Assembly (NCBI RefSeq): GCF_030418295.1 | Contig: NZ_JAUHQA010000001.1 | Span: 2,170,001-2,234,000, forward strand | Length of the DNA stretch: 64,000 nucleotides | From: Demequina muriae | GTDB lineage: Bacteria > Actinomycetota > Actinomycetes > Actinomycetales > Demequinaceae | Reading direction: 5' to 3' | Part shown: in pieces, positions 1-64,000 of the stretch | How the letters are laid out: each line of letters begins with the position of its first letter | Numbering within the stretch: the first letter of the stretch is position 1 | Notes under the pieces: model-generated | What the model was told of the DNA's origin: nothing | Seen by the model: only the letters and a program-made list of their open reading frames with translations | Databases searched by the model: none | Position numbers and translations under genes: made by a program

Positions 1-109
1 GCTGTCGATCCCCATCGGCTCGGACGCGCACCTCACGCTGGTGGGCAACGGCAACGCGGCCGATGGCTACCTCCTCGTGCCCTTCGCGCGCGAGATTCTC
101 GCCGAGTAG
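1..109 (+). CDS. C-terminal end of an unidentified protein (5' truncated by window edge)
   Basis: The frame that opens at base 2 runs without a stop to TAG at 107-109 and encodes about 35 residues ending in VPFAREILAE. It is followed ten bases later by a strong hairpin, which supports it as the true end of a gene. Too little is visible to recognise a family: there is no catalytic motif, no membrane segment and no metal-binding pair. The neighbour to the right is transcribed towards it, so it belongs to an operon lying left of the window. Confidence 0.6.
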   Translation, partial: LSIPIGSDAHLTLVGNGNAADGYLLVPFAREILAE

Positions 110-118
110 GAACCCGAC

Positions 119-146
119 AGCGCCCCCGGACGGATCCGGGGGCGCT
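119..146. terminator. Perfect 12-bp stem terminator between convergent genes
   Basis: A perfect inverted repeat, AGCGCCCCCGGA at 119-130 and its complement at 135-146, encloses the four-base loop CGGA. It lies ten bases after the stop of the truncated gene and before the stop of the reverse-strand transporter, so it could stop transcription from either side. There is no long T tract, which is common for hairpin terminators in high-GC actinobacteria. Confidence 0.75.
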
Positions 147-206
147 GCGGTGGTGCGAGGGTCGCGGACATGTCTCCACGTGCGTTGCCCCGCGAGGGTG
201 AGAGAG

Positions 207-1769
207 CTACGGGCGCCTCTCGGCAGGCGCGCCCCCTCCGGTCGTGGTGGTCGAGTGAGCCCCAGCGGCGACGGGAACGACGGCGCCCGGCACCGGCGCG
301 CCTGCCGCCTCGGCCTCCGCCAACTCTTCCGCAGTGGGGGACCGGTGGCTGTCGGTGGGGCGGGCGTTCACCAGGATCGCTGCCACGACCGCGGCGAGCA
401 GCACCGCACCCACGGACACCCACATGGCCGTGGTGAAGCCCTGCACCGCGGCCTCGCTGACGTCCGCAGCGGCCCCGCCGTTGTCGGCGATCCACGTGCT
501 GGTGACGGTGGCGGCGACGGTGTTGAGCAGCGCGATGCCGATCGACCCGCCCACCTGCTGAGTGGTGTTCAGCGTTGCCGACACCACGCCGGCGTCGGTG
601 CCACGCACCCCGCCGGTGGCGGTCGCCATCGACGGCATGAACGTCAGGCCCATGCCGAGCCCCAGGAACAGCAGACCGGGGAACACGCTGACCCAGTACG
701 ACGACCCGACCTCGATCTGCGTGAGGTAGGTGAGCGCCGCGGCCGCGGTCAGCAGTCCTGGCACCATGAGCCGGCGCGGGCCGACCCGCGGCAGCAGGCG
801 TGCGGAGAGCACCACCGCGCCGGTCATCATGCCCACCACCATGGGCAGGAACGCGAGGCCGGTCGCCATGGGTGAGTAGCCCTGGACGCCCTGCATGTAG
901 TACGTGAGGAACAGGAACACGCCGAACATGCCGATCTGCGAGAGCCCCACCGCCGTGAGCGCACCGACGCGGTTCCGGTCGCGCAGCAGGTGCAGCGGCA
1001 GCAGGGCGTGCGGCGTGCGGCGCTCCACCTGGACGAATGCGGCCATCAGCAGCACTCCGACGGCGAGCGAGCCGAGGACGATCGTGGAGGTCCAGCCGTC
1101 CTGCTCCGCCTCGCTCAGTCCGAAGACGATCGCGAGCAGTCCGCCCGAGGCGAGCAGCGCGCCAGGAACGTCCAGGCGCACGCGGACGCCTCCAGTGCCG
1201 TGGTCACGCAGGAACAGCGCAGCGCCGACGACCGCCAGCATCGCGATGGGCACGTTGACCATGAGCGTCCATCGCCAATCGACGTACTGAGTGAGAGCGC
1301 CGCCAAGAATGAGGCCGATGGCGGCACCGCCGCCAGCGATCGCGCCGTAGACGCCCAGGGCGCGGGCGCGCTCGCGAGCGTCGGTGAAGGTGACATTGAG
1401 CATCGACAGCGCGGCCGGCGCGAGGAGCGCGGCGAAGACGCCCTGAAGAGCGCGGGCGGTGATCAGGATCTCGAAGTTCTGAGCGAGACCTCCGAGCGCT
1501 GAGGCGACGGCGAAGCCGCTGAGGCCGATGATGAGCGTGCGCTTGCGACCCAGGACGTCGCCCAGCCGCCCGCCGAGCAGCAGGAGGCCACCGAAGGCAA
1601 GCGTGTAGGCGGTGATGACCCATTGGCGGTCGGCGTCAGAGATGCCGAGGTCGGCTTGGGCAGTCGGCAGAGCGATGTTGACGATGGTCATGTCGAGCAC
1701 GACCATGAGCTGTGCGAGCCCGATCGCGGCGAGGCCCCACCAGCGGCGGGGATCGGGTGTGGTGTCCAT
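207..1769 (-). CDS. MFS drug efflux transporter, DHA2 (EmrB/QacA) family
   Basis: A 520-residue major facilitator of the 14-helix DHA2 type, expected to export drugs or other lipophilic compounds with proton antiport. Motif A is visible near residue 67 (GGRLGDVLGRKR) and helix 1 carries the typical LDMTIVNIALP segment. The length matches the family. The C-terminal 40 residues are an Ala/Pro-rich cytoplasmic tail. The ATG at 1769 is preceded by AAAGG at suitable spacing. It is divergent from a TetR gene with operator-like palindromes between them, so the TetR protein probably represses it. The substrate cannot be read from the sequence. Confidence 0.92.
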   Translation of the reverse strand: MDTTPDPRRWWGLAAIGLAQLMVVLDMTIVNIALPTAQADLGISDADRQWVITAYTLAFGGLLLLGGRLGDVLGRKRTLIIGLSGFAVASALGGLAQNFEILITARALQGVFAALLAPAALSMLNVTFTDARERARALGVYGAIAGGGAAIGLILGGALTQYVDWRWTLMVNVPIAMLAVVGAALFLRDHGTGGVRVRLDVPGALLASGGLLAIVFGLSEAEQDGWTSTIVLGSLAVGVLLMAAFVQVERRTPHALLPLHLLRDRNRVGALTAVGLSQIGMFGVFLFLTYYMQGVQGYSPMATGLAFLPMVVGMMTGAVVLSARLLPRVGPRRLMVPGLLTAAAALTYLTQIEVGSSYWVSVFPGLLFLGLGMGLTFMPSMATATGGVRGTDAGVVSATLNTTQQVGGSIGIALLNTVAATVTSTWIADNGGAAADVSEAAVQGFTTAMWVSVGAVLLAAVVAAILVNARPTDSHRSPTAEELAEAEAAGAPVPGAVVPVAAGAHSTTTTGGGAPAERRP

Positions 1770-1906
1770 GGGGGACCTTTCGTGACGGCGACCGCGGTGG
1801 CGACGAGTGCGTCTGCGGTCGGCGCTGGCGGGAATGCCGGTGAGGGCGTGTGCGTGACCTCGGGCGAGGTCGGCGCGTGGAACGGTGGCGGAGGTGCTTG
1901 CAGAAC

Positions 1907-1970
1907 TTCCTAGCCGTCCGGTAAGTTACGAGAGTGACGCTAGCGGCACTACTAGCCGGCCGTCAAGTAG
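1907..1970. promoter_or_regulatory. Two related operator-like palindromes in the MFS/TetR divergent promoter
   Basis: The 22-mer at 1949-1970 (CTACTAGCCGG-CCGTCAAGTAG) is a near-perfect palindrome, 9 of 11 positions per half. A degenerate copy sits exactly 42 bp to the left at 1907-1928; the two share TAGCCG..CCG and AAGT at the same offsets. Four helical turns between centres and the position between divergent transporter and TetR genes fit a TetR-type operator pair controlling both promoters. Binding is inferred. Confidence 0.55.
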
Positions 1971-2007
1971 ATTTCTCAAGAACTTTCGGAGCAGGTAGGG
2001 AGCAGTC

Positions 2008-2571
2008 ATGGTGGAGTCAGGCACGCGCCGACGGGGCGATACGCGGGAGCGCATCCAGACCGTCGCGCTCGAGCGCTTCACCGCCAACGGCTACGACCAG
2101 ACCTCCCTGCGAGAGATCGCGGAGGACCTCGGCGTCACGAAGGCGGCGCTGTACTACCACTTCAAGACCAAAGAGGAGATCCTCGATTCGCTCCTGCGCC
2201 AGGTCTCGACTGATGTCGATGCGCTGGTGTCGTGGATGCTCGACGGGCCGTCCACGCGTGAACGACGGCTCGAGATGATCCGGCGGCTCGGAGAGGTCAC
2301 CCGCGGTGCCGGTGGCGGGGTGATGCAGTGCGTCCAGCAGAACGAGGTGGCGCTGCACAACCTTCGCGCCACCACGGACCTGGTCCACGACATCAAGCAG
2401 CGGCTCTGGGCGGCCGCGCTTCCCGAGGACGCCACGGTCGAGGACAAGCTGCGCATGCGCATGGCCGTCATGGGCGTGCTGTTCGCCAACAAGCCGGGCA
2501 GTGACCTGGGTGGCACCGCGGACGAGCGGTCCGCCGCCGCGCTCGCGATCGCCGCGGACGTGATTCCCTAG
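2008..2571 (+). CDS. TetR/AcrR family transcriptional regulator
   Basis: A 187-residue one-component regulator. The N-terminal helix-turn-helix is clear (SLREIAEDLGVTKAALYYHF, about residues 34-53), and the remainder is an alpha-helical ligand-binding domain too divergent to name a ligand. The ATG at 2008 follows an AGGGAG Shine-Dalgarno sequence. It is divergent from the DHA2 transporter, the classic arrangement in which the TetR protein represses the pump and itself until the pump's substrate binds. That role is inferred from context. Confidence 0.9.
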   Translation: MVESGTRRRGDTRERIQTVALERFTANGYDQTSLREIAEDLGVTKAALYYHFKTKEEILDSLLRQVSTDVDALVSWMLDGPSTRERRLEMIRRLGEVTRGAGGGVMQCVQQNEVALHNLRATTDLVHDIKQRLWAAALPEDATVEDKLRMRMAVMGVLFANKPGSDLGGTADERSAAALAIAADVIP

Positions 2572-2577
2572 CTGGAC

Positions 2578-2638
2578 GGGTACGAGAACTTCCTCCACGA
2601 TGCACCGCGAGGGCGAAGCGGGTACAGAACCTTCCTAC
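2578..2638 (-). repeat. Intergenic bipartite repeat, copy 1 of 3
   Basis: The segment contains two direct copies of a GGGTAC-rAGAAC-TTCCT unit, starting at 2578 and 2620, a 42-bp period, joined by a GCACCGCGAGGGCGAA core. The same layout recurs at 26025-26084 (opposite orientation) and 35022-35081. Here it lies between the 3' end of the TetR gene and the 3' end of the glycosylase-like gene, whose TAG stop (2635-2637) is part of the repeat. Function unknown. Confidence 0.75.
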
Positions 2639-3525
2639 AGCGGGGTGGGGGAGAGGATCGCGTCGCAGATCTCGATCAGGCGCTGGCGCAACGGCGCCGC
2701 CCGCTCCGAGAACTCCCGCTGACGGCGCGCGTACTCGCTCTTGCCCTCCGGGGTCTCGACGGGGATGGCGGCGAGCCCGTACGAGGACACGTCATACGGC
2801 GACGCCTGCATGTCGACCCGACGCACGTCGCGCGCCAGCTCGAAGCAGTCGAGCATCAGGTCGCTCGGCACCGCAGGCTCGAGCTTGAGGCACCACTTGT
2901 ACAGGTCCATGGTCGCGTGCAGGCAGCCGGGCTGCTCCATCGCGGGCTGGGAGAGTCGCGTGAGCGCGTGGGCGTTGCGGGGAGTCGCGTCAGCAGTGAA
3001 GAACCGGAACGCGTCGAAGTGGGTGCACTGCAGCGGATGCGCCTCGACCACCGCATCGGTGCCGTCACCACCCAGGCGCAGCGGCAGCCCGTGGCGCCGG
3101 CCAGCATCGGAGGCGCGATAGACCATCGCCCACTCGTGCATCCCGAAGCAGCCCAGCAGGGGAGCCCGGCCCGCCGTCGCGACCAGCAGACGCCGGATGT
3201 GCGTGACGGCGTCGCCGCGGTCGGCGCGGAAGGCCTCGGCATCGACAGCGGTGACCTGACCCTCCGTGCGGTACCAACGCCACTCCTGGTGCTCGGGGGC
3301 CTCGGCAAGCGCGACGCCGATGCCGGGGTGCCACCGGCGGAGCCTGCCGGGCTTGGTCGCGTAGTACTCGAACAGGAAGTCCTCGATCGCGTGGCGCTCG
3401 CCACGCGAGCGTCGTTCGAGGTGGTCCGCCGTGAGTGCGTCGGCCCGGTCGCGGTGCGTCGATGCACGCGCGCGCCAGTCCGCGGCAGCGAGCGGCGCGA
3501 CGCGAGACACGGCGGTGGTGGGCAT
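2635..3525 (-). CDS. 3-methyladenine DNA glycosylase-like protein (actinobacterial family)
   Basis: A protein of about 296 residues with the pattern DFLFEYYATKPGRLRRWHPG near residue 43, seen in actinobacterial proteins usually annotated as 3-methyladenine DNA glycosylase. I know of no direct proof of that activity and see no canonical helix-hairpin-helix motif. The frame stays open upstream to 3732, but that part overlaps the next gene and is arginine-rich shadow sequence. I chose ATG 3525 (MPTTAVSR), with GCGAGA eight bases upstream; ATG 3534 is the alternative. It is the last of four co-directional reverse-strand genes. The repair function is an annotation tradition, not seen here. Confidence 0.7.
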   Translation of the reverse strand: MPTTAVSRVAPLAAADWRARASTHRDRADALTADHLERRSRGERHAIEDFLFEYYATKPGRLRRWHPGIGVALAEAPEHQEWRWYRTEGQVTAVDAEAFRADRGDAVTHIRRLLVATAGRAPLLGCFGMHEWAMVYRASDAGRRHGLPLRLGGDGTDAVVEAHPLQCTHFDAFRFFTADATPRNAHALTRLSQPAMEQPGCLHATMDLYKWCLKLEPAVPSDLMLDCFELARDVRRVDMQASPYDVSSYGLAAIPVETPEGKSEYARRQREFSERAAPLRQRLIEICDAILSPTPL

Positions 3526-3553
3526 GGGCGCCATTCTCGCAGGGCGGGCGCGC

Positions 3554-3751
3554 TCAGAGGTCGCAGTCGCAGATCGCATTGATCTCGACCACGCGTTCAC
3601 CTTCCTCCTCGTGCGCCCACGCATGCGCGTCTTCCTTCGAGGCGAAGCGGCGCGGCGCGAGGCGGCCATTCGCCATGAGCACGGAGATCTCGATCTCCTC
3701 GCGCGGGTCGCTCCACTGAGCTTCCCGCGCATCGTCCTGATGGCCGCTCAC
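3554..3751 (-). CDS. Small acidic protein with C-terminal CDCDL, unknown function
   Basis: A 65-residue protein beginning with GTG at 3751, whose GTGA overlaps the stop codon of the upstream toroid gene, so translation is probably coupled. It reads EIEISVLMANGRLAPRRF in the middle, then an acidic, Glu/His-rich stretch, and ends CDCDL. The two cysteines two residues apart at the C terminus are its most striking feature and could bind metal or form a disulfide. A short beta-rich fold with a KEDAHAWAHE helix is plausible. I do not recognise a family. Confidence 0.65.
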   Translation of the reverse strand: MSGHQDDAREAQWSDPREEIEISVLMANGRLAPRRFASKEDAHAWAHEEEGERVVEINAICDCDL

Positions 3752-4716
3752 GCTCGCTCCCTGGTGCCGGACTCCCACCACTCGAGCACCCTGAGTGCCC
3801 GGAGCGTGATCCACCGGCTGGGCTCGCCGACCTCTTCGAGCGGGAAGTGCATCCGGCCGGCATGCGCGCGGTCCAGGTCCCAACGCCCGTCGTCGCGCTG
3901 CTTGGAGCTCAGCACGTCGATGGCCTCGGCGGCGCGGGGATCGGGGGCCCGGCTGGCGACGCGAAGGTGGTCGAGACCGCGCAGGATGTCGTAGTGCCAC
4001 TGGGAGGGGAACGCGAGCCGGAGATAACCGGGATGAGCGACCTCGCCGGTGGTACGGCGGCGGAACATGCGTCGTTCGAGCAGGTACTCCTCGCCCCCGC
4101 GCAGCGCGGCGTCCACGGGCACGCGCCCTCCCGCCGCACCGTAGGCGGCGAGACCTTCGAGCACGTTGACCGTGGTGTCGAAGCTCGAGACGGACGATGC
4201 GTGGGGAGCCTCGCAGTTCCACCCTCCGTCGGTGAGCCGCTCGGTCAGCAGGCGCTCGACGATCGGGGTGGCGTCGCGGCCGAAGTACGTGGCGATCGCG
4301 ACCGTGCGGCCGTTGATGCACGGCTCGACCTCGCCGTCGAAGAACGCCTGGCCGCCCTCCTCCCAGCGCACGCCGTCGCCGGCGCGCGTCACGGCGGCGG
4401 ACACCGCAGGATCGGCAGGGTCGACGCCGAGTTGGCACAGGAGTGACAGCGTGGGATAGGTCGCAGTCCATGGCTGTCCTTCGCGCTCGTACAGCGCCTC
4501 GGAGAAGGGGCTCGGGAAGCACGCGCCGCCATCCCAGCTGCCGTCGTCCCACTGCAGTTCGAGAAGGCGAGCGCCCCATCCTTCGTGCGCGACTCGTGAC
4601 CGCTCGGCGGCGACGGCCCCGGCATCGGCGCCCTGCAGGTCGCGCATGACCTGCCAGCGGATGGACGGGTCGCCCTCGAGGAGCCACGCGAGCACGTCGT
4701 TGCGCGGAGAGCTCAT
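3748..4716 (-). CDS. Alpha/alpha-toroid (squalene cyclase/prenyltransferase-like) protein
   Basis: A 322-residue soluble protein built of repeated helical units containing DDGSWDGG, DGGWNCEAP and DDGRWDLDR, which resemble the QW/GSW repeats of terpene cyclase and prenyltransferase-beta toroids. No DxDD or DCTAE cyclase acid motif is visible, so it is probably not a terpene cyclase; such proteins are usually annotated as squalene cyclase-like of unknown role. The ATG at 4716 has only a weak ribosome site. It sits between a DUF418 membrane protein and the small CDCDL protein, with which it overlaps by four bases. Confidence 0.7.
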   Translation of the reverse strand: MSSPRNDVLAWLLEGDPSIRWQVMRDLQGADAGAVAAERSRVAHEGWGARLLELQWDDGSWDGGACFPSPFSEALYEREGQPWTATYPTLSLLCQLGVDPADPAVSAAVTRAGDGVRWEEGGQAFFDGEVEPCINGRTVAIATYFGRDATPIVERLLTERLTDGGWNCEAPHASSVSSFDTTVNVLEGLAAYGAAGGRVPVDAALRGGEEYLLERRMFRRRTTGEVAHPGYLRLAFPSQWHYDILRGLDHLRVASRAPDPRAAEAIDVLSSKQRDDGRWDLDRAHAGRMHFPLEEVGEPSRWITLRALRVLEWWESGTRERA

Positions 4717-4759
4717 GAGGCGAGCGTAGGCGGCGTGCGCGGCAATTGCGCGCCATGGA

Positions 4760-5875
4760 CTACCGCCAGCGCGCTGCCGCAGCGGTCGATGCGCTCGTGA
4801 GCATGCGTTCGAGGGGGCCCTGTCCTGCGATCGCCCGCCACCCGCACGCGAATGCCACCAGCGATGCCGCGAGCACCACGAAGGACACGTTGGACGGCTG
4901 CCAGACCATCTCGACGCCGACCGAGGCGATGACGATCAGGTGCGCCACGTACAGCGTCAGTGCCATGGAGCCCGACGCGATCAGAGGCCACAGTGCTCGC
5001 GGCCAGCGCGACGCTGCCAGCAGGGACAGCCCGATCACGGCCAACGCGACGCCACTGTTCTCCACCATCTCGATGGGCGTGTACGAATGGGCCTCGTCGA
5101 TGAGCCAGTGCTCCCGAGTGGTCGCGGAGACGTCGGACAGCCGTTCCCGCAGCACCCATCCCGTGACCCGTGTGCCCGCGGCGATCGCTGCCCCCACCGC
5201 GACGAGCCGCACCGCAGCCGACGTGGACCGCAGGTCCATGCGCCCGACAGCGAGGCCCATCATGACGTATGCCATCCATGCGAGCGCGGGGTAGTGACCC
5301 GACCACAGCGAGTGCAGCGGCGGCCACTCGCCCAGGCCTGCGTCGGCGGACCACTGCGCTGCCATGCGCGCGAGCCACCCACCGCCGAGCGCGCACACGG
5401 CCGCGATGCCCAGCAGTGCGCCGGTGCGCCACCGCAGCATCGGCAGCGACAGCAGGAACATCACGCCCAGGTTCATCAGGATCACGATCACCGGCGTGCC
5501 GAAGCCAGCCAGCAGGACTCCGAGCGCGATCAGGATCGCGGCACGCACGGCGATGCGCACGCGCGTGTGGGAGAGGTGGTCGGCGGTGACCGCGGAGACA
5601 GGCACGGTGCCACGAGTCGTCACCATCAGGGTCATCGAGATCCCGGCGAGCACGGCGAAGAGTGCGGAGGGGTAGCCGTGGGTGACGGTGAGCCATGCCC
5701 AACCGTCGGACTCGTCTCCCCGGATACCCTCGTCGCCGGTGTGGGAGCCGACCATGCCCAGCACGGCGATCGCGCGGGCGACGTCGAGCCCGCCGATGCG
5801 AAGGCGCGGGCGTTCGATGGTGGCCGAGTGCGTCGCATCGGCCGTGCTCGCGTGCATATCTCGCATCGTACGCAT
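4760..5875 (-). CDS. DUF418 / heparan-acetyltransferase-like membrane protein
   Basis: A polytopic membrane protein of up to 371 residues with roughly ten hydrophobic segments. The start of the first helix, RIGGLDVARAIAVLGMV, is the hallmark of proteins carrying the HGSNAT-type catalytic region followed by a DUF418 C terminus (YeiB group). The histidine just after that helix (GSHTG) is at the position proposed for acyl transfer in HGSNAT, but activity in bacteria is not established. Possible starts are ATGs at 5875, 5866 and 5857. It heads the four-gene reverse-strand cluster and is divergent from the FAH gene. Confidence 0.75.
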   Translation of the reverse strand: MRTMRDMHASTADATHSATIERPRLRIGGLDVARAIAVLGMVGSHTGDEGIRGDESDGWAWLTVTHGYPSALFAVLAGISMTLMVTTRGTVPVSAVTADHLSHTRVRIAVRAAILIALGVLLAGFGTPVIVILMNLGVMFLLSLPMLRWRTGALLGIAAVCALGGGWLARMAAQWSADAGLGEWPPLHSLWSGHYPALAWMAYVMMGLAVGRMDLRSTSAAVRLVAVGAAIAAGTRVTGWVLRERLSDVSATTREHWLIDEAHSYTPIEMVENSGVALAVIGLSLLAASRWPRALWPLIASGSMALTLYVAHLIVIASVGVEMVWQPSNVSFVVLAASLVAFACGWRAIAGQGPLERMLTSASTAAAARWR

Positions 5876-5943
5876 CGGCGGAAGGCCGCCCGCCCGGCGT
5901 TCCGTCGCGTGCGCGGACGCCTCGCCCGGCTACGCTGGAGACC

Positions 5944-6729
5944 ATGCGCATCGCGAGATTCACCACCGGAGGCGAGCCGCGGTACGCGGTCGTCGACGGA
6001 GAGCCGGGGCACGAGGAACTGGTGGTACTCACCGGTGACCCCATGTACACGCCAGGGGAGGTGACCAACGAACGCATCCCCCTCACCGATGACGTGCGAC
6101 TCCTCGCGCCGGTGATTCCTCGCTCCAAGGCGATCTGCTTGGGCAAGAACTACGAGGCCCACGCGAAGGAGATCCCGCATCGCGGGCCCGCCTCCGAGGT
6201 GCCGATCCTCTTCCTCAAGCCGAACACCGCGGTGATTGGCCCGGACGACCCCATCGTGCTGCCGCACTACAGCGACGACATCCAGCTCGAGGCGGAGCTC
6301 GCCGTGGTGATCGGCCGCGTGTGCAAGGACGTCACCGCCGAGCGTGCGGAGGACTTCATCTACGGCTATACCTGCGCCAACGACGTGACCGCCCGTGATC
6401 TGCAGCGCGCCGAGGACCAGTGGTTCCGCGCCAAGGCCTTCGACACCTCGCTGCCGCTCGGTCCGTGGATCGAGACGGAGCTCGCGACGGATGGCGCGGA
6501 GATCACTTCGCGCATCAACGGCGAGGTCGTGCAGAGCGGCAACACCAGGGACATGATCAGGAACGTCGCCCAGGCCGTCGCGATGGCGTCCGAGGTGACC
6601 ACGCTGCTGCCCGGTGACGTCATCCTCACCGGCACCCCGTCGGGAGTGACCAAGTTGAGCCACGCTGACATCGTGGAGATCGAGATCGAAGGGCTGGGAG
6701 TGCTGCGCAATCCGGTGATCCGCCGATGA
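5944..6729 (+). CDS. Fumarylacetoacetate hydrolase (FAH) family protein
   Basis: A 261-residue member of the FAH superfamily, whose members hydrolyse, decarboxylate or isomerise acylpyruvate-like beta-diketo acids with a divalent metal. Visible hallmarks are [14 protein letters not shown], the metal-binding ExE pair in [24 protein letters not shown], and the C-terminal [18 protein letters not shown] 5944 gives the normal family length. The last four bases overlap the start of gltX (ATGA). An FAH gene directly before gltX is common in actinobacteria. The true substrate is unknown. Confidence 0.88.
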
Positions 6730-8228
6730 CGGAAACGACCACGACGGCCGATGCGGTGAGGGTGCGGTTCTGCCCGTCTCCCACCGGCACGCCCCACGTG
6801 GGACTCATTCGCACCGCACTGTTCAACTGGGCGCACGCGCGCCGCCACGGCGGCACGTTCGTGTTCCGCATCGAGGACACGGACGCCGAGCGCGACTCTC
6901 AGGAGTCCTACGAGCAGCTGCTCGACGCGCTGACGTGGCTGGGCCTTACGTGGGACGAGGGGCCCGAGGTGGGCGGCCCGTACGCTCCGTACCGCCAGTC
7001 CGAGCGGCACCAGATGCACATGGACGTCGCACGTCGGCTCGTCGAGGGCGGATACGCCTACGAGTCGTTCTCCACCCCGGAGGAGGTCGAGGCGCGTCAT
7101 CGCGAGGCCGGGCGTGACCCCAAGCTGGGCTACGACGGCTTCGACCGGGATCTGACCGAAGAGCAGCAGGCCGCCTTCCGCGCGGAGGGCCGCCAGCCCG
7201 TGATCCGCGTGCGCATGCCTGACGAGGACATCACGTTCACGGACCTGATCCGTGGCGACGTGACGTTCCCCGCGGGCAGCATCCCTGACTTCGTGATCGT
7301 GCGGGGCAACGGCCAGCCGCTCTACACGCTGGTCAACCCGGTGGACGACGCGCTGATGCGCATCACTCACGTGCTGCGCGGCGAGGACCTGCTGTCCTCG
7401 ACGCCGCGCCAGATCGCGCTGTACCGCGCGATGGTCGAGATCGGCGTCGCCGAGCGGGTGCCCGAGTTCGGCCACATGCCGATGGTGACGGGGGAGGGCA
7501 ACAAGAAGCTCTCCAAGCGTGCGCCCGAGTCGAACCTGTTCCTGCACCGCGACCGCGGCTTCATCCGCGAGGGACTGCTGAACTACCTGGCGCTGCTGGG
7601 CTGGAGCATCGGCCCCGACCGCGACGTGTTCACGCCGGAGGAGATGGTCGCGGCCTTCGACATCCGGGACGTCAACCCCAACCCCGCGCGGTTCGACCTG
7701 AAGAAGGCCGAGGCGATCAACGCCGAGCACATCCGCAAGCTCCCCGTCGGTGAGTTCGTGGTGCGCATGGCGCCCTACCTTCACGCGAGTGGGCATCTCT
7801 CCACGGCGGACACGCGCGAGCTCCTGCCGCACGAAGAGCAGATTCTCGCCGAGGCCGCGCCGCTGGTGCAGACGCGCATGACGCTGCTGGGCGAGGCTCC
7901 CGGCATGCTCGGATTCCTGTTTGTGGGCGACGAGGAGTTGACCCACGACGAGGCCGCACTCGCGAAGCTTCCGGAGAACGCCGCCGAGGTGCTCGACGCC
8001 GCGATCCGCGTGATCGACGGGCTCGAGGAGTTCGACGCGGAGGGTCAGCAGCAGGCGCTGCAGGCGACGCTCGTGGACGAGATGGGAATCAAGCCCCGTT
8101 TCGCGTACGGGCCGCTGCGGGTGGCGATCACGGGCCGGCTCGTGTCGCCGCCGCTGTTCGAGTCGATGGAGATCCTCGGCAAGGATCACGCGCTCGTTCG
8201 TCTGCGTCGCCTGCGCGCGACGCTGTGA
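6726..8228 (+). CDS. gltX: Glutamyl-tRNA synthetase
   Basis: A 500-residue class I aminoacyl-tRNA synthetase that attaches glutamate to tRNA-Glu. In organisms without GlnRS it also charges tRNA-Gln for GatCAB-mediated amidation. The HIGH-type motif is in [11 protein letters not shown] (residues 18-27) and the KMSKS-type motif is KKLSKR near residue 258. The start overlaps the FAH stop by four bases, implying coupled translation. tRNA-Gln lies 3 kb and tRNA-Glu 7 kb downstream, a neighbourhood seen in other actinobacteria. Confidence 0.97.
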
Positions 8229-8238
8229 CGGCAGGGCT

Positions 8239-8964
8239 GTGACGGGCGGCCCGGTCCGGGGCCTGCTGCTCGATGTCGACGACACTCTCGTCGACACGCG
8301 CGGCGCCTTCCGTCACGCCCTGATCGCTGTCGCGCAGGAGTATCTGAGCGAAGGGATCGACCCCGAGTTGCTGGTGCAGTTCTGGCGCGCGGACGGCTCC
8401 GGCTGGTACCGGGCTCACACGCGCGGCGAGATGACGCACCGCGAGCAGCGTCAGCGGCGCGCGAACGAGCTGCATGCCGAGTTCGGGGGCGACCCCATGG
8501 ACGACGAGGCCTACGACGTCTGGGACGCCCGCTTCGAGCGTCACTTCCGTGAGGGATGGCGCGCATTCGAGGACGCGGCACCGTTCCTCGACGCCCTCGA
8601 TGAGGCTGGCATCCCCTACGGCGCCGTCACCAACGCGGACTCGGCCTACCAGGAGCTCAAGCTGGCTGCCTGCGGGCTCGACCGCGTCGAGGTGTTCGTG
8701 GGGGTCGACACGTTCGGCGTCGGCAAGCCCGATGCGCGGGTGTTCGTCGAGGGCGTGCGTCGCCTGGGCCTCGACCCGGCAGAGGTCGCCTACGTGGGGG
8801 ACGAGCCCGACATCGACGCGGGCGCCGCAGCCGCTGCGGGGCTGACCGGCGTGTGGCTCGACCGACCCGGCGCACGCCGAGGGACGGCAGAAGAGACGGC
8901 GCCCACGTCGGCGGGCGTCGTGCGCGTCAGCGGACTGGACGAGGTTCTCTCCGCGCTCCGGTAA
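8239..8964 (+). CDS. HAD-superfamily hydrolase
   Basis: A 241-residue haloacid dehalogenase-type phosphatase. Motif I is LLLDVDDTLVDTRG with the nucleophile and acid aspartates, motif II is the TNADS segment, and motifs III-IV are GVGKPD followed by VAYVGDEPDIDAGAAAAAG. The cap is a helical insertion (type C1), as in phosphoglycolate phosphatase-like enzymes. The start is GTG at 8239, ten bases after the gltX stop, so the two are likely co-transcribed. The substrate cannot be told from the sequence. Confidence 0.85.
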   Translation: MTGGPVRGLLLDVDDTLVDTRGAFRHALIAVAQEYLSEGIDPELLVQFWRADGSGWYRAHTRGEMTHREQRQRRANELHAEFGGDPMDDEAYDVWDARFERHFREGWRAFEDAAPFLDALDEAGIPYGAVTNADSAYQELKLAACGLDRVEVFVGVDTFGVGKPDARVFVEGVRRLGLDPAEVAYVGDEPDIDAGAAAAAGLTGVWLDRPGARRGTAEETAPTSAGVVRVSGLDEVLSALR

Positions 8965-9098
8965 CGGCGCACGGCGGCTGCTCTCAGGAGGACCTCGCTC
9001 ATCTCTGGCCCCGCGCTCTCTGGCGACGTATCGTCGTATCGAGAGCGCAACGGCGCCGGTCCCCACCCGCGGCGTGCTCGGGCGCTCACGGGAGCGCG

Positions 9099-10094
9099 AT
9101 GGAGACCGTCGACGTGGTCGAAGGGCGAGAGGGCAGCGGCGCTCGGCCGCCACCTCTCCGGCGGTGGCATGTGCCGTGGCGCGTGCTCGGCGTGATCGCC
9201 ATCGCGGTCGCCGTGCTGGTCGGGATCGACCAGTTCTCCGAAGGTGATCCGGTGGTCCAGGAGGATCCCACTCCCGAGGTCCGGTCCGGCACCATCCTCA
9301 CGGACGAGCAGCAGACGCTTCTCCTGTTTCACGAGTGGACCGACGAGCAGCAGGTCGCCGCGTGCATGCAGGAGCGTGGGCTGCCCTACGAGGCCGATCC
9401 CCAACGAGAAGCGGGGCGTGCAGGCCGCGTCGCGTCGTTGCTCGACATCGCGGCGGCCCCCACCGGCGCGGACATCGCCTCCGCCACCATGCGCAATGCC
9501 CACACGCTCGCCCTCCTCGACCCTGCGGAGCAGGACTCCTGGCGCACTGCGCTGACGGCGAAGTCCAGCGCCGGTGGGTGCGCGTCCCCGTCGCACCTCG
9601 TCTACATCGACAACACCAGGGCCGTGTCAGAGGCGGTCGACGGCGCGAGGGCGGACGCGGTCTTCCGTGCGTACGTGGCCGAAGTGCTGTACCTGCGAGA
9701 GGACCCCGTGCGCGCGGTCCAATCGGCTGCCCTCGTGGGAGCCGGGCGGGCGGAGCCTGCCGCCGATGGGCAGTGGGACGCGGAGCTCGCGCGTGTGAAC
9801 GAAGAGCTCGGTGCCGCGATGGTGTGGATTCCCCACGATCCGATGCGCGTCGCGTCGTACGCCGACGTGGCGGGACTCGCGAGCGACGGCACGGCGCTGC
9901 TGGTGCGCGTGGGGCGCGAGGGTGCGCCCCGCATCGTCCCGGGAACGGCGGGCGTGATGCCGGACGTCGTCACGTGCGCCGGCGTCCAGATCGAGATCGC
10001 GGCGTGGCCATCCTGGGCCGCGTCCCGTGGGGGAGTGGACGGACCGGCGGCGATCGCGCATCGGGCGATCACCGAGGGCTTCTGCGGACGGTGA
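9099..10094 (+). CDS. Membrane-anchored protein of unknown function, paralogue A
   Basis: A 331-residue protein with a 30-residue cytoplasmic N terminus, one hydrophobic segment (VPWRVLGVIAIAVAVLVGI, about residues 29-47) and an extracellular domain. It contains the pattern W-T-D-E-Q-Q-V-x-x-C-M-Q-E-R-G-L-x-Y, repeated in modified form in the next gene, so the two are tandem paralogues. The open frame extends upstream to 8853, but that part is Arg/Gly-rich shadow; ATG 9099 has GGGAG just upstream. No enzyme motif is visible; a lone cysteine in the shared motif is the only conserved polar candidate. Confidence 0.75.
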   Translation: METVDVVEGREGSGARPPPLRRWHVPWRVLGVIAIAVAVLVGIDQFSEGDPVVQEDPTPEVRSGTILTDEQQTLLLFHEWTDEQQVAACMQERGLPYEADPQREAGRAGRVASLLDIAAAPTGADIASATMRNAHTLALLDPAEQDSWRTALTAKSSAGGCASPSHLVYIDNTRAVSEAVDGARADAVFRAYVAEVLYLREDPVRAVQSAALVGAGRAEPAADGQWDAELARVNEELGAAMVWIPHDPMRVASYADVAGLASDGTALLVRVGREGAPRIVPGTAGVMPDVVTCAGVQIEIAAWPSWAASRGGVDGPAAIAHRAITEGFCGR

Positions 10095-10167
10095 CCGTCC
10101 ACTCTCGCCGCCGCGGGGCCGCAGGGGTAGGGTCCGAAGTGAGGGGCGCGACGAGGCGAGGTGACGG

Positions 10168-11184
10168 GTGACTCAGGAGTACGTGGTCGTCGAGGACCAG
10201 CACGCCGCGCGCGACCGACCGCGGCTCTCGGCCCCGCGACGCGTACGCCGCACGCGCATGGTCCTCGTCGCCGCCGCAGCGCTCGTGGTCGTGGGAGCTG
10301 GCATGGTGCTGGCGTGGCCCGACGACCGTGCCGATCCTCTGCCGGAGCCCGATCCGCCCACCGCCACGGCCGCCAAGACCACCGCCGTCGTCTACCAGGA
10401 GTGGAGCGATAGGCGCGTGCTCGTCGAATGCCTCGGGGAGCGGGGCTTCTCCTACGAGGCGCGCATCGTCGATCACCAGGACTCGCTCGGGACGGTGGCG
10501 CAGTACCTGGGCCTGGAGCCCGCGACCGCCACACCGAGCGCGCCCGTGCCGATGCTGCGCCAACCCGACCTCTACCTCGGCCGGGGTGGCAGCGTGGTCG
10601 AGGAGGCGCTGCGCGGTGAGGCCACGTGCACGCTGCCCCGCACGCCCGTCGACACCGCGGATGACGCTGCGGTCGATCGGGCGGTCGCGGCGGCACGGGC
10701 CGACGAGCTCTTCCTCGTGACCGTCGCTGAGCAGGTGTGGGTGCAGCAGCACCCGGCGGAGGTCACTCACGAGATCTCGTTGCTGCGACACGACCGGTCC
10801 GCCGGAGCAGACGCAGAGGAGTCGATGCGCTGGAACGAGGCTCTCGCTCTGGTGGCGGACGTCGCCAGCGAGGGCACCGTGTGGGTGCCGGTGGTGACCG
10901 CATCGCAGGGCACCTTTGCGCAGTCAGTGGGGCTGACGGTGAGCGGCGGCGCGGTCGCTGTGCGCGTCGGCGAGGAGGATGCGGCGCTCGACCGGGGCAC
11001 GTACATGACGCGGGCCGAGGCCATCCAGTGCGGCCCGGTGACCATCAGCGCCGCCGTCAAAGGACCGTGGGGCGACGGGGACGATCTCGCCGATGTGATG
11101 GACGCGCTCGGCACCGCCTGCAACGCCCTGATCAGGGGCGGAATCGTCGAGGCCGAGAGCCTCGCCGATGTGTACTGGGACTGA
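10168..11184 (+). CDS. Membrane-anchored protein of unknown function, paralogue B
   Basis: A 338-residue protein starting with GTG 10168 after GAGG. It has a short basic cytoplasmic N terminus, one transmembrane segment (about residues 31-50) and an extracellular domain. The region YQEWSDRRVLVECLGERGFSYEA, split by function-neutral changes, aligns with the corresponding part of the preceding protein, and both end in a cysteine-containing segment (CNALIRGG here, ITEGFC there). Overall similarity looks low outside that block, so the duplication is old. A hairpin follows the stop. Function unknown; a secreted sensor or cell-wall-associated role is only a guess. Confidence 0.72.
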   Translation: MTQEYVVVEDQHAARDRPRLSAPRRVRRTRMVLVAAAALVVVGAGMVLAWPDDRADPLPEPDPPTATAAKTTAVVYQEWSDRRVLVECLGERGFSYEARIVDHQDSLGTVAQYLGLEPATATPSAPVPMLRQPDLYLGRGGSVVEEALRGEATCTLPRTPVDTADDAAVDRAVAAARADELFLVTVAEQVWVQQHPAEVTHEISLLRHDRSAGADAEESMRWNEALALVADVASEGTVWVPVVTASQGTFAQSVGLTVSGGAVAVRVGEEDAALDRGTYMTRAEAIQCGPVTISAAVKGPWGDGDDLADVMDALGTACNALIRGGIVEAESLADVYWD

Positions 11185-11191
11185 CGCGCCG

Positions 11192-11210
11192 CGCGCGACG
11201 CGCTCGCGCG
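11192..11210 (+). terminator. Hairpin after paralogue B
   Basis: CGCGCGA (11192-11198) pairs with TCGCGCG (11204-11210) across a five-base loop, and a T-rich tail (TTCGGTTTT) follows. It begins eight bases after the stop codon of paralogue B and probably ends that transcript before the tRNA-Gln promoter. Confidence 0.5.
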
Positions 11211-11217
11211 TTCGGTT

Positions 11218-11246
11218 TTGGACAGGCGGCCGATGCAGGGTAGAGT
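11218..11246 (+). promoter_or_regulatory. Sigma-70-type promoter for tRNA-Gln
   Basis: TTGGAC (-35, 11218-11223) and TAGAGT (-10, 11241-11246) are separated by 17 bp and lie about 55 bp before the mature tRNA. Both hexamers match the housekeeping consensus at four or more positions. The spacer contains a GGCCGATGC version of the word that is over-represented through the window. Confidence 0.6.
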
Positions 11247-11301
11247 GGTTCGTCGGCCGGGCTTGCTGCTCGGCCTTCGTCTCGGGTCCGCCCGAGGGCG
11301 T

Positions 11302-11376
11302 TGGGGTATGGTGTAATTGGCAGCACGAGTGATTCTGGTTCATTTAGTCTAGGTTCGAGTCCTGGTACCCCAGCCA
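11302..11376 (+). tRNA. tRNA-Gln (CUG anticodon), CCA encoded
   Basis: A full cloverleaf can be drawn: acceptor TGGGGTA with TACCCCA, D stem GTGT/GCAC, anticodon stem AGTGA/TCATT with loop TTCTGGT (anticodon CTG, reading CAG), and T arm with loop TTCGAGT. The discriminator is G at 11373 and CCA is encoded at 11374-11376. It is transcribed from its own promoter and followed by a strong terminator. Confidence 0.96.
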
Positions 11377-11382
11377 GAAGAG

Positions 11383-11404
11383 AAGGCCCGCTACGGCGGG
11401 CCTT
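11383..11404 (+). terminator. Rho-independent terminator of tRNA-Gln
   Basis: AAGGCCCGC (11383-11391) pairs perfectly with GCGGGCCTT (11396-11404) around the loop TACG, followed by TTCTC. It starts seven bases after the tRNA CCA end. It may also act on the convergent beta-lactamase transcript, whose stop lies 63 bp further on. Confidence 0.85.
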
Positions 11405-11466
11405 TTCTCGTCTCCGGGCCGATGCGCGGGCGTGGGTGACGGTGGCAGGGCGGCCCGTCGCACGCG

Positions 11467-12417
11467 CTACTCGAACTGGCTCAGGACGATCTCGGCCGCG
11501 CGTGCCACCAGCGCATCGTCATACTCCGCCGTCGGGTCCGTGCGTTCGGTCAGCACGGTGATCACGATTGGGGCGCGGTCGGGTGGGAAGACGATCGCGA
11601 CGTCGTTCCTCATCGGCCCGGCTCCCCCCGACTTGTCGGCCACGGTCCAGCCGGCCGGCGCACCTGCGCGCACCAGCGCATCGCCCGTCGCATTGCCGCT
11701 CATCCAGTCGATCAGGGTGTCGTAGTCGTCACCGGCGAGATTCTCGGGATCGCTCAACGCGAGCAGGTTCTCGGCGAATGCCGCTGGTGTCGTGGTGTTA
11801 TCGGTGCTGCCAGCATCGACGTCATTGAGATCGGGTTCGTCGTCGACGACCCGAGTCGTCGTGTCGCCCAGGGCCGCGAGACCCTCACCGAGGGCGGACG
11901 GGCCACCGAGCCGTTCGAGAATGAGGTTCATGGCGGCGTTGTCGCTGTCGCGCACCGCCGCCTCGGCGAGTTCCATGAAGCTGAGGCCGGTGCTGATGTG
12001 CTCGCTCGTGACGGGCGAGTAGCCCGCCCGATCGACGTCGCTCTGGGTCCACGTCACCGTTGTCTCGCGCTCATCCGGTGCCGCGGTGCGGAGCAGCTCG
12101 GCCGCAGCGAACGCCTTCAGAGTCGACGCGAAGCGAAAGCGCTCGTCAGCACGGAACTCGACCGTGGCGCCCGTCTCGGTGTCGACTGCGCTCACGCCCA
12201 CGCGAGCCTCGAACTCCGCCTCCAGTTCCCGCAGTTCGCGCGTGGTCGCCCGATCCGCGGCCGTGGGAGTGGCAGCGGGAGACGAGGACGGCGCGACCGA
12301 CGGGGCCGACGGCTCAGGCGCCTCGGCGACGGGTGCGGGCGACGCGCAGCCGGTGACCGCCACCAGCGCAAGCGCGATCACGGCCGCGTGCGAGCGGACT
12401 GCGGTGCGAGGCATCAT
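11467..12417 (-). CDS. Class A beta-lactamase, lipoprotein
   Basis: A 316-residue serine beta-lactamase that hydrolyses beta-lactam antibiotics at the cell surface. All family motifs are present: SxxK as STLK (residues 98-101), SDN (158-160), the omega-loop ExxLN as EPDLN (194-198) and KSG in place of KTG (262-264). The N terminus is a lipoprotein signal with lipobox VTGC, Cys24 being the lipid-attachment site, followed by a 40-residue Ala/Pro/Ser linker. The start at 12417 is set by AAGGA a few bases upstream; a longer frame to 12486 lacks a ribosome site. No regulator gene is adjacent, so expression may be constitutive. Confidence 0.93.
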   Translation of the reverse strand: MMPRTAVRSHAAVIALALVAVTGCASPAPVAEAPEPSAPSVAPSSSPAATPTAADRATTRELRELEAEFEARVGVSAVDTETGATVEFRADERFRFASTLKAFAAAELLRTAAPDERETTVTWTQSDVDRAGYSPVTSEHISTGLSFMELAEAAVRDSDNAAMNLILERLGGPSALGEGLAALGDTTTRVVDDEPDLNDVDAGSTDNTTTPAAFAENLLALSDPENLAGDDYDTLIDWMSGNATGDALVRAGAPAGWTVADKSGGAGPMRNDVAIVFPPDRAPIVITVLTERTDPTAEYDDALVARAAEIVLSQFE

Positions 12418-12514
12418 CGAGATCCTTCGGATCAGCCGCCCTCTGGCGTCGACGAGGCAGGGGGCGGGGACGGGGACGCCGACCACGGTAATCGATCGGC
12501 GTCCCCGGTTGGCC

Positions 12515-14668
<2,154 letters not shown>

Positions 14669-14704
14669 GATGAACCTCCTGCTTGATCTGACATGAGGCT
14701 CGAA

Positions 14705-14725
14705 GTTGAGCCGTATGCACTCAAG
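14705..14725 (-). promoter_or_regulatory. HAIR element (HspR operator) upstream of clpB
   Basis: Read on the reverse strand the site is CTTGAGT, seven bases, GCTCAAC, against the consensus CTTGAGT-N7-ACTCAAG (12 of 14). It sits 37-57 bp before the clpB start, where actinobacterial HspR-repressed clpB and dnaK promoters carry it. The hspR gene is not in this window. Confidence 0.85.
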
Positions 14726-14933
14726 TTTACATAACTCACCTACGCTCGGCAACAGGAGGCGACGGACGATGCGGGGGAGAGGGTGGCGAGAAGGAGAAGG
14801 CGGGCTGCGGAGGGACAGCCGAGGAGCTCGCTATCGTGGCCCGTGGTCGAGTGCGCGGCCGCGATTAGCGCAAGGGTCGAAACATCGGCTATCATCGTGA
14901 CTCGCGTTCGCCGCAGGTTGGGCGGACCGCTAG

Positions 14934-15006
14934 GGCCCCGTTGTGTAGCGGCCTAGCACGCCGCCCTCTCAAGGCGGTAGCGCGGGTTCGAATCCCGTCG
15001 GGGCTA
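14934..15006 (+). tRNA. tRNA-Glu (CUC anticodon), CCA not encoded
   Basis: The cloverleaf is complete: acceptor GGCCCCG with CGGGGCT, D stem GTGT/GCAC, anticodon stem CCGCC/GGCGG with loop CTCTCAA (anticodon CTC, reading GAG), and T loop TTCGAAT. Position 73 is A and is followed by CGG, so CCA must be added enzymatically. A weak promoter candidate is TTAGCG (14865) and TATCAT (14890). A terminator begins five bases downstream. Confidence 0.96.
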
Positions 15007-15010
15007 CGGA

Positions 15011-15040
15011 AAGACTCCTCACCATCAGGTGGGGAGTCTT
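15011..15040 (+). terminator. Terminator of tRNA-Glu
   Basis: A 13-bp stem, 15011-15023 with 15028-15040, has a single G-U pair and the loop ATCA, and is followed by CTTCGTTG. It starts immediately after the tRNA and is a convincing rho-independent terminator. Confidence 0.88.
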
Positions 15041-15052
15041 CTTCGTTGTGCG

Positions 15053-15079
15053 ACGCGTGCACACGGTGGTGCACTGCGT
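15053..15079. promoter_or_regulatory. Inverted repeat upstream of the ECF sigma gene
   Basis: ACGCGTGCAC (15053-15062) and GTGCACTGCGT (15069-15079) form an inverted repeat with one unpaired base, six bases apart. Each half contains the palindrome GTGCAC. It lies 47-73 bp before the sigma-factor start and after the tRNA terminator, where an operator would sit. No binding protein can be named. Confidence 0.4.
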
Positions 15080-15125
15080 CGACCTCGTCGTGCCATGATG
15101 CGAAGAGAGGGGAGGTGGCTCGGCC

Positions 15126-15719
15126 GTGACCTTGGGCGAGTACTTCCCTGCCACGCTGGCGGCGGCCCGCCAGGGTGCCACCTGGGCGTGGGAATCCATC
15201 TACCGTGACCTCTACGGCCCGTTGCACGGTTTCGTGCGGGGATCTGGTGTGCCAGGCGAGGCGGAGGACGTCGTCTCCGAGACCTTCCTCAACATTGCGC
15301 GCGACATCCACCGGTTCGAGGGAGATGAAGATCGGTTCCGGGCGTGGACCTTCACGATCGCGCGCCGTCGCATGCAGGACGCGTGGAGATCGCACGGTCG
15401 TACGGCGCCGGTCACCGGCGAGGTGGACCTGTCGACGATCGCTGACGAGAGGTTCCTCGGCAACGTGGAGTCCGAGGCGCTCAGCGACCTTTCATTGATG
15501 GAGCTGCGCGCAGTGATTCGGGGACTGACCGCGATGCAGCGTGATGTCCTGATGCTGCGAGTCGTCGCGGACATGTCCGTGAAGGACACCGCCGAGGTGC
15601 TGCAGAAGTCGGAGGGCGCGGTGCGCGTGCTGCAGAACCGCGCCGTCCGCGCGTTGCGCGACGCCCTCGGTCGCGACGACTCTGACACTCCTGGAAAAGA
15701 ATCTGACGATGACGCGTAA
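15126..15719 (+). CDS. ECF-type RNA polymerase sigma factor
   Basis: A 197-residue sigma-70 family factor with only regions 2 and 4. Region 2 (about residues 25-95) includes GEAEDVVSETFLNIARDIHRF and the FRAWTFTIARRRMQDAWR segment; region 4 (about 130-185) has MQRDVLMLRVVADMSVKDTAEVL. It directs RNA polymerase to a small regulon. The start is GTG 15126; a GGGGAGG lies upstream at longish spacing. The next gene starts inside its 3' end and encodes a membrane protein likely to act as its anti-sigma partner. Confidence 0.9.
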   Translation: MTLGEYFPATLAAARQGATWAWESIYRDLYGPLHGFVRGSGVPGEAEDVVSETFLNIARDIHRFEGDEDRFRAWTFTIARRRMQDAWRSHGRTAPVTGEVDLSTIADERFLGNVESEALSDLSLMELRAVIRGLTAMQRDVLMLRVVADMSVKDTAEVLQKSEGAVRVLQNRAVRALRDALGRDDSDTPGKESDDDA

Positions 15720-16788
15720 CGTCCGGGGCCCGTCGAGCGATGACCACAGTGAGATGACTACTGACGAGCACTTCTCCGACCGCGACCTGAACGCGCTGTT
15801 CTCCGGCCGCGCGATCGCCGATGCGCGCCTCGCGGAGCTTGGTCCGGTGATGGCCGCGCTGCGGTCGACGTCCGCCGACGCTCCGTCAGATGATCAGGTG
15901 GCCGCCATGGCGGTCGCACTGTCCCGGGCGGTTCCTGCGACGACCGATGGTGGCGTCGCACGAGCCCACGCCCGGCCTTCTCCGCGACGTGGCTCGGCGC
16001 TGTCGCGGCGCCTCGTCGCCATCGTGGCAGGCGCCGGTCTCGTGGGAGTGGGATTCGCGGGAGCCGCTGCCGCTGACGGCGCTGCGCCCGGGGACACGCT
16101 CTACGGGCTCGACCGCGCCCTCGAAGCGGTGGGCATCAACAATGGGGGCGCGCATGAGCGCCTCGCTGAGGTGCGGGTGCTGCTCGAGACGGGCGACGTC
16201 GACGGCGCGCTCGTCCACGCCGAGCAGGCCACCGACGAGCTCGACCCCGAGGCGACCGAGGCGCTCAGGGCCGCCGCCGAATCGGTGGCGTCGGCAGGGT
16301 CCGATCAGTCGCGCGAGGTTCGCGAGCAAGTGTCGGCCATGCTGATGTGGATGTCGGAGACCGACCTGGAGGGCCGTGAGTTCGGCCAGGGCGTCGCCGA
16401 GCGCGCACGAGCCATCGGGAACGGCAACGACCCGGCAGCGACTGACGGCGTGACGAGCGAGAACCCCGATGCTGCGGCAGAGGGAAATGCTGGCAAGTCG
16501 CAGCAGACCCGCCCGCCCGTCGGTGACGACCGCGGCGCCTCTGGAGACGCCGGCCAGTCCGATGGTGGAGCCAAGCCCGAGAGCAAGGGCGGTTCGGGCG
16601 CTCCCGCCAAGCCTGAGGACGCCGCCCCGCCCGCCGACGCGGGGTCCCCGAGCGACTCCAAGTCGCCCGCGGAGCCGGGACCGGCCGAGGATTCAGGCAA
16701 GACAGGAAAGTCAGGATCGTCGGGGGACACGGGCAAGCCCGAGAACCCAGGCGAGGACGGCAAGAACGCAGGAGGAGGGCGGCCTTAG
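15709..16788 (+). CDS. Membrane-bound probable sigma regulator with DUF5667-like domain and long repetitive tail
   Basis: A 359-residue protein overlapping the sigma gene by 11 bp. Residues 1-95 are cytoplasmic and resemble the N-terminal region of proteins paired with SigD-like factors (HFSDRDLNALFSG). One transmembrane helix follows (about 102-122), then an extracytoplasmic segment with APGDTLYGLDRALEAVGI, a DUF5667-type motif. The last 120 residues are low-complexity, rich in Gly, Pro, Ser, Asp and Lys (DSGKTGKSG-like units), suited to spanning the cell wall. An anti-sigma role is inferred from overlap and topology. No zinc-binding HxxxCxxC is present. Confidence 0.72.
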   Translation: MTRNVRGPSSDDHSEMTTDEHFSDRDLNALFSGRAIADARLAELGPVMAALRSTSADAPSDDQVAAMAVALSRAVPATTDGGVARAHARPSPRRGSALSRRLVAIVAGAGLVGVGFAGAAAADGAAPGDTLYGLDRALEAVGINNGGAHERLAEVRVLLETGDVDGALVHAEQATDELDPEATEALRAAAESVASAGSDQSREVREQVSAMLMWMSETDLEGREFGQGVAERARAIGNGNDPAATDGVTSENPDAAAEGNAGKSQQTRPPVGDDRGASGDAGQSDGGAKPESKGGSGAPAKPEDAAPPADAGSPSDSKSPAEPGPAEDSGKTGKSGSSGDTGKPENPGEDGKNAGGGRP

Positions 16789-16792
16789 TCGC

Positions 16793-17269
16793 TTATGGCG
16801 AGCGGTGACGGCCGGGCGATGCGGCAGTGATCGCTTCGACGTCCTCAGTAGTGGCGAGGCGTGCACGCCACTCGGTCACGAGCTCCCCAGGGGGAGTGCC
16901 GCAGGCCGGGTCATCGGCGGGCCGCCGAGGGCGTCTCGCCGCTACTGCGGAATACACGCCATCCCTGATCGTGCGGGGAATCCACCGGATTGCTCCGCCG
17001 ATGCGCCAGGGCCAGCCCAGGCGCGATGCGACGCTCGCCACGGCGTCGGAACGCAGCCGCGGGCCGTCGGGGGTGGCGATCACGAGCGTCGACGCGGCCA
17101 CCGCGGGGGCCAGACCCATCGCGTCGAGCGCGGCACGGCCCACCGTGCCCGCACTGCCCGCGATCAGGAACCGGCGTTCGCGATCATGGCGGATGAGCCA
17201 CGCGACGAATCCGTTGCACAGCCCGCAGTCGCCGTCGAACACGACGATGGCACGCGGCTGGTCGGTCAT
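16793..17269 (-). CDS. DCC-family thiol-disulfide oxidoreductase-like protein (DUF393)
   Basis: A protein of about 158 residues with the family signature VFDGDCGLCNGFVAWL near the N terminus, giving a CxxC-like pair in a thioredoxin-related fold, and the later IRWIPRTIRDGVYSAVA segment. DCC proteins are predicted oxidoreductases without a firm physiological role. I place the start at ATG 17269 (MTDQP); the frame extends six codons further. It is convergent with the sigma regulator gene (stops four bases apart) and shares its strand with the flavodoxin gene upstream. Confidence 0.85.
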   Translation of the reverse strand: MTDQPRAIVVFDGDCGLCNGFVAWLIRHDRERRFLIAGSAGTVGRAALDAMGLAPAVAASTLVIATPDGPRLRSDAVASVASRLGWPWRIGGAIRWIPRTIRDGVYSAVAARRPRRPADDPACGTPPGELVTEWRARLATTEDVEAITAASPGRHRSP

Positions 17270-17302
17270 GCGGTCAGGGTAGATCACGCATGCGCGCGTG
17301 GT

Positions 17303-17857
17303 TCACGGTCGATGCGGTGAATCCTTCGCCCGGCTGGCGGCCATGACAGTGGCGAGATGCTCGCCCCACTGCACCGCCTTCTCTTCCTGGCCGCCGATCA
17401 GCAGCGCCGCCGGCTCCGCTGAGCCGGTGACGAGCGCGACGGTGAAGGTGCGCGGCTCTTCGATCGGAGTGTGCCCCAGTGCCGTCAGGCGGCTGGTGAT
17501 GGCGCGCGCCGCCCCATGCCCCAGTGGCCCGCGAATCCCGGTCTCAAATGCGGCGAACTGACGGTCGGCGGGGGGCACGGCCTCGAGCCAGTCGCGAATC
17601 GACGGGTGGCTCACATCGGCGTGGAGGCCCGGGCGGCCGTACACCTTCGACATGGCGGAGGTGCGGGAGGCGTCAGTGGGAAGGTTCATCGCGTGCACGG
17701 GGGCGCCGACGATGAGGAGCCGCGCTCGGGCCACGACGGAGGGGGTGGCCTTGTCGGTCGTGAGTGCGACGGCGCCGTTGCCGAAACCTCGCGCGATGGC
17801 CTGCGCGATGGCGGCGGTGTTGCCCCACAGCGACTCATATACGACGACGGTGTCCAT
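17303..17857 (-). CDS. Flavodoxin-family protein
   Basis: A 184-residue flavodoxin-like fold protein: VVVYESLWGNTAAIAQAIARG at the N terminus is the FMN phosphate-binding loop (normally T/S-x-T-G-x-T), followed by alternating beta-alpha units and AAFETGIRGPLGHGAAR. It could be an electron carrier or a menaquinone-dependent oxidoreductase relative (FldA/WrbA/HemG group). It lies just upstream of the DCC gene on the same strand. A GGACCTTGGTCCC palindrome 37-49 bp before its start is identical to one before cydA, suggesting control by redox or oxygen. Confidence 0.82.
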   Translation of the reverse strand: MDTVVVYESLWGNTAAIAQAIARGFGNGAVALTTDKATPSVVARARLLIVGAPVHAMNLPTDASRTSAMSKVYGRPGLHADVSHPSIRDWLEAVPPADRQFAAFETGIRGPLGHGAARAITSRLTALGHTPIEEPRTFTVALVTGSAEPAALLIGGQEEKAVQWGEHLATVMAASRAKDSPHRP

Positions 17858-17892
17858 GCTCCAGGTCTACTCCGGGTTCGGCGCGGTCGCAA

Positions 17893-17906
17893 CGGACCTT
17901 GGTCCC
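17893..17906. promoter_or_regulatory. DosR-like palindrome upstream of the flavodoxin gene
   Basis: On the reverse strand the site reads GGGACCAAGGTCCG, matching the mycobacterial DosR/DevR consensus GGGACTWWAGTCCC at about 11 of 14 positions. The 13-mer GGACCTTGGTCCC (17894-17906) recurs exactly at 61412-61424 upstream of cydA. A NarL/DosR-type regulator is encoded at 53332-53949. Confidence 0.5.
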
Positions 17907-17977
17907 GCTGCGGAGCGGGTCGAAAAGTTCATCGCCATGGTGACCAGTCCGCCCGCCGACGTCGTGCGAACACGTAG

Positions 17978-18000
17978 CGTCCCTCCCCGACGGAGGGACG
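17978..18000 (+). other. Hairpin in the leader of the roadblock operon
   Basis: CGTCCCTCC (17978-17986) pairs perfectly with GGAGGGACG (17992-18000) across CCGAC, followed by TCTTGC. Upstream on this strand there is no gene to terminate, so it is either part of the operon's 5' leader (an attenuator or stability element) or the end of a short untranslated RNA. Confidence 0.45.
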
Positions 18001-18085
18001 TCTTGCATTCGCTTGCGCACCAGTTCGGGGTGCGACGGCACTACTGATTCGGGCCTCCGGGTCCGACGGTCCCTAGGAGGGGAAC

Positions 18086-18451
18086 ATGGCAAACGCCACT
18101 GAGACGATGACCACCGTCATGACGATCGAAGGCGCGACGGCGGCCGCTCTTGTCGACTACGAGTCGGGCATGACTCTCGCCACTGCAGGGGGCGGAGTCG
18201 ATCTCGATCTTGCCGCCGCGGGAAACACCGAGGTGGTGCGCTCGAAGATGCGCGTCATGGACTCGCTCGGACTGGACGACAAGATCGAGGACATCCTCAT
18301 CACGCTCGGCAAGCAGTTCCACCTGATCCGGCTCGTCACGTCGCCGAGCGGTCACGGGCTCTTCATCTACCTCGTGCTGCAGCGTGACCGGGCGAATCTT
18401 GCGATGGCACGCCGCCAGCTCCAGTCCGTCGAGCAGTCGCTCTCGATCTGA
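18086..18451 (+). CDS. Roadblock/LC7-type protein 1
   Basis: A 121-residue protein with the roadblock pattern: IEGATAAALVDYESGMTLATAGG (strand-turn-strand), a helix, then HLIRLVTSPSGHGLFIYLVLQRDRANLAMARRQL. Roadblock proteins form dimers that bind small Ras-like GTPases and regulate their nucleotide state, as MglB does for MglA and CvnB for CvnD. ATG 18086 follows a strong AGGAGG. It is the first gene of a four-gene operon with a GTPase and two more roadblock-like proteins. Confidence 0.8.
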   Translation: MANATETMTTVMTIEGATAAALVDYESGMTLATAGGGVDLDLAAAGNTEVVRSKMRVMDSLGLDDKIEDILITLGKQFHLIRLVTSPSGHGLFIYLVLQRDRANLAMARRQLQSVEQSLSI

Positions 18452-18503
18452 TGTCCCTCGCCGTGGCGAGCGGTCGTGATCGCTCGCCCGGGAGGTCGGC
18501 GCC

Positions 18504-19055
18504 ATGTCAGACATTCACAAGATCGTGATCGCCGGCCCCTTCGGGTCAGGCAAGACCACTTTCGTCCGCACCATCTGCTCTGACGCCATCGGCGCTGAGC
18601 GGACGGTCTCCGACGCGACCTCGCGGCTCAAGGAGCAGACCACCGTCGCGATGGACCACGGGACGGCGACCATCGCGGTCGGCGTCGACGAGCGCGTCGT
18701 CACGCTCTTCGGCACGCCCGGACAGGAACGGTTCAGCTTCATGTGGCCGATGCTCGCGCACGGGATGGCCGGGTACGTGCTGATGGTCGACGCGAGTCGG
18801 CTGCAGGCGCAGGCTCAACTGAAGTCCATCGTCCGGCGATTCGGTGCCTTCGCGCCCGGAGCCCCGTTCGTGCTGGCGGTGAACCGGTGGGACCCCTCCG
18901 AGGTGAGCGGCGACGAGCTCGCGGAGTTCGTGGGAGTGCCGCGGCACGCGCTCGTCGCGTGTGATCCTCGCGATCCCGATGCGGTCCATGCGCTGCTTGC
19001 CCGGCTCATCTCCGCCGTCGAGGCACAGGCGATGGTGGGCGGGGTGCACTCGTGA
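18504..19055 (+). CDS. Small Ras-like GTPase of the CvnD/conservon type
   Basis: A 183-residue GTP-binding protein. The P-loop is GPFGSGKTT (11-19), G3 is FGTPGQERF (69-77) in the form used by conservon CvnD proteins, and G4 is NRWD (127-130), where canonical GTPases have NKxD. The SAK-type G5 is replaced by VACDPRD. As in MglA/CvnD proteins it probably switches between states under roadblock control. It is followed, with GTGA overlap, by two more roadblock genes. No kinase gene or DUF742 gene is linked, unlike in Streptomyces conservons. Confidence 0.85.
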   Translation: MSDIHKIVIAGPFGSGKTTFVRTICSDAIGAERTVSDATSRLKEQTTVAMDHGTATIAVGVDERVVTLFGTPGQERFSFMWPMLAHGMAGYVLMVDASRLQAQAQLKSIVRRFGAFAPGAPFVLAVNRWDPSEVSGDELAEFVGVPRHALVACDPRDPDAVHALLARLISAVEAQAMVGGVHS

Positions 19056-19432
19056 TCATCCCCAAGCACGGGCTCTTGGCCGGTGCGCGACTCCGGCACA
19101 CGGTCCGTGGCGTGACTCGAGTCATCATCGCCCGTACCGATGGCATCGCACTCTACGACGACGTTCCGCTCAAGGAGCGCGACGGCGGGGCGGCGCTCAC
19201 CGCTGCGATCCTCGGCCTCGCGGCGACCGCGACGGCGGCCTTCGGCCTTGGCGCCGCGCGCGCATCGTTGACAGTGGGGGAGTCGGGCACCGTCGTGCTC
19301 GCGCCCGTCGATGCGGGCCACGTGCTCGCCATCCTGATGGACGCCGATGCGGATCCGATCGCCGGCGGTGATGCCGTGCTCGACGAGGCCGAGAGACTGC
19401 GTGCGATCTCCGGCATGGTTCGCACGTCGTGA
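19052..19432 (+). CDS. Roadblock/LC7-like protein 2
   Basis: A 126-residue protein beginning at a GTG that overlaps the GTPase stop (GTGA). It has the alternating pattern VTRVIIARTDGIALYDDVP, an Ala-rich helix (AALTAAILGLAATATAAFGLG) and GTVVLAPVDAGHVLAILM, as in roadblock domains. It is weakly similar to the next protein, with which it shares the VIxAxxDGIAxYDD core. Probably a GTPase partner; no N-terminal extension or membrane segment is clear, although the Ala-rich helix is hydrophobic. Confidence 0.72.
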   Translation: MIIPKHGLLAGARLRHTVRGVTRVIIARTDGIALYDDVPLKERDGGAALTAAILGLAATATAAFGLGAARASLTVGESGTVVLAPVDAGHVLAILMDADADPIAGGDAVLDEAERLRAISGMVRTS

Positions 19433-19839
19433 TCGCGCGCGACCGCTGCGCTCACTACGCACAGGAACTGCACGCCCACCCAGGCGTCCACCGCGTGATC
19501 GTCGCGGGTCATGACGGCATCGCCCACTACGACGATGCGGCGCTTGGCGCGCGTGAGCAGGGAGCCGCCGCTGCCGCGACACTTGTGGGCGTCGCGGGGC
19601 TCGTGGCGCAGGCTCTCGGGGTCGACGAGGCCGAGGGTGCCGTCATCTACGGTGCTTCTCGTCAGGTCATCACCCGCTCAGTGGACGGGGAACTCGTGCT
19701 CGTCGTCCTGGCGGAGGCTGGTGAGCGAGGCAACGGCGTCTACCGCGCGGTCAGGCGAGTCGCGGCGGCGCTGGCGGAGGAAGCTGCCGCACGGGGGTCC
19801 GACGACGCACCGCTCAAGGGGCCGAGCACATCGGCGTGA
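19429..19839 (+). CDS. Roadblock/LC7-like protein 3
   Basis: A 136-residue protein starting with GTG overlapping the stop of the preceding gene. The core HRVIVAGHDGIAHYDDAAL, the Ala/Val helix and GELVLVVLAEAGERGNGVYRAV follow the roadblock pattern and parallel protein 2, so proteins 2 and 3 are probably tandem duplicates that may form a heterodimer. An 11-bp-stem terminator overlaps its stop codon and closes the operon. Confidence 0.72.
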   Translation: MIARDRCAHYAQELHAHPGVHRVIVAGHDGIAHYDDAALGAREQGAAAAATLVGVAGLVAQALGVDEAEGAVIYGASRQVITRSVDGELVLVVLAEAGERGNGVYRAVRRVAAALAEEAAARGSDDAPLKGPSTSA

Positions 19840-19853
19840 TGCGCTCGGCCCCT
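19817..19853. terminator. Bidirectional terminator between the roadblock operon and the GH9 gene
   Basis: AGGGGCCGAGC (19817-19827) pairs perfectly with GCTCGGCCCCT (19843-19853) across a 15-base loop. The left arm is inside the last codons of roadblock protein 3. The GH9 gene converges on it and stops 16 bp beyond, so it can serve both transcripts. Confidence 0.7.
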
Positions 19854-19868
19854 CGCGGTGAGTGAGCG

Positions 19869-22800
19869 TCAGCCCGTGGTGCAGGCGTTGCCGTTCACCC
19901 AGAACTGCTCGGGAGGCGCATCGGCCAGCGTCCCGGGCGCCCCGATGAACCCGATCGTGGTGCGCTTGCCGGGCTTGATGGTCCCATTCCACGGCATCGA
20001 CTCAGCCGTGACGAAGGCGCCCTCCTGGCTCCACTGAGCGCTCCAGGCCTGCCTGCTCACGGTGTCGTCAGCCGGGTAGCCCCACGTCAGGGACCAGTCG
20101 GTGATCGCCGTATCCGAGGTGTTCGTGATCCACACCTGGGTGTTGTAGCCAGCCGGCCACGAGCCGTGAACCGTGTACGACACCGCGCACGGCGCGACCT
20201 CGGTCGCGGCCTGACCCTGATCCGCCATCCACGAGGCGACCCAACTGAGCGCCGCGTTCCAGTTGACGGTGATCTCGTTGGTCGACCAGGACTGGATGTG
20301 GTCCACGTAGCACAGCTGCGGGGCGCAGTCCTGATCCGGGTAGAGGCCCTGGATGGTCGGGTCCCACGTGCCGTAGTCCGGGTTCGGACCGCCCGCCACC
20401 GAGCCTGCAGGTGGGTTCGGGAGCTCGGCATTGAGCTGGTGAGCGAACCAGCGCGAGTGCTGGTTCTGGCTCGTCACGTCGCCGTACTCGGTGACGTACG
20501 ACACGTTGAGCGCGTTGCGGCCGAGCAGGTAGTCCATGGACTCGATCACCGCATCGGCATACGCGCGCTCTCCCGTGAGATCGAACGCGGTGCCCAGGAT
20601 GACCTGGTTGTTGAGCACCGCCGAATTCGATCCCCACTCGAAGGCATCGTCAGCGAGCGCGAGGCCGAACTCCTGACCCTCCTGGACTGCCAGCAGCGCG
20701 TCGGCACCGGCGATGACCTGGTCGACGATGGTCGAACGGCGCTCGTAGTCGTTCGGCACTGTCGCAAGGTCCAGTTTCGCGAGCGCGGCGAGCGAGCCCC
20801 AGTAGAACCCGTCCGCGACGTCGTCCGCGCCGTCGACGTCGGACGCCAGCAGGAAGTCCTCGTATTCATCGTCGCCGGTCGTCAGGAAGAGCTCGGCCGC
20901 AGCCCAGTAGAACTCGTCAGTCACGTCGTCGTCGTCGTACGGACCGCCGCCGTCCGCACCGTCGGCCACCGGGGCGTAGAGGTCCGGGGTGGCGAGCGCC
21001 GCCGCCCACGTGGACCGGGCGGCCGCAAGCAGCTCGTCAGCGAAGTCCTCGTCGTACGGCGCGAACAGGCGAGCGCCCTGCGCCGCGGTGGCGGAGAGGT
21101 TGAGCGTCGCCGCGGTCGAGGGCCGGTGCAGCTCCCGCACCTGCGCGTCGTTCGCCGGCATGAGTGGGAGGCCCGTCCAGCCGTCATCGTGGATCTTGTG
21201 GTGGACCATGCCAGCGAACTGTGCTCCCTCTGGCACCTGCATCGCCAGCATGAACTCGAGCTGCCAGCGCGCCTCGTCGAGCACGTCGGGGACGTCGTTG
21301 CCGGTCTCCGGCACGTTCAGCGTGCCATCGGCGAGGGCGCCCAGCTCGGCCGATGCGGCGGTCTTGGTGCGTTCGTACGTTCCGAGCAGCTGAGCGGCCG
21401 AGATGCCGCCGTTCACCACGTACTTGCCGTGGTCGCCCGCGTCGTACCAGCCGCCCACGACGTCGAGCGTGTAGTCGCACCCGTCCCAGCCGTACCCATC
21501 GGTGTAGACCGCCGCCGCATCGGCCGCGTTCTGACAGGGAACGTCGAGGTCGCCCTTGTTCGCGACGCCGTCGGCAGGCGACGACACGTGGCCGGCGGCC
21601 CGTGCGTACTCCTCACCCACGATGTCGCCGTCGATCTCCAGCCCTGAGCGCGCCAGGTAGAAGTAGTTGAGCGCGTCGTAGCGCAACTGCTCGTAGGCGT
21701 CCGTGCCGATCTCGAACTCGTAGGACGCCTCTCCATCCGCCACCAGCGTGTACGTGCCGGTCGCCGTGACGTCGGAGAAATCGATGCCGTGCACGTTCTG
21801 ATCCGCGGACTCGTCAGTGCCGAGGGGGACCGACATGCCGGAGGAGGCCACCGCATCGGCGCTGTCGAGGAGCTCCCACCCGACGGGCTCCGTCGCGTCG
21901 GTGACGAGCGTCGCCTCCTTGGGTCCGTGGGTCAGGTAGCCGACCTGGTTGACGCGCACGCGGGGGCCGGTCTCGGGCTCGTATGGCTCTACGGTCACGC
22001 CGCCCAGGTAGGACACGTTGTCGAGGCAGAACTCCCACTCGGAGGCGGCGCCGCCGACCTGGAAGCCCAGCCGAGGGTCGACCGGGTCGTCGTTCGCCTG
22101 GTGCGAGGTCTCATAGCGGGTCCACTCGGCGTCGTTGCCTGCCGCGATCTCGCCGTACGAGGCGTACGCGCCCCCCTCCTGCTGCACGATCGCCCGCACC
22201 GGCCCTGCCGCGCTCGCGTCGAAGCTGAACGAGTAGTCGCCGGCTACGAGCTGCAGGTCCTGGAACAGCGCCACATCCCACGGGTTCGTGGTGCCCGCCG
22301 GCACCGTCGCGCAGAACGTGCCGTCCTCGACCCGTGCGCTCCCGTCGACGAATCCGTAGTGGGTCCACCCGGTCAGGTCGTCGTCGAACGTGCCGTTGAC
22401 CACCTGCTCGACGCCCGCGGGCGCCACCGACACGTTGTCCACGCAGAAGGTCCACGGGTCGCTCGCGCCGCCGACCTGGAACGCCGTCTGCAGTCCGGTC
22501 ACGTCCTCGTCGACGGTGAACGATGTCTCGTAGCGCGTCATCTCGTCGGTGAGCGGCTGCGTCACGTTGGCGAGCTGGGTCCACGGGTCCACGGGGAACT
22601 GGACGAGCCCCACCGCGGTCGACGTGCCTGTCGAGGACGACGCGTCGAAGCCGAACACGTAGTCGCCGGGGGAGAGGCTCAGCCCGTCCTGGCCCACGAT
22701 CGCGTCCCACGGATTCGCGGTGCCGCCGGGCACGTCGACGCACAGGGCGCCGGTGTCGATGCTCGCGCTGTCGGTGAGGTTCGCGGTGGTCCACCATGGG

Positions 22801-22922
22801 TCGACGGCAGACTCGAAGTCGCCGTTGACGACGTCGGCGCTCGCGGGCGCCAGCCCTACGGCGACAAGAATGGCGGCGCTCGCCGCGGCGATGGAGGCGC
22901 GTCTGGACGCTGCTCGGTTCAC
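19869..22922 (-). CDS. Secreted modular GH9 endoglucanase (CBM4-CBM4-Ig-GH9-CBM2)
   Basis: A 1017-residue extracellular cellulase. Order: signal peptide ending in ASA (about 29), two CBM4/9-type modules (about 30-170 and 173-310, each beginning with a VVNGxF-type motif), an Ig-like CelD N-terminal domain (PRVRVNQVGYL, about 325-410), the GH9 (alpha/alpha)6 domain with GGWYDAGDHGKYV carrying the catalytic base region and STNEITVNWNAAL with the acid Glu, and a C-terminal CBM2 between two cysteines. It hydrolyses beta-1,4-glucan; CBM4s favour amorphous cellulose and CBM2 crystalline cellulose. ATG 22922 follows AAAGGAG. A LacI-type palindrome lies about 90 bp upstream. Confidence 0.95.
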   Translation of the reverse strand: MNRAASRRASIAAASAAILVAVGLAPASADVVNGDFESAVDPWWTTANLTDSASIDTGALCVDVPGGTANPWDAIVGQDGLSLSPGDYVFGFDASSSTGTSTAVGLVQFPVDPWTQLANVTQPLTDEMTRYETSFTVDEDVTGLQTAFQVGGASDPWTFCVDNVSVAPAGVEQVVNGTFDDDLTGWTHYGFVDGSARVEDGTFCATVPAGTTNPWDVALFQDLQLVAGDYSFSFDASAAGPVRAIVQQEGGAYASYGEIAAGNDAEWTRYETSHQANDDPVDPRLGFQVGGAASEWEFCLDNVSYLGGVTVEPYEPETGPRVRVNQVGYLTHGPKEATLVTDATEPVGWELLDSADAVASSGMSVPLGTDESADQNVHGIDFSDVTATGTYTLVADGEASYEFEIGTDAYEQLRYDALNYFYLARSGLEIDGDIVGEEYARAAGHVSSPADGVANKGDLDVPCQNAADAAAVYTDGYGWDGCDYTLDVVGGWYDAGDHGKYVVNGGISAAQLLGTYERTKTAASAELGALADGTLNVPETGNDVPDVLDEARWQLEFMLAMQVPEGAQFAGMVHHKIHDDGWTGLPLMPANDAQVRELHRPSTAATLNLSATAAQGARLFAPYDEDFADELLAAARSTWAAALATPDLYAPVADGADGGGPYDDDDVTDEFYWAAAELFLTTGDDEYEDFLLASDVDGADDVADGFYWGSLAALAKLDLATVPNDYERRSTIVDQVIAGADALLAVQEGQEFGLALADDAFEWGSNSAVLNNQVILGTAFDLTGERAYADAVIESMDYLLGRNALNVSYVTEYGDVTSQNQHSRWFAHQLNAELPNPPAGSVAGGPNPDYGTWDPTIQGLYPDQDCAPQLCYVDHIQSWSTNEITVNWNAALSWVASWMADQGQAATEVAPCAVSYTVHGSWPAGYNTQVWITNTSDTAITDWSLTWGYPADDTVSRQAWSAQWSQEGAFVTAESMPWNGTIKPGKRTTIGFIGAPGTLADAPPEQFWVNGNACTTG

Positions 22923-23009
22923 AATGCTCTCCTTTGAGCCATCGAGGTATCCGGGACCTTCACGGGCCGGGCGCGAGGCGCTCCGAAGTCCGTGTCAGGA
23001 ACGTAGCAA

Positions 23010-23019
23010 GAAACGTTTC
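23010..23019. promoter_or_regulatory. LacI-type operator candidate upstream of the GH9 gene
   Basis: GAAACGTTTC is a perfect ten-base palindrome with the central CG typical of LacI-family operators, about 90 bp before the GH9 start and next to a TATCGA that could be its -10. It differs from the ACAACGTTGT sites of the arabinan locus, so a regulator outside the window is more likely. The rest of the 22923-23144 gap shows nothing else I can support. Confidence 0.45.
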
Positions 23020-23144
23020 GATACGCGCGCGGTAGAACGTTCACATTCGGAAATGGGTGTTCTGCCAGGGGCGATGATGCAAGCGCGCTCGGCCGGGGAA
23101 ATGGCGGACTCGAGCGCGCATCGGCCCCGCGGGGCGGTGCGGCG

Positions 23145-23864
23145 CTAGTGGTCGGTGCGGCGCAGCACGTCGCTGAGCTGGCGTGCGGCGTCCATGACGG
23201 CCGATGCGTGGGCCGCTCCGGGGTGCGCGGTGAGCCTCTCGATGGGGCCGGAGATCGACACGGCGGCGATCACCGTCCCGGCCGTTCCCCACACGGGTGC
23301 CGAGACGGACGAGACGCCCGCCTCGCGCTCCCCGGCGCTCTCGGCATGGCCGGCGTCACGGACCTGCGCGAGATCGGCCGCCGTGAAGTTCGCGTCCGCC
23401 AGCGCCTGGTGGATGCGCGCGGGCTCCTCCCACGCCAGCAGCACCTTGGCCGCGGATCCTGCGCTCATGGTCATGGTCGTACCGACGGGGATCGAATCGC
23501 GCAGGCCCACCGGGCGGTCGACCGCGGCGATGCAGATGCGGTGGGCGCCGTGCGGGCGGTACAGCTGGCTCGACTCGCCGGTGCGGTCCCGCAGCGTCGT
23601 CAGCACCGGCAGTGCCGCGGAGACCAGGCGGTCCTCGCCCACGGTCGCGGCGAGCTCGGAGAAGCGCCTGCCGAGGATGAAGGCGCCGCGGGCGTCCCGG
23701 CCCACGAGGTGGTGGTGCTCGAGCGCGAGGGCGAGGCGGTGCACCGTGGGCCGCGCCAGGTGCGTGGTGGTCACGAGCTCGGCGAGAGTCGCCGGTCCCT
23801 GCTCGAGCGCGCCAAGAATCGCTGCAGTCTTGTCAACGACGCCGACGCCGCTATGCTTGTCCAT
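23145..23864 (-). CDS. IclR-family regulator (NdgR-like)
   Basis: A 239-residue protein with an N-terminal winged helix (TLAELVTTTHLARPTVHRLALAL, about residues 17-40) and a C-terminal IclR effector domain (GTTMTMSAGSAAKVLLAW; AAVSISGPIERL). It is divergent from leuCD with a 50-bp gap. In actinobacteria the IclR gene at this place (NdgR/AreB) controls leucine biosynthesis and amino-acid metabolism; the same role is inferred from location. A perfect inverted repeat in the gap is the likely operator. Confidence 0.88.
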   Translation of the reverse strand: MDKHSGVGVVDKTAAILGALEQGPATLAELVTTTHLARPTVHRLALALEHHHLVGRDARGAFILGRRFSELAATVGEDRLVSAALPVLTTLRDRTGESSQLYRPHGAHRICIAAVDRPVGLRDSIPVGTTMTMSAGSAAKVLLAWEEPARIHQALADANFTAADLAQVRDAGHAESAGEREAGVSSVSAPVWGTAGTVIAAVSISGPIERLTAHPGAAHASAVMDAARQLSDVLRRTDH

Positions 23865-23879
23865 AGAGCGATACTAGCG

Positions 23880-23894
23880 TCTCAAAATATGAGA
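23880..23894. promoter_or_regulatory. Operator-like palindrome between the IclR gene and leuC
   Basis: TCTCA (23880-23884) and TGAGA (23890-23894) flank AAATA, giving a 15-base inverted repeat with an AT-rich centre that stands out from the surrounding GC-rich DNA. It is 16 bp from the IclR start and 21 bp before leuC, suitable for an IclR/NdgR-type regulator acting on both. Confidence 0.6.
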
Positions 23895-23914
23895 TGTCGA
23901 GCACGGAGGTTGAG

Positions 23915-25348
23915 ATGGGAAAGACACTGGCGGAGAAGCTGTGGGCCGACCACCTGGTCCGCAAGGGCGAGGACGGCGCGCCGGACCTCATCTACATCGA
24001 CCTTCACATGTGCCACGAGGTCACCAGCCCCCAGGCCTTCGAGGGTCTGCGCCTCGCCGGCCGCGAGGTGCGCCGGCCCGACCTCACGATCGCGACCGAG
24101 GACCACAACACTCCCACGCTCGACATCGACAAGCCGATCGCGGACCTCACGAGCCGCACCCAGGTGGACACGCTGCGCAACAACGCCAAGGAGTTCGGCG
24201 TGCGCATCCACTCGCTGGGTGACGCCGATCAGGGCATCGTCCACGTGGTCGGCCCGCAACTGGGCCTCACCATGCCGGGCATGACGGTGGTCTGCGGCGA
24301 CTCGCACACCTCCACGCACGGCGCGTTCGGCGCGCTGGCCTTCGGCATCGGCACCTCCGAGGTCGAGCACGTGCTCGCCACGCAGACGCTGCCGCTCAAG
24401 GAATTCAAGACGATGGCGATCAACGTCGACGGCGCTCTGCCCGAGGGCTCCACGGCGAAGGACATCATCCTCGCAGTCATCGCCAAGATCGGCACCGGCG
24501 GCGGTCAAGGCTACGTGCTCGAGTACCGCGGCGAGGCCATCCGGTCGCTGTCGATGGAGGCGCGGATGACGGTCTGCAACATGTCGATCGAGGCCGGCGC
24601 CCGCGCCGGACTGATCGCGCCTGACGACACGACCTTCGAGTACGTGAAGGGCCGCCCGCACGCTCCCGAGGGCGCGGACTGGGACGAGGCCGTCGAGTAC
24701 TGGCGCACGCTCGTGACGGACGACGACGCGGTGTTCGACACCGAGGTCAATCTCGATGCGAGCGAGCTGGAGCCCTTCGTCACCTGGGGCACCAACCCGG
24801 GCCAGGGACTGCCGCTGAGCGCCTCGATCCCCAACCCCGAGGAGATCGCCGACGCCGACGAGCGCGAGGCTGCCGCGAACGCGCTGGTCTACATGGGCCT
24901 CGAGCCCGGCCAGGCGCTGCGCGATCTTGAGATCGACACCGTGTTCCTCGGATCGTGCACCAACGGCCGCATCGAGGACCTGCGTGCCGCCGCCGCCATC
25001 ATTCAGGGCCGTACCAAGGCCCCGAACACCCGCATGCTCGTCGTGCCCGGCTCGGCGCGAGTGCGCCTGCAGGCCGAGCAGGAGGGGCTGGACCAGGTGT
25101 TCCTCGACTTCGGAGCCGAGTGGCGCAACGCCGGCTGCTCGATGTGCCTGGGCATGAATCCTGACCAGCTGAAGCCCAAGGAACGCGCCGCCTCCACCTC
25201 GAACCGCAACTTCGAGGGACGCCAGGGCAAGGGCGGCCGCACTCACCTGGTGAGCCCGCTCGTCGCCGCCGCGACCGCGATCCGCGGCACGCTGTCCAGC
25301 CCCGCCGACCTGGAGGACGCCGACGTGCTCGTCGGTGCCTCCGCCTAA
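23915..25348 (+). CDS. leuC: 3-isopropylmalate dehydratase large subunit
   Basis: A 477-residue subunit that, with LeuD, isomerises 2-isopropylmalate to 3-isopropylmalate in leucine synthesis. The [4Fe-4S] ligands are in FLGSCTNGR and [25 protein letters not shown] is the aconitase signature. I start it at ATG 23915 ([10 protein letters not shown]), which has GGAGG just upstream and fits family starts. An in-frame ATG at 23894 lies inside the operator palindrome and is unlikely. leuD follows 12 bp after the stop with its own GGAG. Confidence 0.96.
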
Positions 25349-25360
25349 AGGAGAGACGCC

Positions 25361-26002
25361 ATGGAGAAGATCACCACCCACACCGGCATCGGCGTCCCGC
25401 TGCGCCGTTCCAACGTCGACACCGACCAGATCATCCCCGCCGTGTACCTCAAGCGCGTGACCCGTACAGGCTTCGAGGACGCGCTGTTCGCCGCGTGGCG
25501 CGGCGACGAGTCGTTCGTCCTCAACCAGGAGTCCTACAAGAACGGGTCGGTGCTGGTCACCGGCCCCGACTTCGGCACCGGCTCGTCTCGCGAGCACGCC
25601 GTGTGGGCGCTCAAGGACTACGGCTTCAAGGTCGTCCTGGCCCCGCGCTTCGCTGACATCTTCCGCGGCAACTCCGGCAAGCAGGGGCTCGTCACCGGCA
25701 TCGTCACGCAGGAGAACATCGAGCTCATCTGGAAGCTCCTCGAGGCCGAGCCCGGCAAGCAGATCACCGTGTCCCTCGAGGACCGCACCGTCACCTGCGG
25801 CGAGCTCACCGTGCCGTTCGAGATCGACGACTACGTGCGCTGGCGCCTGCTCGAGGGGCTGGACGACATCAGCCTGACCCTCCAGCACGAAGAGGAGATC
25901 ACGGCCTTCGAGGCGACGCGCGGCTCGTGGCGTCCGAAGACCCTGCCCGCCAAGACCGAGCCCACCTTCCACGTGGAGGCGGCCCGCCCGGTCGACGCCT
26001 AG
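25361..26002 (+). CDS. leuD: 3-isopropylmalate dehydratase small subunit
   Basis: A 213-residue swivel-domain subunit pairing with LeuC. Typical segments are [34 protein letters not shown] (substrate-binding loop) and [18 protein letters not shown]. It is co-transcribed with leuC after a 12-bp gap. In many actinobacteria hupB and then murA follow nearby; here an intergenic repeat and the arabinan block come instead. Confidence 0.96.
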
Positions 26003-26024
26003 CCCTCCGCGCCGCCTTCCCCTA

Positions 26025-26084
26025 TAGGAAGATTCTGTTCACGGTTTGCCCTCGGGGTGCATGCTGTAGGAAGATCCGGTGCGC
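26025..26084 (+). repeat. Intergenic bipartite repeat, copy 2 of 3
   Basis: Two TAGGAAGAT units start at 26025 and 26067, 42 bp apart, with the core TTTGCCCTCGGGGTGCATGC between them. The whole is the reverse complement of the copies at 2578-2638 and 35022-35081, apart from a few changes. It lies between the leuD stop and the CPBP-like gene. It is not a good hairpin and has no open frame. Confidence 0.72.
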
Positions 26085-26127
26085 TTGCGCGCGGAGCTGA
26101 GCGACCGCATCGGCCGGGGGTCATGGG

Positions 26128-26985
26128 ATGCTCGTCACCATGACTTCCCAGGCCCCGGTGGAGATCGCGCCCCTGCGCGCCGACGCAAGAACGGTCGGCC
26201 GCGTCACGGCCGCCGCATTGGTGTGCGGTGCGGCGGTGCTGCTGTTCGCGATTCATGAGCGCCCCCTCGGGTACGTCCCGTTGATCGCGGGGGTGGTGCT
26301 CGCGTTCCTGATCGACCGCAGCCTCGCCAAGGACCTGAGCCTGATCGCGATCGGTCAGCTGATCATCTCCACGATCTCGCTCGAGGCCGACCTCTCCGAT
26401 GCCGGGATCACCCGATTCGCCATCGCGCTGTCGCTGGCGGTGCTGGTGCCGTGGGCGCTCGCGCGCTACTGGCTGAAGCACGACGCGGTGAAGTTCCCCA
26501 TGTTCACGGGCCGCCGCTGGAGTCGCGCGCAATGGTGGTACCTGGGGTTCGTCGTCCTCGCCGGGTACCTGATCCTGCCCTTCTACTTCATCGGCTCCGG
26601 CGCGTACATGAACTGGCCGGAGATCACCGGCGGCAACGAGATCGCGCGGCTCTTCGTGGGGGTGAACGCCGTCGGCATCTGGGACGAGCTGTTCTTCATC
26701 TGCACCGTGTTCGCGCTGCTGATGCGGCACTTCCCGATGTGGCTCGCGAACATCCTGCAGTCCTTGGTGTTCGTGTCGTTCCTGTGGGAGCTCGGCTACC
26801 GCGAGTGGGGGCCGCTCCTCACGATCCCCTTCGCGCTGATCCAGGCGTGGATCTTCTCGCGCTTCAAGTCGCTGCCGTATGTCCTCGCGGTGCACCTGCT
26901 GTTCGACGCCGTCGTGTTCGCGGTGCTCGTGCACGCACACCACCCGGACCTGTTCAACATCTTCATCACCGTGCCGGGGCGCTAA
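26128..26985 (+). CDS. CPBP-family-like membrane protein (variant motif)
   Basis: A 285-residue polytopic membrane protein with about eight hydrophobic segments. The late region resembles CPBP intramembrane proteases (CAAX-processing and bacteriocin-immunity group): GIWDELFFICTVF stands where EExxxR is expected, and VHLLFDAVVF matches the terminal HxxxD/N motif. Replacement of the first Glu by Asp and loss of the Arg make catalytic activity doubtful. ATG 26128 or ATG 26140 could be the start; neither has a strong ribosome site. It stands between leuD and the LacI gene. Confidence 0.65.
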   Translation: MLVTMTSQAPVEIAPLRADARTVGRVTAAALVCGAAVLLFAIHERPLGYVPLIAGVVLAFLIDRSLAKDLSLIAIGQLIISTISLEADLSDAGITRFAIALSLAVLVPWALARYWLKHDAVKFPMFTGRRWSRAQWWYLGFVVLAGYLILPFYFIGSGAYMNWPEITGGNEIARLFVGVNAVGIWDELFFICTVFALLMRHFPMWLANILQSLVFVSFLWELGYREWGPLLTIPFALIQAWIFSRFKSLPYVLAVHLLFDAVVFAVLVHAHHPDLFNIFITVPGR

Positions 26986-26992
26986 GGAGGCT

Positions 26993-27010
26993 GGCTGCAA
27001 CGTTGTAGCC
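26993..27010. promoter_or_regulatory. LacI-family operator upstream of the arabinan regulator gene
   Basis: GGCTGCAAC-GTTGTAGCC is an 18-base palindrome with one mismatch, centred 38 bp before the regulator start. Its core CAACGTTG is shared with two sites ahead of the sugar-binding protein gene (28147-28175), so the regulator probably represses itself as well as the transport operon. Confidence 0.7.
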
Positions 27011-27039
27011 TGAGTGCCACGATCTGAGGAGCAGGGACT

Positions 27040-28059
27040 ATGACGCCGACGTTGCGAGAGGTGGCACAGCTCGCAGGCGTGTCCATCAAGACGGTGTCGA
27101 ATGTGATCAACGGCTACCCGCATATTCGACCGGCCACCCGCGCACGGGTCGAGGCCGCGGTCGCGGAACTCGGATACACGCCCAATCTCACGGCCCGCAA
27201 CCTTCGCGCCGGACGCTCGGGTGCCATCACCCTGGCCCTGCCCGATATGGCCCTGGCGTACTTCGCCGAGTTGGCGGCTCAAGTCATCGAGGCGGCGGAG
27301 TCCGCAGGCCTCATCGTCCAGCTGGAGCACACGGGTGGGGATCGTGACCGGGAACTCGAGCTTCTTCGCAGTCCACGACGCCAGTCCAGCGACGGCCTGA
27401 TCTTCAGCCCGCTTGGCATGGGCCAAGAGGACGCTGCCGCGCTGGACGTTCCCTACCCGCTGGTGCTGCTCGGCGAGCGCATCTTCGACGGACCAGCCGA
27501 CCACGTGACGATGCGCAACCAGGATGCCGCGCGCGCGGCGACGGAGTATCTGCTCGAATCCGGCCGCCGCAGGATTGCCATCATCGGAGCGCACGAAGGC
27601 GAAGTGATCGGCTCCGCCGGACTTCGGTTCGCAGGCTACCGCGCGGCGCTGGAGGCGGCGGGGGTTCCGGTCGACCCGGACCTGATCGGCTACACCGGGC
27701 TGTGGCATCGCGCGAACGGGGCCGAGGCGATGCGCGGGCTCCTTCGATCCGGGGTCGAGTTCGATGCAGTGTTCGGCCTCAACGACACCCTCGCCCTCGG
27801 AGCGGTGCGCGTGCTTCTTGAGGCGGGGCTGAAGATCCCCGAGGACGTCGCAGTGATCGGATTCGATGACATCGAAGAGGTGCGGTACTCGGTGCCGTCC
27901 CTGACCAGCGTGCACCCCGGTCAGGACTGGATCGCTCGGACGGCTGTCGAGACGCTCATTGCGCGCCTTGAGGCGCACAGCCGCGGCCACCGACCGCCAC
28001 CTCAAACGCAGCTCGCGGAGTTCTCCATCGTCGAGCGCGAGTCGGCGCCGCGACGCTGA
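27040..28059 (+). CDS. LacI-family regulator of the arabinan locus
   Basis: A 339-residue repressor. The N-terminal HTH and hinge are textbook (TLREVAQLAGVSIKTVSNVI), and the C-terminal periplasmic-binding-like domain ends with VAVIGFDDIEEVRYSVPSLTSV. The ATG follows GAGGAG. It precedes, in the same direction, an ABC sugar importer and two arabinan hydrolases. Operator-like palindromes occur upstream of its own gene and of the importer. The inducer is probably arabinose or an arabino-oligosaccharide, inferred from the enzymes next to it. Confidence 0.93.
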   Translation: MTPTLREVAQLAGVSIKTVSNVINGYPHIRPATRARVEAAVAELGYTPNLTARNLRAGRSGAITLALPDMALAYFAELAAQVIEAAESAGLIVQLEHTGGDRDRELELLRSPRRQSSDGLIFSPLGMGQEDAAALDVPYPLVLLGERIFDGPADHVTMRNQDAARAATEYLLESGRRRIAIIGAHEGEVIGSAGLRFAGYRAALEAAGVPVDPDLIGYTGLWHRANGAEAMRGLLRSGVEFDAVFGLNDTLALGAVRVLLEAGLKIPEDVAVIGFDDIEEVRYSVPSLTSVHPGQDWIARTAVETLIARLEAHSRGHRPPPQTQLAEFSIVERESAPRR

Positions 28060-28113
28060 CTCAGGCCGCGCACGCGACCCAGGTCACAGAATCATAAAGT
28101 CCCCGTTGAGCGG

Positions 28114-28175
28114 TTGACAGGCGACATCGACGCCCCCATGATGTCTTTACAACGTTTACTTTCCAACGTTGTACA
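28114..28175 (+). promoter_or_regulatory. Promoter and twin LacI operators of the sugar-uptake operon
   Basis: TTGACA (28114-28119, perfect -35) and CATGAT (28137-28142) are 17 bp apart. Immediately downstream two half-overlapping LacI-type sites carry TACAACGTT (28148-28156) and CCAACGTTGTAC (28163-28174), with centres 14 bp apart, sharing the core with the palindrome at 26993. Occupation of sites around the transcription start would block initiation. A 100-bp untranslated leader follows before the start codon. Confidence 0.65.
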
Positions 28176-28272
28176 AGCTAGGGCTCACCGCAGAGTTACC
28201 TATGTGGCTCACCGCGGGCCGGTCCCATCGCACTCAGACAAAGGTGTCGAACACCGCGAGAGGAAGCACCAC

Positions 28273-29637
28273 ATGAACATCAGACTCATCGCAGCCACGG
28301 GGTTGGCCGCGCTCGGCGTGGCGACGCTGGCCGCATGCTCGTCCGGCGAAGAAGGCGAGAACGGCGAGAGCGCCGGTACGGGCGGCTCGGACCAGGCGTG
28401 CACCAACGAGATCGTCAACGAAGACGCCACGCAAGTGCTGGTATGGGCGTGGTACCCGTCCTTCGAGCCCGTCGTCGACCTGTTCAACGAGACGCACGAC
28501 GACGTTCAGGTCTGCTGGACCAATGCCGGCCAGGGGAACGACGAGTACTCGAAGTTCTCCACCGCGATCGAGGCGGGCTCGGGAGCCCCCGATGTGATCA
28601 TGCTTGAGGCCGAGGTCCTCTCCAGCTTCACCATCCGTGACGCGCTCGTGGACCTTACCGAGTACGGCGTCAACGACATCGAGGGCGACTACACCGAAGG
28701 TGCATGGTCGGACGTGAAGAGCGGCGACGCGGTGTATGCCGTGCCGGTCGATGGCGGGCCCATGGGCATGCTCTACCGCAAGGACATCTTCGACGAGTAC
28801 GGCATCGAGGTGCCGGAGACGTGGGAAGACTTCGCAGTGGCGGCCGAGGCGTTGAAGGACGCGGGCGCTCCGGGAGTGCTTGCCGACTTCCCGACCAATG
28901 GCAGGGCGTACAACCAGGCGCTCTTCGCGCAGGCCGGCTCGGTACCGTTCGAGTACGACAGCGCCCAGCCGCAGGAGATCTCGATCGAGGTCAATGATCA
29001 GGGCGCCAAGGATGTCAACGCCTACTGGGCCGACCTCGTGGACCGTGGTCTGGTCGCCACGGATGACGCCTTCGCCGCCGATTACAACACCAAGCTGGTC
29101 GATGGCAGCTACGCCGTCTACATTGCAGCGGCATGGGGCCCGGGCTACCTCGCAGGTCTGTCGGACGCCGAGCCGGACGCCCAGTGGCGCGCAGCCCCGG
29201 TTCCTCAGTGGGACCTGGCGAACCCGGTGCAGATCAACTGGGGTGGATCCACGTTCGCCGTGACCTCGCAGGCGGAGAACCCTGAGGCCGCAGCACTGGT
29301 GGCGAAGGAGATCTTCGGCACCGAGGAGGCATGGAAGATCGGCATTGAGGAGGCGGCGCTGTTCCCGCTGTGGACGCCGATCTTGGAGTCCGACTACTTC
29401 GCCGACCTTGAGTACCCGTTCTTCGACGGTCAGCAGATCAACCGGGACGTGTTCCTGGAGGCGGCCGCGGGCTACGAAGGCTTCACGTTCAGCCCGTTCC
29501 AGAACTACGCCTACGACCAGCTCACGGAGGAGTTGTTCGCCATGGTGGAGGGGCAGAAGTCGTCTGACCAGGCGTTGGACGACCTCCAGGCCACCCTTGT
29601 CCAGTACGCCAACGACCAGGGCTTCACGGTCAACTGA
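28273..29637 (+). CDS. Sugar ABC transporter substrate-binding lipoprotein
   Basis: A 454-residue family 1 extracellular solute-binding protein. The signal peptide ends in lipobox LAAC with Cys22 as lipid anchor, followed by an acidic Gly/Ser linker and a two-lobe binding domain (VLVWAWYPSFEPVVDLFNE; YAVPVDGGPMGMLYRKDIFD). ATG 28273 is supported by GAGAGGAAG; an open frame back to 28114 includes the promoter and is not coding. With two permeases it forms a CUT1 importer, probably for arabino-oligosaccharides. Confidence 0.93.
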   Translation: MNIRLIAATGLAALGVATLAACSSGEEGENGESAGTGGSDQACTNEIVNEDATQVLVWAWYPSFEPVVDLFNETHDDVQVCWTNAGQGNDEYSKFSTAIEAGSGAPDVIMLEAEVLSSFTIRDALVDLTEYGVNDIEGDYTEGAWSDVKSGDAVYAVPVDGGPMGMLYRKDIFDEYGIEVPETWEDFAVAAEALKDAGAPGVLADFPTNGRAYNQALFAQAGSVPFEYDSAQPQEISIEVNDQGAKDVNAYWADLVDRGLVATDDAFAADYNTKLVDGSYAVYIAAAWGPGYLAGLSDAEPDAQWRAAPVPQWDLANPVQINWGGSTFAVTSQAENPEAAALVAKEIFGTEEAWKIGIEEAALFPLWTPILESDYFADLEYPFFDGQQINRDVFLEAAAGYEGFTFSPFQNYAYDQLTEELFAMVEGQKSSDQALDDLQATLVQYANDQGFTVN

Positions 29638-29711
29638 TCTCTCCGATCGGGCCGGGGGGTCAACCTCTCGGCCCGGTCGCGGGGTCCCGATCACTCACGG
29701 AGTCTTCGCCC

Positions 29712-30650
29712 ATGGAAACCACGACATCCCCTGCACGCGCCAAGGCCGGCAGTGCGCAGCACCCCGGAACGGTGGCGCGACGCCGTCAACGGGTTGGCTG
29801 GCTGTTCGTCTCGCCATTCCTCCTCATCTTCGTCATCTTCCTCGTCGTCCCGCTCGGCTATGCGTTCTACATGAGCCTCTTCACCTCGACGCTCGCTGCC
29901 GGCAAGTCGTTCACCGGCGCAGACAACTACATCAAGGCATTCACGGACCCGATCTTCCTGGAAGGAATGGCGCGCGTCGGCTTCTTTGCCCTCGTGATGA
30001 TTCCGCTTCAGATCGGCATCGCGCTGCTGGCGGCGCTCGTTCTCGACACCCTCGCGACCAAGCTGTCGAAGGCCTCGCGCCTGCTGATCTTCGCGCCCTA
30101 CGCGATTCCGGTGGTCATCGGAGCCCTGATGTGGGGCTTCCTCTACAGTCCGCGCTTTGGTCCTGCCACCACCATCTTCGAAGTGTTCGGCATGCAGGCG
30201 CCGGAGTTCCTGTCCGCCAACCTCATCTTCGGCAGCCTCGTGAACATCGTGACGTGGCAGTGGTCGGGCTACTACATGATCGTGATCTACGCCGCGCTGA
30301 GGTCGATCGACGCGTCGATCTACGAGGCGGCTCGCGTCGATGGTGCGACGGGCACGCAGATCGCGCTGCGCATCAAGGTGCCCATGATCTCCTCCTCGAT
30401 GGTCATGGTGCTCATCTTCGCGATCATCGGCACGCTTCAGTTCTTCACCGAGCCAGTGGTGCTGCGCAACATTGCGCCGGGCGCCATCGATGCGGCCTTC
30501 ACGCCGAACATGTATGCGTACGCACTGGCCTTCCAATACAGCCAATTCAATTACGCATCGACGATCGCCTTCTCGCTGGGAATCCTGGTGTTCATCGGCT
30601 CGTACATCTTCCTGTACTTCACTCGCAAGCAGAGCGGATTGGAAAAATGA
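29712..30650 (+). CDS. Sugar ABC transporter permease (MalF-like)
   Basis: A 312-residue inner-membrane permease with six hydrophobic segments after a basic N terminus (VARRRQRVGWLFVSPFLLI). The EAA loop that contacts the ATPase is AARVDGATGTQIALRIKVPM near residue 215. It pairs with the following permease, which starts inside its stop codon (ATGA). No ATP-binding subunit is encoded nearby; CUT1 importers of actinobacteria often use a shared MsiK-type ATPase. Confidence 0.93.
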   Translation: METTTSPARAKAGSAQHPGTVARRRQRVGWLFVSPFLLIFVIFLVVPLGYAFYMSLFTSTLAAGKSFTGADNYIKAFTDPIFLEGMARVGFFALVMIPLQIGIALLAALVLDTLATKLSKASRLLIFAPYAIPVVIGALMWGFLYSPRFGPATTIFEVFGMQAPEFLSANLIFGSLVNIVTWQWSGYYMIVIYAALRSIDASIYEAARVDGATGTQIALRIKVPMISSSMVMVLIFAIIGTLQFFTEPVVLRNIAPGAIDAAFTPNMYAYALAFQYSQFNYASTIAFSLGILVFIGSYIFLYFTRKQSGLEK

Positions 30651-31561
30651 GCGCCGTCACTGACAAGCCTTCAGTTCGAAAGAGCCGTTCCTCGCGAGAT
30701 CACACCGAGCGCGGCGTCGGAGACAACCGGCGCATCGGCTCGCATGTGCTGCTCGGCATTCTCGCGATCTACTTCATCCTGCCGCTCTGGTGGCTGCTGG
30801 TCTCGTCGACCAAGTCGACCTCGAGCCTGTTCTCGTCCGCGCCGCTGTGGTTCGACAACCCAGCTGACTTCGTCGACAACGTGCAAGGGCTGTTCACCCA
30901 CCAAGGCGGCATCTACTGGACGTGGCTGGGCAACTCGTTCCTGTACGCCTTCACGGGTGGAGTCGGCGCCACGATCCTCGCAATCCTGGCGGGGTACGGA
31001 TTCGCGAAGTACCGCTTTCGCGGTCGTGGCGTCGCCTTTGGATTCATCCTGGGATCGGTGATGGTGCCGCTCACCGCGCTGGTGGTGCCCACGTTCCTGC
31101 TGCTGAGCAACGTGGGGCTCATCAACACCCCGTGGGCGGTGATTCTCCCGTCGCTCCTCAGTCCGTTCGGGGTGTACCTCATGCGTGTGTACACCCAGGA
31201 TGCGATTCCCGACGAGATGCTCGAGGCGGCGCGGATCGATGGATCAGGCGAGTTCCGCACGTTCTTCAGGATCGCGCTGCCGATGCTGAAGCCCGCCATC
31301 GTGACCGTGCTGCTCCTCAGCGTGGTGGCCACCTGGAACAACTTCTTCCTGCCGCTGGCGATGCTCTCGGACCCTCAGCTCCTGCCGGTCACCGTCGGAC
31401 TGAACAACTGGACCAAGTTGTCGAATGCAGGCGCGGGCGGAGAGCAGGTCTGGAATCTCATCACTTCTGGCGCCTTCATCTCCATCCTGCCGCTGCTGAT
31501 CTCGTTCCTCTTCCTTCAGCGCTATTGGCAGGGTGGCTTGGCCATCGGCTCCGTCAAGTAA
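30647..31561 (+). CDS. Sugar ABC transporter permease (MalG-like)
   Basis: A 304-residue permease of the CUT1 family beginning with ATG 30647, overlapping the preceding stop by four bases. The EAA loop is EAARIDGSGEFRTFFRIALPM near residue 195, and the N terminus has the typical ILAIYFILPLWWLLVSSTKS helix. It completes the membrane channel of the importer. The arabinofuranosidase gene follows 34 bp later, so the operon continues. Confidence 0.93.
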   Translation: MSAVTDKPSVRKSRSSRDHTERGVGDNRRIGSHVLLGILAIYFILPLWWLLVSSTKSTSSLFSSAPLWFDNPADFVDNVQGLFTHQGGIYWTWLGNSFLYAFTGGVGATILAILAGYGFAKYRFRGRGVAFGFILGSVMVPLTALVVPTFLLLSNVGLINTPWAVILPSLLSPFGVYLMRVYTQDAIPDEMLEAARIDGSGEFRTFFRIALPMLKPAIVTVLLLSVVATWNNFFLPLAMLSDPQLLPVTVGLNNWTKLSNAGAGGEQVWNLITSGAFISILPLLISFLFLQRYWQGGLAIGSVK

Positions 31562-31594
31562 CCCATCACTCCTTCACAGAAAGCACCACTTCGC

Positions 31595-33106
31595 ATGCCA
31601 CACGCTCATCTGACCATCGACCCCCATTTCACCGTCGGCACCATTGACCGCCGCCTGTTCGGAGGTTTCGTCGAGCACCTGGGACGCCACGTCTACGACG
31701 GTATCTACGAGCCGGGGCACCCGACCGCCGACGAGGAAGGCTGGCGCACCGACGTGATCGAGCTCGTCAAGGAGCTGGGCGTCGACACGATTCGCTATCC
31801 GGGCGGAAACTTCGTGTCCGGGTTCCGGTGGGAGGACTCGGTGGGGCCTCGGGACCAGCGCCCACGTCGGCTGGACCTCGCATGGCACTCGACTGAGACC
31901 AACGAGGTGGGGTTGCACGAGTTCTCATCCTGGCTCGAGAAGGTCGGCAGTGAGCTCATGCTCGCGGTCAACCTCGGCACGCGGGGAACGTCCGAGGCGC
32001 TCGACTTGCTCGAGTACGCGAACATCCCCGCGGGCACCGCGCTGTCCGAGCTCCGCCGCGAGCACGGCCGGGACCAGCCCTTGGGCGTCAAGATGTGGTG
32101 CCTGGGGAATGAGATGGACGGGCCTTGGCAGCTGGGCCACCGAGACGCCGACGACTACGGGAAGATCGCGATTCAGACAGCCCGGGCGATGCGACAGGTC
32201 GACCCTGCCATCGAGCTCGTCGTGTGTGGCTCCTCGAGCGCTCAGATGCCGACCTTCGGAGCGTGGGAGCGCACCGTACTCGAGCACACGTACGACGCCG
32301 TGGACTTCATCTCCTGCCACGCCTACTACGAGGAGTACGACGGCGACCTCGCGTCGTTCCTGGCATCGGCGGTCAACATGGACCGTTTCATTGAGACGGT
32401 GGTGGCGACGGCGGATCACGTCAAGTCACTCAAGAAGAGTGACAAGACCATCAACATCTCTTTCGACGAGTGGAACGTCTGGTACATCACGCGCTTCGAG
32501 AACGTCGACAAGATCGAGGGGCTCGACAACTGGCCCATCGCGCCGCGGCTCCTCGAGGACGTCTACTCGGTGGCGGATGCGGTCGTCTTCGGCAATCTCA
32601 TGATCTCGCTGCTCAAGCATGCTGATCGCGTCACGAGCGCCTCGCTTGCTCAGTTGGTCAACGTCATCGCGCCCATCATGACCGAGCCAGGAGGCCCCGC
32701 ATGGCGCCAGACCACCTTCTTCCCGTTCTCGATCACGTCCCGTCTCGCGCGCGGTAAGGCGCTGGAGCTGAAACTGGATTCACCCACCTATGCGACGGAC
32801 CGCCATGGCGTGGTCCCGCTGGTCGACGCAGTGGCGACCCACGACGAGGAGACCGGGCGCAGTGCCGTGTTCCTGGTCAACCGCTCGGCCGATGAAGCCG
32901 TAACGCTGACAGTCGATGTGGCCAGGCTCGGCGACGTGTCGGTGCTCGAGGCGAATACGCTCAGCGACGACGACATCTACGCACGGAACACGCTCGACGA
33001 GCCGGAGCGGGTCTCGCCGCACGCGAACGACACCGCGCACATCGAGGCGGGCGAGCTCACCGTGACGCTCCCACCCGTGTCGTGGACCGCGTTGGCGCTC
33101 GGGTGA
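31595..33106 (+). CDS. Alpha-L-arabinofuranosidase, GH51
   Basis: A 503-residue retaining glycosidase that removes terminal alpha-L-arabinofuranose from arabinan or arabinoxylan oligosaccharides. The acid/base Glu173 lies in CLGNEMDGPWQ and the nucleophile Glu292 in SFDEWNVWY, both strongly conserved in GH51; DTIRYPGGNFVSGF is also diagnostic. There is no signal peptide, so it acts in the cytoplasm on imported oligosaccharides. It lies between the importer and the secreted GH43 enzyme, and the GH43 start overlaps its stop. Confidence 0.95.
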   Translation: MPHAHLTIDPHFTVGTIDRRLFGGFVEHLGRHVYDGIYEPGHPTADEEGWRTDVIELVKELGVDTIRYPGGNFVSGFRWEDSVGPRDQRPRRLDLAWHSTETNEVGLHEFSSWLEKVGSELMLAVNLGTRGTSEALDLLEYANIPAGTALSELRREHGRDQPLGVKMWCLGNEMDGPWQLGHRDADDYGKIAIQTARAMRQVDPAIELVVCGSSSAQMPTFGAWERTVLEHTYDAVDFISCHAYYEEYDGDLASFLASAVNMDRFIETVVATADHVKSLKKSDKTINISFDEWNVWYITRFENVDKIEGLDNWPIAPRLLEDVYSVADAVVFGNLMISLLKHADRVTSASLAQLVNVIAPIMTEPGGPAWRQTTFFPFSITSRLARGKALELKLDSPTYATDRHGVVPLVDAVATHDEETGRSAVFLVNRSADEAVTLTVDVARLGDVSVLEANTLSDDDIYARNTLDEPERVSPHANDTAHIEAGELTVTLPPVSWTALALG

Positions 33107-34113
33107 CGGGTCGCTGGACCTGGCGAAGCGAGCGTGGCGGTCGCCGACGGTGGCTGTTCGCCGTTGCGCTTGTGGCGAGCGCCATGGTGGCGGGCTGCTC
33201 ACCTGGCGGTAGTGGGGGTCTGGAAGGCGACCTGGACGTCCACGACCCAGCGCTGGCGAAGGACGGAGACACGTGGTTCGTGTACGCGACCGGGACGGGC
33301 ACCGTCAAGGACGGCAACATCTCGGTGCGGTCGTCCGAGGACGGCCGTACCTGGAGAAGGGCGGGGTTCGTCTGGGACGAGAAGCCAGCGTGGCTGAGCG
33401 AGGCGGTGCCGGGCGTCGACAATCTCTGGGCGCCGGAGCTCATCGAGCACGATGGCACGTGGTACTTGTACTACTCCGCGTCCACTTTCGGGTCTCAGAC
33501 CTCGGCGATCGCGTTGGCCACCAACACCACGCTCGATCCTGGTGACCCGGCGTATGAGTGGGTCGATCAGGGGCCGGTCATCTCGTCATCCGGGGAGAAC
33601 GACTACAACGCGATCGACCCCGGCATCGCGGTCGACGACGACGGCACGCCGTGGATGGCGTTCGGATCGTTCTGGTCTGGGATCCGGATGGTCGAGCTCG
33701 AGTGGCCGAGCGGGATGAGGGCGGGGAAAGAGGAGCCAGCGCGGGTCGCTGACCGGGGCGCGCCGCCCAACGCCGTCGAGGCGCCTTACCTCGTCGAGAG
33801 GGATGGTCAGTGGTTCCTCTTCGTGTCCTGGGACAGCTGCTGCAGCGGCTTGGACAGCACGTATCGGATCGCGGTGGGCCGCTCCGACTCACCCCAGGGG
33901 CCCTTTGTCGACCGGGACGGCGTGCCGCTGCTCGATGGGGGTGGCACGGTGCTGCTCGAGACGGAGGGCGAGCGCATTGGCCCAGGAGGTCAGTCGGTGT
34001 ACGACGGTGTGGTGGCTCTTCACTACTACGACGAGGCGCTGAATGGGCAGCCTCAACTGGGACTGATCGATATCGAGTGGGACGACGACGGCTGGCCCAC
34101 GCTGACCTGGTAG
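33103..34113 (+). CDS. Arabinan endo-1,5-alpha-L-arabinosidase-like lipoprotein, GH43
   Basis: A 336-residue GH43 five-bladed propeller enzyme. It starts with GTG 33103, overlapping the GH51 stop (GTGA). The signal peptide carries lipobox VAGC, so it is anchored outside the membrane. Catalytic residues appear as Asp in HDPALAKDGDTW, the pKa-modulating Asp in NAIDPGIAVDDDG and the Glu in VEAPYLV. It would cut arabinan into fragments for the adjacent importer. The gene converges on the PfkB kinase gene with only three bases between stops. Confidence 0.92.
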   Translation: MTGRWTWRSERGGRRRWLFAVALVASAMVAGCSPGGSGGLEGDLDVHDPALAKDGDTWFVYATGTGTVKDGNISVRSSEDGRTWRRAGFVWDEKPAWLSEAVPGVDNLWAPELIEHDGTWYLYYSASTFGSQTSAIALATNTTLDPGDPAYEWVDQGPVISSSGENDYNAIDPGIAVDDDGTPWMAFGSFWSGIRMVELEWPSGMRAGKEEPARVADRGAPPNAVEAPYLVERDGQWFLFVSWDSCCSGLDSTYRIAVGRSDSPQGPFVDRDGVPLLDGGGTVLLETEGERIGPGGQSVYDGVVALHYYDEALNGQPQLGLIDIEWDDDGWPTLTW

Positions 34114-34116
34114 TTC

Positions 34117-34998
34117 TCAGCGGTGCAGCCACGCCCGCGTGCCGAACGACCCCAGCGACGGCGCCACGGCCCGCGCTGCCCATGCGATGTCCTCGGCGAG
34201 CCGCGTATCGTCCAGGCCCAGCGTGGCCACCCTCCACACGAGTGCCCCGTGGAAGAAGTCGCCCGCGCCCAGGGTGTCGACCACCTCGACAGGGTCGATC
34301 TTCACGGATCCCGTCGCGCCAGGCGTGCGCCACACCACGTCGTCAGCGCCGCGCGTGATGACCGTGCGCTCGACTCCCAGCGTCGCGAGCCACGCGACCA
34401 CGTCGTCGGGTTCGCGCGATCCGTCCGGGGTCGCGAGATCGGCCGATGCGATCACCACGTCGACCTCTCGGACCACGTCCGGGGTGTGCGGCTTGACGCT
34501 GCCGGCGTCCATGAGCACGGGGATGCCCGATGCGCGGGCGGCCTTCGCGGTCGCGATCGCCCTGGCGGGGTGGTAGCCGTCCACGAGGACCGCGCGCACC
34601 TCGTCGAGCGGTGGCACCGGCGCGGCGGCGTCCTCGAGCGCGGTGGCACCAGACGAGGGCGACACGACCGCGCGCTCACCGGTGCCGCGCGTCACCATGA
34701 TGGAGGCGGTGACGGGCGGTCCCGCGCCTTCGTCGTCCGCGGCGAGCGGCACGGCGCAGGTCTCGAGGTCGGCTCTGATCACGGCGGACAGCGGATGGTC
34801 GGGAAGCTGGGTGACCAGCGTCGGGGCACCCCCCAGATGAGCGAAGGCCACTGCCGCATTGGTCGCCGGGCCTCCGGCCGCGAGCAACGACTCCCGCGCG
34901 ACGACCTTCTCGTTCGCGCCCGGCACGCGGTCCACCGACTGGATGACGTCGAGGGTGCACAGGCCGACGAACAGGGCACGGGGCGCAGATGCGGTCAC
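34117..34998 (-). CDS. PfkB/ribokinase-family carbohydrate kinase
   Basis: A 293-residue sugar kinase with the family's N-terminal pattern (LLAAGGPATNAAVAFAHLGG) and the C-terminal signature VVDTLGAGDFFHGALV containing the catalytic Asp and anion hole. The start is GTG 34998. It is divergent from murA and convergent with the GH43 gene. The substrate is unknown: bacterial arabinose is normally phosphorylated by the unrelated FGGY ribulokinase AraB, so a direct link to the arabinan locus is not assured. Confidence 0.88.
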   Translation of the reverse strand: MTASAPRALFVGLCTLDVIQSVDRVPGANEKVVARESLLAAGGPATNAAVAFAHLGGAPTLVTQLPDHPLSAVIRADLETCAVPLAADDEGAGPPVTASIMVTRGTGERAVVSPSSGATALEDAAAPVPPLDEVRAVLVDGYHPARAIATAKAARASGIPVLMDAGSVKPHTPDVVREVDVVIASADLATPDGSREPDDVVAWLATLGVERTVITRGADDVVWRTPGATGSVKIDPVEVVDTLGAGDFFHGALVWRVATLGLDDTRLAEDIAWAARAVAPSLGSFGTRAWLHR

Positions 34999-35021
34999 GG
35001 CACCATCGTGTCACCCAGGCG

Positions 35022-35081
35022 TGGACGAATTCTTCCTCCAGCGCGCACCCCGAGCGCGAACTGGGTACAGAACGTTCCTAC
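35022..35081 (-). repeat. Intergenic bipartite repeat, copy 3 of 3
   Basis: Units TTCCTCC at 35033 and TTCCTAC at 35075 are 42 bp apart, joined by GCGCACCCCGAGCGCGAACT, in the same orientation as copy 1 and opposite to copy 2. It occupies the gap between the divergent PfkB and murA genes. Copies 2 and 3 therefore bracket the 26.1-35.0 kb block as inverted repeats. Confidence 0.72.
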
Positions 35082-35132
35082 GGGGCGAGGGCGAGGGCGA
35101 GGGCGGTGCGGCGGGGCGAGGGCGGTGCGGCG
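35082..35132. repeat. G-rich tandem repeats upstream of murA
   Basis: Four GGGCGA/G hexamers (35083-35106) run into two exact tandem copies of a 19-base unit, GGGCGAGGGCGGTGCGGCG, at 35095-35113 and 35114-35132. The tract is purine-rich on this strand and directly abuts repeat copy 3. It lies in the murA leader and could vary in length by slippage. Confidence 0.7.
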
Positions 35133-35190
35133 TGGCGCGAGCGACGCGCCGATGCGGTACCCGCTCGCGCGATGAGGGAAGATAGCAACC

Positions 35191-36501
35191 ATGACCGACT
35201 CCATTCGCGTCCACGGCGGCGAGCCGCTGCGTGGCGAGATCACGGTGCGCGGCGCCAAGAACTTCGTCTCGAAGGCCATGGTCGCCGCCCTGCTCGGATC
35301 CACGCCATCCACGCTGCGCAACGTGCCCAACATCCGCGACGTCAAGGTCGTCTCCGAACTGCTGCGCCTCCACGGCGCCGGCGTGGACTACAACGTCGAG
35401 TCCGGCGAGATCGCGCTCGACACGACGTCGTTGCAGTACGCCGACGCCCTGCAGATCGCGACTCACGCAGGATCATCGCGCATCCCGATCCTGCTGTGCG
35501 GCCCGCTGCTGCACCGGCTCGGCGAAGCCGTGATCCCCGACCTGGGCGGGTGCCGCATCGGCGATCGCCCCATCAACTTCCACCTCGAGATCCTGCAGAA
35601 GTTCGGTGCGCAGGTCGAGGAGGGCGGGGACGGTCTGCACCTGACGGCTCCGAACGGCCTCACGGGCATCGCCCACACGCTCTCGTACCCGTCTGTGGGC
35701 GCCACCGAGCAGCTGCTGCTGACCGGCGTGCTCGCGAAGGGCATCACGACCCTTGAGAACGCGGCGGTCGAGCCCGAGATCAAGGACCTCATCGACACCC
35801 TGCAGAAGATGGGCGCGATCATCTCGGTCGACACGGATCGGTCGATCACCATCGAGGGCGTCGAGACGCTGCACGGCTACGACCACACCGCGCTCGCCGA
35901 CCGCATCGAGGTGGGCTCGTGGGCGTCGGCCGCACTCGCGACGCGTGGCGACGTCATGATCCACGGCGCGCAGCAGCGCACCATGGGCATGTTCCTCAAC
36001 GTGTTCCGCAAGGTGGGGGGCGAGTTCGACGTGCGTCAGGACGGCATCCGGTTCTGGCACCCCGGTGGCGACCTCAACGCGATCGCGCTGCAGACCGATG
36101 TCCACCCCGGCTTCATGACCGACTGGCAGCAGCCGCTGGTCGTGGCGCTCACGCAGGCGAAGGGTCTGTCGATCGTCCACGAGACCGTGTACGAGAACCG
36201 GTTCGGATTCACCGAGGCGTTGGTCGCGATGGGGGCAGAGGTGCAGCTCTACCGCGAGTGCCTCGGCGACAAGAAGTGCCGGTTCGGCCAGCGCAACTTC
36301 CGCCACAGCGCCGTGATCTCTGGACCGACGCCGCTGCACGCCGCGGACATCGAGGTTCCGGACCTGCGCGGAGGCTTCTCTCACCTGATCGCCGCGCTCG
36401 CGGCCAAGGGCACCTCCACCGTGTCCGGCATCGGCATCATCGACCGCGGCTATGAGGCGTTCCGTGACAAGCTGACGGCGCTCGGCGCGGCGGTCGAGTA
36501 G
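35191..36501 (+). CDS. murA: UDP-N-acetylglucosamine 1-carboxyvinyltransferase
   Basis: A 436-residue enzyme that transfers enolpyruvate from PEP to UDP-GlcNAc, the first committed step of peptidoglycan synthesis and the target of fosfomycin. The catalytic cysteine is Cys121 in DLGGCRIGDRP, so the fosfomycin-resistant Cys-to-Asp change seen in mycobacteria is absent. The GAKNFVSKAM segment supplies the conserved Lys. ATG 35191 follows GAGGGA. It heads a run murA-plsC-gpsA-ddl with spacings of 3, -4 and 1 bases. Confidence 0.97.
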   Translation: MTDSIRVHGGEPLRGEITVRGAKNFVSKAMVAALLGSTPSTLRNVPNIRDVKVVSELLRLHGAGVDYNVESGEIALDTTSLQYADALQIATHAGSSRIPILLCGPLLHRLGEAVIPDLGGCRIGDRPINFHLEILQKFGAQVEEGGDGLHLTAPNGLTGIAHTLSYPSVGATEQLLLTGVLAKGITTLENAAVEPEIKDLIDTLQKMGAIISVDTDRSITIEGVETLHGYDHTALADRIEVGSWASAALATRGDVMIHGAQQRTMGMFLNVFRKVGGEFDVRQDGIRFWHPGGDLNAIALQTDVHPGFMTDWQQPLVVALTQAKGLSIVHETVYENRFGFTEALVAMGAEVQLYRECLGDKKCRFGQRNFRHSAVISGPTPLHAADIEVPDLRGGFSHLIAALAAKGTSTVSGIGIIDRGYEAFRDKLTALGAAVE

Positions 36502-36504
36502 CCC

Positions 36505-37218
36505 GTGCCTCCCACGATCCCCGCCGGGTTCCGCGCCGTCGCGGCTCTCGTCAAGCCGGTGCTCACGGCGACCACGCGGCGCCACTGGTCCGGCGAAGAG
36601 CACCTGCCGCGCGACCAGGGCTTCATCGCCGTATCCAACCACGTGACGTATGCGGACCCCTTCACGGTCGCGCACTACCTCTACGACCAAGGGTTCGCCC
36701 CGCACTTCTTGGCGAAGGCATCACTGTTCGAGATCCCCGTGGCCGGCAAGTTCCTGGCGAGCCTCGATCACGTTCCTGTCCACCGGGGCAGCGCCCAAGC
36801 GCGCGAGGCCGTCGAGGCGGCCGTGCGGCTGCTGGAACGTGGGGACTCGATCGTGGTCTTTCCCGAAGGCACCCTCACGCGCGACCCCGAGATGTGGCCC
36901 ATGCTCGCGCGCACGGGAGCCGCACGCATGGCGCTCGCTCACGACGTCCCCGTGGTGCCGATCGCGCAGTGGGGCGCGCATGAGCTGCTCGCGCCGTACT
37001 CGAAGCGGCCGCGCCTGTTCCCCCGGACGGACGTCACGGTTCAGGCGGGTCCGCCGGTCGACCTCGACGAGTTCCGCGGGCGTCCCCTCGACATCGAGGT
37101 GCTGCGTGCGGCCACCGACCGCATCATGGCTACGCTGACCTCCATGCTGGAAGAGATCCGTGGTGAGAAGGCGCCGGCGAAGCCGTGGGACATGCGTCGC
37201 GACGGTGGCGGCCGATGA
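36505..37218 (+). CDS. plsC: 1-acyl-sn-glycerol-3-phosphate acyltransferase family protein
   Basis: A 237-residue acyltransferase of the PlsC family, acylating lysophosphatidic acid in phospholipid synthesis. Motif I is NHVTYADP (HxxxxD, His46-Asp51) and motif III is FPEGTLT near residue 117. It starts with GTG three bases after the murA stop. The proximity to gpsA, which makes its glycerol-3-phosphate precursor, supports the assignment. Confidence 0.9.
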   Translation: MPPTIPAGFRAVAALVKPVLTATTRRHWSGEEHLPRDQGFIAVSNHVTYADPFTVAHYLYDQGFAPHFLAKASLFEIPVAGKFLASLDHVPVHRGSAQAREAVEAAVRLLERGDSIVVFPEGTLTRDPEMWPMLARTGAARMALAHDVPVVPIAQWGAHELLAPYSKRPRLFPRTDVTVQAGPPVDLDEFRGRPLDIEVLRAATDRIMATLTSMLEEIRGEKAPAKPWDMRRDGGGR

Positions 37219-38216
37219 CCCGCGCCGCAGTACTGGGAGCCGGGGCGTGGGGGACCACGTTCGCGGCGGTGCTCGCGGACGCCGGCACCGAGGTCACGCT
37301 CTGGGGTCGCGACGCTGAGGTCGCGGAGCAGATCAACACCGAGCGACGCAACGAGCGATTCCTTCCGGGGATGGATCTCCCTGAGGGGATTCGGGCGACG
37401 GACGATGCGCGCTCGGCTCTCGCGGGCGCCGACATCGTCGCGGTGGCCCTGCCGGCGCAGCGGGTGCGCGGCATCATCGCCGACTGGGCCGATGCGGTGC
37501 CGGCCGATGCGGTGGTGGCCTCGCTCATGAAGGGCATCGAGGTCGGCACGCATGCGCGCATGAGCGACGTCCTGCGCGAGGTGTGGGGACTCCCCGCGGA
37601 ACGCACCTTGGTGGTCTCCGGGCCCAACCTTGCGCGCGAGATCGCAGTGAAGCAGCCCACGGCCACGGTGGTCGCGGGCACGGACTCGTCGGCCGCAGAG
37701 ATGCTCGCGACGGCGACCGCATCGAACTACTTCCGTCCGTACACCAATCCCGATGTGGTGGGCGTCGAGCTGTGTGGAGCGTTCAAGAACGTGATCGCCG
37801 TGGGCGTCGGCGTCACCGACGGCATGGGATTCGGACACAACACCACGGCCACGGTGATCACCCGCGGCCTGGCCGAGATCACGCGCCTCGGCGTCGCGCT
37901 GGGCGCCCATCCGGACACGTTCTCCGGTCTCGCTGGCATGGGCGACCTGATCGCGACCTGCGCGTCTCCGCTGTCGCGCAACCACACCTTGGGAGCGCAC
38001 ATCGGCCGCGGGCTGAACCTCGTCGACGCGATCGAGCGCACCGGCGGCACCGCCGAGGGCGTCCAGACCTCCCTGTCCATTCAGGAGCTCGCGCGGGAGC
38101 ACGGCGTCGACGTGCCCATCTGCGACGCAGTCGTGGACATGCTGCACCACGAGCAGCCGCTCTCGGAGGTGCTCACGTCGCTGCTGTCCCGGCCACGCAA
38201 GGCGGAGCTGAGCTAG
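37215..38216 (+). CDS. gpsA: Glycerol-3-phosphate dehydrogenase [NAD(P)+]
   Basis: A 333-residue enzyme that reduces dihydroxyacetone phosphate to sn-glycerol-3-phosphate for phospholipids. The dinucleotide-binding motif is VLGAGAWGTTFA at the N terminus; GPNLAREIA and ELCGAFKNVIAVGVG contain the conserved catalytic lysine region. The frame opens at 37185, but ATG 37215 overlaps the plsC stop (ATGA) and gives the family-standard N terminus. Confidence 0.96.
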   Translation: MTRAAVLGAGAWGTTFAAVLADAGTEVTLWGRDAEVAEQINTERRNERFLPGMDLPEGIRATDDARSALAGADIVAVALPAQRVRGIIADWADAVPADAVVASLMKGIEVGTHARMSDVLREVWGLPAERTLVVSGPNLAREIAVKQPTATVVAGTDSSAAEMLATATASNYFRPYTNPDVVGVELCGAFKNVIAVGVGVTDGMGFGHNTTATVITRGLAEITRLGVALGAHPDTFSGLAGMGDLIATCASPLSRNHTLGAHIGRGLNLVDAIERTGGTAEGVQTSLSIQELAREHGVDVPICDAVVDMLHHEQPLSEVLTSLLSRPRKAELS

Positions 38217-38217
38217 C

Positions 38218-39318
38218 GTGAACGCCGCGTCCCGGCCCACCGTCGCCGTGCTGTTCGGCGGACGGTCCTCCGAGCACGAGGTGTCGTGCGCGACCGCAGG
38301 CGGCGTGCTCGGCGCGATCGACCGCGACCGCTGGAACGTCGTCGCGGTCGGCATCACGCGCGAGGGGCGCTGGGTGCCCGTCTCCGCCGATCCCGACCAG
38401 TGGCGCATCCGCGATGGCGCGCTCCCTCACGTCCCCCACGACGAGCGGACGGTGCTGCCCCCACGGGACGCCTCCGAGCGCACGTGGCGCGTGCTCGGTG
38501 CGGACGGCACCGCATCGGCGCTGGCAGACGTGCATGTGGTGCTGCCGCTGCTCCACGGGCCGTTCGGTGAGGACGGCACCATCCAGGGCGCCCTCGAACT
38601 GATCGACGTGCGCTACGTCGGATCAGGCGTGCTCGCCTCGGCGGTGGGCATGGACAAGGCCTACATGAAGATCGCGCTGCGCGCCGCTGGACTGCCCGTC
38701 ACGCCTGACGTGGTGCTCGCGCCGGGGGAGAGCCCCGATGGGCGCCGTGCCGAGATCGAGGCGCTCGGCATGCCGGTGTTCGTCAAGCCCGCACGTGCGG
38801 GGTCGAGCATGGGCATCTCGAAGGTGTCGGAGTGGTCGCAGCTCGACGCCGCCGTGGCCGCGGCGGTCAAGCACGACCCCAAGGTCCTCATCGAGCAGGC
38901 GGTGGTCGGTCGCGAGATCGAGACGGCCGTCCTCGACGGACCCCAGGGGGCCGTGGCGTCACCCGCGGGTGAGATCGTCACCGGCGCCGGCCGCGAGTTC
39001 TACGACTTCGAGGCGAAGTACCTCGACGACGAGGCCGTGGACCTGCGGTGCCCCACCGAGCTGGCGGACGACGTCGCCGCGCAGGTCGCCGACATGGCGC
39101 TGCGCTCCTTCGCGGCGGTGGGGGCGGAGTCGCTCGCCCGAGTCGACGTCTTCGTGGGCGACGACGGCACCGTGACCGTGAACGAGATCAACACCATGCC
39201 AGGGTTCACTGCGACCAGCATGTACCCGCGCATGTGGGCGGCCGCGGGCGTGAGCTACCCGGAGCTCATCGAGACGCTGCTCACCGGCGCGCTCGAGCGC
39301 GCCACCGGCCTGCGCTAG
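38218..39318 (+). CDS. ddl: D-alanine--D-alanine ligase
   Basis: A 366-residue ATP-grasp enzyme that makes the D-Ala-D-Ala terminus of peptidoglycan precursors. Recognisable segments are LFGGRSSEHEVSCATA, LLHGPFGEDGTIQG, VKPARAGSSMGISK (ATP binding) and the metal-binding VNEINTMPGFT. The start is GTG one base after the gpsA stop. Its stop is 15 bp from that of the convergent DUF3515 gene. Confidence 0.97.
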   Translation: MNAASRPTVAVLFGGRSSEHEVSCATAGGVLGAIDRDRWNVVAVGITREGRWVPVSADPDQWRIRDGALPHVPHDERTVLPPRDASERTWRVLGADGTASALADVHVVLPLLHGPFGEDGTIQGALELIDVRYVGSGVLASAVGMDKAYMKIALRAAGLPVTPDVVLAPGESPDGRRAEIEALGMPVFVKPARAGSSMGISKVSEWSQLDAAVAAAVKHDPKVLIEQAVVGREIETAVLDGPQGAVASPAGEIVTGAGREFYDFEAKYLDDEAVDLRCPTELADDVAAQVADMALRSFAAVGAESLARVDVFVGDDGTVTVNEINTMPGFTATSMYPRMWAAAGVSYPELIETLLTGALERATGLR

Positions 39319-39333
39319 TCCGCGACGCCCGGT

Positions 39334-39801
39334 TCAGCTGCACTCCAGCCCGTTCTCCGGCGCCAACGCGGCCGCGGGCGACAGCTCCGCGAGCACGTCG
39401 CCGACCGCCTCGTCCGCGCGGACCTGCGGCACCGTGAGCTCGAGAGCGGGGGAGCGGCCGAACGTCACGGCGACCCAGTCCTCGCCTTCCTCGCGCAGCA
39501 GCCAGTCGACGGTCGCCGCAGGCGTCTCGACCGCGATGCACTGCTCAGTGGTGGGACCGGGCGGCTCGACACCGCAGCGGGCCAGGATCGCGTACTCCTC
39601 CCCCCACGCCTGCGTGGCCTGCGACGTGGTGGCGCGCATCTCCAGGCCACCCACCGTCTCGGGGATCGCGAGCATCACGCGGGCGCAGTCGGGGTCGGCC
39701 GCGTAGGGGGCGGCCTCGATCACCTCAGCGTGCGCGCATCCCGCCAGCAGCGGCAAAGCCGCGACGGCCGATGCGGCGGCGACGGCAAGGCGGCTGGGCA
39801 T
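39334..39801 (-). CDS. DUF3515 family lipoprotein
   Basis: A 155-residue lipoprotein of unknown function commonly found beside ddl in actinobacteria. The signal peptide ends in lipobox LAGC. Four further cysteines (in DPDCARVM, LARCGVEPP, EQCIAVE and GLECS) are placed as in the family and probably form two disulfides. I start it at ATG 39801 (MPSRLAV) because the 15 upstream residues to 39846 are not signal-like. It is convergent with ddl and divergent from the MATE gene. Confidence 0.88.
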   Translation of the reverse strand: MPSRLAVAAASAVAALPLLAGCAHAEVIEAAPYAADPDCARVMLAIPETVGGLEMRATTSQATQAWGEEYAILARCGVEPPGPTTEQCIAVETPAATVDWLLREEGEDWVAVTFGRSPALELTVPQVRADEAVGDVLAELSPAAALAPENGLECS

Positions 39802-39890
39802 GACTCCCAGCCTAGTTCGGCCGCCCGGTGCCCCCGGCCATCGCATCGGCCCTGGCGGGCGGCGGGTGCCGGAACCGGTAGCGTCGATCC

Positions 39891-41264
39891 GTGACTTCTC
39901 GCCGCGACCTCTTCAGGGGTCTTCCCCACAGGCGCGCCCTGTCCCTCGCGTGGCCCATGATCGTCGCCAACGTCTCGGTGCCGCTGGTCGGACTGGTCGA
40001 CACGGCGATGCTGGGGCATTTCTCGGACACGCAGAACCTGGGCGCCGTCGCGGCAGGCGCGATCGTGCTCTCGGCGGCGTACTGGGTGCTGTCCTTCCTG
40101 CGCCTCGGCACCACCAGCCTCGTGGGCCGCGCGGTCGGGGCGGGGCGGCCACTCGACACGATCTCGCACCTCCAGCGCAGCCTGATGCTCGCGGGCGTCA
40201 TCGCGGCGGCGATCCTGGTGCTGCAGTGGGTGCTGATCCCGCTAGCGATGACCATCGTCGCCCCCGCGGGCGAGGTGCGCGAGCTGGCGACCGCGTACGG
40301 ACAGATCCGCGTGCACTCGCTGCCGGCGGTGCTGGGAACCTCGGTCATCACCGGATACTTCATCGGCTCGCAGGACACCCGCAGGCCGCTGGCGATCGCC
40401 GTCGTGGTCAACCTGCTCAACCTGGTGCTGGACATCGCCTTCGTGGGCGGGCTGAGCTGGGGCGCTGCTGGAGCCGCGTGGGCGACGATGATCGCCGAGT
40501 GGGTGGGTCTCGCGGTCGCCGCCGTGCTGCTGTGGAGGTTCCTGGACCCCACGCTGCGGGAGCGGCTGCGCAAGTGGCGCGGTCAGGGCCTGCGGCGTCG
40601 CTGGCGCGCGCTGCTGACCATGAACGCCGATCTCGCGGTGCGCACGGCCCTGCTGTACGTCGCGCTGACATTCCTGACGGCCGCCGGAGGGCGCATCAGC
40701 GAGGACGTCCTGGCCGCGAACGCGATCCTGCTGCAGGTGACGCTGCTCGCGAGCTACGGACTCGACGGGTACGCCCACGCCGCGGAGGCGATGAGTGCGA
40801 AGGCCCTCGGCACCAGGAACCTCACCGAGTTCCACCGGGTGAATGCGGCGGCCACCCTGCCCGCGCTCGGGATCGCCGCGGCGTTCACGGCGCTCTTCCT
40901 GGTGGCCCAGGACCCCTTCATCAGCCTCATGACGAGTCTGCCGGACCTCGCCGCGACGACCGCCCAGTACTTCCATTGGGCCGCGTGGCTGCCGCTGATC
41001 TCGGTGGCGGCGTATCAGCTCGACGGCGTCTTCATCGGCTCGGGGCAGTCGCGCATCATGCGGAACACGATGCTCGTGGCGGTCGTGGGCGTCTACCTGC
41101 CGGTCTTCTTCGTGCCCGCGTGGGTGACGGGCGAGGCCAGCAACGACGGCCTGTGGCTGGCGTTCACGCTGCTCAACGTGGCGCGGGGAGTCCTGCTCGG
41201 AGCCGCGTACTGGCGCCTGACCCGCACGCGGGGCTGGCTACGGACGGCCGATGCGGGAGCCTAG
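39891..41264 (+). CDS. MATE-family efflux transporter (DinF group)
   Basis: A 457-residue multidrug and toxin extrusion protein with twelve predicted helices. The opening LAWPMIVANVSVPLVGLVDTAMLGHF is the standard MATE helix 1 pattern, and LRLGTTSLVGRAVGAG is the conserved helix 2-3 loop. It starts with GTG 39891. It exports cationic compounds by ion antiport; the substrate is not known. The gene precedes thiL by nine bases. Confidence 0.92.
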   Translation: MTSRRDLFRGLPHRRALSLAWPMIVANVSVPLVGLVDTAMLGHFSDTQNLGAVAAGAIVLSAAYWVLSFLRLGTTSLVGRAVGAGRPLDTISHLQRSLMLAGVIAAAILVLQWVLIPLAMTIVAPAGEVRELATAYGQIRVHSLPAVLGTSVITGYFIGSQDTRRPLAIAVVVNLLNLVLDIAFVGGLSWGAAGAAWATMIAEWVGLAVAAVLLWRFLDPTLRERLRKWRGQGLRRRWRALLTMNADLAVRTALLYVALTFLTAAGGRISEDVLAANAILLQVTLLASYGLDGYAHAAEAMSAKALGTRNLTEFHRVNAAATLPALGIAAAFTALFLVAQDPFISLMTSLPDLAATTAQYFHWAAWLPLISVAAYQLDGVFIGSGQSRIMRNTMLVAVVGVYLPVFFVPAWVTGEASNDGLWLAFTLLNVARGVLLGAAYWRLTRTRGWLRTADAGA

Positions 41265-41273
41265 GCTCGTGCC

Positions 41274-42218
41274 ATGACGACTTTCGGAGAGATGGGCGAA
41301 GACGCGTTGATCGCGTTGTTCGCGCCGCGACTGCCCAGCACCGACGCCGAGATCCTGGGCCCAGGCGATGACGCTGCGGTGCTCTCGGTCGACGGCGACC
41401 TCGTGGTCAGCACGGATGTGCTCGTCGAGAACCGTCACTTCCGGCTCGAGTGGTCCACCGGTGCGGACGTGGGCTGGCGGGCCGCCATGCAGAATCTTGC
41501 GGACATCGACGCGATGGGCGCGGTTCCGACCGCGCTGGAGGTGACGCTGTGCGCCCCCTCTTCCACACCCGTGGAGTTCGTGCTCGGGCTCGCGGACGGG
41601 CTCCGGGAGGCCTGCGAGCCGCACGGGGTGGGCGTCGTGGGCGGCGATCTCTCGGGGGCGAGCGAGATCGTGGTCGCCGTGACCGCGATGGGGGAGACTC
41701 ACGGCACCGAACCGATCACGCGGGCCGATGCGCTCGCAGGGGATGTCGTGGCCGTCGCGGGCGCGCTCGGCGGGGCCAAGGCGGGGTACGAGCAGCTCTC
41801 TCGCGGCGAGCGCGTGGACGCGGAGGCGGTCGACCTGTTCCTGCGCCCTCAACCGCGCATCGGCGCCGGACTCGAGGCGGCCCTGCACGGCGCCACCGCG
41901 ATGATGGACCTGTCAGACGGGCTGGCGCGCGACGCCGCGAGGCTGGCGCGGGCATCGGGGCTGACCATTGCGGTCGACTCGGCCACAGTGCCCGTTCACC
42001 CGGCGGCGCAGCGCACCGCCGAGGCGCTGGGGGAGCCCGACAGCGCGCTCGCGTGGGCGTTGTCCGGGGGTGAGGACCACCACATGCTGGCGACCTTCCC
42101 GCGTGCGTCGGTGGTCCCCGAGGGCTGGCACATCATCGGGTCCGCGGTCGACGGGCCCGGAACGCTGCTGGTCGACGGCGAGACGCCGGCGGACCCGGGG
42201 TGGGACCACTTCTCCTGA
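41274..42218 (+). CDS. thiL: Thiamine-monophosphate kinase
   Basis: A 314-residue enzyme of the PurM/ThiL fold that phosphorylates thiamine monophosphate to the active diphosphate. GPGDDAAVL near residue 28, STDVLVENRHF, MQNLADIDAMGAVP and VGGDLSGASE are the expected metal- and nucleotide-binding motifs; MMDLSDGLARDAARL closes the C-terminal part. No TPP riboswitch is visible in front. A terminator follows and rpmB converges. Confidence 0.95.
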   Translation: MTTFGEMGEDALIALFAPRLPSTDAEILGPGDDAAVLSVDGDLVVSTDVLVENRHFRLEWSTGADVGWRAAMQNLADIDAMGAVPTALEVTLCAPSSTPVEFVLGLADGLREACEPHGVGVVGGDLSGASEIVVAVTAMGETHGTEPITRADALAGDVVAVAGALGGAKAGYEQLSRGERVDAEAVDLFLRPQPRIGAGLEAALHGATAMMDLSDGLARDAARLARASGLTIAVDSATVPVHPAAQRTAEALGEPDSALAWALSGGEDHHMLATFPRASVVPEGWHIIGSAVDGPGTLLVDGETPADPGWDHFS

Positions 42219-42237
42219 CCGGAGGGCGGACGCGAAA

Positions 42238-42269
42238 AAGCCGACGCCCCCCGAGGGGTGCGCCGGCTT
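42238..42269. terminator. Bidirectional terminator between thiL and rpmB
   Basis: AAGCCGACGCCCC pairs with GGGGTGCGCCGGCTT (one mismatch and a small bulge) across CCGA. On the reverse strand the stem is followed by TTTTTCGC, so it is a good rpmB terminator; thiL reads into it from the other side. Confidence 0.75.
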
Positions 42270-42285
42270 CCCGAGTACGCCGTCG

Positions 42286-42477
42286 TCAGACGGCGCGCTG
42301 AACCTTGCCCGCCTTGAGGCAGGAGGTGCAGACGTTGACGCGCTTGGGCGTTCCCGCCACCACGGCGCGCACGCGCTGGATGTTGGGGTTCCAGCGACGC
42401 TTGGTCCGGCGGTGCGAGTGCGAGATCGAGTGTCCGAAGGACGGACCCTTGCCGCAGACGTCGCAGTTGGCAGCCAC
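42286..42477 (-). CDS. rpmB: 50S ribosomal protein L28, zinc-ligand (C+) form
   Basis: A 63-residue ribosomal protein with [20 protein letters not shown], the L28 signature. Cys5/Cys8 (CDVC) and Cys50/Cys53 (CTSC) form the four-cysteine zinc site of the C+ version. It begins with GTG 42477 preceded by AGGAGA. In some actinobacteria zinc-independent L28 paralogues exist under Zur control; this is the zinc-binding one. A TGTCCG-GTGT-CGGACA palindrome lies 58-73 bp upstream. Confidence 0.95.
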
Positions 42478-42534
42478 GATAGTTCTCCTCAGTTGCACTT
42501 GCGCTTCGCCCGACTGGGCGGCGCCACGTTCATC

Positions 42535-42550
42535 TGTCCGGTGTCGGACA
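42535..42550. promoter_or_regulatory. Perfect palindrome upstream of rpmB
   Basis: TGTCCG (42535-42540) and CGGACA (42545-42550) flank GTGT. The site lies in the 258-bp gap between the divergent rpmB and DAK2 genes, nearer rpmB. It could be an operator or part of the rpmB leader. No clear promoter or RNA gene is seen in the rest of the gap. Confidence 0.4.
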
Positions 42551-42735
42551 ACCGCACTAGGGTATCTGACGAATGGCGCACCGGGCAACCGAGGCGCGGT
42601 CGAGCGGTCGCCATGTGAGCGGGGTCGACGGTCGTCACGGTCCACCGTGACACCATGGTGCCAGGAAATCGGGCAAGAGGCGCAGCGAGATCGGCGCCGG
42701 AGAACTGCGCGCATGTCGCGTGACGGGCGGGATGG

Positions 42736-44238
42736 ATGCACGAATCTGCGGACGTGAGGCGCTGGCTCGACGCCGGTGCCCGTGCCGTCAAGCATGCCCG
42801 CGAGCGTCTGGACGCGATCAACGTCTTCCCGGTGGCGGACTCCGACACCGGCACCAATCTCTACCTCACCCTGCAGGAGGGGAACCGGGCGGTCGCGAAG
42901 CTCAGAGCTGACGCGAGCCACCGTGAGGTGGTGGCCGCGTTCGCGCGCGGGTCGCTCGTGGGCGCCCGCGGGAACTCCGGGGTGATCATCTCGCAGTACC
43001 TCACCGGGTTCCTGTCGGCGATCGATCATCACGGAGGCCTCAGCCGCGTCGACGGGCGGGGCATCGCCCAGTCGCTCGATGCCGCCGCCGCTGCCGCCTA
43101 CCGCGCCGTCGGCTCGCCCGTCGAGGGCACGATCCTCACCGTGGCGCGCGCCGCGGCGACGGGCGCTCAGCGGGCGGTGGATGCCCGCGCCGGGCGCGAT
43201 GCCACCCTCGTCGCGGCAGTCGAGGACGCCCGCGCCGCCCTCGCGCAGACCCACGAGCAGCTGCCGCTCGCCAAAGAGGCGGGCGTCGTCGATGCGGGCG
43301 CCGCGGGACTGGTGCTGCAGCTCGAGATGCTCGCCGAGACCCTCGGCGGCCCCGAGGTGCTCAGCTCCCTCGACAGGGTCGAGTGGGAGGTCACCGACGC
43401 GGGCACCACCCGCATCTCGTACGTGCACCACTCTCACGAGGGCGCATACGAGGTGATGTTCGTCGCCAAGTCCGATCACGACATCCATGCGGCCCTCACC
43501 CGCGACCTCGAGGCGATGGGCGACTCCGTCGCCGTCACTGGGACGCACGGGCTGTGGCAGGCGCATGTGCACACGGACCAGCCGCATCTGGCGGTCGAGC
43601 GCGGGATCGAGGCCAAGGCCCGTCAGATCGTGGTGCGCAATGTGCGCGTGGGCCATGATGCCGACCGCGCCTCGACGGGCATCGTCGCTCTCACGCACTG
43701 CCCTGGCCTTGCGGAGCCGCTCGCCGACGCGGGCGCGATCGTTCTCGTGGTGCCCGATCCCACCGCGCTCAAGCGCCGGGCGCTGCGACGAGCGGTGAAG
43801 GACGCCTCCGGCACCGCGGCGGTCGTCGTGGCGGGCCACCCGGCCCTGCGCGCTGCGGCCGAGGAGCTCGCACGTAAGCGGCGCAAGCCCCGGCTGACCA
43901 TCCTCGACAGCCAGCACGAGGCGCAGGTGATCGCGGCGGTCGCCGCCGCGGCCCTCGTCACCCCGGGCCAGGACCTCGCGGACGAGATGGCGGCCGCCGT
44001 CGCGGCGACCGTGGTGGGGCAGAGCAGCGGCGACGCGCTCGACGACGATGTCGACCGCCTCATCGTCCCCGACACAGAGGTCGTGTCGCTGATCCTGGCC
44101 GCAGGCATGCCTGCCAGCGTGGCCGACGCCGTGCGGATGTCCGTGAGAGCCGCCGCCCCCGACGCGGACGTGAACGTGTACCGAGGCCAGCAGGCCCACC
44201 CCGGGGTGCTGATCGGCGTCGAGCGCGCACCCTCATGA
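42736..44238 (+). CDS. DAK2-domain (FakA-like) protein
   Basis: A 500-residue protein. The N-terminal DAK2 phosphatase-like ATP-binding domain (about 1-200) has [19 protein letters not shown] and [16 protein letters not shown], where the aspartates bind Mg-ATP; the C-terminal half is the DegV-partner domain (AYEVMFVAK onward). Homologues (FakA) phosphorylate fatty acids bound to FakB for incorporation into lipids. It overlaps recG by four bases (ATGA), the usual actinobacterial linkage. No FakB gene is in the window. Confidence 0.9.
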
Positions 44239-46493
44239 ACGGCGCCGACAGGCTCGCGGAGCCGCTGTCGCGCGTGCTGGGCGCTCGTACCGCCGGGGGA
44301 CTGGCCAAGCTCGGTCTCGAGACGGTCGAGGACCTGCTGCGCCACTACCCGCGCCGGTACGGCTCGCCGGGGGAGCGCACGGACATGTCGGCGCTCGCCG
44401 TCGGTGAGCACGTCACGGTGATGGCCGAGGTACGGTCCACCCAGGTGCGCAGCATGCGCTCGCGGGGCGGCGCGATGCTCGAGGCGATCGTGACCGACGG
44501 CCACGACACGCTGCAGCTGACGTTCTTCGCCAAGCGCGCGGGCGTGCTGCGCATGCACGAGTCGAAGCTGAAGCCGGGGAGCACCGGGCTGTTCACCGGC
44601 ACCGTCGGCGACTACCGCGGCAGGCGCCAGCTCACCCACCCCGACTACCTCATCGTCGGCGTAGATGCGGCCGACGAGGCCGAGGCCGTCCTCGAGGCCT
44701 CGCGACCCATCCCGATCTACCCGGCGGCCGCAGCGGTGCCCACGTGGCGCATCGGCCGCTCGGTGCGCACGGTGCTGGACCCGCTGACCGAGGAGGACGT
44801 TCCGGACCCGATCCCCGCCGCGATCCGTGCGGAGCGGTCGCTGCCGACGCTGCTCGAGGCGCTCCGCGCCGTCCACGTGCCCGATGCGCCATCGGACTGG
44901 GAGCGCGGGCAGGACCGCCTGCGGTTCGAGGAGGCGCTCGTCCTGCAGACCGCGCTCGCCCGCCGCCGCGCCGCTCGGGAAGGGCTCGCCTCCACGCCGC
45001 GCCCCCCGCGTGACGGCGGACTGGTGGACGCGCTGGACGCAAGCCTGCCGTTCACCCTGACGCCGGCGCAGGAGACTGTGGGACGCGAGATCGCCGCCTC
45101 CCTCGCCGGTGCCACGCCCATGATGCGACTGCTTCAAGGCGACGTGGGCGCAGGCAAGACGGTGGTCGCGCTGCGCGCCATGCTGCAGGTCGTGGACTCC
45201 GGGGGTCAGGCCGCGCTCCTGGCGCCGACCGAGGTGCTCGCCGCGCAGCACCTGCGCAGCCTGGAGCAGCTCCTGGGTCCGCTGGGCCACGGCGGCATGC
45301 TCGGGGGCGACGCGCGCGCGACGCGCCTCACGCTCCTCACCGGTTCGCAGGGGTCCACGGTGCGCCGCCAGGCGCTGGCCGACGCGGCCTCGGGAGCTGC
45401 GGGGATCGTGGTGGGCACTCACGCGCTGCTGAGCGAAGGCGTGCAGTTCGCTGATCTGGGCCTGGTCGTCGTGGATGAGCAGCACCGGTTCGGCGTCGAG
45501 CAGCGCGATGCCCTGCGCACTCGCGGCGACCGGCCGCCGCACATGCTGGTGATGACGGCGACACCGATCCCGCGCACGGTCGCGATGACGGTGTTCGGGG
45601 ATCTGGAGACGTCGACCCTCGCCGACCGGCCGCCCGGTCGCGCGGAGACCGTCACTCACATCGTGCCTGCGGACAACGAGGCCTGGCTGGCGCGAACCTG
45701 GCAGCGCGTGCGCGAGGAGGTCGACCAGGGCCATCGCGTCTACGTGGTGTGCCCGCGCATCGACGCCGATGAGCCAGCAGTTGACGGCGGCGCGCCGCCG
45801 AGCGATGCGGCCGATGCCGGCGGCGACGAGCCGCTCGTGCTCGAGTGGGAGGGCGATGACGCACCCTCGGCAAGCGTCCCGCTCGCGTCGGTGACGGAGA
45901 CGGCCGCGATGCTCGCCGCTCGGCCTGAGTTCGCAGGCATACGGATCGGACGTCTCCACGGGCGGCTCCCGGCCGATGCGAAGGAGGCGGCGATGGCCGC
46001 ATTCGCCTCGGGCGAGGCGCCGGTGATGGTGTCGACCACCGTGATCGAGGTGGGGGTGGACGTCCCGCAGGCGACCGTGATGATCGTGCTCGACGCCGAA
46101 CGGTTCGGGATCTCGCAGCTGCACCAGCTGCGCGGGCGGGTGGGGCGCAGTACCCTCGCCGGCCTGTGCCTCCTCGTGTCGCGCGCGGAGCCCGGCTCGG
46201 TGTCCCGCGAGCGGCTCGAGGCGCTCGCGTCCACCACCGACGGCTTCGCGCTGGCGGAGAAGGACCTCGAGCTGCGGCGCGAGGGAGACGTCCTGGGCGC
46301 GGCGCAGTCGGGCGGGCGCCACTCGCTCCGGCTGCTGCGGGTGGTCAGGGATGCGGCCCTGATCGAGGAGGCGCGGGTCGTGGCACGTGACCTGGTCGCC
46401 GCCGACCCCCTGCTCGAGACCGCCCCGGCCCTCGCCTCGGCCATCAGCCTGTGGCTGGGACCCGAGCGCGAGGACTTCCTCGAGCGCGGCTGA
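44235..46493 (+). CDS. recG: ATP-dependent DNA helicase RecG
   Basis: A 752-residue branch-migrating helicase that remodels stalled replication forks. It has an N-terminal wedge/OB domain (about 50-165), helicase lobe 1 with Walker A GDVGAGKTVVALR and DEQHRFGVEQR, and lobe 2 with MVSTTVIEVGVDVPQATVM and the QLHQLRGRVGRS motif. A divergent Ala/Gly/Asp-rich insertion (about 515-545) sits in lobe 2. The start overlaps the DAK2 stop. It is convergent with the GH5 gene, the stops being two bases apart. Confidence 0.96.
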   Translation: MNGADRLAEPLSRVLGARTAGGLAKLGLETVEDLLRHYPRRYGSPGERTDMSALAVGEHVTVMAEVRSTQVRSMRSRGGAMLEAIVTDGHDTLQLTFFAKRAGVLRMHESKLKPGSTGLFTGTVGDYRGRRQLTHPDYLIVGVDAADEAEAVLEASRPIPIYPAAAAVPTWRIGRSVRTVLDPLTEEDVPDPIPAAIRAERSLPTLLEALRAVHVPDAPSDWERGQDRLRFEEALVLQTALARRRAAREGLASTPRPPRDGGLVDALDASLPFTLTPAQETVGREIAASLAGATPMMRLLQGDVGAGKTVVALRAMLQVVDSGGQAALLAPTEVLAAQHLRSLEQLLGPLGHGGMLGGDARATRLTLLTGSQGSTVRRQALADAASGAAGIVVGTHALLSEGVQFADLGLVVVDEQHRFGVEQRDALRTRGDRPPHMLVMTATPIPRTVAMTVFGDLETSTLADRPPGRAETVTHIVPADNEAWLARTWQRVREEVDQGHRVYVVCPRIDADEPAVDGGAPPSDAADAGGDEPLVLEWEGDDAPSASVPLASVTETAAMLAARPEFAGIRIGRLHGRLPADAKEAAMAAFASGEAPVMVSTTVIEVGVDVPQATVMIVLDAERFGISQLHQLRGRVGRSTLAGLCLLVSRAEPGSVSRERLEALASTTDGFALAEKDLELRREGDVLGAAQSGGRHSLRLLRVVRDAALIEEARVVARDLVAADPLLETAPALASAISLWLGPEREDFLERG

Positions 46494-46495
46494 CG

Positions 46496-48391
46496 TCAGC
46501 CGACGGGTGGACGCCCGCCGCTCTCGTAGTACTCGGTCACCGTGACGCCGCCCGGCAGCGGCACCTCATGATCGAGGCCCACGAACGCCCCCTCCCGGTC
46601 CTGCCACAGCGCGGGCTCGACGAGCGCGTACTTCTCCTCATCCCACGTGGTCCAGTCGTCCATGAGCAGCCCACCGGTGTCGCTGGAGTTGGGGTTCACG
46701 ACCCAGAACGTGTGATGCAGGTGGCGGTCCACGATGAGGTCCCGTAGGTATGTCATCCAGCGGTCCTGGCGCTCGTCCTCCCCCAGGCGGCCGCCCCACT
46801 CGCCGATCAGCAGGGGTGAGACGCCCTCGTCATGCAGGTAGAGCCATGTCGGCCCCCAGACGTCGCGCTCGAGGCTCGCGCCCGAGAACGATCCCCGGAA
46901 CCACGGCTGCTCGTAGACCAGCGGGCCGTAGTCGTGCGGGGAGTACATGACCTTGTCCGCGGGGCCATCCACTGGCTGGACGCCCGCCAGCCGGAGGTTG
47001 CCTCCCCACCAGGTGATGTCGTAGTCGCCCGGATCGTTCGAGGACCACTGCTCGCCGTCGGCAGGGGTCGCCTCGATGCCCTCGACCAGCAGCAGCGCGT
47101 GGGGATGCACGGCGTGAATCCGCTGCGCGGCCTCGGACGCGACAGCGCGCCAATCACCGTCCGAACCGTCGCCCCAGGTGGCACGCGGATTCTCCGGCGG
47201 CTTCCCGTGAGGCTCGTTCTGAAGGTCGAAGCCGACGATGGTGTCGTCGTCGCGGTAGCGCTCGGCCACCCACTCCCACGCCACCAAGAAGTCCTCGGTG
47301 GTGATGCCCTCGGCTGTCCAGAGGGGAGCGATGTGGCCCGCGTTGTCCGCCTTGGCCGAGTGCACGTCCAGGATCACCTTGAGCCCGTGCGCCTTCGAGG
47401 TGACGAGCAGCGCCTCGAACGCCTCGAGGGTGGTGGCGCCGTCGAGCTCGGGATTGGTGCCGGCGTTGACGTTGGAGGCGGCGGGGGCGTTGCCCGATCG
47501 CCACTCGAGCAGCAGCTCGGTGGAGATCGGCACCCTGAGCACGTTGAAGCCGCGCTCCGCGATCGCCGCGATGGTGCTCTCCAGGTTCACGGACCAGAGG
47601 CCGTGCAGCACACGCTCGGTGGTGTTGAAGCCGAACCAGTTGGCACCCGTGAGCCAGACCGCGTTGCCATCGGCGTCGATGATGCTGTTGCCGTCGACGC
47701 TGAGCCAGTCGTCACCGCTCGGTGCGTTCAACGGGGGAGCCACGTCGGCCGCGTCACCGGGGCCCGGATCGTCCCGGTCGGCGTCGCCATCGCCATCGCC
47801 CGCTGCGCTCGCCACGGCGCCGCCGCAGGCCGCGGAGAGCGCATCGGGCGTCCCCGACGCAGTGAAGCCGAATGTGGCCTCGTCGCCCTCGGCGACCGTC
47901 GCGTTGTACTCGAGGTTCTCGGCCTCGACCAGGCCCTGGGCACCGCGGGCCAGAGTCGTGTCCCACGCGCCGTCGACCACGGCGTCGCCGAGCTCGAGCA
48001 TCACGGACCAGCCCTTCAGCGCACCGGCGCTCGCCCGCACCGCCACGTCGGCCGTGAAGCCGCCCTCCCACTCGTCACGGATCACCACGTCCACCGAGCA
48101 CTCGGCTGGAGCGCCGTCCGCGCCGACGGCGGGCGTCGAGGAGGGGGTGGCGGAGGCATCCGACGAGGCGTCCGAGTCGACGGACGTCGCCAGCGCCCAC
48201 GTCCCTGCCACCACGAGCACCAGCACGCCCACGGACGCGCTCGCGGTCATCACCCAGCCGCGGCGGGTGGTCGGCGGCCAGCGCCGCGCGGGCCGCTGGC
48301 CGGGCACAGTCTCGTCGGGCACAGTCTGGTCGGGCTCGCTGTGCGCGCGCTCGTCGTCGGCGGCGTCTCCAGGCGTGGTCTGGTCGCTCAT
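46496..48391 (-). CDS. Membrane-anchored GH5 endoglucanase with N-proximal CBM2
   Basis: A protein of about 631 residues. Instead of a signal peptide it has some 50 hydrophilic cytoplasmic residues ending in Arg/Pro-rich RRWPPTTRRGW, one transmembrane helix (about 47-67), a CBM2 module between two cysteines (about 96-190), an Asp/Gly linker, and a GH5 barrel with acid/base Glu in FDLQNEPHG and nucleophile Glu in LLIGEWGGRL. It should cut beta-1,4-glucan at the outer membrane face. Starts at 48391, 48403 (ATG) and 48415 (GTG) are all possible; I prefer 48391, preceded by GGGGGG. Confidence 0.88.
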   Translation of the reverse strand: MSDQTTPGDAADDERAHSEPDQTVPDETVPGQRPARRWPPTTRRGWVMTASASVGVLVLVVAGTWALATSVDSDASSDASATPSSTPAVGADGAPAECSVDVVIRDEWEGGFTADVAVRASAGALKGWSVMLELGDAVVDGAWDTTLARGAQGLVEAENLEYNATVAEGDEATFGFTASGTPDALSAACGGAVASAAGDGDGDADRDDPGPGDAADVAPPLNAPSGDDWLSVDGNSIIDADGNAVWLTGANWFGFNTTERVLHGLWSVNLESTIAAIAERGFNVLRVPISTELLLEWRSGNAPAASNVNAGTNPELDGATTLEAFEALLVTSKAHGLKVILDVHSAKADNAGHIAPLWTAEGITTEDFLVAWEWVAERYRDDDTIVGFDLQNEPHGKPPENPRATWGDGSDGDWRAVASEAAQRIHAVHPHALLLVEGIEATPADGEQWSSNDPGDYDITWWGGNLRLAGVQPVDGPADKVMYSPHDYGPLVYEQPWFRGSFSGASLERDVWGPTWLYLHDEGVSPLLIGEWGGRLGEDERQDRWMTYLRDLIVDRHLHHTFWVVNPNSSDTGGLLMDDWTTWDEEKYALVEPALWQDREGAFVGLDHEVPLPGGVTVTEYYESGGRPPVG

Positions 48392-48587
48392 GAGCCCCCC
48401 CATAGGTCCCGGCACAGCCTAGCGACGTCCCGAGCAGGACCGAGCCAGTGCCCAGGACGGGGGAGCCGCGACCGCGCTCTGTACGGCCGCGCAGGCCGTG
48501 TCGTAGCCTGAAGATCAGGCCCGACGCACGAGCAGGGACAGGCCGCCACGGCCACGCGCGCAGACGAGGAGTGACGGCATCGGTGAC

Positions 48588-49595
48588 GTGTGGTCGCTGT
48601 GGCCCTCGGTCGGGGCGCTGGCGGTGGCCGTCGTGGTGCTCGGCTTCGGCGGCACGCGCCTGGCGTACGTCGCGGACGAGATCGCGGAGCGCACGCGCAT
48701 GGGCAAGGCGACCGCGGGCGCGCTCCTGCTGGGCGCCGTGACCTCGCTCACGGGCATCGTCACGACCGCGACGGGAGCGCTGTCCGGAGACGCGGACTTC
48801 GCGATCGCCAACCCGATCGGCGGCGTCGCGATCCAGACGGTGTGGATTGCGATCGCGGACCTGCTGTACCGCCGCACCAACCTCGAGCACGCGGCCGCGT
48901 CGCTGCCCAACCTGCTTCAGTCGCTGATCCTGCTGGCGCTGCTGGCACTGCCCGTCGCCGCCTACGCGACTCCCGACCTGACTTGGGGGTGGTTCCACCC
49001 GCTGACGCTGGCGATCCCGGCGCTGTACCTCTACGGGCTGCGGCTCGTGAAGTCCGTTGAGGACCACCCGCAGTGGACGGCTAAGGAGACCGCTGACACC
49101 GGCGACGAGGAGTCCCCCGAGCAGTCGAACAAGACGATGCGCGCACTGTGGGGATGGTTCGCGCTGCTGGGTGCGGTGGTGGCCGGGTTCGGCTGGGTCG
49201 TCGCGAAGGCGGGTCTGGGCGTCGTCGCCGCGACGGGCATACCGTCCTCGATCGCAGGCTTCACGATCACGACTGCGATCTCCTCGCTGCCCGAGCTCAT
49301 CACGCTGCTGGCGGCGGTGCGCATCGGCTCGATCGAGCTGGGAATCGGCAACATCGTGGGCGGCAACGTCTTCGACACGCTCATGATCGCGGTGGCGGAT
49401 CTGTTCTTCGTCGGCGGATCGATCTACGCGTCGGTCGGGCCCCGGTCGCTGGTCCTGCTCGCCGGCACGGCGCTCATCTGCGCGGTGCTCGCCGCCGGGC
49501 TGGTGGTGCGCGACAGGCGCGGCATCGGTTTCGAGGGGGTCGCGATCCCCGGGATCTATCTGGCGACGATCGGGTTCGCGATCATGGCGGCCTGA
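48588..49595 (+). CDS. CaCA-superfamily sodium/calcium exchanger-like protein
   Basis: A 335-residue membrane protein with about ten helices and two alpha repeats: GALLLGAVTSLTGIVTTATGA with ANPIGGVAIQT, and ITTAISSLPELITLLAAVRIG with IGNIVGGNVFDTL. These fit cation/Ca2+ antiporters, although repeat 1 has TSLTG where SxPE is usual, so ion specificity may differ. The start is GTG 48588, poorly supported by a ribosome site (GAGGAG lies some 15 bases away). It stands between the GH5 and rsmD genes. Confidence 0.82.
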   Translation: MWSLWPSVGALAVAVVVLGFGGTRLAYVADEIAERTRMGKATAGALLLGAVTSLTGIVTTATGALSGDADFAIANPIGGVAIQTVWIAIADLLYRRTNLEHAAASLPNLLQSLILLALLALPVAAYATPDLTWGWFHPLTLAIPALYLYGLRLVKSVEDHPQWTAKETADTGDEESPEQSNKTMRALWGWFALLGAVVAGFGWVVAKAGLGVVAATGIPSSIAGFTITTAISSLPELITLLAAVRIGSIELGIGNIVGGNVFDTLMIAVADLFFVGGSIYASVGPRSLVLLAGTALICAVLAAGLVVRDRRGIGFEGVAIPGIYLATIGFAIMAA

Positions 49596-49640
49596 CGACG
49601 TCTCTCGGTGACGCATGCGGACCCCCGTACCCTGGTCCGC

Positions 49641-50201
49641 ATGACGCGCATCATCGCCGGAGACCTCGGAGGACGCCGCATCGCCGTGCCCCCGCGCGGC
49701 ACCCGTCCCACGACCGATCGCGTCCGCGAGGCGCTGTTCTCGCGACTGGATCACCAGGACGCGCTGCACGGTGCCCGGGTGCTCGATCTGTTCGCAGGGT
49801 CCGGGGCGCTGGGCCTTGAAGCGCTCAGCCGCGGCGCGACATCGGCCACCTTCGTCGAGGCGGCCGCCTCCGCCGCGCGCGTGATCACCGCAAACGCCAA
49901 GGAGCTCGCCACGACCGACCGCGCTCGCGTGGTCAAGGAGCGGGCGCTGCCGTTTCTCGCACGCACCACTGATCAGTGGGACCTCGTCCTGATCGACCCT
50001 CCGTACGACATCGCCGCGGAGGATCTCGCCGCGGTGCTGGAGGCGCTCGCGCCGCGTCTCGCGGCCGATGCGGTGGTCGTGCTGGAGTGGACCAGCCGAG
50101 CCCCCCAGCTCACGTGGCCTCCCGGGCTGGTCATCGAACGCGAGCGCGACTACGGCGAGACCCGCCTGCACTGGGCCCGCTGGGGTAGCGTCGAGTCATG
50201 A
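49641..50201 (+). CDS. rsmD: 16S rRNA (guanine966-N2)-methyltransferase
   Basis: A 186-residue class I SAM-dependent methyltransferase that modifies G966 of 16S rRNA. The N terminus MTRIIAGDLGGRRI, motif I DLFAGSGALGLEALSRGA and motif IV LIDPPYD are diagnostic. The frame opens at 49608, but ATG 49641 matches the family start. It overlaps coaD by four bases, a pairing conserved in many bacteria. Confidence 0.95.
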   Translation: MTRIIAGDLGGRRIAVPPRGTRPTTDRVREALFSRLDHQDALHGARVLDLFAGSGALGLEALSRGATSATFVEAAASAARVITANAKELATTDRARVVKERALPFLARTTDQWDLVLIDPPYDIAAEDLAAVLEALAPRLAADAVVVLEWTSRAPQLTWPPGLVIERERDYGETRLHWARWGSVES

Positions 50202-50677
50202 CGCTCGCAGTTCTGCCAGGCACGTACGACCCCATCACGCTGGGCCACGTGGACATCGCGGTGCGGGCCGGCCGGCTGTTCGACGAGGTGGTCATCGGCA
50301 TCGCCCACAACTCCACCAAGTCCCCGCTGCTCGATGTCGAGACCCGCGCGCGGCTTGCTCGTGAGGCGACCGCGCACCTGGAGGGGGTGCGCGTCGAGGT
50401 GATCGACGGTCTGCTGGTGCACTTCTGCGAGCGGGTGGGAGCCACCGTGATCGTGAAGGGTCTGCGAGGCGGTGCCGACTACGACGTCGAGCGTCCGATG
50501 GCGCTCATGAATCGTTCGCTGACCGGAGTGGAGACGGTGTTCGTCACGGGCGACAACGCACTGAGCCACATCGCCTCGTCACTGGTGAGGGATGTCGCAC
50601 GGCACGGCGGCGACATCGATGCGTACGTGCCTGCCGGGGTCGCGGAGGCAGTCCGCTCGGCGCTCGACGCGGCCTGA
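50198..50677 (+). CDS. coaD: Phosphopantetheine adenylyltransferase
   Basis: A 159-residue nucleotidyltransferase that adds AMP to 4'-phosphopantetheine in coenzyme A synthesis. The TxGH motif is in GTYDPITLGHVDI, and IASSLVRDVARHGGDI is the C-terminal signature (ISSTxVR type). Translation is coupled to rsmD (ATGA). Confidence 0.96.
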   Translation: MTLAVLPGTYDPITLGHVDIAVRAGRLFDEVVIGIAHNSTKSPLLDVETRARLAREATAHLEGVRVEVIDGLLVHFCERVGATVIVKGLRGGADYDVERPMALMNRSLTGVETVFVTGDNALSHIASSLVRDVARHGGDIDAYVPAGVAEAVRSALDAA

Positions 50678-50699
50678 CCATGCGGGCGCTCGCGCCGGG

Positions 50700-50729
50700 T
50701 TGAGGGACCCCCCGAGGATCACGTAGGAT
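50700..50729 (+). promoter_or_regulatory. Promoter of the yceD-rpmF-rnc-mutM cluster
   Basis: TTGAGG (50700-50705) and TAGGAT (50724-50729) are separated by 18 bp, about 70 bp before the yceD start and after the coaD stop. Both hexamers fit a housekeeping sigma factor. Confidence 0.5.
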
Positions 50730-50796
50730 AGTGCGCCGGTCCTGCCGAACGTGCACGGGCCGGGGTCCACCAGGACCGGAAGGATGGGAGGCGCGG

Positions 50797-51348
50797 ATGT
50801 CGCACCGCCCAGACAGCTCTCCGTATGTCTTCTCCGTGAGGGACATCGCACGGAAGCCGGGCGCTCAGCGCACGGTGAGCGGCACCTTTCCGGCCCCCGC
50901 GGTCCTCGGCACCGCTATGGTCGGTGTGCCGGAGGGGACGGACGTCAAGCTCGATGTGAGCCTGGAATCCGTGTCCGAAGGCATCTGGGTCTCCGGAACC
51001 GTGACCGCTGAGGCGGTCGGCGAGTGCGGACGATGCCTGGACGAACTGCGACTCGACGTCGCGGCCACGGTCCAGGGACTGTTCGTGCACGACGACCCGC
51101 ACGGGGGTCAGGGTGACGAGGAAGCAGAGGATGTCTTCGAGTTCGACGGGGAGAACGTCGACCTCGAAGAGGTGGTGCGGGACGCGGTCGTGATTCAATT
51201 GCCGTTCACCCCGCTGTGCCGCCCGGACTGCCCGGGCCTGTGCGACCAATGTGGCGCCAGGCTCGCGGACGATCCGGACCACGCCCACGAAGTGATCGAC
51301 CCGAGGTGGTCGGCGCTCACAAGTTTGACTGAACAGGAAGAGAGTTAA
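50797..51348 (+). CDS. YceD/DUF177 family protein
   Basis: A 183-residue protein of the YceD family, regularly encoded just before rpmF and linked to 23S rRNA or ribosome assembly in plants and bacteria. Cysteines in [10 protein letters not shown] and [15 protein letters not shown] are the family's metal-site-like pairs. The frame reaches back to 50731, but ATG 50797 with GGGAGG upstream is the likely start. rpmF begins two bases after its stop. Confidence 0.9.
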
Positions 51349-51350
51349 CC

Positions 51351-51545
51351 GTGGCAGTTCCGAAGCGCAAGATGTCGCGTTCGAACACGCGTGCACGTCG
51401 CTCCCAGTGGAAGACCACTGCTGCGAACCTCACCGCGTGCCCCGCGTGCAAGGGCGCGAAGCTCGCTCACGCAGCATGCCCCACGTGCGGCGCCTACAAC
51501 GGTCGCCAGTACTCCGAGGCGCTGCGCACCGAGCACGGAGCCTGA
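51351..51545 (+). CDS. rpmF: 50S ribosomal protein L32
   Basis: A 64-residue ribosomal protein starting with GTG. The N terminus [20 protein letters not shown] is diagnostic, and the two CxxC pairs (CPAC, CPTC) form the zinc ribbon of the C+ form. It lies between yceD and rnc in the conserved order. Confidence 0.97.
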
Positions 51546-51576
51546 TCAGGCCTCGCCGTATGTGCGAGGCACTCAG

Positions 51577-52314
51577 GTGAGCGTTCCAGGGCAGGCTGCG
51601 GCCACCGCCCTGGCAGAGCGGTTGGGTGTCGTTGTCGACCCCGAACTGCTCGTGCTCGCGCTCACGCACCGGTCGTTCGCGTACGAGGCCGGCGGCCTTC
51701 CCACGAACGAGCGCCTGGAGTTCCTCGGGGACTCGGTGCTTGGCGTGGTCGTGACCGACCGCCTTTACCACGCTCACCCCGACCTGCCCGAGGGCGAGCT
51801 CGCCAAGATGCGTGCCGCGACAGTCTCGCAGCGCGCTCTCGCGAAGGTGGCGCGTGACCTCGAACTGGGTCCGTGCGTGCTGCTGGGCAAGGGCGAGACC
51901 GCCACGGGCGGAGCCGACAAGGACTCGATCCTGTGCGATTCGCTCGAGGCCGTGTTCGGCGCGGTCTACCTGACCCACGGGATCGACACGGCCCGCGACG
52001 TCATTCTTCGGCTCGTGGGACCGTCGCTCGTGGCCGCGGCCTCGTCAGGGGTGGCGCTCGACTGGAAGACGTCGTTGCAGGAGGCGTGCGCCCAGCGCGG
52101 CCTCGGCGTCCCCGTCTACGCCGCGGAAGGCGCAGGTCCCGACCACTCGCGCACCTTCACTGCGACGGTCGCCATCGACGGCGTCGTGCGTGGCACGGGC
52201 ACCGGCAGCGCCAAGAAGCACGCCGAGCAGGAGGCCGCCGAGCGCGCCTATGCGTCCATCATCGCTGAGGACCCCGTCGTGGCCGACGACTCCGCGCCGG
52301 GCGCCGCGATCTGA
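51577..52314 (+). CDS. rnc: Ribonuclease III
   Basis: A 245-residue double-strand-specific endoribonuclease that matures rRNA. The catalytic signature is [16 protein letters not shown], the second acidic cluster is [11 protein letters not shown], and the C-terminal double-stranded-RNA-binding domain ends in [19 protein letters not shown] chose GTG 51577 (VSVPGQ) because GAGG lies seven bases upstream; a frame extends back through rpmF to 51391 but is shadow there. GTG 51562 is the alternative. Confidence 0.95.
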
Positions 52315-52365
52315 CGCGCACGAGCGCCACCGACTGCGACACCTCACCGCCCCCACCGACTGACC

Positions 52366-53295
52366 GTGCCAGAGCTCCCCGAGGTCGAGACCGTCAGAGC
52401 CGGGCTCGCGCCGCTCATCACCGGTGCGGTGATCCGCGCCGTCGACATCCGCCGCGACAGCTGCGTCCGGCTGCTCCCCGGAGGCCCCGCCCAGTTCAGC
52501 GCGATGGCGGCCGATGCGCGCATCGGCGCCGTGGTGCGTCGCGGCAAGTTCCTATGGCTCCCGTTGACCCACGCGGGCGCGCCCGAGCCCGCCGAGGCGC
52601 TGTCCGCGCACTTGGGGATGTCCGGTCAGTTCCGCGTCCACGCCGGACCGTGGGAGGGAGCTCCCGCACCGCACCCGCACTGCAGGGCTCGGCTCCTGCT
52701 CGATCGCGACGGCTCCCCGCTGACCCTCGACTTCCTGGACCAGCGCACGTTCGGCTATCTTCACGTCGAGCCGCTGGTTCCTACGCCTGACGGGCTCGCC
52801 GGGGGACAGGGGGCGACGCTCGCCTCCGTGCCCGGCTCGGTGTCGCACATCGGGCGAGACGCGCTCGATCCGCACCTGGACGAGCCCGCAGTGGCGCGCG
52901 CGTGGCGACGCGGGTCGCGGGGCGTCAAGCAGGTGCTGCTCGATCAGACGCTGGTGAGCGGCATCGGCAACATCTACGCCGACGAGGCGCTCTGGCTCGC
53001 GCGCGTGCACCCCGAGCGTCCCGCGTCGGCCGTCACGGCGCCGCAGGCGCGTGCGCTGCTCGAGGCGACGCGTGCGGTCATGCGGCGTGCGCTCTCCCAG
53101 GGGGGCACGAGCTTCGACGCCCTGTACGTCAACGTGAACGGCGAGTCGGGCTACTTCGCGCGCGATCTGGAGGCCTACGGACGGGGCGGCGAGCCCTGCG
53201 GCCGCTGCGGCGCGGTCATCCGGCGCGAGACCATCGGCGGGCGGTCGACGCATTGGTGCGCACGCTGCCAACGCCGGTACGCCGCGCGCGGCTGA
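52366..53295 (+). CDS. mutM: Formamidopyrimidine-DNA glycosylase
   Basis: A 309-residue bifunctional glycosylase/AP lyase that removes 8-oxoguanine. After initiator removal the catalytic N-terminal proline is in PELPEVETVRAGL. Later segments are VLLDQTLVSGIGNIYADEALW (helix-two-turn-helix) and a C-terminal zinc finger with CGRCG and CARCQ. The start is GTG 52366. Placement after rnc is conserved in actinobacteria. Confidence 0.95.
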   Translation: MPELPEVETVRAGLAPLITGAVIRAVDIRRDSCVRLLPGGPAQFSAMAADARIGAVVRRGKFLWLPLTHAGAPEPAEALSAHLGMSGQFRVHAGPWEGAPAPHPHCRARLLLDRDGSPLTLDFLDQRTFGYLHVEPLVPTPDGLAGGQGATLASVPGSVSHIGRDALDPHLDEPAVARAWRRGSRGVKQVLLDQTLVSGIGNIYADEALWLARVHPERPASAVTAPQARALLEATRAVMRRALSQGGTSFDALYVNVNGESGYFARDLEAYGRGGEPCGRCGAVIRRETIGGRSTHWCARCQRRYAARG

Positions 53296-53331
53296 GACGA
53301 GCCGCTCCCGCGTCCGGCTACGATGCGGGGT

Positions 53332-53949
53332 ATGCCTGATGTGAGAGTGCTCGTGCTGGACGACCACGAGGTCGTGAGACGTGGGATCTGCGACATCCTG
53401 GACCGCGCCGATGGCGTCGAGGTGGTGGCCGAGGCGGCGACCGTCGCGCAGGCGATCCGTCGCGTCGACGCGACCCGTCCCGATGTGGTGCTGTCCGACC
53501 TACGACTGCCGGACGGCACCGGACTCGATGTGATCGCCCACGTGCGCGCCACGCACCCCGACACCCACATCGTGGTGCTCACTAGCTACGACGACGACGA
53601 CGCCAAGGCCGCGGCTCGGACCGCGGGCGCCGATGCGTTCGTCGCGAAGACGGCGGGCTCCGCCGAGGTCCTCAAGGCCGTGCGCGACGCGGCCTCCGGG
53701 CGCGAGCACGGCCAGCACATCGACGTGCAGGAGGACGCCGCCATCGCGGCCCTCACCCCCACCGAGCGCAAGATCGTGACGGCCGTCGGCGACGGGATGT
53801 CCAACAAGGAGATCGCGGACCAGCTCGGCATCGCCGAGAAGACGGTCAAGAACCACGTGACGAGCATCCTCGCCAAGATGGGCCTGCAGCGACGCACTCA
53901 GGTGGTCGCATGGGCCACGCAGCGCCGCGCGCAGTCGTTCCGGCGCTAG
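53332..53949 (+). CDS. NarL/DosR-type two-component response regulator
   Basis: A 205-residue regulator. The receiver domain has the acidic pair Asp10/Asp11, phospho-acceptor Asp56 in VVLSDLRLPDG and the Lys in VAKTAGS; the C-terminal LuxR-type HTH is TERKIVTAVGDGMSNKEIADQLG. The start is ATG 53332; ATG 53323 is in frame. Its TAG stop shares the bases CTAG with the stop of the convergent sensor-kinase gene. That adjacency and the kinase family suggest a DevR/DevS-like pair, and DosR-like boxes precede cydA and the flavodoxin gene. Confidence 0.92.
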   Translation: MPDVRVLVLDDHEVVRRGICDILDRADGVEVVAEAATVAQAIRRVDATRPDVVLSDLRLPDGTGLDVIAHVRATHPDTHIVVLTSYDDDDAKAAARTAGADAFVAKTAGSAEVLKAVRDAASGREHGQHIDVQEDAAIAALTPTERKIVTAVGDGMSNKEIADQLGIAEKTVKNHVTSILAKMGLQRRTQVVAWATQRRAQSFRR

Positions 53950-55568
53950 TCGCCTTCCCGGCGCGCACACTCCACGTTCCACACGGCCACGCACCCGGGG
54001 CGGTCCTCGCCTGGCCAGCGCTCGGTCAGGCTGAAGGTGCCGTTGCGCCGCAGCGCACGGTTGGCGAGGTTCGACGTCCCCGAGTGGCGCTGGGTGGCCC
54101 CCGCCGGGCCGATACCGTCGTCCTCGAGCCGCACCTCGACGCGGCCTTCGTCCGCGGCGAGCACGATCCGGACCGCGTGGGCCCGGGCGTGGCGCGCGAC
54201 GTTCGACACCAGTTCGCGGGTCACCGCCACCAGGTCGTCCGCCAGGGTCGGGTCGCCCACCACCGCGGCGTCCAGATGCGGCCATTCGGCGACCACGGAC
54301 GGCTCGAATCCCAGCGATGATCGCGCGAGCAGCAGCTCTCGGCGCAGTCGCTCGGCGATGGGCTCCTTGCTGCGCTGACCCGCGAGCGAGCTCATCACGC
54401 CCCGCACCTCGTGCTGCGCGCGCTTGACGTGCTCCAGCGTGCCGCGCAATCGCGTCGCGACGTTCTGATCGCTGTCCTCCGCGATGGCCTCGATCTGCAT
54501 CGCGGTGGCGAACAGCTCCTGGGACACGAAGTCGTGGAGATCATCCGCGAGCATCGCCCGCTCCTCGAGGAGGGCCGAGACCGACTTCACGTGGCTGAGC
54601 TCCGAGAGGCTGAGCGCGAGCGCCGCCTGTCCCGCGAAGCGCTGCGCGAGCGACAGGTCACCGGCATCGAACTCGGGTTCGCCGCGGGTGCGCCACAGCA
54701 TCAGCAGGCCGACGGCGTGGCCCTGCGCGACCAGCGGCGCGTACAGCGTGGGTCCATAGGACATCACGGGCGCGAGCACGTTGCTGCCGGGTGGCTCGGC
54801 GGCGATCAGCCCCTCGCCGGAACGGATCACGTCCATGCCCGTGCCGCCGGGCGGGAGCGCGAGACCCAGCAGGTGATCGGCGCCCTCCCCGGCGGTGACC
54901 TCCATGACCCAGGCGTCGTCCACGCCCTGCAGCACCAGCGCGGCGGCGGCCGCACCGGAGAGCTCGAGAGCCGCGTCGATGGTGCGCTGCAATGCCCCTT
55001 CCGCGCCCGGGTCTGACAGGAGGTCCATCGTGATGCGCTGCGTGGCGACCAGCCACCGCTCTCGCTGCCGCGCGAGGTCGTACAGCTGGGCATGGTCGAT
55101 CGCCACCGACGCGGCGGCCGCGAGTGCCTGGATCGCCTGCTCGTCGGCCGGGTGGAAGCCGCCCGGCTTGTTGGCGAGGTACAGCTGGCCGAAGGCCCGG
55201 CCGCCCACGTGAAGTCCCGCGCCCAGGAAGCTGTCGAGCGGCGGGTGTCCCTCGGGCAGGCCGATCGACGCGGGATGCGCCGCGACCTCTTCGAGTGAGA
55301 TGGTCCCCTCTCGGGGGATCTCGCCGAGCACCCCGATGGGCCGTGGCGGCCGCCCGATCTGCTCATGCACAGAGGCGGCCATGCCATGCACGTAGAAGGC
55401 GGTGCTCTGGCCGCTGGAGTCGAGCACATTGATGGCGGCGAAGCGTGCCGCGGTGAGCTCTGCGGCGGCGCCGAGGAACGCGTCGAGCACCAGCGGCAGA
55501 TCGAGCTCCTCGTTGAGCGCGATGACGGCGCGTGCGAGTGCGAGCTCTCTGGCGTGCGCGTCAGGCAT
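53946..55568 (-). CDS. GAF-GAF sensor histidine kinase (DevS/DosS-like)
   Basis: A 540-residue soluble kinase: GAF 1 (about 24-165), GAF 2 (about 190-322), HisKA_3 dimerisation domain with phospho-acceptor His345 in DDLHDFVSQELFA, and a HATPase domain with N box ELVSNVARHA (452-461) and DDGIG (483-487). GAF 1 has GHPPLDSFLGAG (about 107-118) and AFGQLYLANK, close to the pattern around the heme-ligand region of mycobacterial DosS, so heme or redox sensing is possible but unproven. Its first codons overlap cydC by eight bases, making it the last gene of the cydABDC transcript. Confidence 0.9.
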   Translation of the reverse strand: MPDAHARELALARAVIALNEELDLPLVLDAFLGAAAELTAARFAAINVLDSSGQSTAFYVHGMAASVHEQIGRPPRPIGVLGEIPREGTISLEEVAAHPASIGLPEGHPPLDSFLGAGLHVGGRAFGQLYLANKPGGFHPADEQAIQALAAAASVAIDHAQLYDLARQRERWLVATQRITMDLLSDPGAEGALQRTIDAALELSGAAAAALVLQGVDDAWVMEVTAGEGADHLLGLALPPGGTGMDVIRSGEGLIAAEPPGSNVLAPVMSYGPTLYAPLVAQGHAVGLLMLWRTRGEPEFDAGDLSLAQRFAGQAALALSLSELSHVKSVSALLEERAMLADDLHDFVSQELFATAMQIEAIAEDSDQNVATRLRGTLEHVKRAQHEVRGVMSSLAGQRSKEPIAERLRRELLLARSSLGFEPSVVAEWPHLDAAVVGDPTLADDLVAVTRELVSNVARHARAHAVRIVLAADEGRVEVRLEDDGIGPAGATQRHSGTSNLANRALRRNGTFSLTERWPGEDRPGCVAVWNVECARREGD

Positions 55569-57237
55569 CGGAGCTCACCGCGTCAAGGCTGATGGTGCGG
55601 TCGGCCGCATCGAGAAGCGTCAGGTCATGGGTCACGATCACCACGCTACGGCCTTCGCCGCTGAGCCGGGCCAGGGCCGCGCGGAGCGCCTTGCGGCCGG
55701 CGTGGTCCAGGTGCTCGCCAGGCTCGTCGATGAGGTGGATCGGGTGTGGCGCGAGCAGCGCGCGGGCGAGCAGCAGGCGCCGTCGTTCGCCGCCGGACAC
55801 GGTTCCTCCGCCGGAGCCGAGCACGGTGCCGAGACCATCCGGCAGCGCCACCGCCCAGTCGCGCAGTCCCACGACGCTGAGCGCTTCGAGTGCCTCATCC
55901 TCGGTGACTCCTCCGCGCGCCACGCGGAGGTTCTCGAGCACGGTGGTGCCGAACACGTGAGCGTCCTCGGACGTGATCGCCACGACCGTTCCCAGGTCGT
56001 CCTCGGAGACCGGCACGCCGTCGATCAGCGCCTCGCCCGCAGCGGGGGACAGCGCACCGCCAAGGGTGGCGAGCAGGGTGGTCTTGCCGATGCCCGAGCG
56101 GCCCACGACGGCGAGGACCTCGCCCGGCGCGACCCGCAGGGTCACGGGCACGGTGGCCGTCATGCGCGGCCACGCCGCCGAGAGATCGCGAGCCTCGAGG
56201 ACGGCCGATGCGCGGGGAGCGGCGTCGTTCTCCACGGGGTCGGCGGGAGGCGCGTCGGTGGGCGGCGCGAGCTCCTCGATGCGCTCCGCCGCACGGGCGG
56301 AGCGGAACAGCTGCTGCATCGCCGCCGGCACGGCGCCCACGGCCTCGAATGCGGCCAAGGGCAGCAGAGCCACGACGGCTGCGGTCGTGGGTCCGATCGC
56401 GCCGCTCGCGGCGGCGGTGACCGCGACGGCGATCGAGCCGATGAGCGCCAGCCCTGCGGCGAGAGCCTGGACGGCTGCGGCCAGGGCGGCGGGCCGCGCA
56501 ATCGCCTCGTGCGCGTGGGCCGAAGCGGCGTCCGCCTCGGCGAGTGCGGCTTCGGCCGATGCGGTGGTGCCCCATACACGATGCTCGGCGGCGGCCTCCA
56601 GTGCCGACAGGGCGCTCTCGGTGACCCGCGCATCGGCCGTCACCGCCAGCGCCGCTGCGGCGCGTGCCGAGCGCAGCGTCAGCGCCGCCGCACCCACGCC
56701 CGCGATCACCAGGCATACGGCGAGGACGACACCCGCGAGCGGCACCATGAACGCGGCGATGCCGACGGAGACGCCGGAGACGACCACCGCCACGGCCATC
56801 GGGATGAGGCCGCGCACCACCGCATCCGCGATCGCGTCGACGTCGGCGCCGATGCGTGCCATCACCTGCCCGCGGGTCAGGGGCAGCACGTGCGATGCCG
56901 GAGCGTGCGCGAGTCGCTCGTACACACGCACGCGGAGCGAGACCGCGCCGCGCAGCGCCACGTCGTGAGAGGTGAGGCGCTCGAGATAGCGGAACAGTCC
57001 CCGGCCGATGCCGAAGAAGCGAACCACCACGGCGGCGATGGCGAGATCGGCGGGGGAGGGCATGCCGGCAGCGCGCGCGATCATCCACGCCGCCACCGCC
57101 GCCAGTCCCACCGCGGACCCCAGGGCCGCGGACCCGGTCAGCACCGCCAGCACCGTGCGCCCACGGCTCAGGCCAGCGTCGCCGAGCACGCGTCGCAGCG
57201 CGCCCTTGCGCGGGTCGGTCGCGAGCAGGTCCGTCAC
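55561..57237 (-). CDS. cydC: CydC subunit of the heterodimeric thiol/heme ABC transporter
   Basis: A 558-residue half-transporter: six-helix membrane domain (about 20-310) then an ATPase domain with Walker A GRSGIGKTTLL, signature VSGGERRRLLLAR and Walker B HLIDEPGEHLD. With CydD it exports reductants (cysteine/glutathione in E. coli; recent work indicates heme handling) required for cytochrome bd assembly. The GTG start overlaps the cydD stop (GTGA). The sensor-kinase gene overlaps its 3' end. Confidence 0.93.
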   Translation of the reverse strand: MTDLLATDPRKGALRRVLGDAGLSRGRTVLAVLTGSAALGSAVGLAAVAAWMIARAAGMPSPADLAIAAVVVRFFGIGRGLFRYLERLTSHDVALRGAVSLRVRVYERLAHAPASHVLPLTRGQVMARIGADVDAIADAVVRGLIPMAVAVVVSGVSVGIAAFMVPLAGVVLAVCLVIAGVGAAALTLRSARAAAALAVTADARVTESALSALEAAAEHRVWGTTASAEAALAEADAASAHAHEAIARPAALAAAVQALAAGLALIGSIAVAVTAAASGAIGPTTAAVVALLPLAAFEAVGAVPAAMQQLFRSARAAERIEELAPPTDAPPADPVENDAAPRASAVLEARDLSAAWPRMTATVPVTLRVAPGEVLAVVGRSGIGKTTLLATLGGALSPAAGEALIDGVPVSEDDLGTVVAITSEDAHVFGTTVLENLRVARGGVTEDEALEALSVVGLRDWAVALPDGLGTVLGSGGGTVSGGERRRLLLARALLAPHPIHLIDEPGEHLDHAGRKALRAALARLSGEGRSVVIVTHDLTLLDAADRTISLDAVSSDA

Positions 57238-58820
57238 GGCGTCACCGCCCTGGCCGAGGCGACCTCGATCACTGCATCGGCCGCCGCCATGAGCTCCGCC
57301 TCGTGCGTCGCGACCACGACGGCGACGCCGCGGGCGGCCGCAGCCCGGATGCGTGCGACCACCTCGGTGCGTGCCTCGATGTCCAGATGCGCCGTCGGCT
57401 CATCGAGCACGATCACCGGGCGTCCCGACTCGAACGCACGCGCAAGCGCTGCCCGCTCGCGCTGCCCCAGGCTCATGGTGCGACCTGGCACCCCGAGGTC
57501 CGGCCGCTGCGGCACCCACGCGAACTCGCGGGCCCAGCCGTCGGCGTCGACCTGATCGAGCGGGACGCTCGTGCCGTCGGCCAGCACCGCCGAGACGTCG
57601 CCGGCGTCGGGGCGCAGCAGCCCCATGAGCGCCAGCAGCGCGGTGGACTTGCCGTCGCCATTGGGGCCCACGAGCGCGGTGATGGAGCCAGGGGGCGCGT
57701 CGAACGTCAGCGATTCGGGGGCGAGCCGGCGCCCATCGGGCGTGGCGACGGCGAGCCCGCGCATCATCAGCGTGGCGCCTGCGAGCGACGGGGACGGAGC
57801 GGTGCCGCCCACGCGGGCGACGGGCGTGTCGAGGACGTCGAATGCCGCATCGGCCGCGGCGAGGCCGTCGGCGGACGCGTGGAAGTGCATGCCGACGTTG
57901 CGGACGGGCAGGTAAACCTCAGGGGCGAGCACGAGCACCGCGAGCGCCGTCTCGATGCTGACCTCGCCGTAGACGAGGCGGAACCCCAGGGTCACGGCGA
58001 CCAGCGCGACCGCGAGGGTCGTGAGCAGCTCCAGCACCATGCCGGAGAGGAACGCGATGCGGAGCGAGCCCATGGTCGCGCGGCGCTGGGCATCGCCGAG
58101 TTCGCGGACGCGTCCCGCCGGGCCGCGGTGACGGCCGAGCGCTCGCAGCGTCGGCAGTCCGGAGATGAGGTCGAGCACCCGCGATGACAGTCGCTGCATG
58201 GCCTCGAGGTGCTTCGCCGAGTGCTGGCGGGTCACGAGGCCGATCAGGATCATGAAGACGGGCACCAGCGGGAGGGTGCCGGCGATGATCGCCGCCGAGA
58301 TCCAGTCGAGGTCGAGCACCACGAGCAGCATGATCGGCGTCACCGTGGCGGCGAGCATCAGCTGAGGGAGATAGCGCACGAAGTACGGGAGCAGCCCGTC
58401 GAGTCCGCGGGTGACGGTGGTGGTGACCGTCGAGCCCTCGCCCGAGGCCGCCCACCGCGGTCCCAGACGCGCGGCGTGGGCCACGACGCGTCCGCGGAGG
58501 TCCGCGATCACGGCCACACCAGCGCGGTGCGCCAGGCGCTCCTGGATCCCGACCAGCAGCACCCTCACCAGCACGAGCGCCGCCAGCCACACCAGACCGG
58601 TCTCGAGCGCACGGGCATCCGTCGGCACGATCGCGCCGATCCAGCCCAGCCCGTCCTCGGTGAGCGGGGACGGCGCCAGCACTGGCGCGAGCAGTCGTGC
58701 GATGACGAGCGCCTGCACGCCGATCACGATCGCCGTGAGCAGTCCCAGCACCGCCGTGGTGATGACGTAACGGCGTGCCGGGCCGATGCGGGCGATCAGC
58801 CGTGGGTCAACGGGGCGCAC
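57234..58820 (-). CDS. cydD: CydD subunit of the heterodimeric thiol/heme ABC transporter
   Basis: A 528-residue half-transporter with an N-terminal six-helix domain and an ATPase domain: Walker A GPNGDGKSTALL, signature MSLGQRERAALAR (LGQRE replacing the canonical LSGGQ), Walker B VIVLDEPTAHLD. The altered signature means one of the two composite ATP sites of CydDC may be degenerate, as in many heterodimeric exporters. It follows cydB by four bases and overlaps cydC. Confidence 0.93.
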   Translation of the reverse strand: MRPVDPRLIARIGPARRYVITTAVLGLLTAIVIGVQALVIARLLAPVLAPSPLTEDGLGWIGAIVPTDARALETGLVWLAALVLVRVLLVGIQERLAHRAGVAVIADLRGRVVAHAARLGPRWAASGEGSTVTTTVTRGLDGLLPYFVRYLPQLMLAATVTPIMLLVVLDLDWISAAIIAGTLPLVPVFMILIGLVTRQHSAKHLEAMQRLSSRVLDLISGLPTLRALGRHRGPAGRVRELGDAQRRATMGSLRIAFLSGMVLELLTTLAVALVAVTLGFRLVYGEVSIETALAVLVLAPEVYLPVRNVGMHFHASADGLAAADAAFDVLDTPVARVGGTAPSPSLAGATLMMRGLAVATPDGRRLAPESLTFDAPPGSITALVGPNGDGKSTALLALMGLLRPDAGDVSAVLADGTSVPLDQVDADGWAREFAWVPQRPDLGVPGRTMSLGQRERAALARAFESGRPVIVLDEPTAHLDIEARTEVVARIRAAAARGVAVVVATHEAELMAAADAVIEVASARAVTP

Positions 58821-58824
58821 GTCC

Positions 58825-59847
58825 CTACTTCTTGAGGAAGGTGAGGGAGTTGTGCTCGGGGATGTTCTCCGCGGAGAGCCGGCGCCGGAACACCCAGTAC
58901 GTCCAGCCCTGGTAGAGCAGCACGACGGGGGTGAGGATCACGGCGACCCAGGTCATCACGGTCAGCGTGTAGTCGGTCGACGAGGCGTTCTGGACGGTCA
59001 GCGAGAACGCGGGGTCGGTGCTGGACGGCATCACGTCAGGGTAGAGCGAGCCGAAGATCAGCACCACGGCGAAGGCGATCGCCACGGCGTTGCCAGTGAA
59101 GGCGTAGCCGTACCTGCCGATGCGGCCCGCGACCACGGCGACCGCCAGGCCGACCGCGGCGACGACCACCGCGATCCAGGTCCACGCGACGCCGTAGGCG
59201 ACCTGGGTCCAGATCGCGAAGACTGCCGCGATGACGAGCGCGATCGGCGCCATGCGGCGTGCGACGGCCTCGGCGCGCTCGCGCACCTCGCCGTCGGTCT
59301 TCAGCGACAGGAAGATCGCGCCGTGGCTGAGGAACAGGGCGAGCGTGGTCGCGCCGCCCAGCAGCGCGTACGGGTTGAGGAGGTTGAAGAACCCGCCGGT
59401 GTAGGTGAAGGTCTCGTCGATCGGCACGCCGCGCACGATGTTCGCGAACGCCACGCCCCACAGGATGGAGGGCACCCAGGCGGAGCCCATGATGACCCAG
59501 TCCCAGCGTCGGCGCCACGCGTCGTCGTTGATCTTGCCCCGGTACTCGATCGCGACCGCGCGCACGATGAGGGCGAGCAGGATGAGGAGCAGCGGCAGGT
59601 AGAAGCCGGAGAAGAGCGTGGCGTACCACTCAGGGAACGCGGCGAACGTGGCGCCACCTGCGGTGAGCAGCCACACCTCGTTGCCGTCCCACACGGGGCC
59701 GATGGTGTTCAGGGCGGTGCGTCGGCCGCGGTCGCCCTTGCCCACCTTCTCCATGAGCATGGCGACGCCGAAGTCGAATCCCTCGAGGACGAGGTAGCCG
59801 GTCCACAGGACCGCGATCAGGATGAACCAGAAGACTGCGAGATCCAT
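58825..59847 (-). CDS. cydB: Cytochrome bd ubiquinol/menaquinol oxidase subunit II
   Basis: A 340-residue membrane subunit with about nine helices. The start, FWFILIAVLWTGYLVLEGFDFG, and the NTIGPVWDGNEVWLL segment are diagnostic for CydB. It supports the heme-bearing subunit I in the high-affinity quinol oxidase. ATG 59847 follows AAAGGG, and the gene lies 11 bp after cydA. Confidence 0.96.
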   Translation of the reverse strand: MDLAVFWFILIAVLWTGYLVLEGFDFGVAMLMEKVGKGDRGRRTALNTIGPVWDGNEVWLLTAGGATFAAFPEWYATLFSGFYLPLLLILLALIVRAVAIEYRGKINDDAWRRRWDWVIMGSAWVPSILWGVAFANIVRGVPIDETFTYTGGFFNLLNPYALLGGATTLALFLSHGAIFLSLKTDGEVRERAEAVARRMAPIALVIAAVFAIWTQVAYGVAWTWIAVVVAAVGLAVAVVAGRIGRYGYAFTGNAVAIAFAVVLIFGSLYPDVMPSSTDPAFSLTVQNASSTDYTLTVMTWVAVILTPVVLLYQGWTYWVFRRRLSAENIPEHNSLTFLKK

Positions 59848-59858
59848 GACGGCCCTTT

Positions 59859-61331
59859 CTAGTACGCGAACGACATCGGTCGGTCGGAATCGTCACTCGG
59901 CTCTTCATACGTGACGTGGGCGGCACCCTCCGACGCGTAGCGCTGGATGAGCCGGTACCAGAAGATCCCGAGCACGGCGTAGATGACGGTGAATGCCACG
60001 AGTGAGGTCGCCACCTCGCCCACGGACGTCGCATCCGACACCCCGAAGGTGGTCATGAGCATGACTTGATCGGATCCGGTCGGGTTCGGCGCGACCACGA
60101 AGGGCTGGCGTCCCATCTCCGTGAAGATCCACCCGAAGCTGGCCGCGAGGAACGGCATCGGCAGCGAGATGAGCGCGAGCTTGCTCATCCACTCCTGGTC
60201 GATGGCGCGGCCCTTGCGGGTGAACCAGAAGATTGCCACGCACAGCGCCGCGCTGAAGACGGCGAGGCCGATCATGAGACGGAAGGACCAGTACGTCACG
60301 GCCAGGTTGGGCCGGTACTCGATCTCCTCGCCGTTCTCGTCGACCGCACCGTAGCGCTCGGCGTAGATCTCCTGCAGCTCATCGAGACCCTTGACTTCGC
60401 CTTCCCAATCGCCGGTGGCCATGTAGGAGAGGAAGTACGGGATCTCGAGGATGTGATGGACCGAGTCGGGGTCGTCTCCCGCGAGGTTGCCGATGGTGAA
60501 CAGCGAGAACGGAGCCGGCCCGACGGGCGTCGCGACCAGGCCCTCGGCCGCCGCCATCTTGATGGGCTGCTGTTCGAACATGAGCTTGGCCTGGATGTCG
60601 CCGGTGACGACCACGCCAATGCCGGAGACGAGCATGACGACGGCTCCGAACCTGGCGGCGGTGCGGTACATGCCGAGGTCAGCGTGGTTGCGGTCCTCGC
60701 GGGATTTCTTGACCATCCACCACACCGCGATGCCCGCGACGAAGGTGCCCGCGACCAGGAACGCCGTGGCGATCACGTGGGGGAAGGCGACCAGGGTGGT
60801 GTTGTTGGTGAGGACGGCCCAGATGTCCGTCATCTCGGCACGGCCGGTCTCCTCGTTGAACTCCGCGCCGACGGGGTGCTGCATCCACGAGTTGGCGGCG
60901 ATGATGAAGTACGCCGAGAGGATCGAGCCGATCGCGAACGCCCACACGGTCGCGAGGTGAACCTTCTTGGGAAGCTTGTCCCAGCCGAAGATCCACAGGC
61001 CGAGGAAGGTGGATTCGAGGAAGAACGCGGCGAGGGCCTCCATCGCCAGCGGAGCGCCGAAGACGTCGCCGACGAACCGCGAGTACTCCGCCCAGTTCAT
61101 GCCGAACTGGAACTCCTGGACGATGCCGGTGGCTACGCCGAGTGCGAAGTTGATCAGCAGCAGCTTGCCGTAGAACTTGGTGAGGCGCAGATACTTGTCG
61201 TTGCCCGTGCGCACCCACGCGGTCTGCAGAATCGCGACCATGGTGGACAGCCCGATCGTGAGGGGCACCAGGATGAAGTGGTAGACGGTGGTGATCCCGA
61301 ACTGCCAGCGGGCGAGTTCAAGCACTTCCAT
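59859..61331 (-). CDS. cydA: Cytochrome bd ubiquinol/menaquinol oxidase subunit I
   Basis: A 490-residue subunit carrying hemes b558, b595 and d, reducing O2 with high affinity. His18 in GITTVYHFILVPLTIG corresponds to the E. coli His19 ligand; NTTLVAFPHVIATAF holds the second; the Q-loop segment is QPIKMAAAEGL and ASFGWIFTEMGRQP is typical. I use ATG 61331 (MEVLELARW) with GGAGG upstream; eight more codons are open. It is the first gene of cydA-cydB-cydD-cydC-kinase, and a DosR-like palindrome lies 80-93 bp upstream. Confidence 0.96.
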   Translation of the reverse strand: MEVLELARWQFGITTVYHFILVPLTIGLSTMVAILQTAWVRTGNDKYLRLTKFYGKLLLINFALGVATGIVQEFQFGMNWAEYSRFVGDVFGAPLAMEALAAFFLESTFLGLWIFGWDKLPKKVHLATVWAFAIGSILSAYFIIAANSWMQHPVGAEFNEETGRAEMTDIWAVLTNNTTLVAFPHVIATAFLVAGTFVAGIAVWWMVKKSREDRNHADLGMYRTAARFGAVVMLVSGIGVVVTGDIQAKLMFEQQPIKMAAAEGLVATPVGPAPFSLFTIGNLAGDDPDSVHHILEIPYFLSYMATGDWEGEVKGLDELQEIYAERYGAVDENGEEIEYRPNLAVTYWSFRLMIGLAVFSAALCVAIFWFTRKGRAIDQEWMSKLALISLPMPFLAASFGWIFTEMGRQPFVVAPNPTGSDQVMLMTTFGVSDATSVGEVATSLVAFTVIYAVLGIFWYRLIQRYASEGAAHVTYEEPSDDSDRPMSFAY

Positions 61332-61749
61332 TCGGGGGCCTCCAGGGTCAGGCACGCAACGGGGAATATCGCGTCACTAAACCTACCCGGGTATACCAAG
61401 GTAGGGATGCAGGACCTTGGTCCCGGGTGGAGAGTCCCGATGCTCCGCCGCACCCCTGGGCGGCGCGGCACGAGATGTTCCTGAGTTCGTGTGTCACAAT
61501 GGTCGACAGGTCGCACCCAGCCACACCGGGTGCCTACCGCGCGACAGACGCAGCGCCTGCGACAGCTGCCAGTCCCGTCACGGTCCCGTCCGGCTACAGC
61601 CGGAGGCGGAGACATCGGGGATAGGCGCTCTCGAGCAGGCACCGCTGTCCGCCGCGACCTGAAGACTTCCGTGGCCGCAGAACGCGAGCCACGACCGACG
61701 AGAGAGTATCGATGCGGTGTGTGGGCCGTATCGATCTGAGGTACCCGCG
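61332..61749. other. 418-bp divergent control region between cydA and RNase E/G
   Basis: No open frame here looks coding. It holds a TACCCGGGTA palindrome (61384-61393), the DosR-like box (61411-61424) and, near the RNase gene, two ATCGAT hexamers 22 bp apart (61708, 61730). CCTACC and GGTAGG also flank the first palindrome. Exact promoters could not be assigned. A long untranslated leader for the RNase gene is plausible, since such genes often self-regulate through their 5' UTR. Confidence 0.55.
61411..61424. promoter_or_regulatory. DosR-like palindrome upstream of cydA
   Basis: Read towards cydA the site is GGGACCAAGGTCCT, 11 of 14 positions of the mycobacterial DosR box GGGACTWWAGTCCC. 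The identical 13-mer occurs before the flavodoxin gene at 17894. A NarL/DosR-family regulator is encoded at the far end of this operon, convergent with its kinase. Confidence 0.55.
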
Positions 61750-64000
61750 TTGAGCGAGGACAAGACCACACCCGAAGCACCGTCGACCGCCGTCATCTTC
61801 CAGGCGCCCGAACCCGCTGCGCCCCGTCGCGCATCGGCGCCTGCGGGACCCCCTTCGATCCCCGATTCCTCAGCGAAGGCCGAGTCCGGATCGCGTGGGC
61901 GCGGCAAGGCCGCAGCGGACTCCGCTGAGGGCGACAAGCCCAAGCGCAAGTCCGGCGGCGGTCGGGCCAAGAGCGCCAAGAACGCCGACTCCGCGACTGC
62001 GGAGTCCAAGGGCAGCGCTGCGAGCGCCGATGCCGGCTCGACCGACGGCGGTGCGTCTCAGGACGCCCCCGCGAGTGAGCGTCGGACCAGCGGCAGTGCG
62101 GCGTCGTCAGACGGTTCCGACAGCGGCAGCTCTTCCGGCTCGCAGGACCAGGGGTCCAGCGACGGACCTGACGGTGACGGCGACTCCGGAGACGGCAGCA
62201 AGCGTCGCCGTCGTCGTGGCGGCCGCGGCCGCGGCAAGAAGCGCACCGACGGGGACGGACCCTCGGGCGACGACGAGTCGACCGGCAGCGACCAGGGTTC
62301 GAACGCCGGCGACGACCAGGACGGCGACTCGGGAGACTCCGGCGACGACGACGGCGATGGATCGTCGAGGCGTCGCCGCCGCCGCCGTGGCTCACGCTCC
62401 AGCGGCTCAGGCTCAGGCTCCGGCTCCAACTCGGGTGGAGGATCGGGTTCCAGCGCGAACTCCGGCGACAAGTCCGGTTCCGACGACCAGCTGCAGGGCT
62501 CCACGCGTCTTCAGGCCAAGCGCCAGCGTCGCCGCGACAACCGCGACGGCCAGCGCCGCCGCCCCACCATCTCGGAAGCCGAGTTCCTGGCGCGCCGCGA
62601 GTCCGTCAAGCGCGACATGATCGTGCGGGAGAAGGACCACCGCGTCCAGATCGCCGTGCTGGAGGACGAGGTGCTCGTCGAGCACTACGTGTCGCACCAG
62701 GCGCAGCAGTCGATGGCGGGCAATGTCTACCTGGCGCGCGTGCAGAATGTCCTTCCCGGCATGGAGGCGGCCTTCGTCGATGTGGGCCGCGGTCGCAACG
62801 CCGTGCTCTACGCGGGCGAGGTCAACTGGGATGCCGCAGGCCTCGAGGGCAAGCCGCGTCGCATCGAGCTCGCGCTCAAGCCCGGCGACACCGTGATGGT
62901 CCAGGTCACCAAGGACCCGATCGGCCACAAGGGTGCGCGGGTCACGAGCCAGATCTCGCTGGCCGGACGGTTCCTCGTCTATGTGCCCGCAGGCGGCGTG
63001 ACCGGCATCAGCCGCAAGCTGCCTGACAACGAGCGCGCCCGCCTCAAGAAGCTGCTGCGCGAGGTGATCCCGGCAGACGCCGGCGTGATCGTGCGCACCG
63101 CAGCCGAGGGCGCCTCTGAAGACGAGCTGCGCGCTGACGTCGAGCGCCTCAAGCGCCAGTGGGAGAACATCCAGGCCGAGGCGAAGTCGAACAAGGGCCC
63201 CACGCTGCTGCGCGGCGAGCCCGACATGGCCATCCGAGTGGTGCGCGACATCTTCAACGAGGACTTCGAGTCGCTGACCATCCAGGGCGACGACACGTGG
63301 AACTCGCTCAGCGCCTACGTGGGACAGGTCGCACCCGACCTGCTGCCTCGCCTCCAGAAGTACACCGGAGACGGCGACCTGTTCGCCGACCTCCGTGTCG
63401 ACGAGATGCTCACCAAGGGCATGGACCGCAAGGTGTGGCTGCCGTCGGGCGGCTCCCTCGTGATCGATCGCACCGAGGCGATGACCGTCATCGACGTCAA
63501 CACCGGCAAGTTCGTCGGCAAGGGCGGCACTCTCGAAGAGACGATGACGCTCAACAACCTCGAGGCGGCCGAGGAGATCGTGCGCCAGCTGCGCCTGCGC
63601 GACATCGGCGGCATCATCGTCATCGACTTCGTTGACATGCTGCTCGAGGCCAACCGAGACCGCGTGCTGCGCCGGCTCATCGAGTGCCTGGGGCGCGACC
63701 GCACCAAGCACCAGGTCGCCGAGGTGACGAGCCTGGGTCTGGTCCAGATGACCCGCAAGCGCGTGGGCCAGGGACTGGTCGAGGCGTTCTCCGAGACGTG
63801 CGAGCACTGCAAGGGTCGTGGATTCCTCGTCAAGGGCGAGCCCGTCGCCGAGGCGACGGACAAGCAGCCGGAGAAGCGGCGCGGCAACCGTGGCGGCACC
63901 AGGACGGCCAAGAAGCAGTCGGGTGGTGACGACCACTCGCACGGCCAGGGCAAGGGTGAGACCCACGTTCTGGACGACCGCGACGAGGCACGCGCCGCCG
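61750..64000 (+). CDS. rne: Ribonuclease E/G (3' end beyond the window)
   Basis: The frame from TTG 61750 (weak TGAGG upstream) is open to the window edge, at least 750 residues. Residues 1-275 are disordered, rich in Ser, Asp, Gly and Arg/Lys blocks such as RRRRRG. Then come an S1-like region (MEAAFVDVGRGRNAVLYAGE), the catalytic DNase I-like domain with Asp in VIDVNTGKFVG and IIVIDFVDM, and the zinc-link CEHC. It processes rRNA and turns over mRNA. The enzyme's long N-terminal extension is characteristic of actinobacterial RNase E, which carries scaffold-like tails on both sides. The exact start is uncertain, since TTG is unusual. Confidence 0.9.
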   Translation, partial: MSEDKTTPEAPSTAVIFQAPEPAAPRRASAPAGPPSIPDSSAKAESGSRGRGKAAADSAEGDKPKRKSGGGRAKSAKNADSATAESKGSAASADAGSTDGGASQDAPASERRTSGSAASSDGSDSGSSSGSQDQGSSDGPDGDGDSGDGSKRRRRRGGRGRGKKRTDGDGPSGDDESTGSDQGSNAGDDQDGDSGDSGDDDGDGSSRRRRRRRGSRSSGSGSGSGSNSGGGSGSSANSGDKSGSDDQLQGSTRLQAKRQRRRDNRDGQRRRPTISEAEFLARRESVKRDMIVREKDHRVQIAVLEDEVLVEHYVSHQAQQSMAGNVYLARVQNVLPGMEAAFVDVGRGRNAVLYAGEVNWDAAGLEGKPRRIELALKPGDTVMVQVTKDPIGHKGARVTSQISLAGRFLVYVPAGGVTGISRKLPDNERARLKKLLREVIPADAGVIVRTAAEGASEDELRADVERLKRQWENIQAEAKSNKGPTLLRGEPDMAIRVVRDIFNEDFESLTIQGDDTWNSLSAYVGQVAPDLLPRLQKYTGDGDLFADLRVDEMLTKGMDRKVWLPSGGSLVIDRTEAMTVIDVNTGKFVGKGGTLEETMTLNNLEAAEEIVRQLRLRDIGGIIVIDFVDMLLEANRDRVLRRLIECLGRDRTKHQVAEVTSLGLVQMTRKRVGQGLVEAFSETCEHCKGRGFLVKGEPVAEATDKQPEKRRGNRGGTRTAKKQSGGDDHSHGQGKGETHVLDDRDEARAA

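Follow-up and report, generated by a model that had tools for sequence, protein, structure and literature searches.

A kinase-less MglA-roadblock cassette of Demequina muriae and its highly conserved roadblock-fold protein

Related GTPase-roadblock systems and layout of the locus

Several described bacterial systems join a small Ras-like GTPase to roadblock proteins. The conservons of Actinomycetota (CvnA-D; Group 2 MglA), among them cvn9 of Streptomyces coelicolor and mfp of Mycobacterium, contain a Ras-like GTPase with altered G4 and G5 motifs and a roadblock protein, together with a histidine kinase and a DUF742 protein. Group 3 MglA of beta/gamma-proteobacteria is encoded in kinase-less GTPase-roadblock operons (PMC4316618) and can occur as one mglA with three mglB genes, as in the mgl system of Snodgrassella (PMC11112851), so several roadblocks per GTPase are already known. 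Robl-DUF4388-GTPase operons are found in deep Actinomycetota. In Myxococcus xanthus, MglA acts with several regulators, including roadblock paralogues that divide the labour; MglC is a roadblock paralogue binding MglB (PMC7949163), and RomY, which is not a roadblock paralogue, stimulates MglB (PMC9481161).

The locus compared here with these systems lies in a window of 64,000 nucleotides from Demequina muriae, where four genes at 18086-19839 on the + strand encode one Ras-like GTPase and three roadblock-fold proteins, P1 to P4. P1 (18086..18451; 121 aa) is a roadblock-fold protein according to an AlphaFold2 model and fold search, and P2 (18504..19055; 183 aa) is a Ras/MglA-type small GTPase by Pfam, alignment, tree and fold. 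P3 (19052..19432; 126 aa) is a roadblock/LC7 protein with an Asp-Gly (DG) pair (Pfam PF03259, 5.7e-8), and P4 (19429..19839; 136 aa) is its roadblock/LC7 paralogue (PF03259, 4.8e-7; tree). Direct reading placed a strong ribosome-binding site, AGGAGGGG, at 18075..18082 (+) in front of the P1 ATG at 18086, a GGGAGG site before P2, and GTGA overlaps at both the P2/P3 and P3/P4 junctions. The original prediction of a GTPase set between a roadblock gene with a strong ribosome site and two GTGA-coupled ones was thereby confirmed, and its stand-alone set of one GTPase and three roadblocks was recovered as four open reading frames, with P3 and P4 recognized by Pfam and P1 by its predicted fold.

The gene order P1-GTPase-Robl-Robl and the overlaps are kept in 14 other Demequina genomes (all 14 loci fetched), and purifying selection acts on each of the four genes (dN/dS 0.04-0.27), which argues that the operon is more than a chance arrangement. 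As had been claimed, neither a kinase nor a DUF742 gene is linked to it: none was present among the open reading frames around the operon or as a conserved neighbour of the orthologous loci, in keeping with a GTPase switch that stands alone with its three partners of roadblock fold. A search with Rfam at the gathering threshold returned tRNAs only, with no riboswitch or other RNA element. A defence system was considered and rejected, as PADLOC matched the GTPase only weakly, through its P-loop, and did not match P1, P3 or P4.

The P1 leader contains a GC-rich hairpin, GTCCCTCC-N5-GGAGGGAC, at 17974..18006 (+; direct reading), and its folding is stronger than that of shuffled sequences (z -2.4). 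In the window this hairpin was not scored as a terminator, and a consensus scan of the leader gave no sigma-70 promoter or terminator. GC-rich hairpins also occur in the P1 leaders of L026, L032 and L033, and in some relatives a T-run follows the leader hairpin in an attenuator- or terminator-like manner. A CRP/GlxR-like palindrome (TGTGA-N6-TCACA or close) was seen at about -192 to -214 of P1 in L026, L027, L028, L031, L034, L037, L038 and L039. Taken as a set, the relatives are enriched for such sites (total score 117 vs 100.6 +/- 2.6 for shuffles); the site is missing upstream of P1 in the window.

The GTPase and its separation from CvnD

P2 carries the motifs GPFGSGKTT, FGTPGQ, NRWD and DPR. 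In the orthologue alignment the P-loop GPF[GA][SA]GKTT, the TT of switch I, FGTPGQ, NRWD and DPR are nearly invariant, two orthologues having FGA or FGM instead in G3. MglA proteins of Groups 2-5 share GTPGQ and have Thr in place of the arginine finger (Wuichet and Sogaard-Andersen, PMC4316618), and P2 shows both marks, GTPGQ in G3 and the Thr in G2. In Groups 2 and 3 the G4 lysine is often missing and G5 reads DAR, whose arginine may compensate (PMC4316618). The NRWD motif and missing SAK motif noted in the original prediction were both borne out by the alignment; as oddities they did not stand, since this side of the family is expected to show them. The unusual part is the invariant Trp: NRW is invariant across the genus and does not match the conservon-type NxFD. 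The nearly invariant G1, switch I Thr, GTPGQ and DPR fit Group 2-5 catalysis and the proposed compensation by the G5 arginine. In the reading we lean towards, P2 would cycle between GTP and GDP in the Group 2-5 style (GTPGQ plus Thr), with no built-in arginine finger.

In genome G008 (L029) the G4 aspartate has been lost from both GTPase copies (NRWN and NRWS), and the Sanguibacter protein reads NRWA, which leaves guanine specificity uncertain. The second G008 copy, at L029 5787-6751, is incomplete (GTPase and roadblock, no P1), lies about 5.5 kb off and has the NRWS form of G4. The fold search with P2 returned many Rab/Rho-type GTPases, which confirmed the Ras fold and did not separate subfamilies.

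The GTPase tree (74 rows, unrooted, 23 of them CvnD) disclosed CvnD as a single clade (100/100) with the window GTPase outside it. The window GTPase, its orthologues and the protein of Sanguibacter suaedae formed a clade of their own (98/94). The beta/gamma-proteobacterial GTPases were likewise a separate clade (100/100), and the branch that connects them with the window clade received 89/82 in this unrooted tree. One complete conservon is present in the same genome, about 980 kb from the cassette, with a 1658-aa kinase containing NIT, HAMP and HATPase domains, a CvnB recognized as Robl (79.6 bits), the only DUF742 gene of the genome (C1:1204591) and its own CvnD. A kinase and DUF742 gene elsewhere that might complete an ordinary conservon with the cassette were thus found, but they belong to a separate, complete conservon. 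The position of P2 outside the CvnD clade and the presence of this conservon indicate a variant of the MglA-roadblock module and not a stripped conservon, and the description of P2 as CvnD-like, if a pared-down conservon is meant by it, found no support.

We regard it as doubtful that the cassette is what remains of a conservon, with kinase and DUF742 protein lost from a CvnD/CvnB module that still signals through the resident CvnA and CvnC. Such a history would agree with the 39% identity between P2 and the resident CvnD and with an AU test that accepts the window clade as sister of CvnD (p 0.43), and a CvnD-type second match throughout the same-genus genomes searched makes crosstalk possible. 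Yet the CvnD clade excludes the window GTPase at full support, the signatures differ (P-loop GPF vs GGF, G4 NRW vs NxF), the sole DUF742 gene sits at the other locus, and the resident conservon has no counterpart of P1. Relatives in Sanguibacter and Acidimicrobiales also have P1-GTPase-Robl with no DUF742 or kinase gene in between. The cassette is an MglA-roadblock variant that lacks both kinase and DUF742, has its DG roadblocks as a duplicated pair and includes a hyperconserved P1; compared with conservons, it shares the Ras-like GTPase with altered G4/G5 and the roadblock, and differs in the missing kinase and DUF742, in NRWD in place of NxFD and in the extra P1.

Among the other systems, the Robl-DUF4388-GTPase operons share the GPFxxGKT P-loop, and their GTPases gave the top profile scores after the genus itself, reaching 157 bits vs mostly about 90-106 bits for CvnD; the AU test also accepts them as sister of the window clade (p 0.51). 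Many of these GTPases adjoin DUF4388 and some adjoin roadblock genes. Unlike the cassette, these operons carry DUF4388 (PATAN), which is absent from the genus (none among 41 genomes), and for most of them no P1 was seen within the short segments examined. Group 3 MglA resembles the cassette in its kinase-less operon, and in many beta/gamma loci the GTPase and roadblock genes are followed by a P1 of about 60% identity. Group 3 differs in another gene order, a P-loop that is mostly GPM or similar where the cassette has GPF, GTPases that grouped apart in the unrooted tree, and an added receiver/winged-helix-like protein, which is absent from the operon and its conserved neighbours. The Myxococcus system is alike in combining one GTPase with several regulators and unlike in its Group 1 catalysis with an arginine finger and its motility output.

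P1 and the P3/P4 pair

P3 and P4 score 32.8 and 29.9 bits against Pfam Robl_LC7 (cut-off 23). Both carry the Asp-Gly pair (RTDGIALYDD in P3, GHDGIAHYDD in P4) that marks the GTPase-coupled MglBs of Groups 2-5 (PMC4316618). In the tree they form one genus-specific clade (100/98), so the second and third roadblocks are duplicates, as had been suspected; for L037 and L038 the rows labelled 'P4' hold the P3 gene, taken twice, which leaves the window unaffected. Sanguibacter has P1 and the GTPase with one Robl only.

P1 has no Pfam match in the window, and its 15 orthologues yielded one stray match to DUF726 (E 0.048). Robl_LC7 was not found in the 15 orthologues at E up to 10, nor in distant relatives, and a PDB sequence search gave nothing meaningful. 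In contrast to these sequence searches, the AlphaFold model built from the 15 orthologues (pLDDT 85.7) displays the topology a-bb-a-bbb-a, which is the roadblock order. Superposed on Myxococcus MglB, the model reached a TM of 0.78, as a full-length MglB-like roadblock, and the fold search matched archaeal, bacterial and LAMTOR roadblocks with Z 14-16. The prediction thus places protein 1 within the roadblock fold and, together with the Robl_LC7 matches of P3 and P4, supports the early view of the three small proteins as roadblocks. Unlike P3 and P4, P1 has no DG pair; its strongest invariance lies in helix 2 (GNTEVVRAKMRVM) and at the start of helix 3 (NLAMARRQL).

Of the four proteins, P1 is the best conserved in almost every pair of Demequina loci. 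Relatives about 55-67% identical were found in Cellulomonas, Streptomyces, Amycolatopsis, Acidimicrobiales, many beta/gamma-proteobacteria and Deinococcus, so that the family spans three phyla (Actinomycetota, Pseudomonadota and Deinococcota) at about 60% identity. In public records P1 is annotated 'hypothetical protein', even where the adjoining gene is annotated as a roadblock. The family is new to profile libraries; the literature search covered open-licence papers, and an earlier report may exist elsewhere.

The genes around P1 vary between lineages. In beta/gamma-proteobacteria it often lies behind GTPase and Robl genes, and in L107 a 336-aa protein without a Pfam domain stands upstream in the P1 locus, which, with the MglA and MglB genes, agrees with the account of Group 3 as MglA and one or two MglB accompanied by an unknown protein. 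In Streptomyces it comes last in a P1like-DUF4388-Robl-P1 operon, and in Cellulomonas it is paired with Robl (P1-Robl) and no GTPase gene adjoins. On plasmids of Deinococcus and Comamonas (L246, L248 and others) P1 has no annotated GTPase or roadblock alongside. A longer and different P-loop GTPase-like gene (377-537 aa) was seen near P1-type loci of Acidimicrobiales and Peristeroidobacter (L106 9359-10489, L167 7825-9435).

As P1 is also found without a linked GTPase, its main partner may not be P2. Two readings, neither of which we favour, give P1 the leading part. The first is tentative: P1 could be the founder of an unrecognised roadblock family and a common docking hub to which modules (MglA Group 3, the Demequina cassette, DUF4388 operons) were attached repeatedly, with P1 and not the GTPase setting the cellular target. 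The second, which we hold to be unlikely, makes P1 the real core with a conserved job of its own, such as scaffolding at some conserved structure of the cell, and takes the GTPase and roadblocks for lineage-specific additions. It would account for an identity between the window and distant loci of 56-64% for P1 vs 34-49% for the linked GTPases, for a dN/dS in one pair of 0.039 for P1 vs 0.17-0.23 for the neighbouring genes, and for the company P1 keeps elsewhere (DUF4388 and Robl in Streptomyces, Robl alone in Cellulomonas, none on plasmids). In Demequina, however, P1 never occurs without the GTPase and the two are absent together, so that in this genus its role is bound to the module, and its repeated loss means that it is not essential.

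Presence of the cassette and its proposed role

P1 is present in 16 of 42 genus genomes, and it and the GTPase always co-occur where both were searched, an all-or-none pattern. The sister species G014, whose IclR is 99.6% identical to that of the window genome, is missing the cassette as a unit: blastn of the window against its locus L236 gave an absent extent of 17907..19868, and positions 17906 and 19869 are only 86 bp apart there (L236 12178-12265), leaving a clean empty site. Three more near pairs differ similarly. The site is mostly constant, with DCC and flavodoxin genes on one side and GH9 cellulase, IclR and LeuC on the other. On a tree of IclR and LeuC, 7 presence/absence changes are needed, at least 6 of them forced by well-supported branches; the GTPase tree is broadly concordant with it at the level of subclades, which makes repeated loss likelier than repeated gain. 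The cassette may be exchanged through recombination in its flanks. All four genes are one removable, expendable unit, separate from the resident conservon.

An mglAB-like controller of motility or polarity, acting on flagella or type IV pili, appears very unlikely to us, even though MglA systems of other phyla steer type IV pili or gliding and T2SSE-type secretion ATPases occur in every genus genome. Flagellin is missing from the window genome, and across the genus the cassette is present or absent without regard to it (both in 3 genomes, cassette only in 13, flagellin only in 10, neither in 16); the T2SSE-type ATPases, being universal, leave the patchiness of the cassette unexplained. Flagellin also differs between near sisters, with no match in the window genome and two in G014.

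We lean instead towards the four genes forming a compact, self-contained MglA-type GTPase switch, with P3 and P4 as regulators and P1 as scaffold or adaptor. The DG pair of P3 and P4, its absence from P1 and the analogy with MglC and RomY lead us to propose that P3 and P4 would regulate P2 as roadblocks with GAP-type activity, most likely as a P3-P4 heterodimer or as alternative homodimers. P1 would then be a non-GAP scaffold or adaptor linking the switch to a conserved partner, comparable with MglC and RomY beside MglB.

Actinobacterial Ras-like GTPase switches are thus not all conservons, and the locus brings to light a very conserved family with the roadblock fold that goes unrecognized by profile libraries. 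Since the difference between sister species is exactly this cassette of 2 kb at one site, the function of the cassette is directly testable with natural or engineered plus/minus pairs. This small, four-gene, kinase-less system also lends itself to asking why a GTPase needs several roadblock partners, a question raised as well by Ragulator and MglB/MglC.
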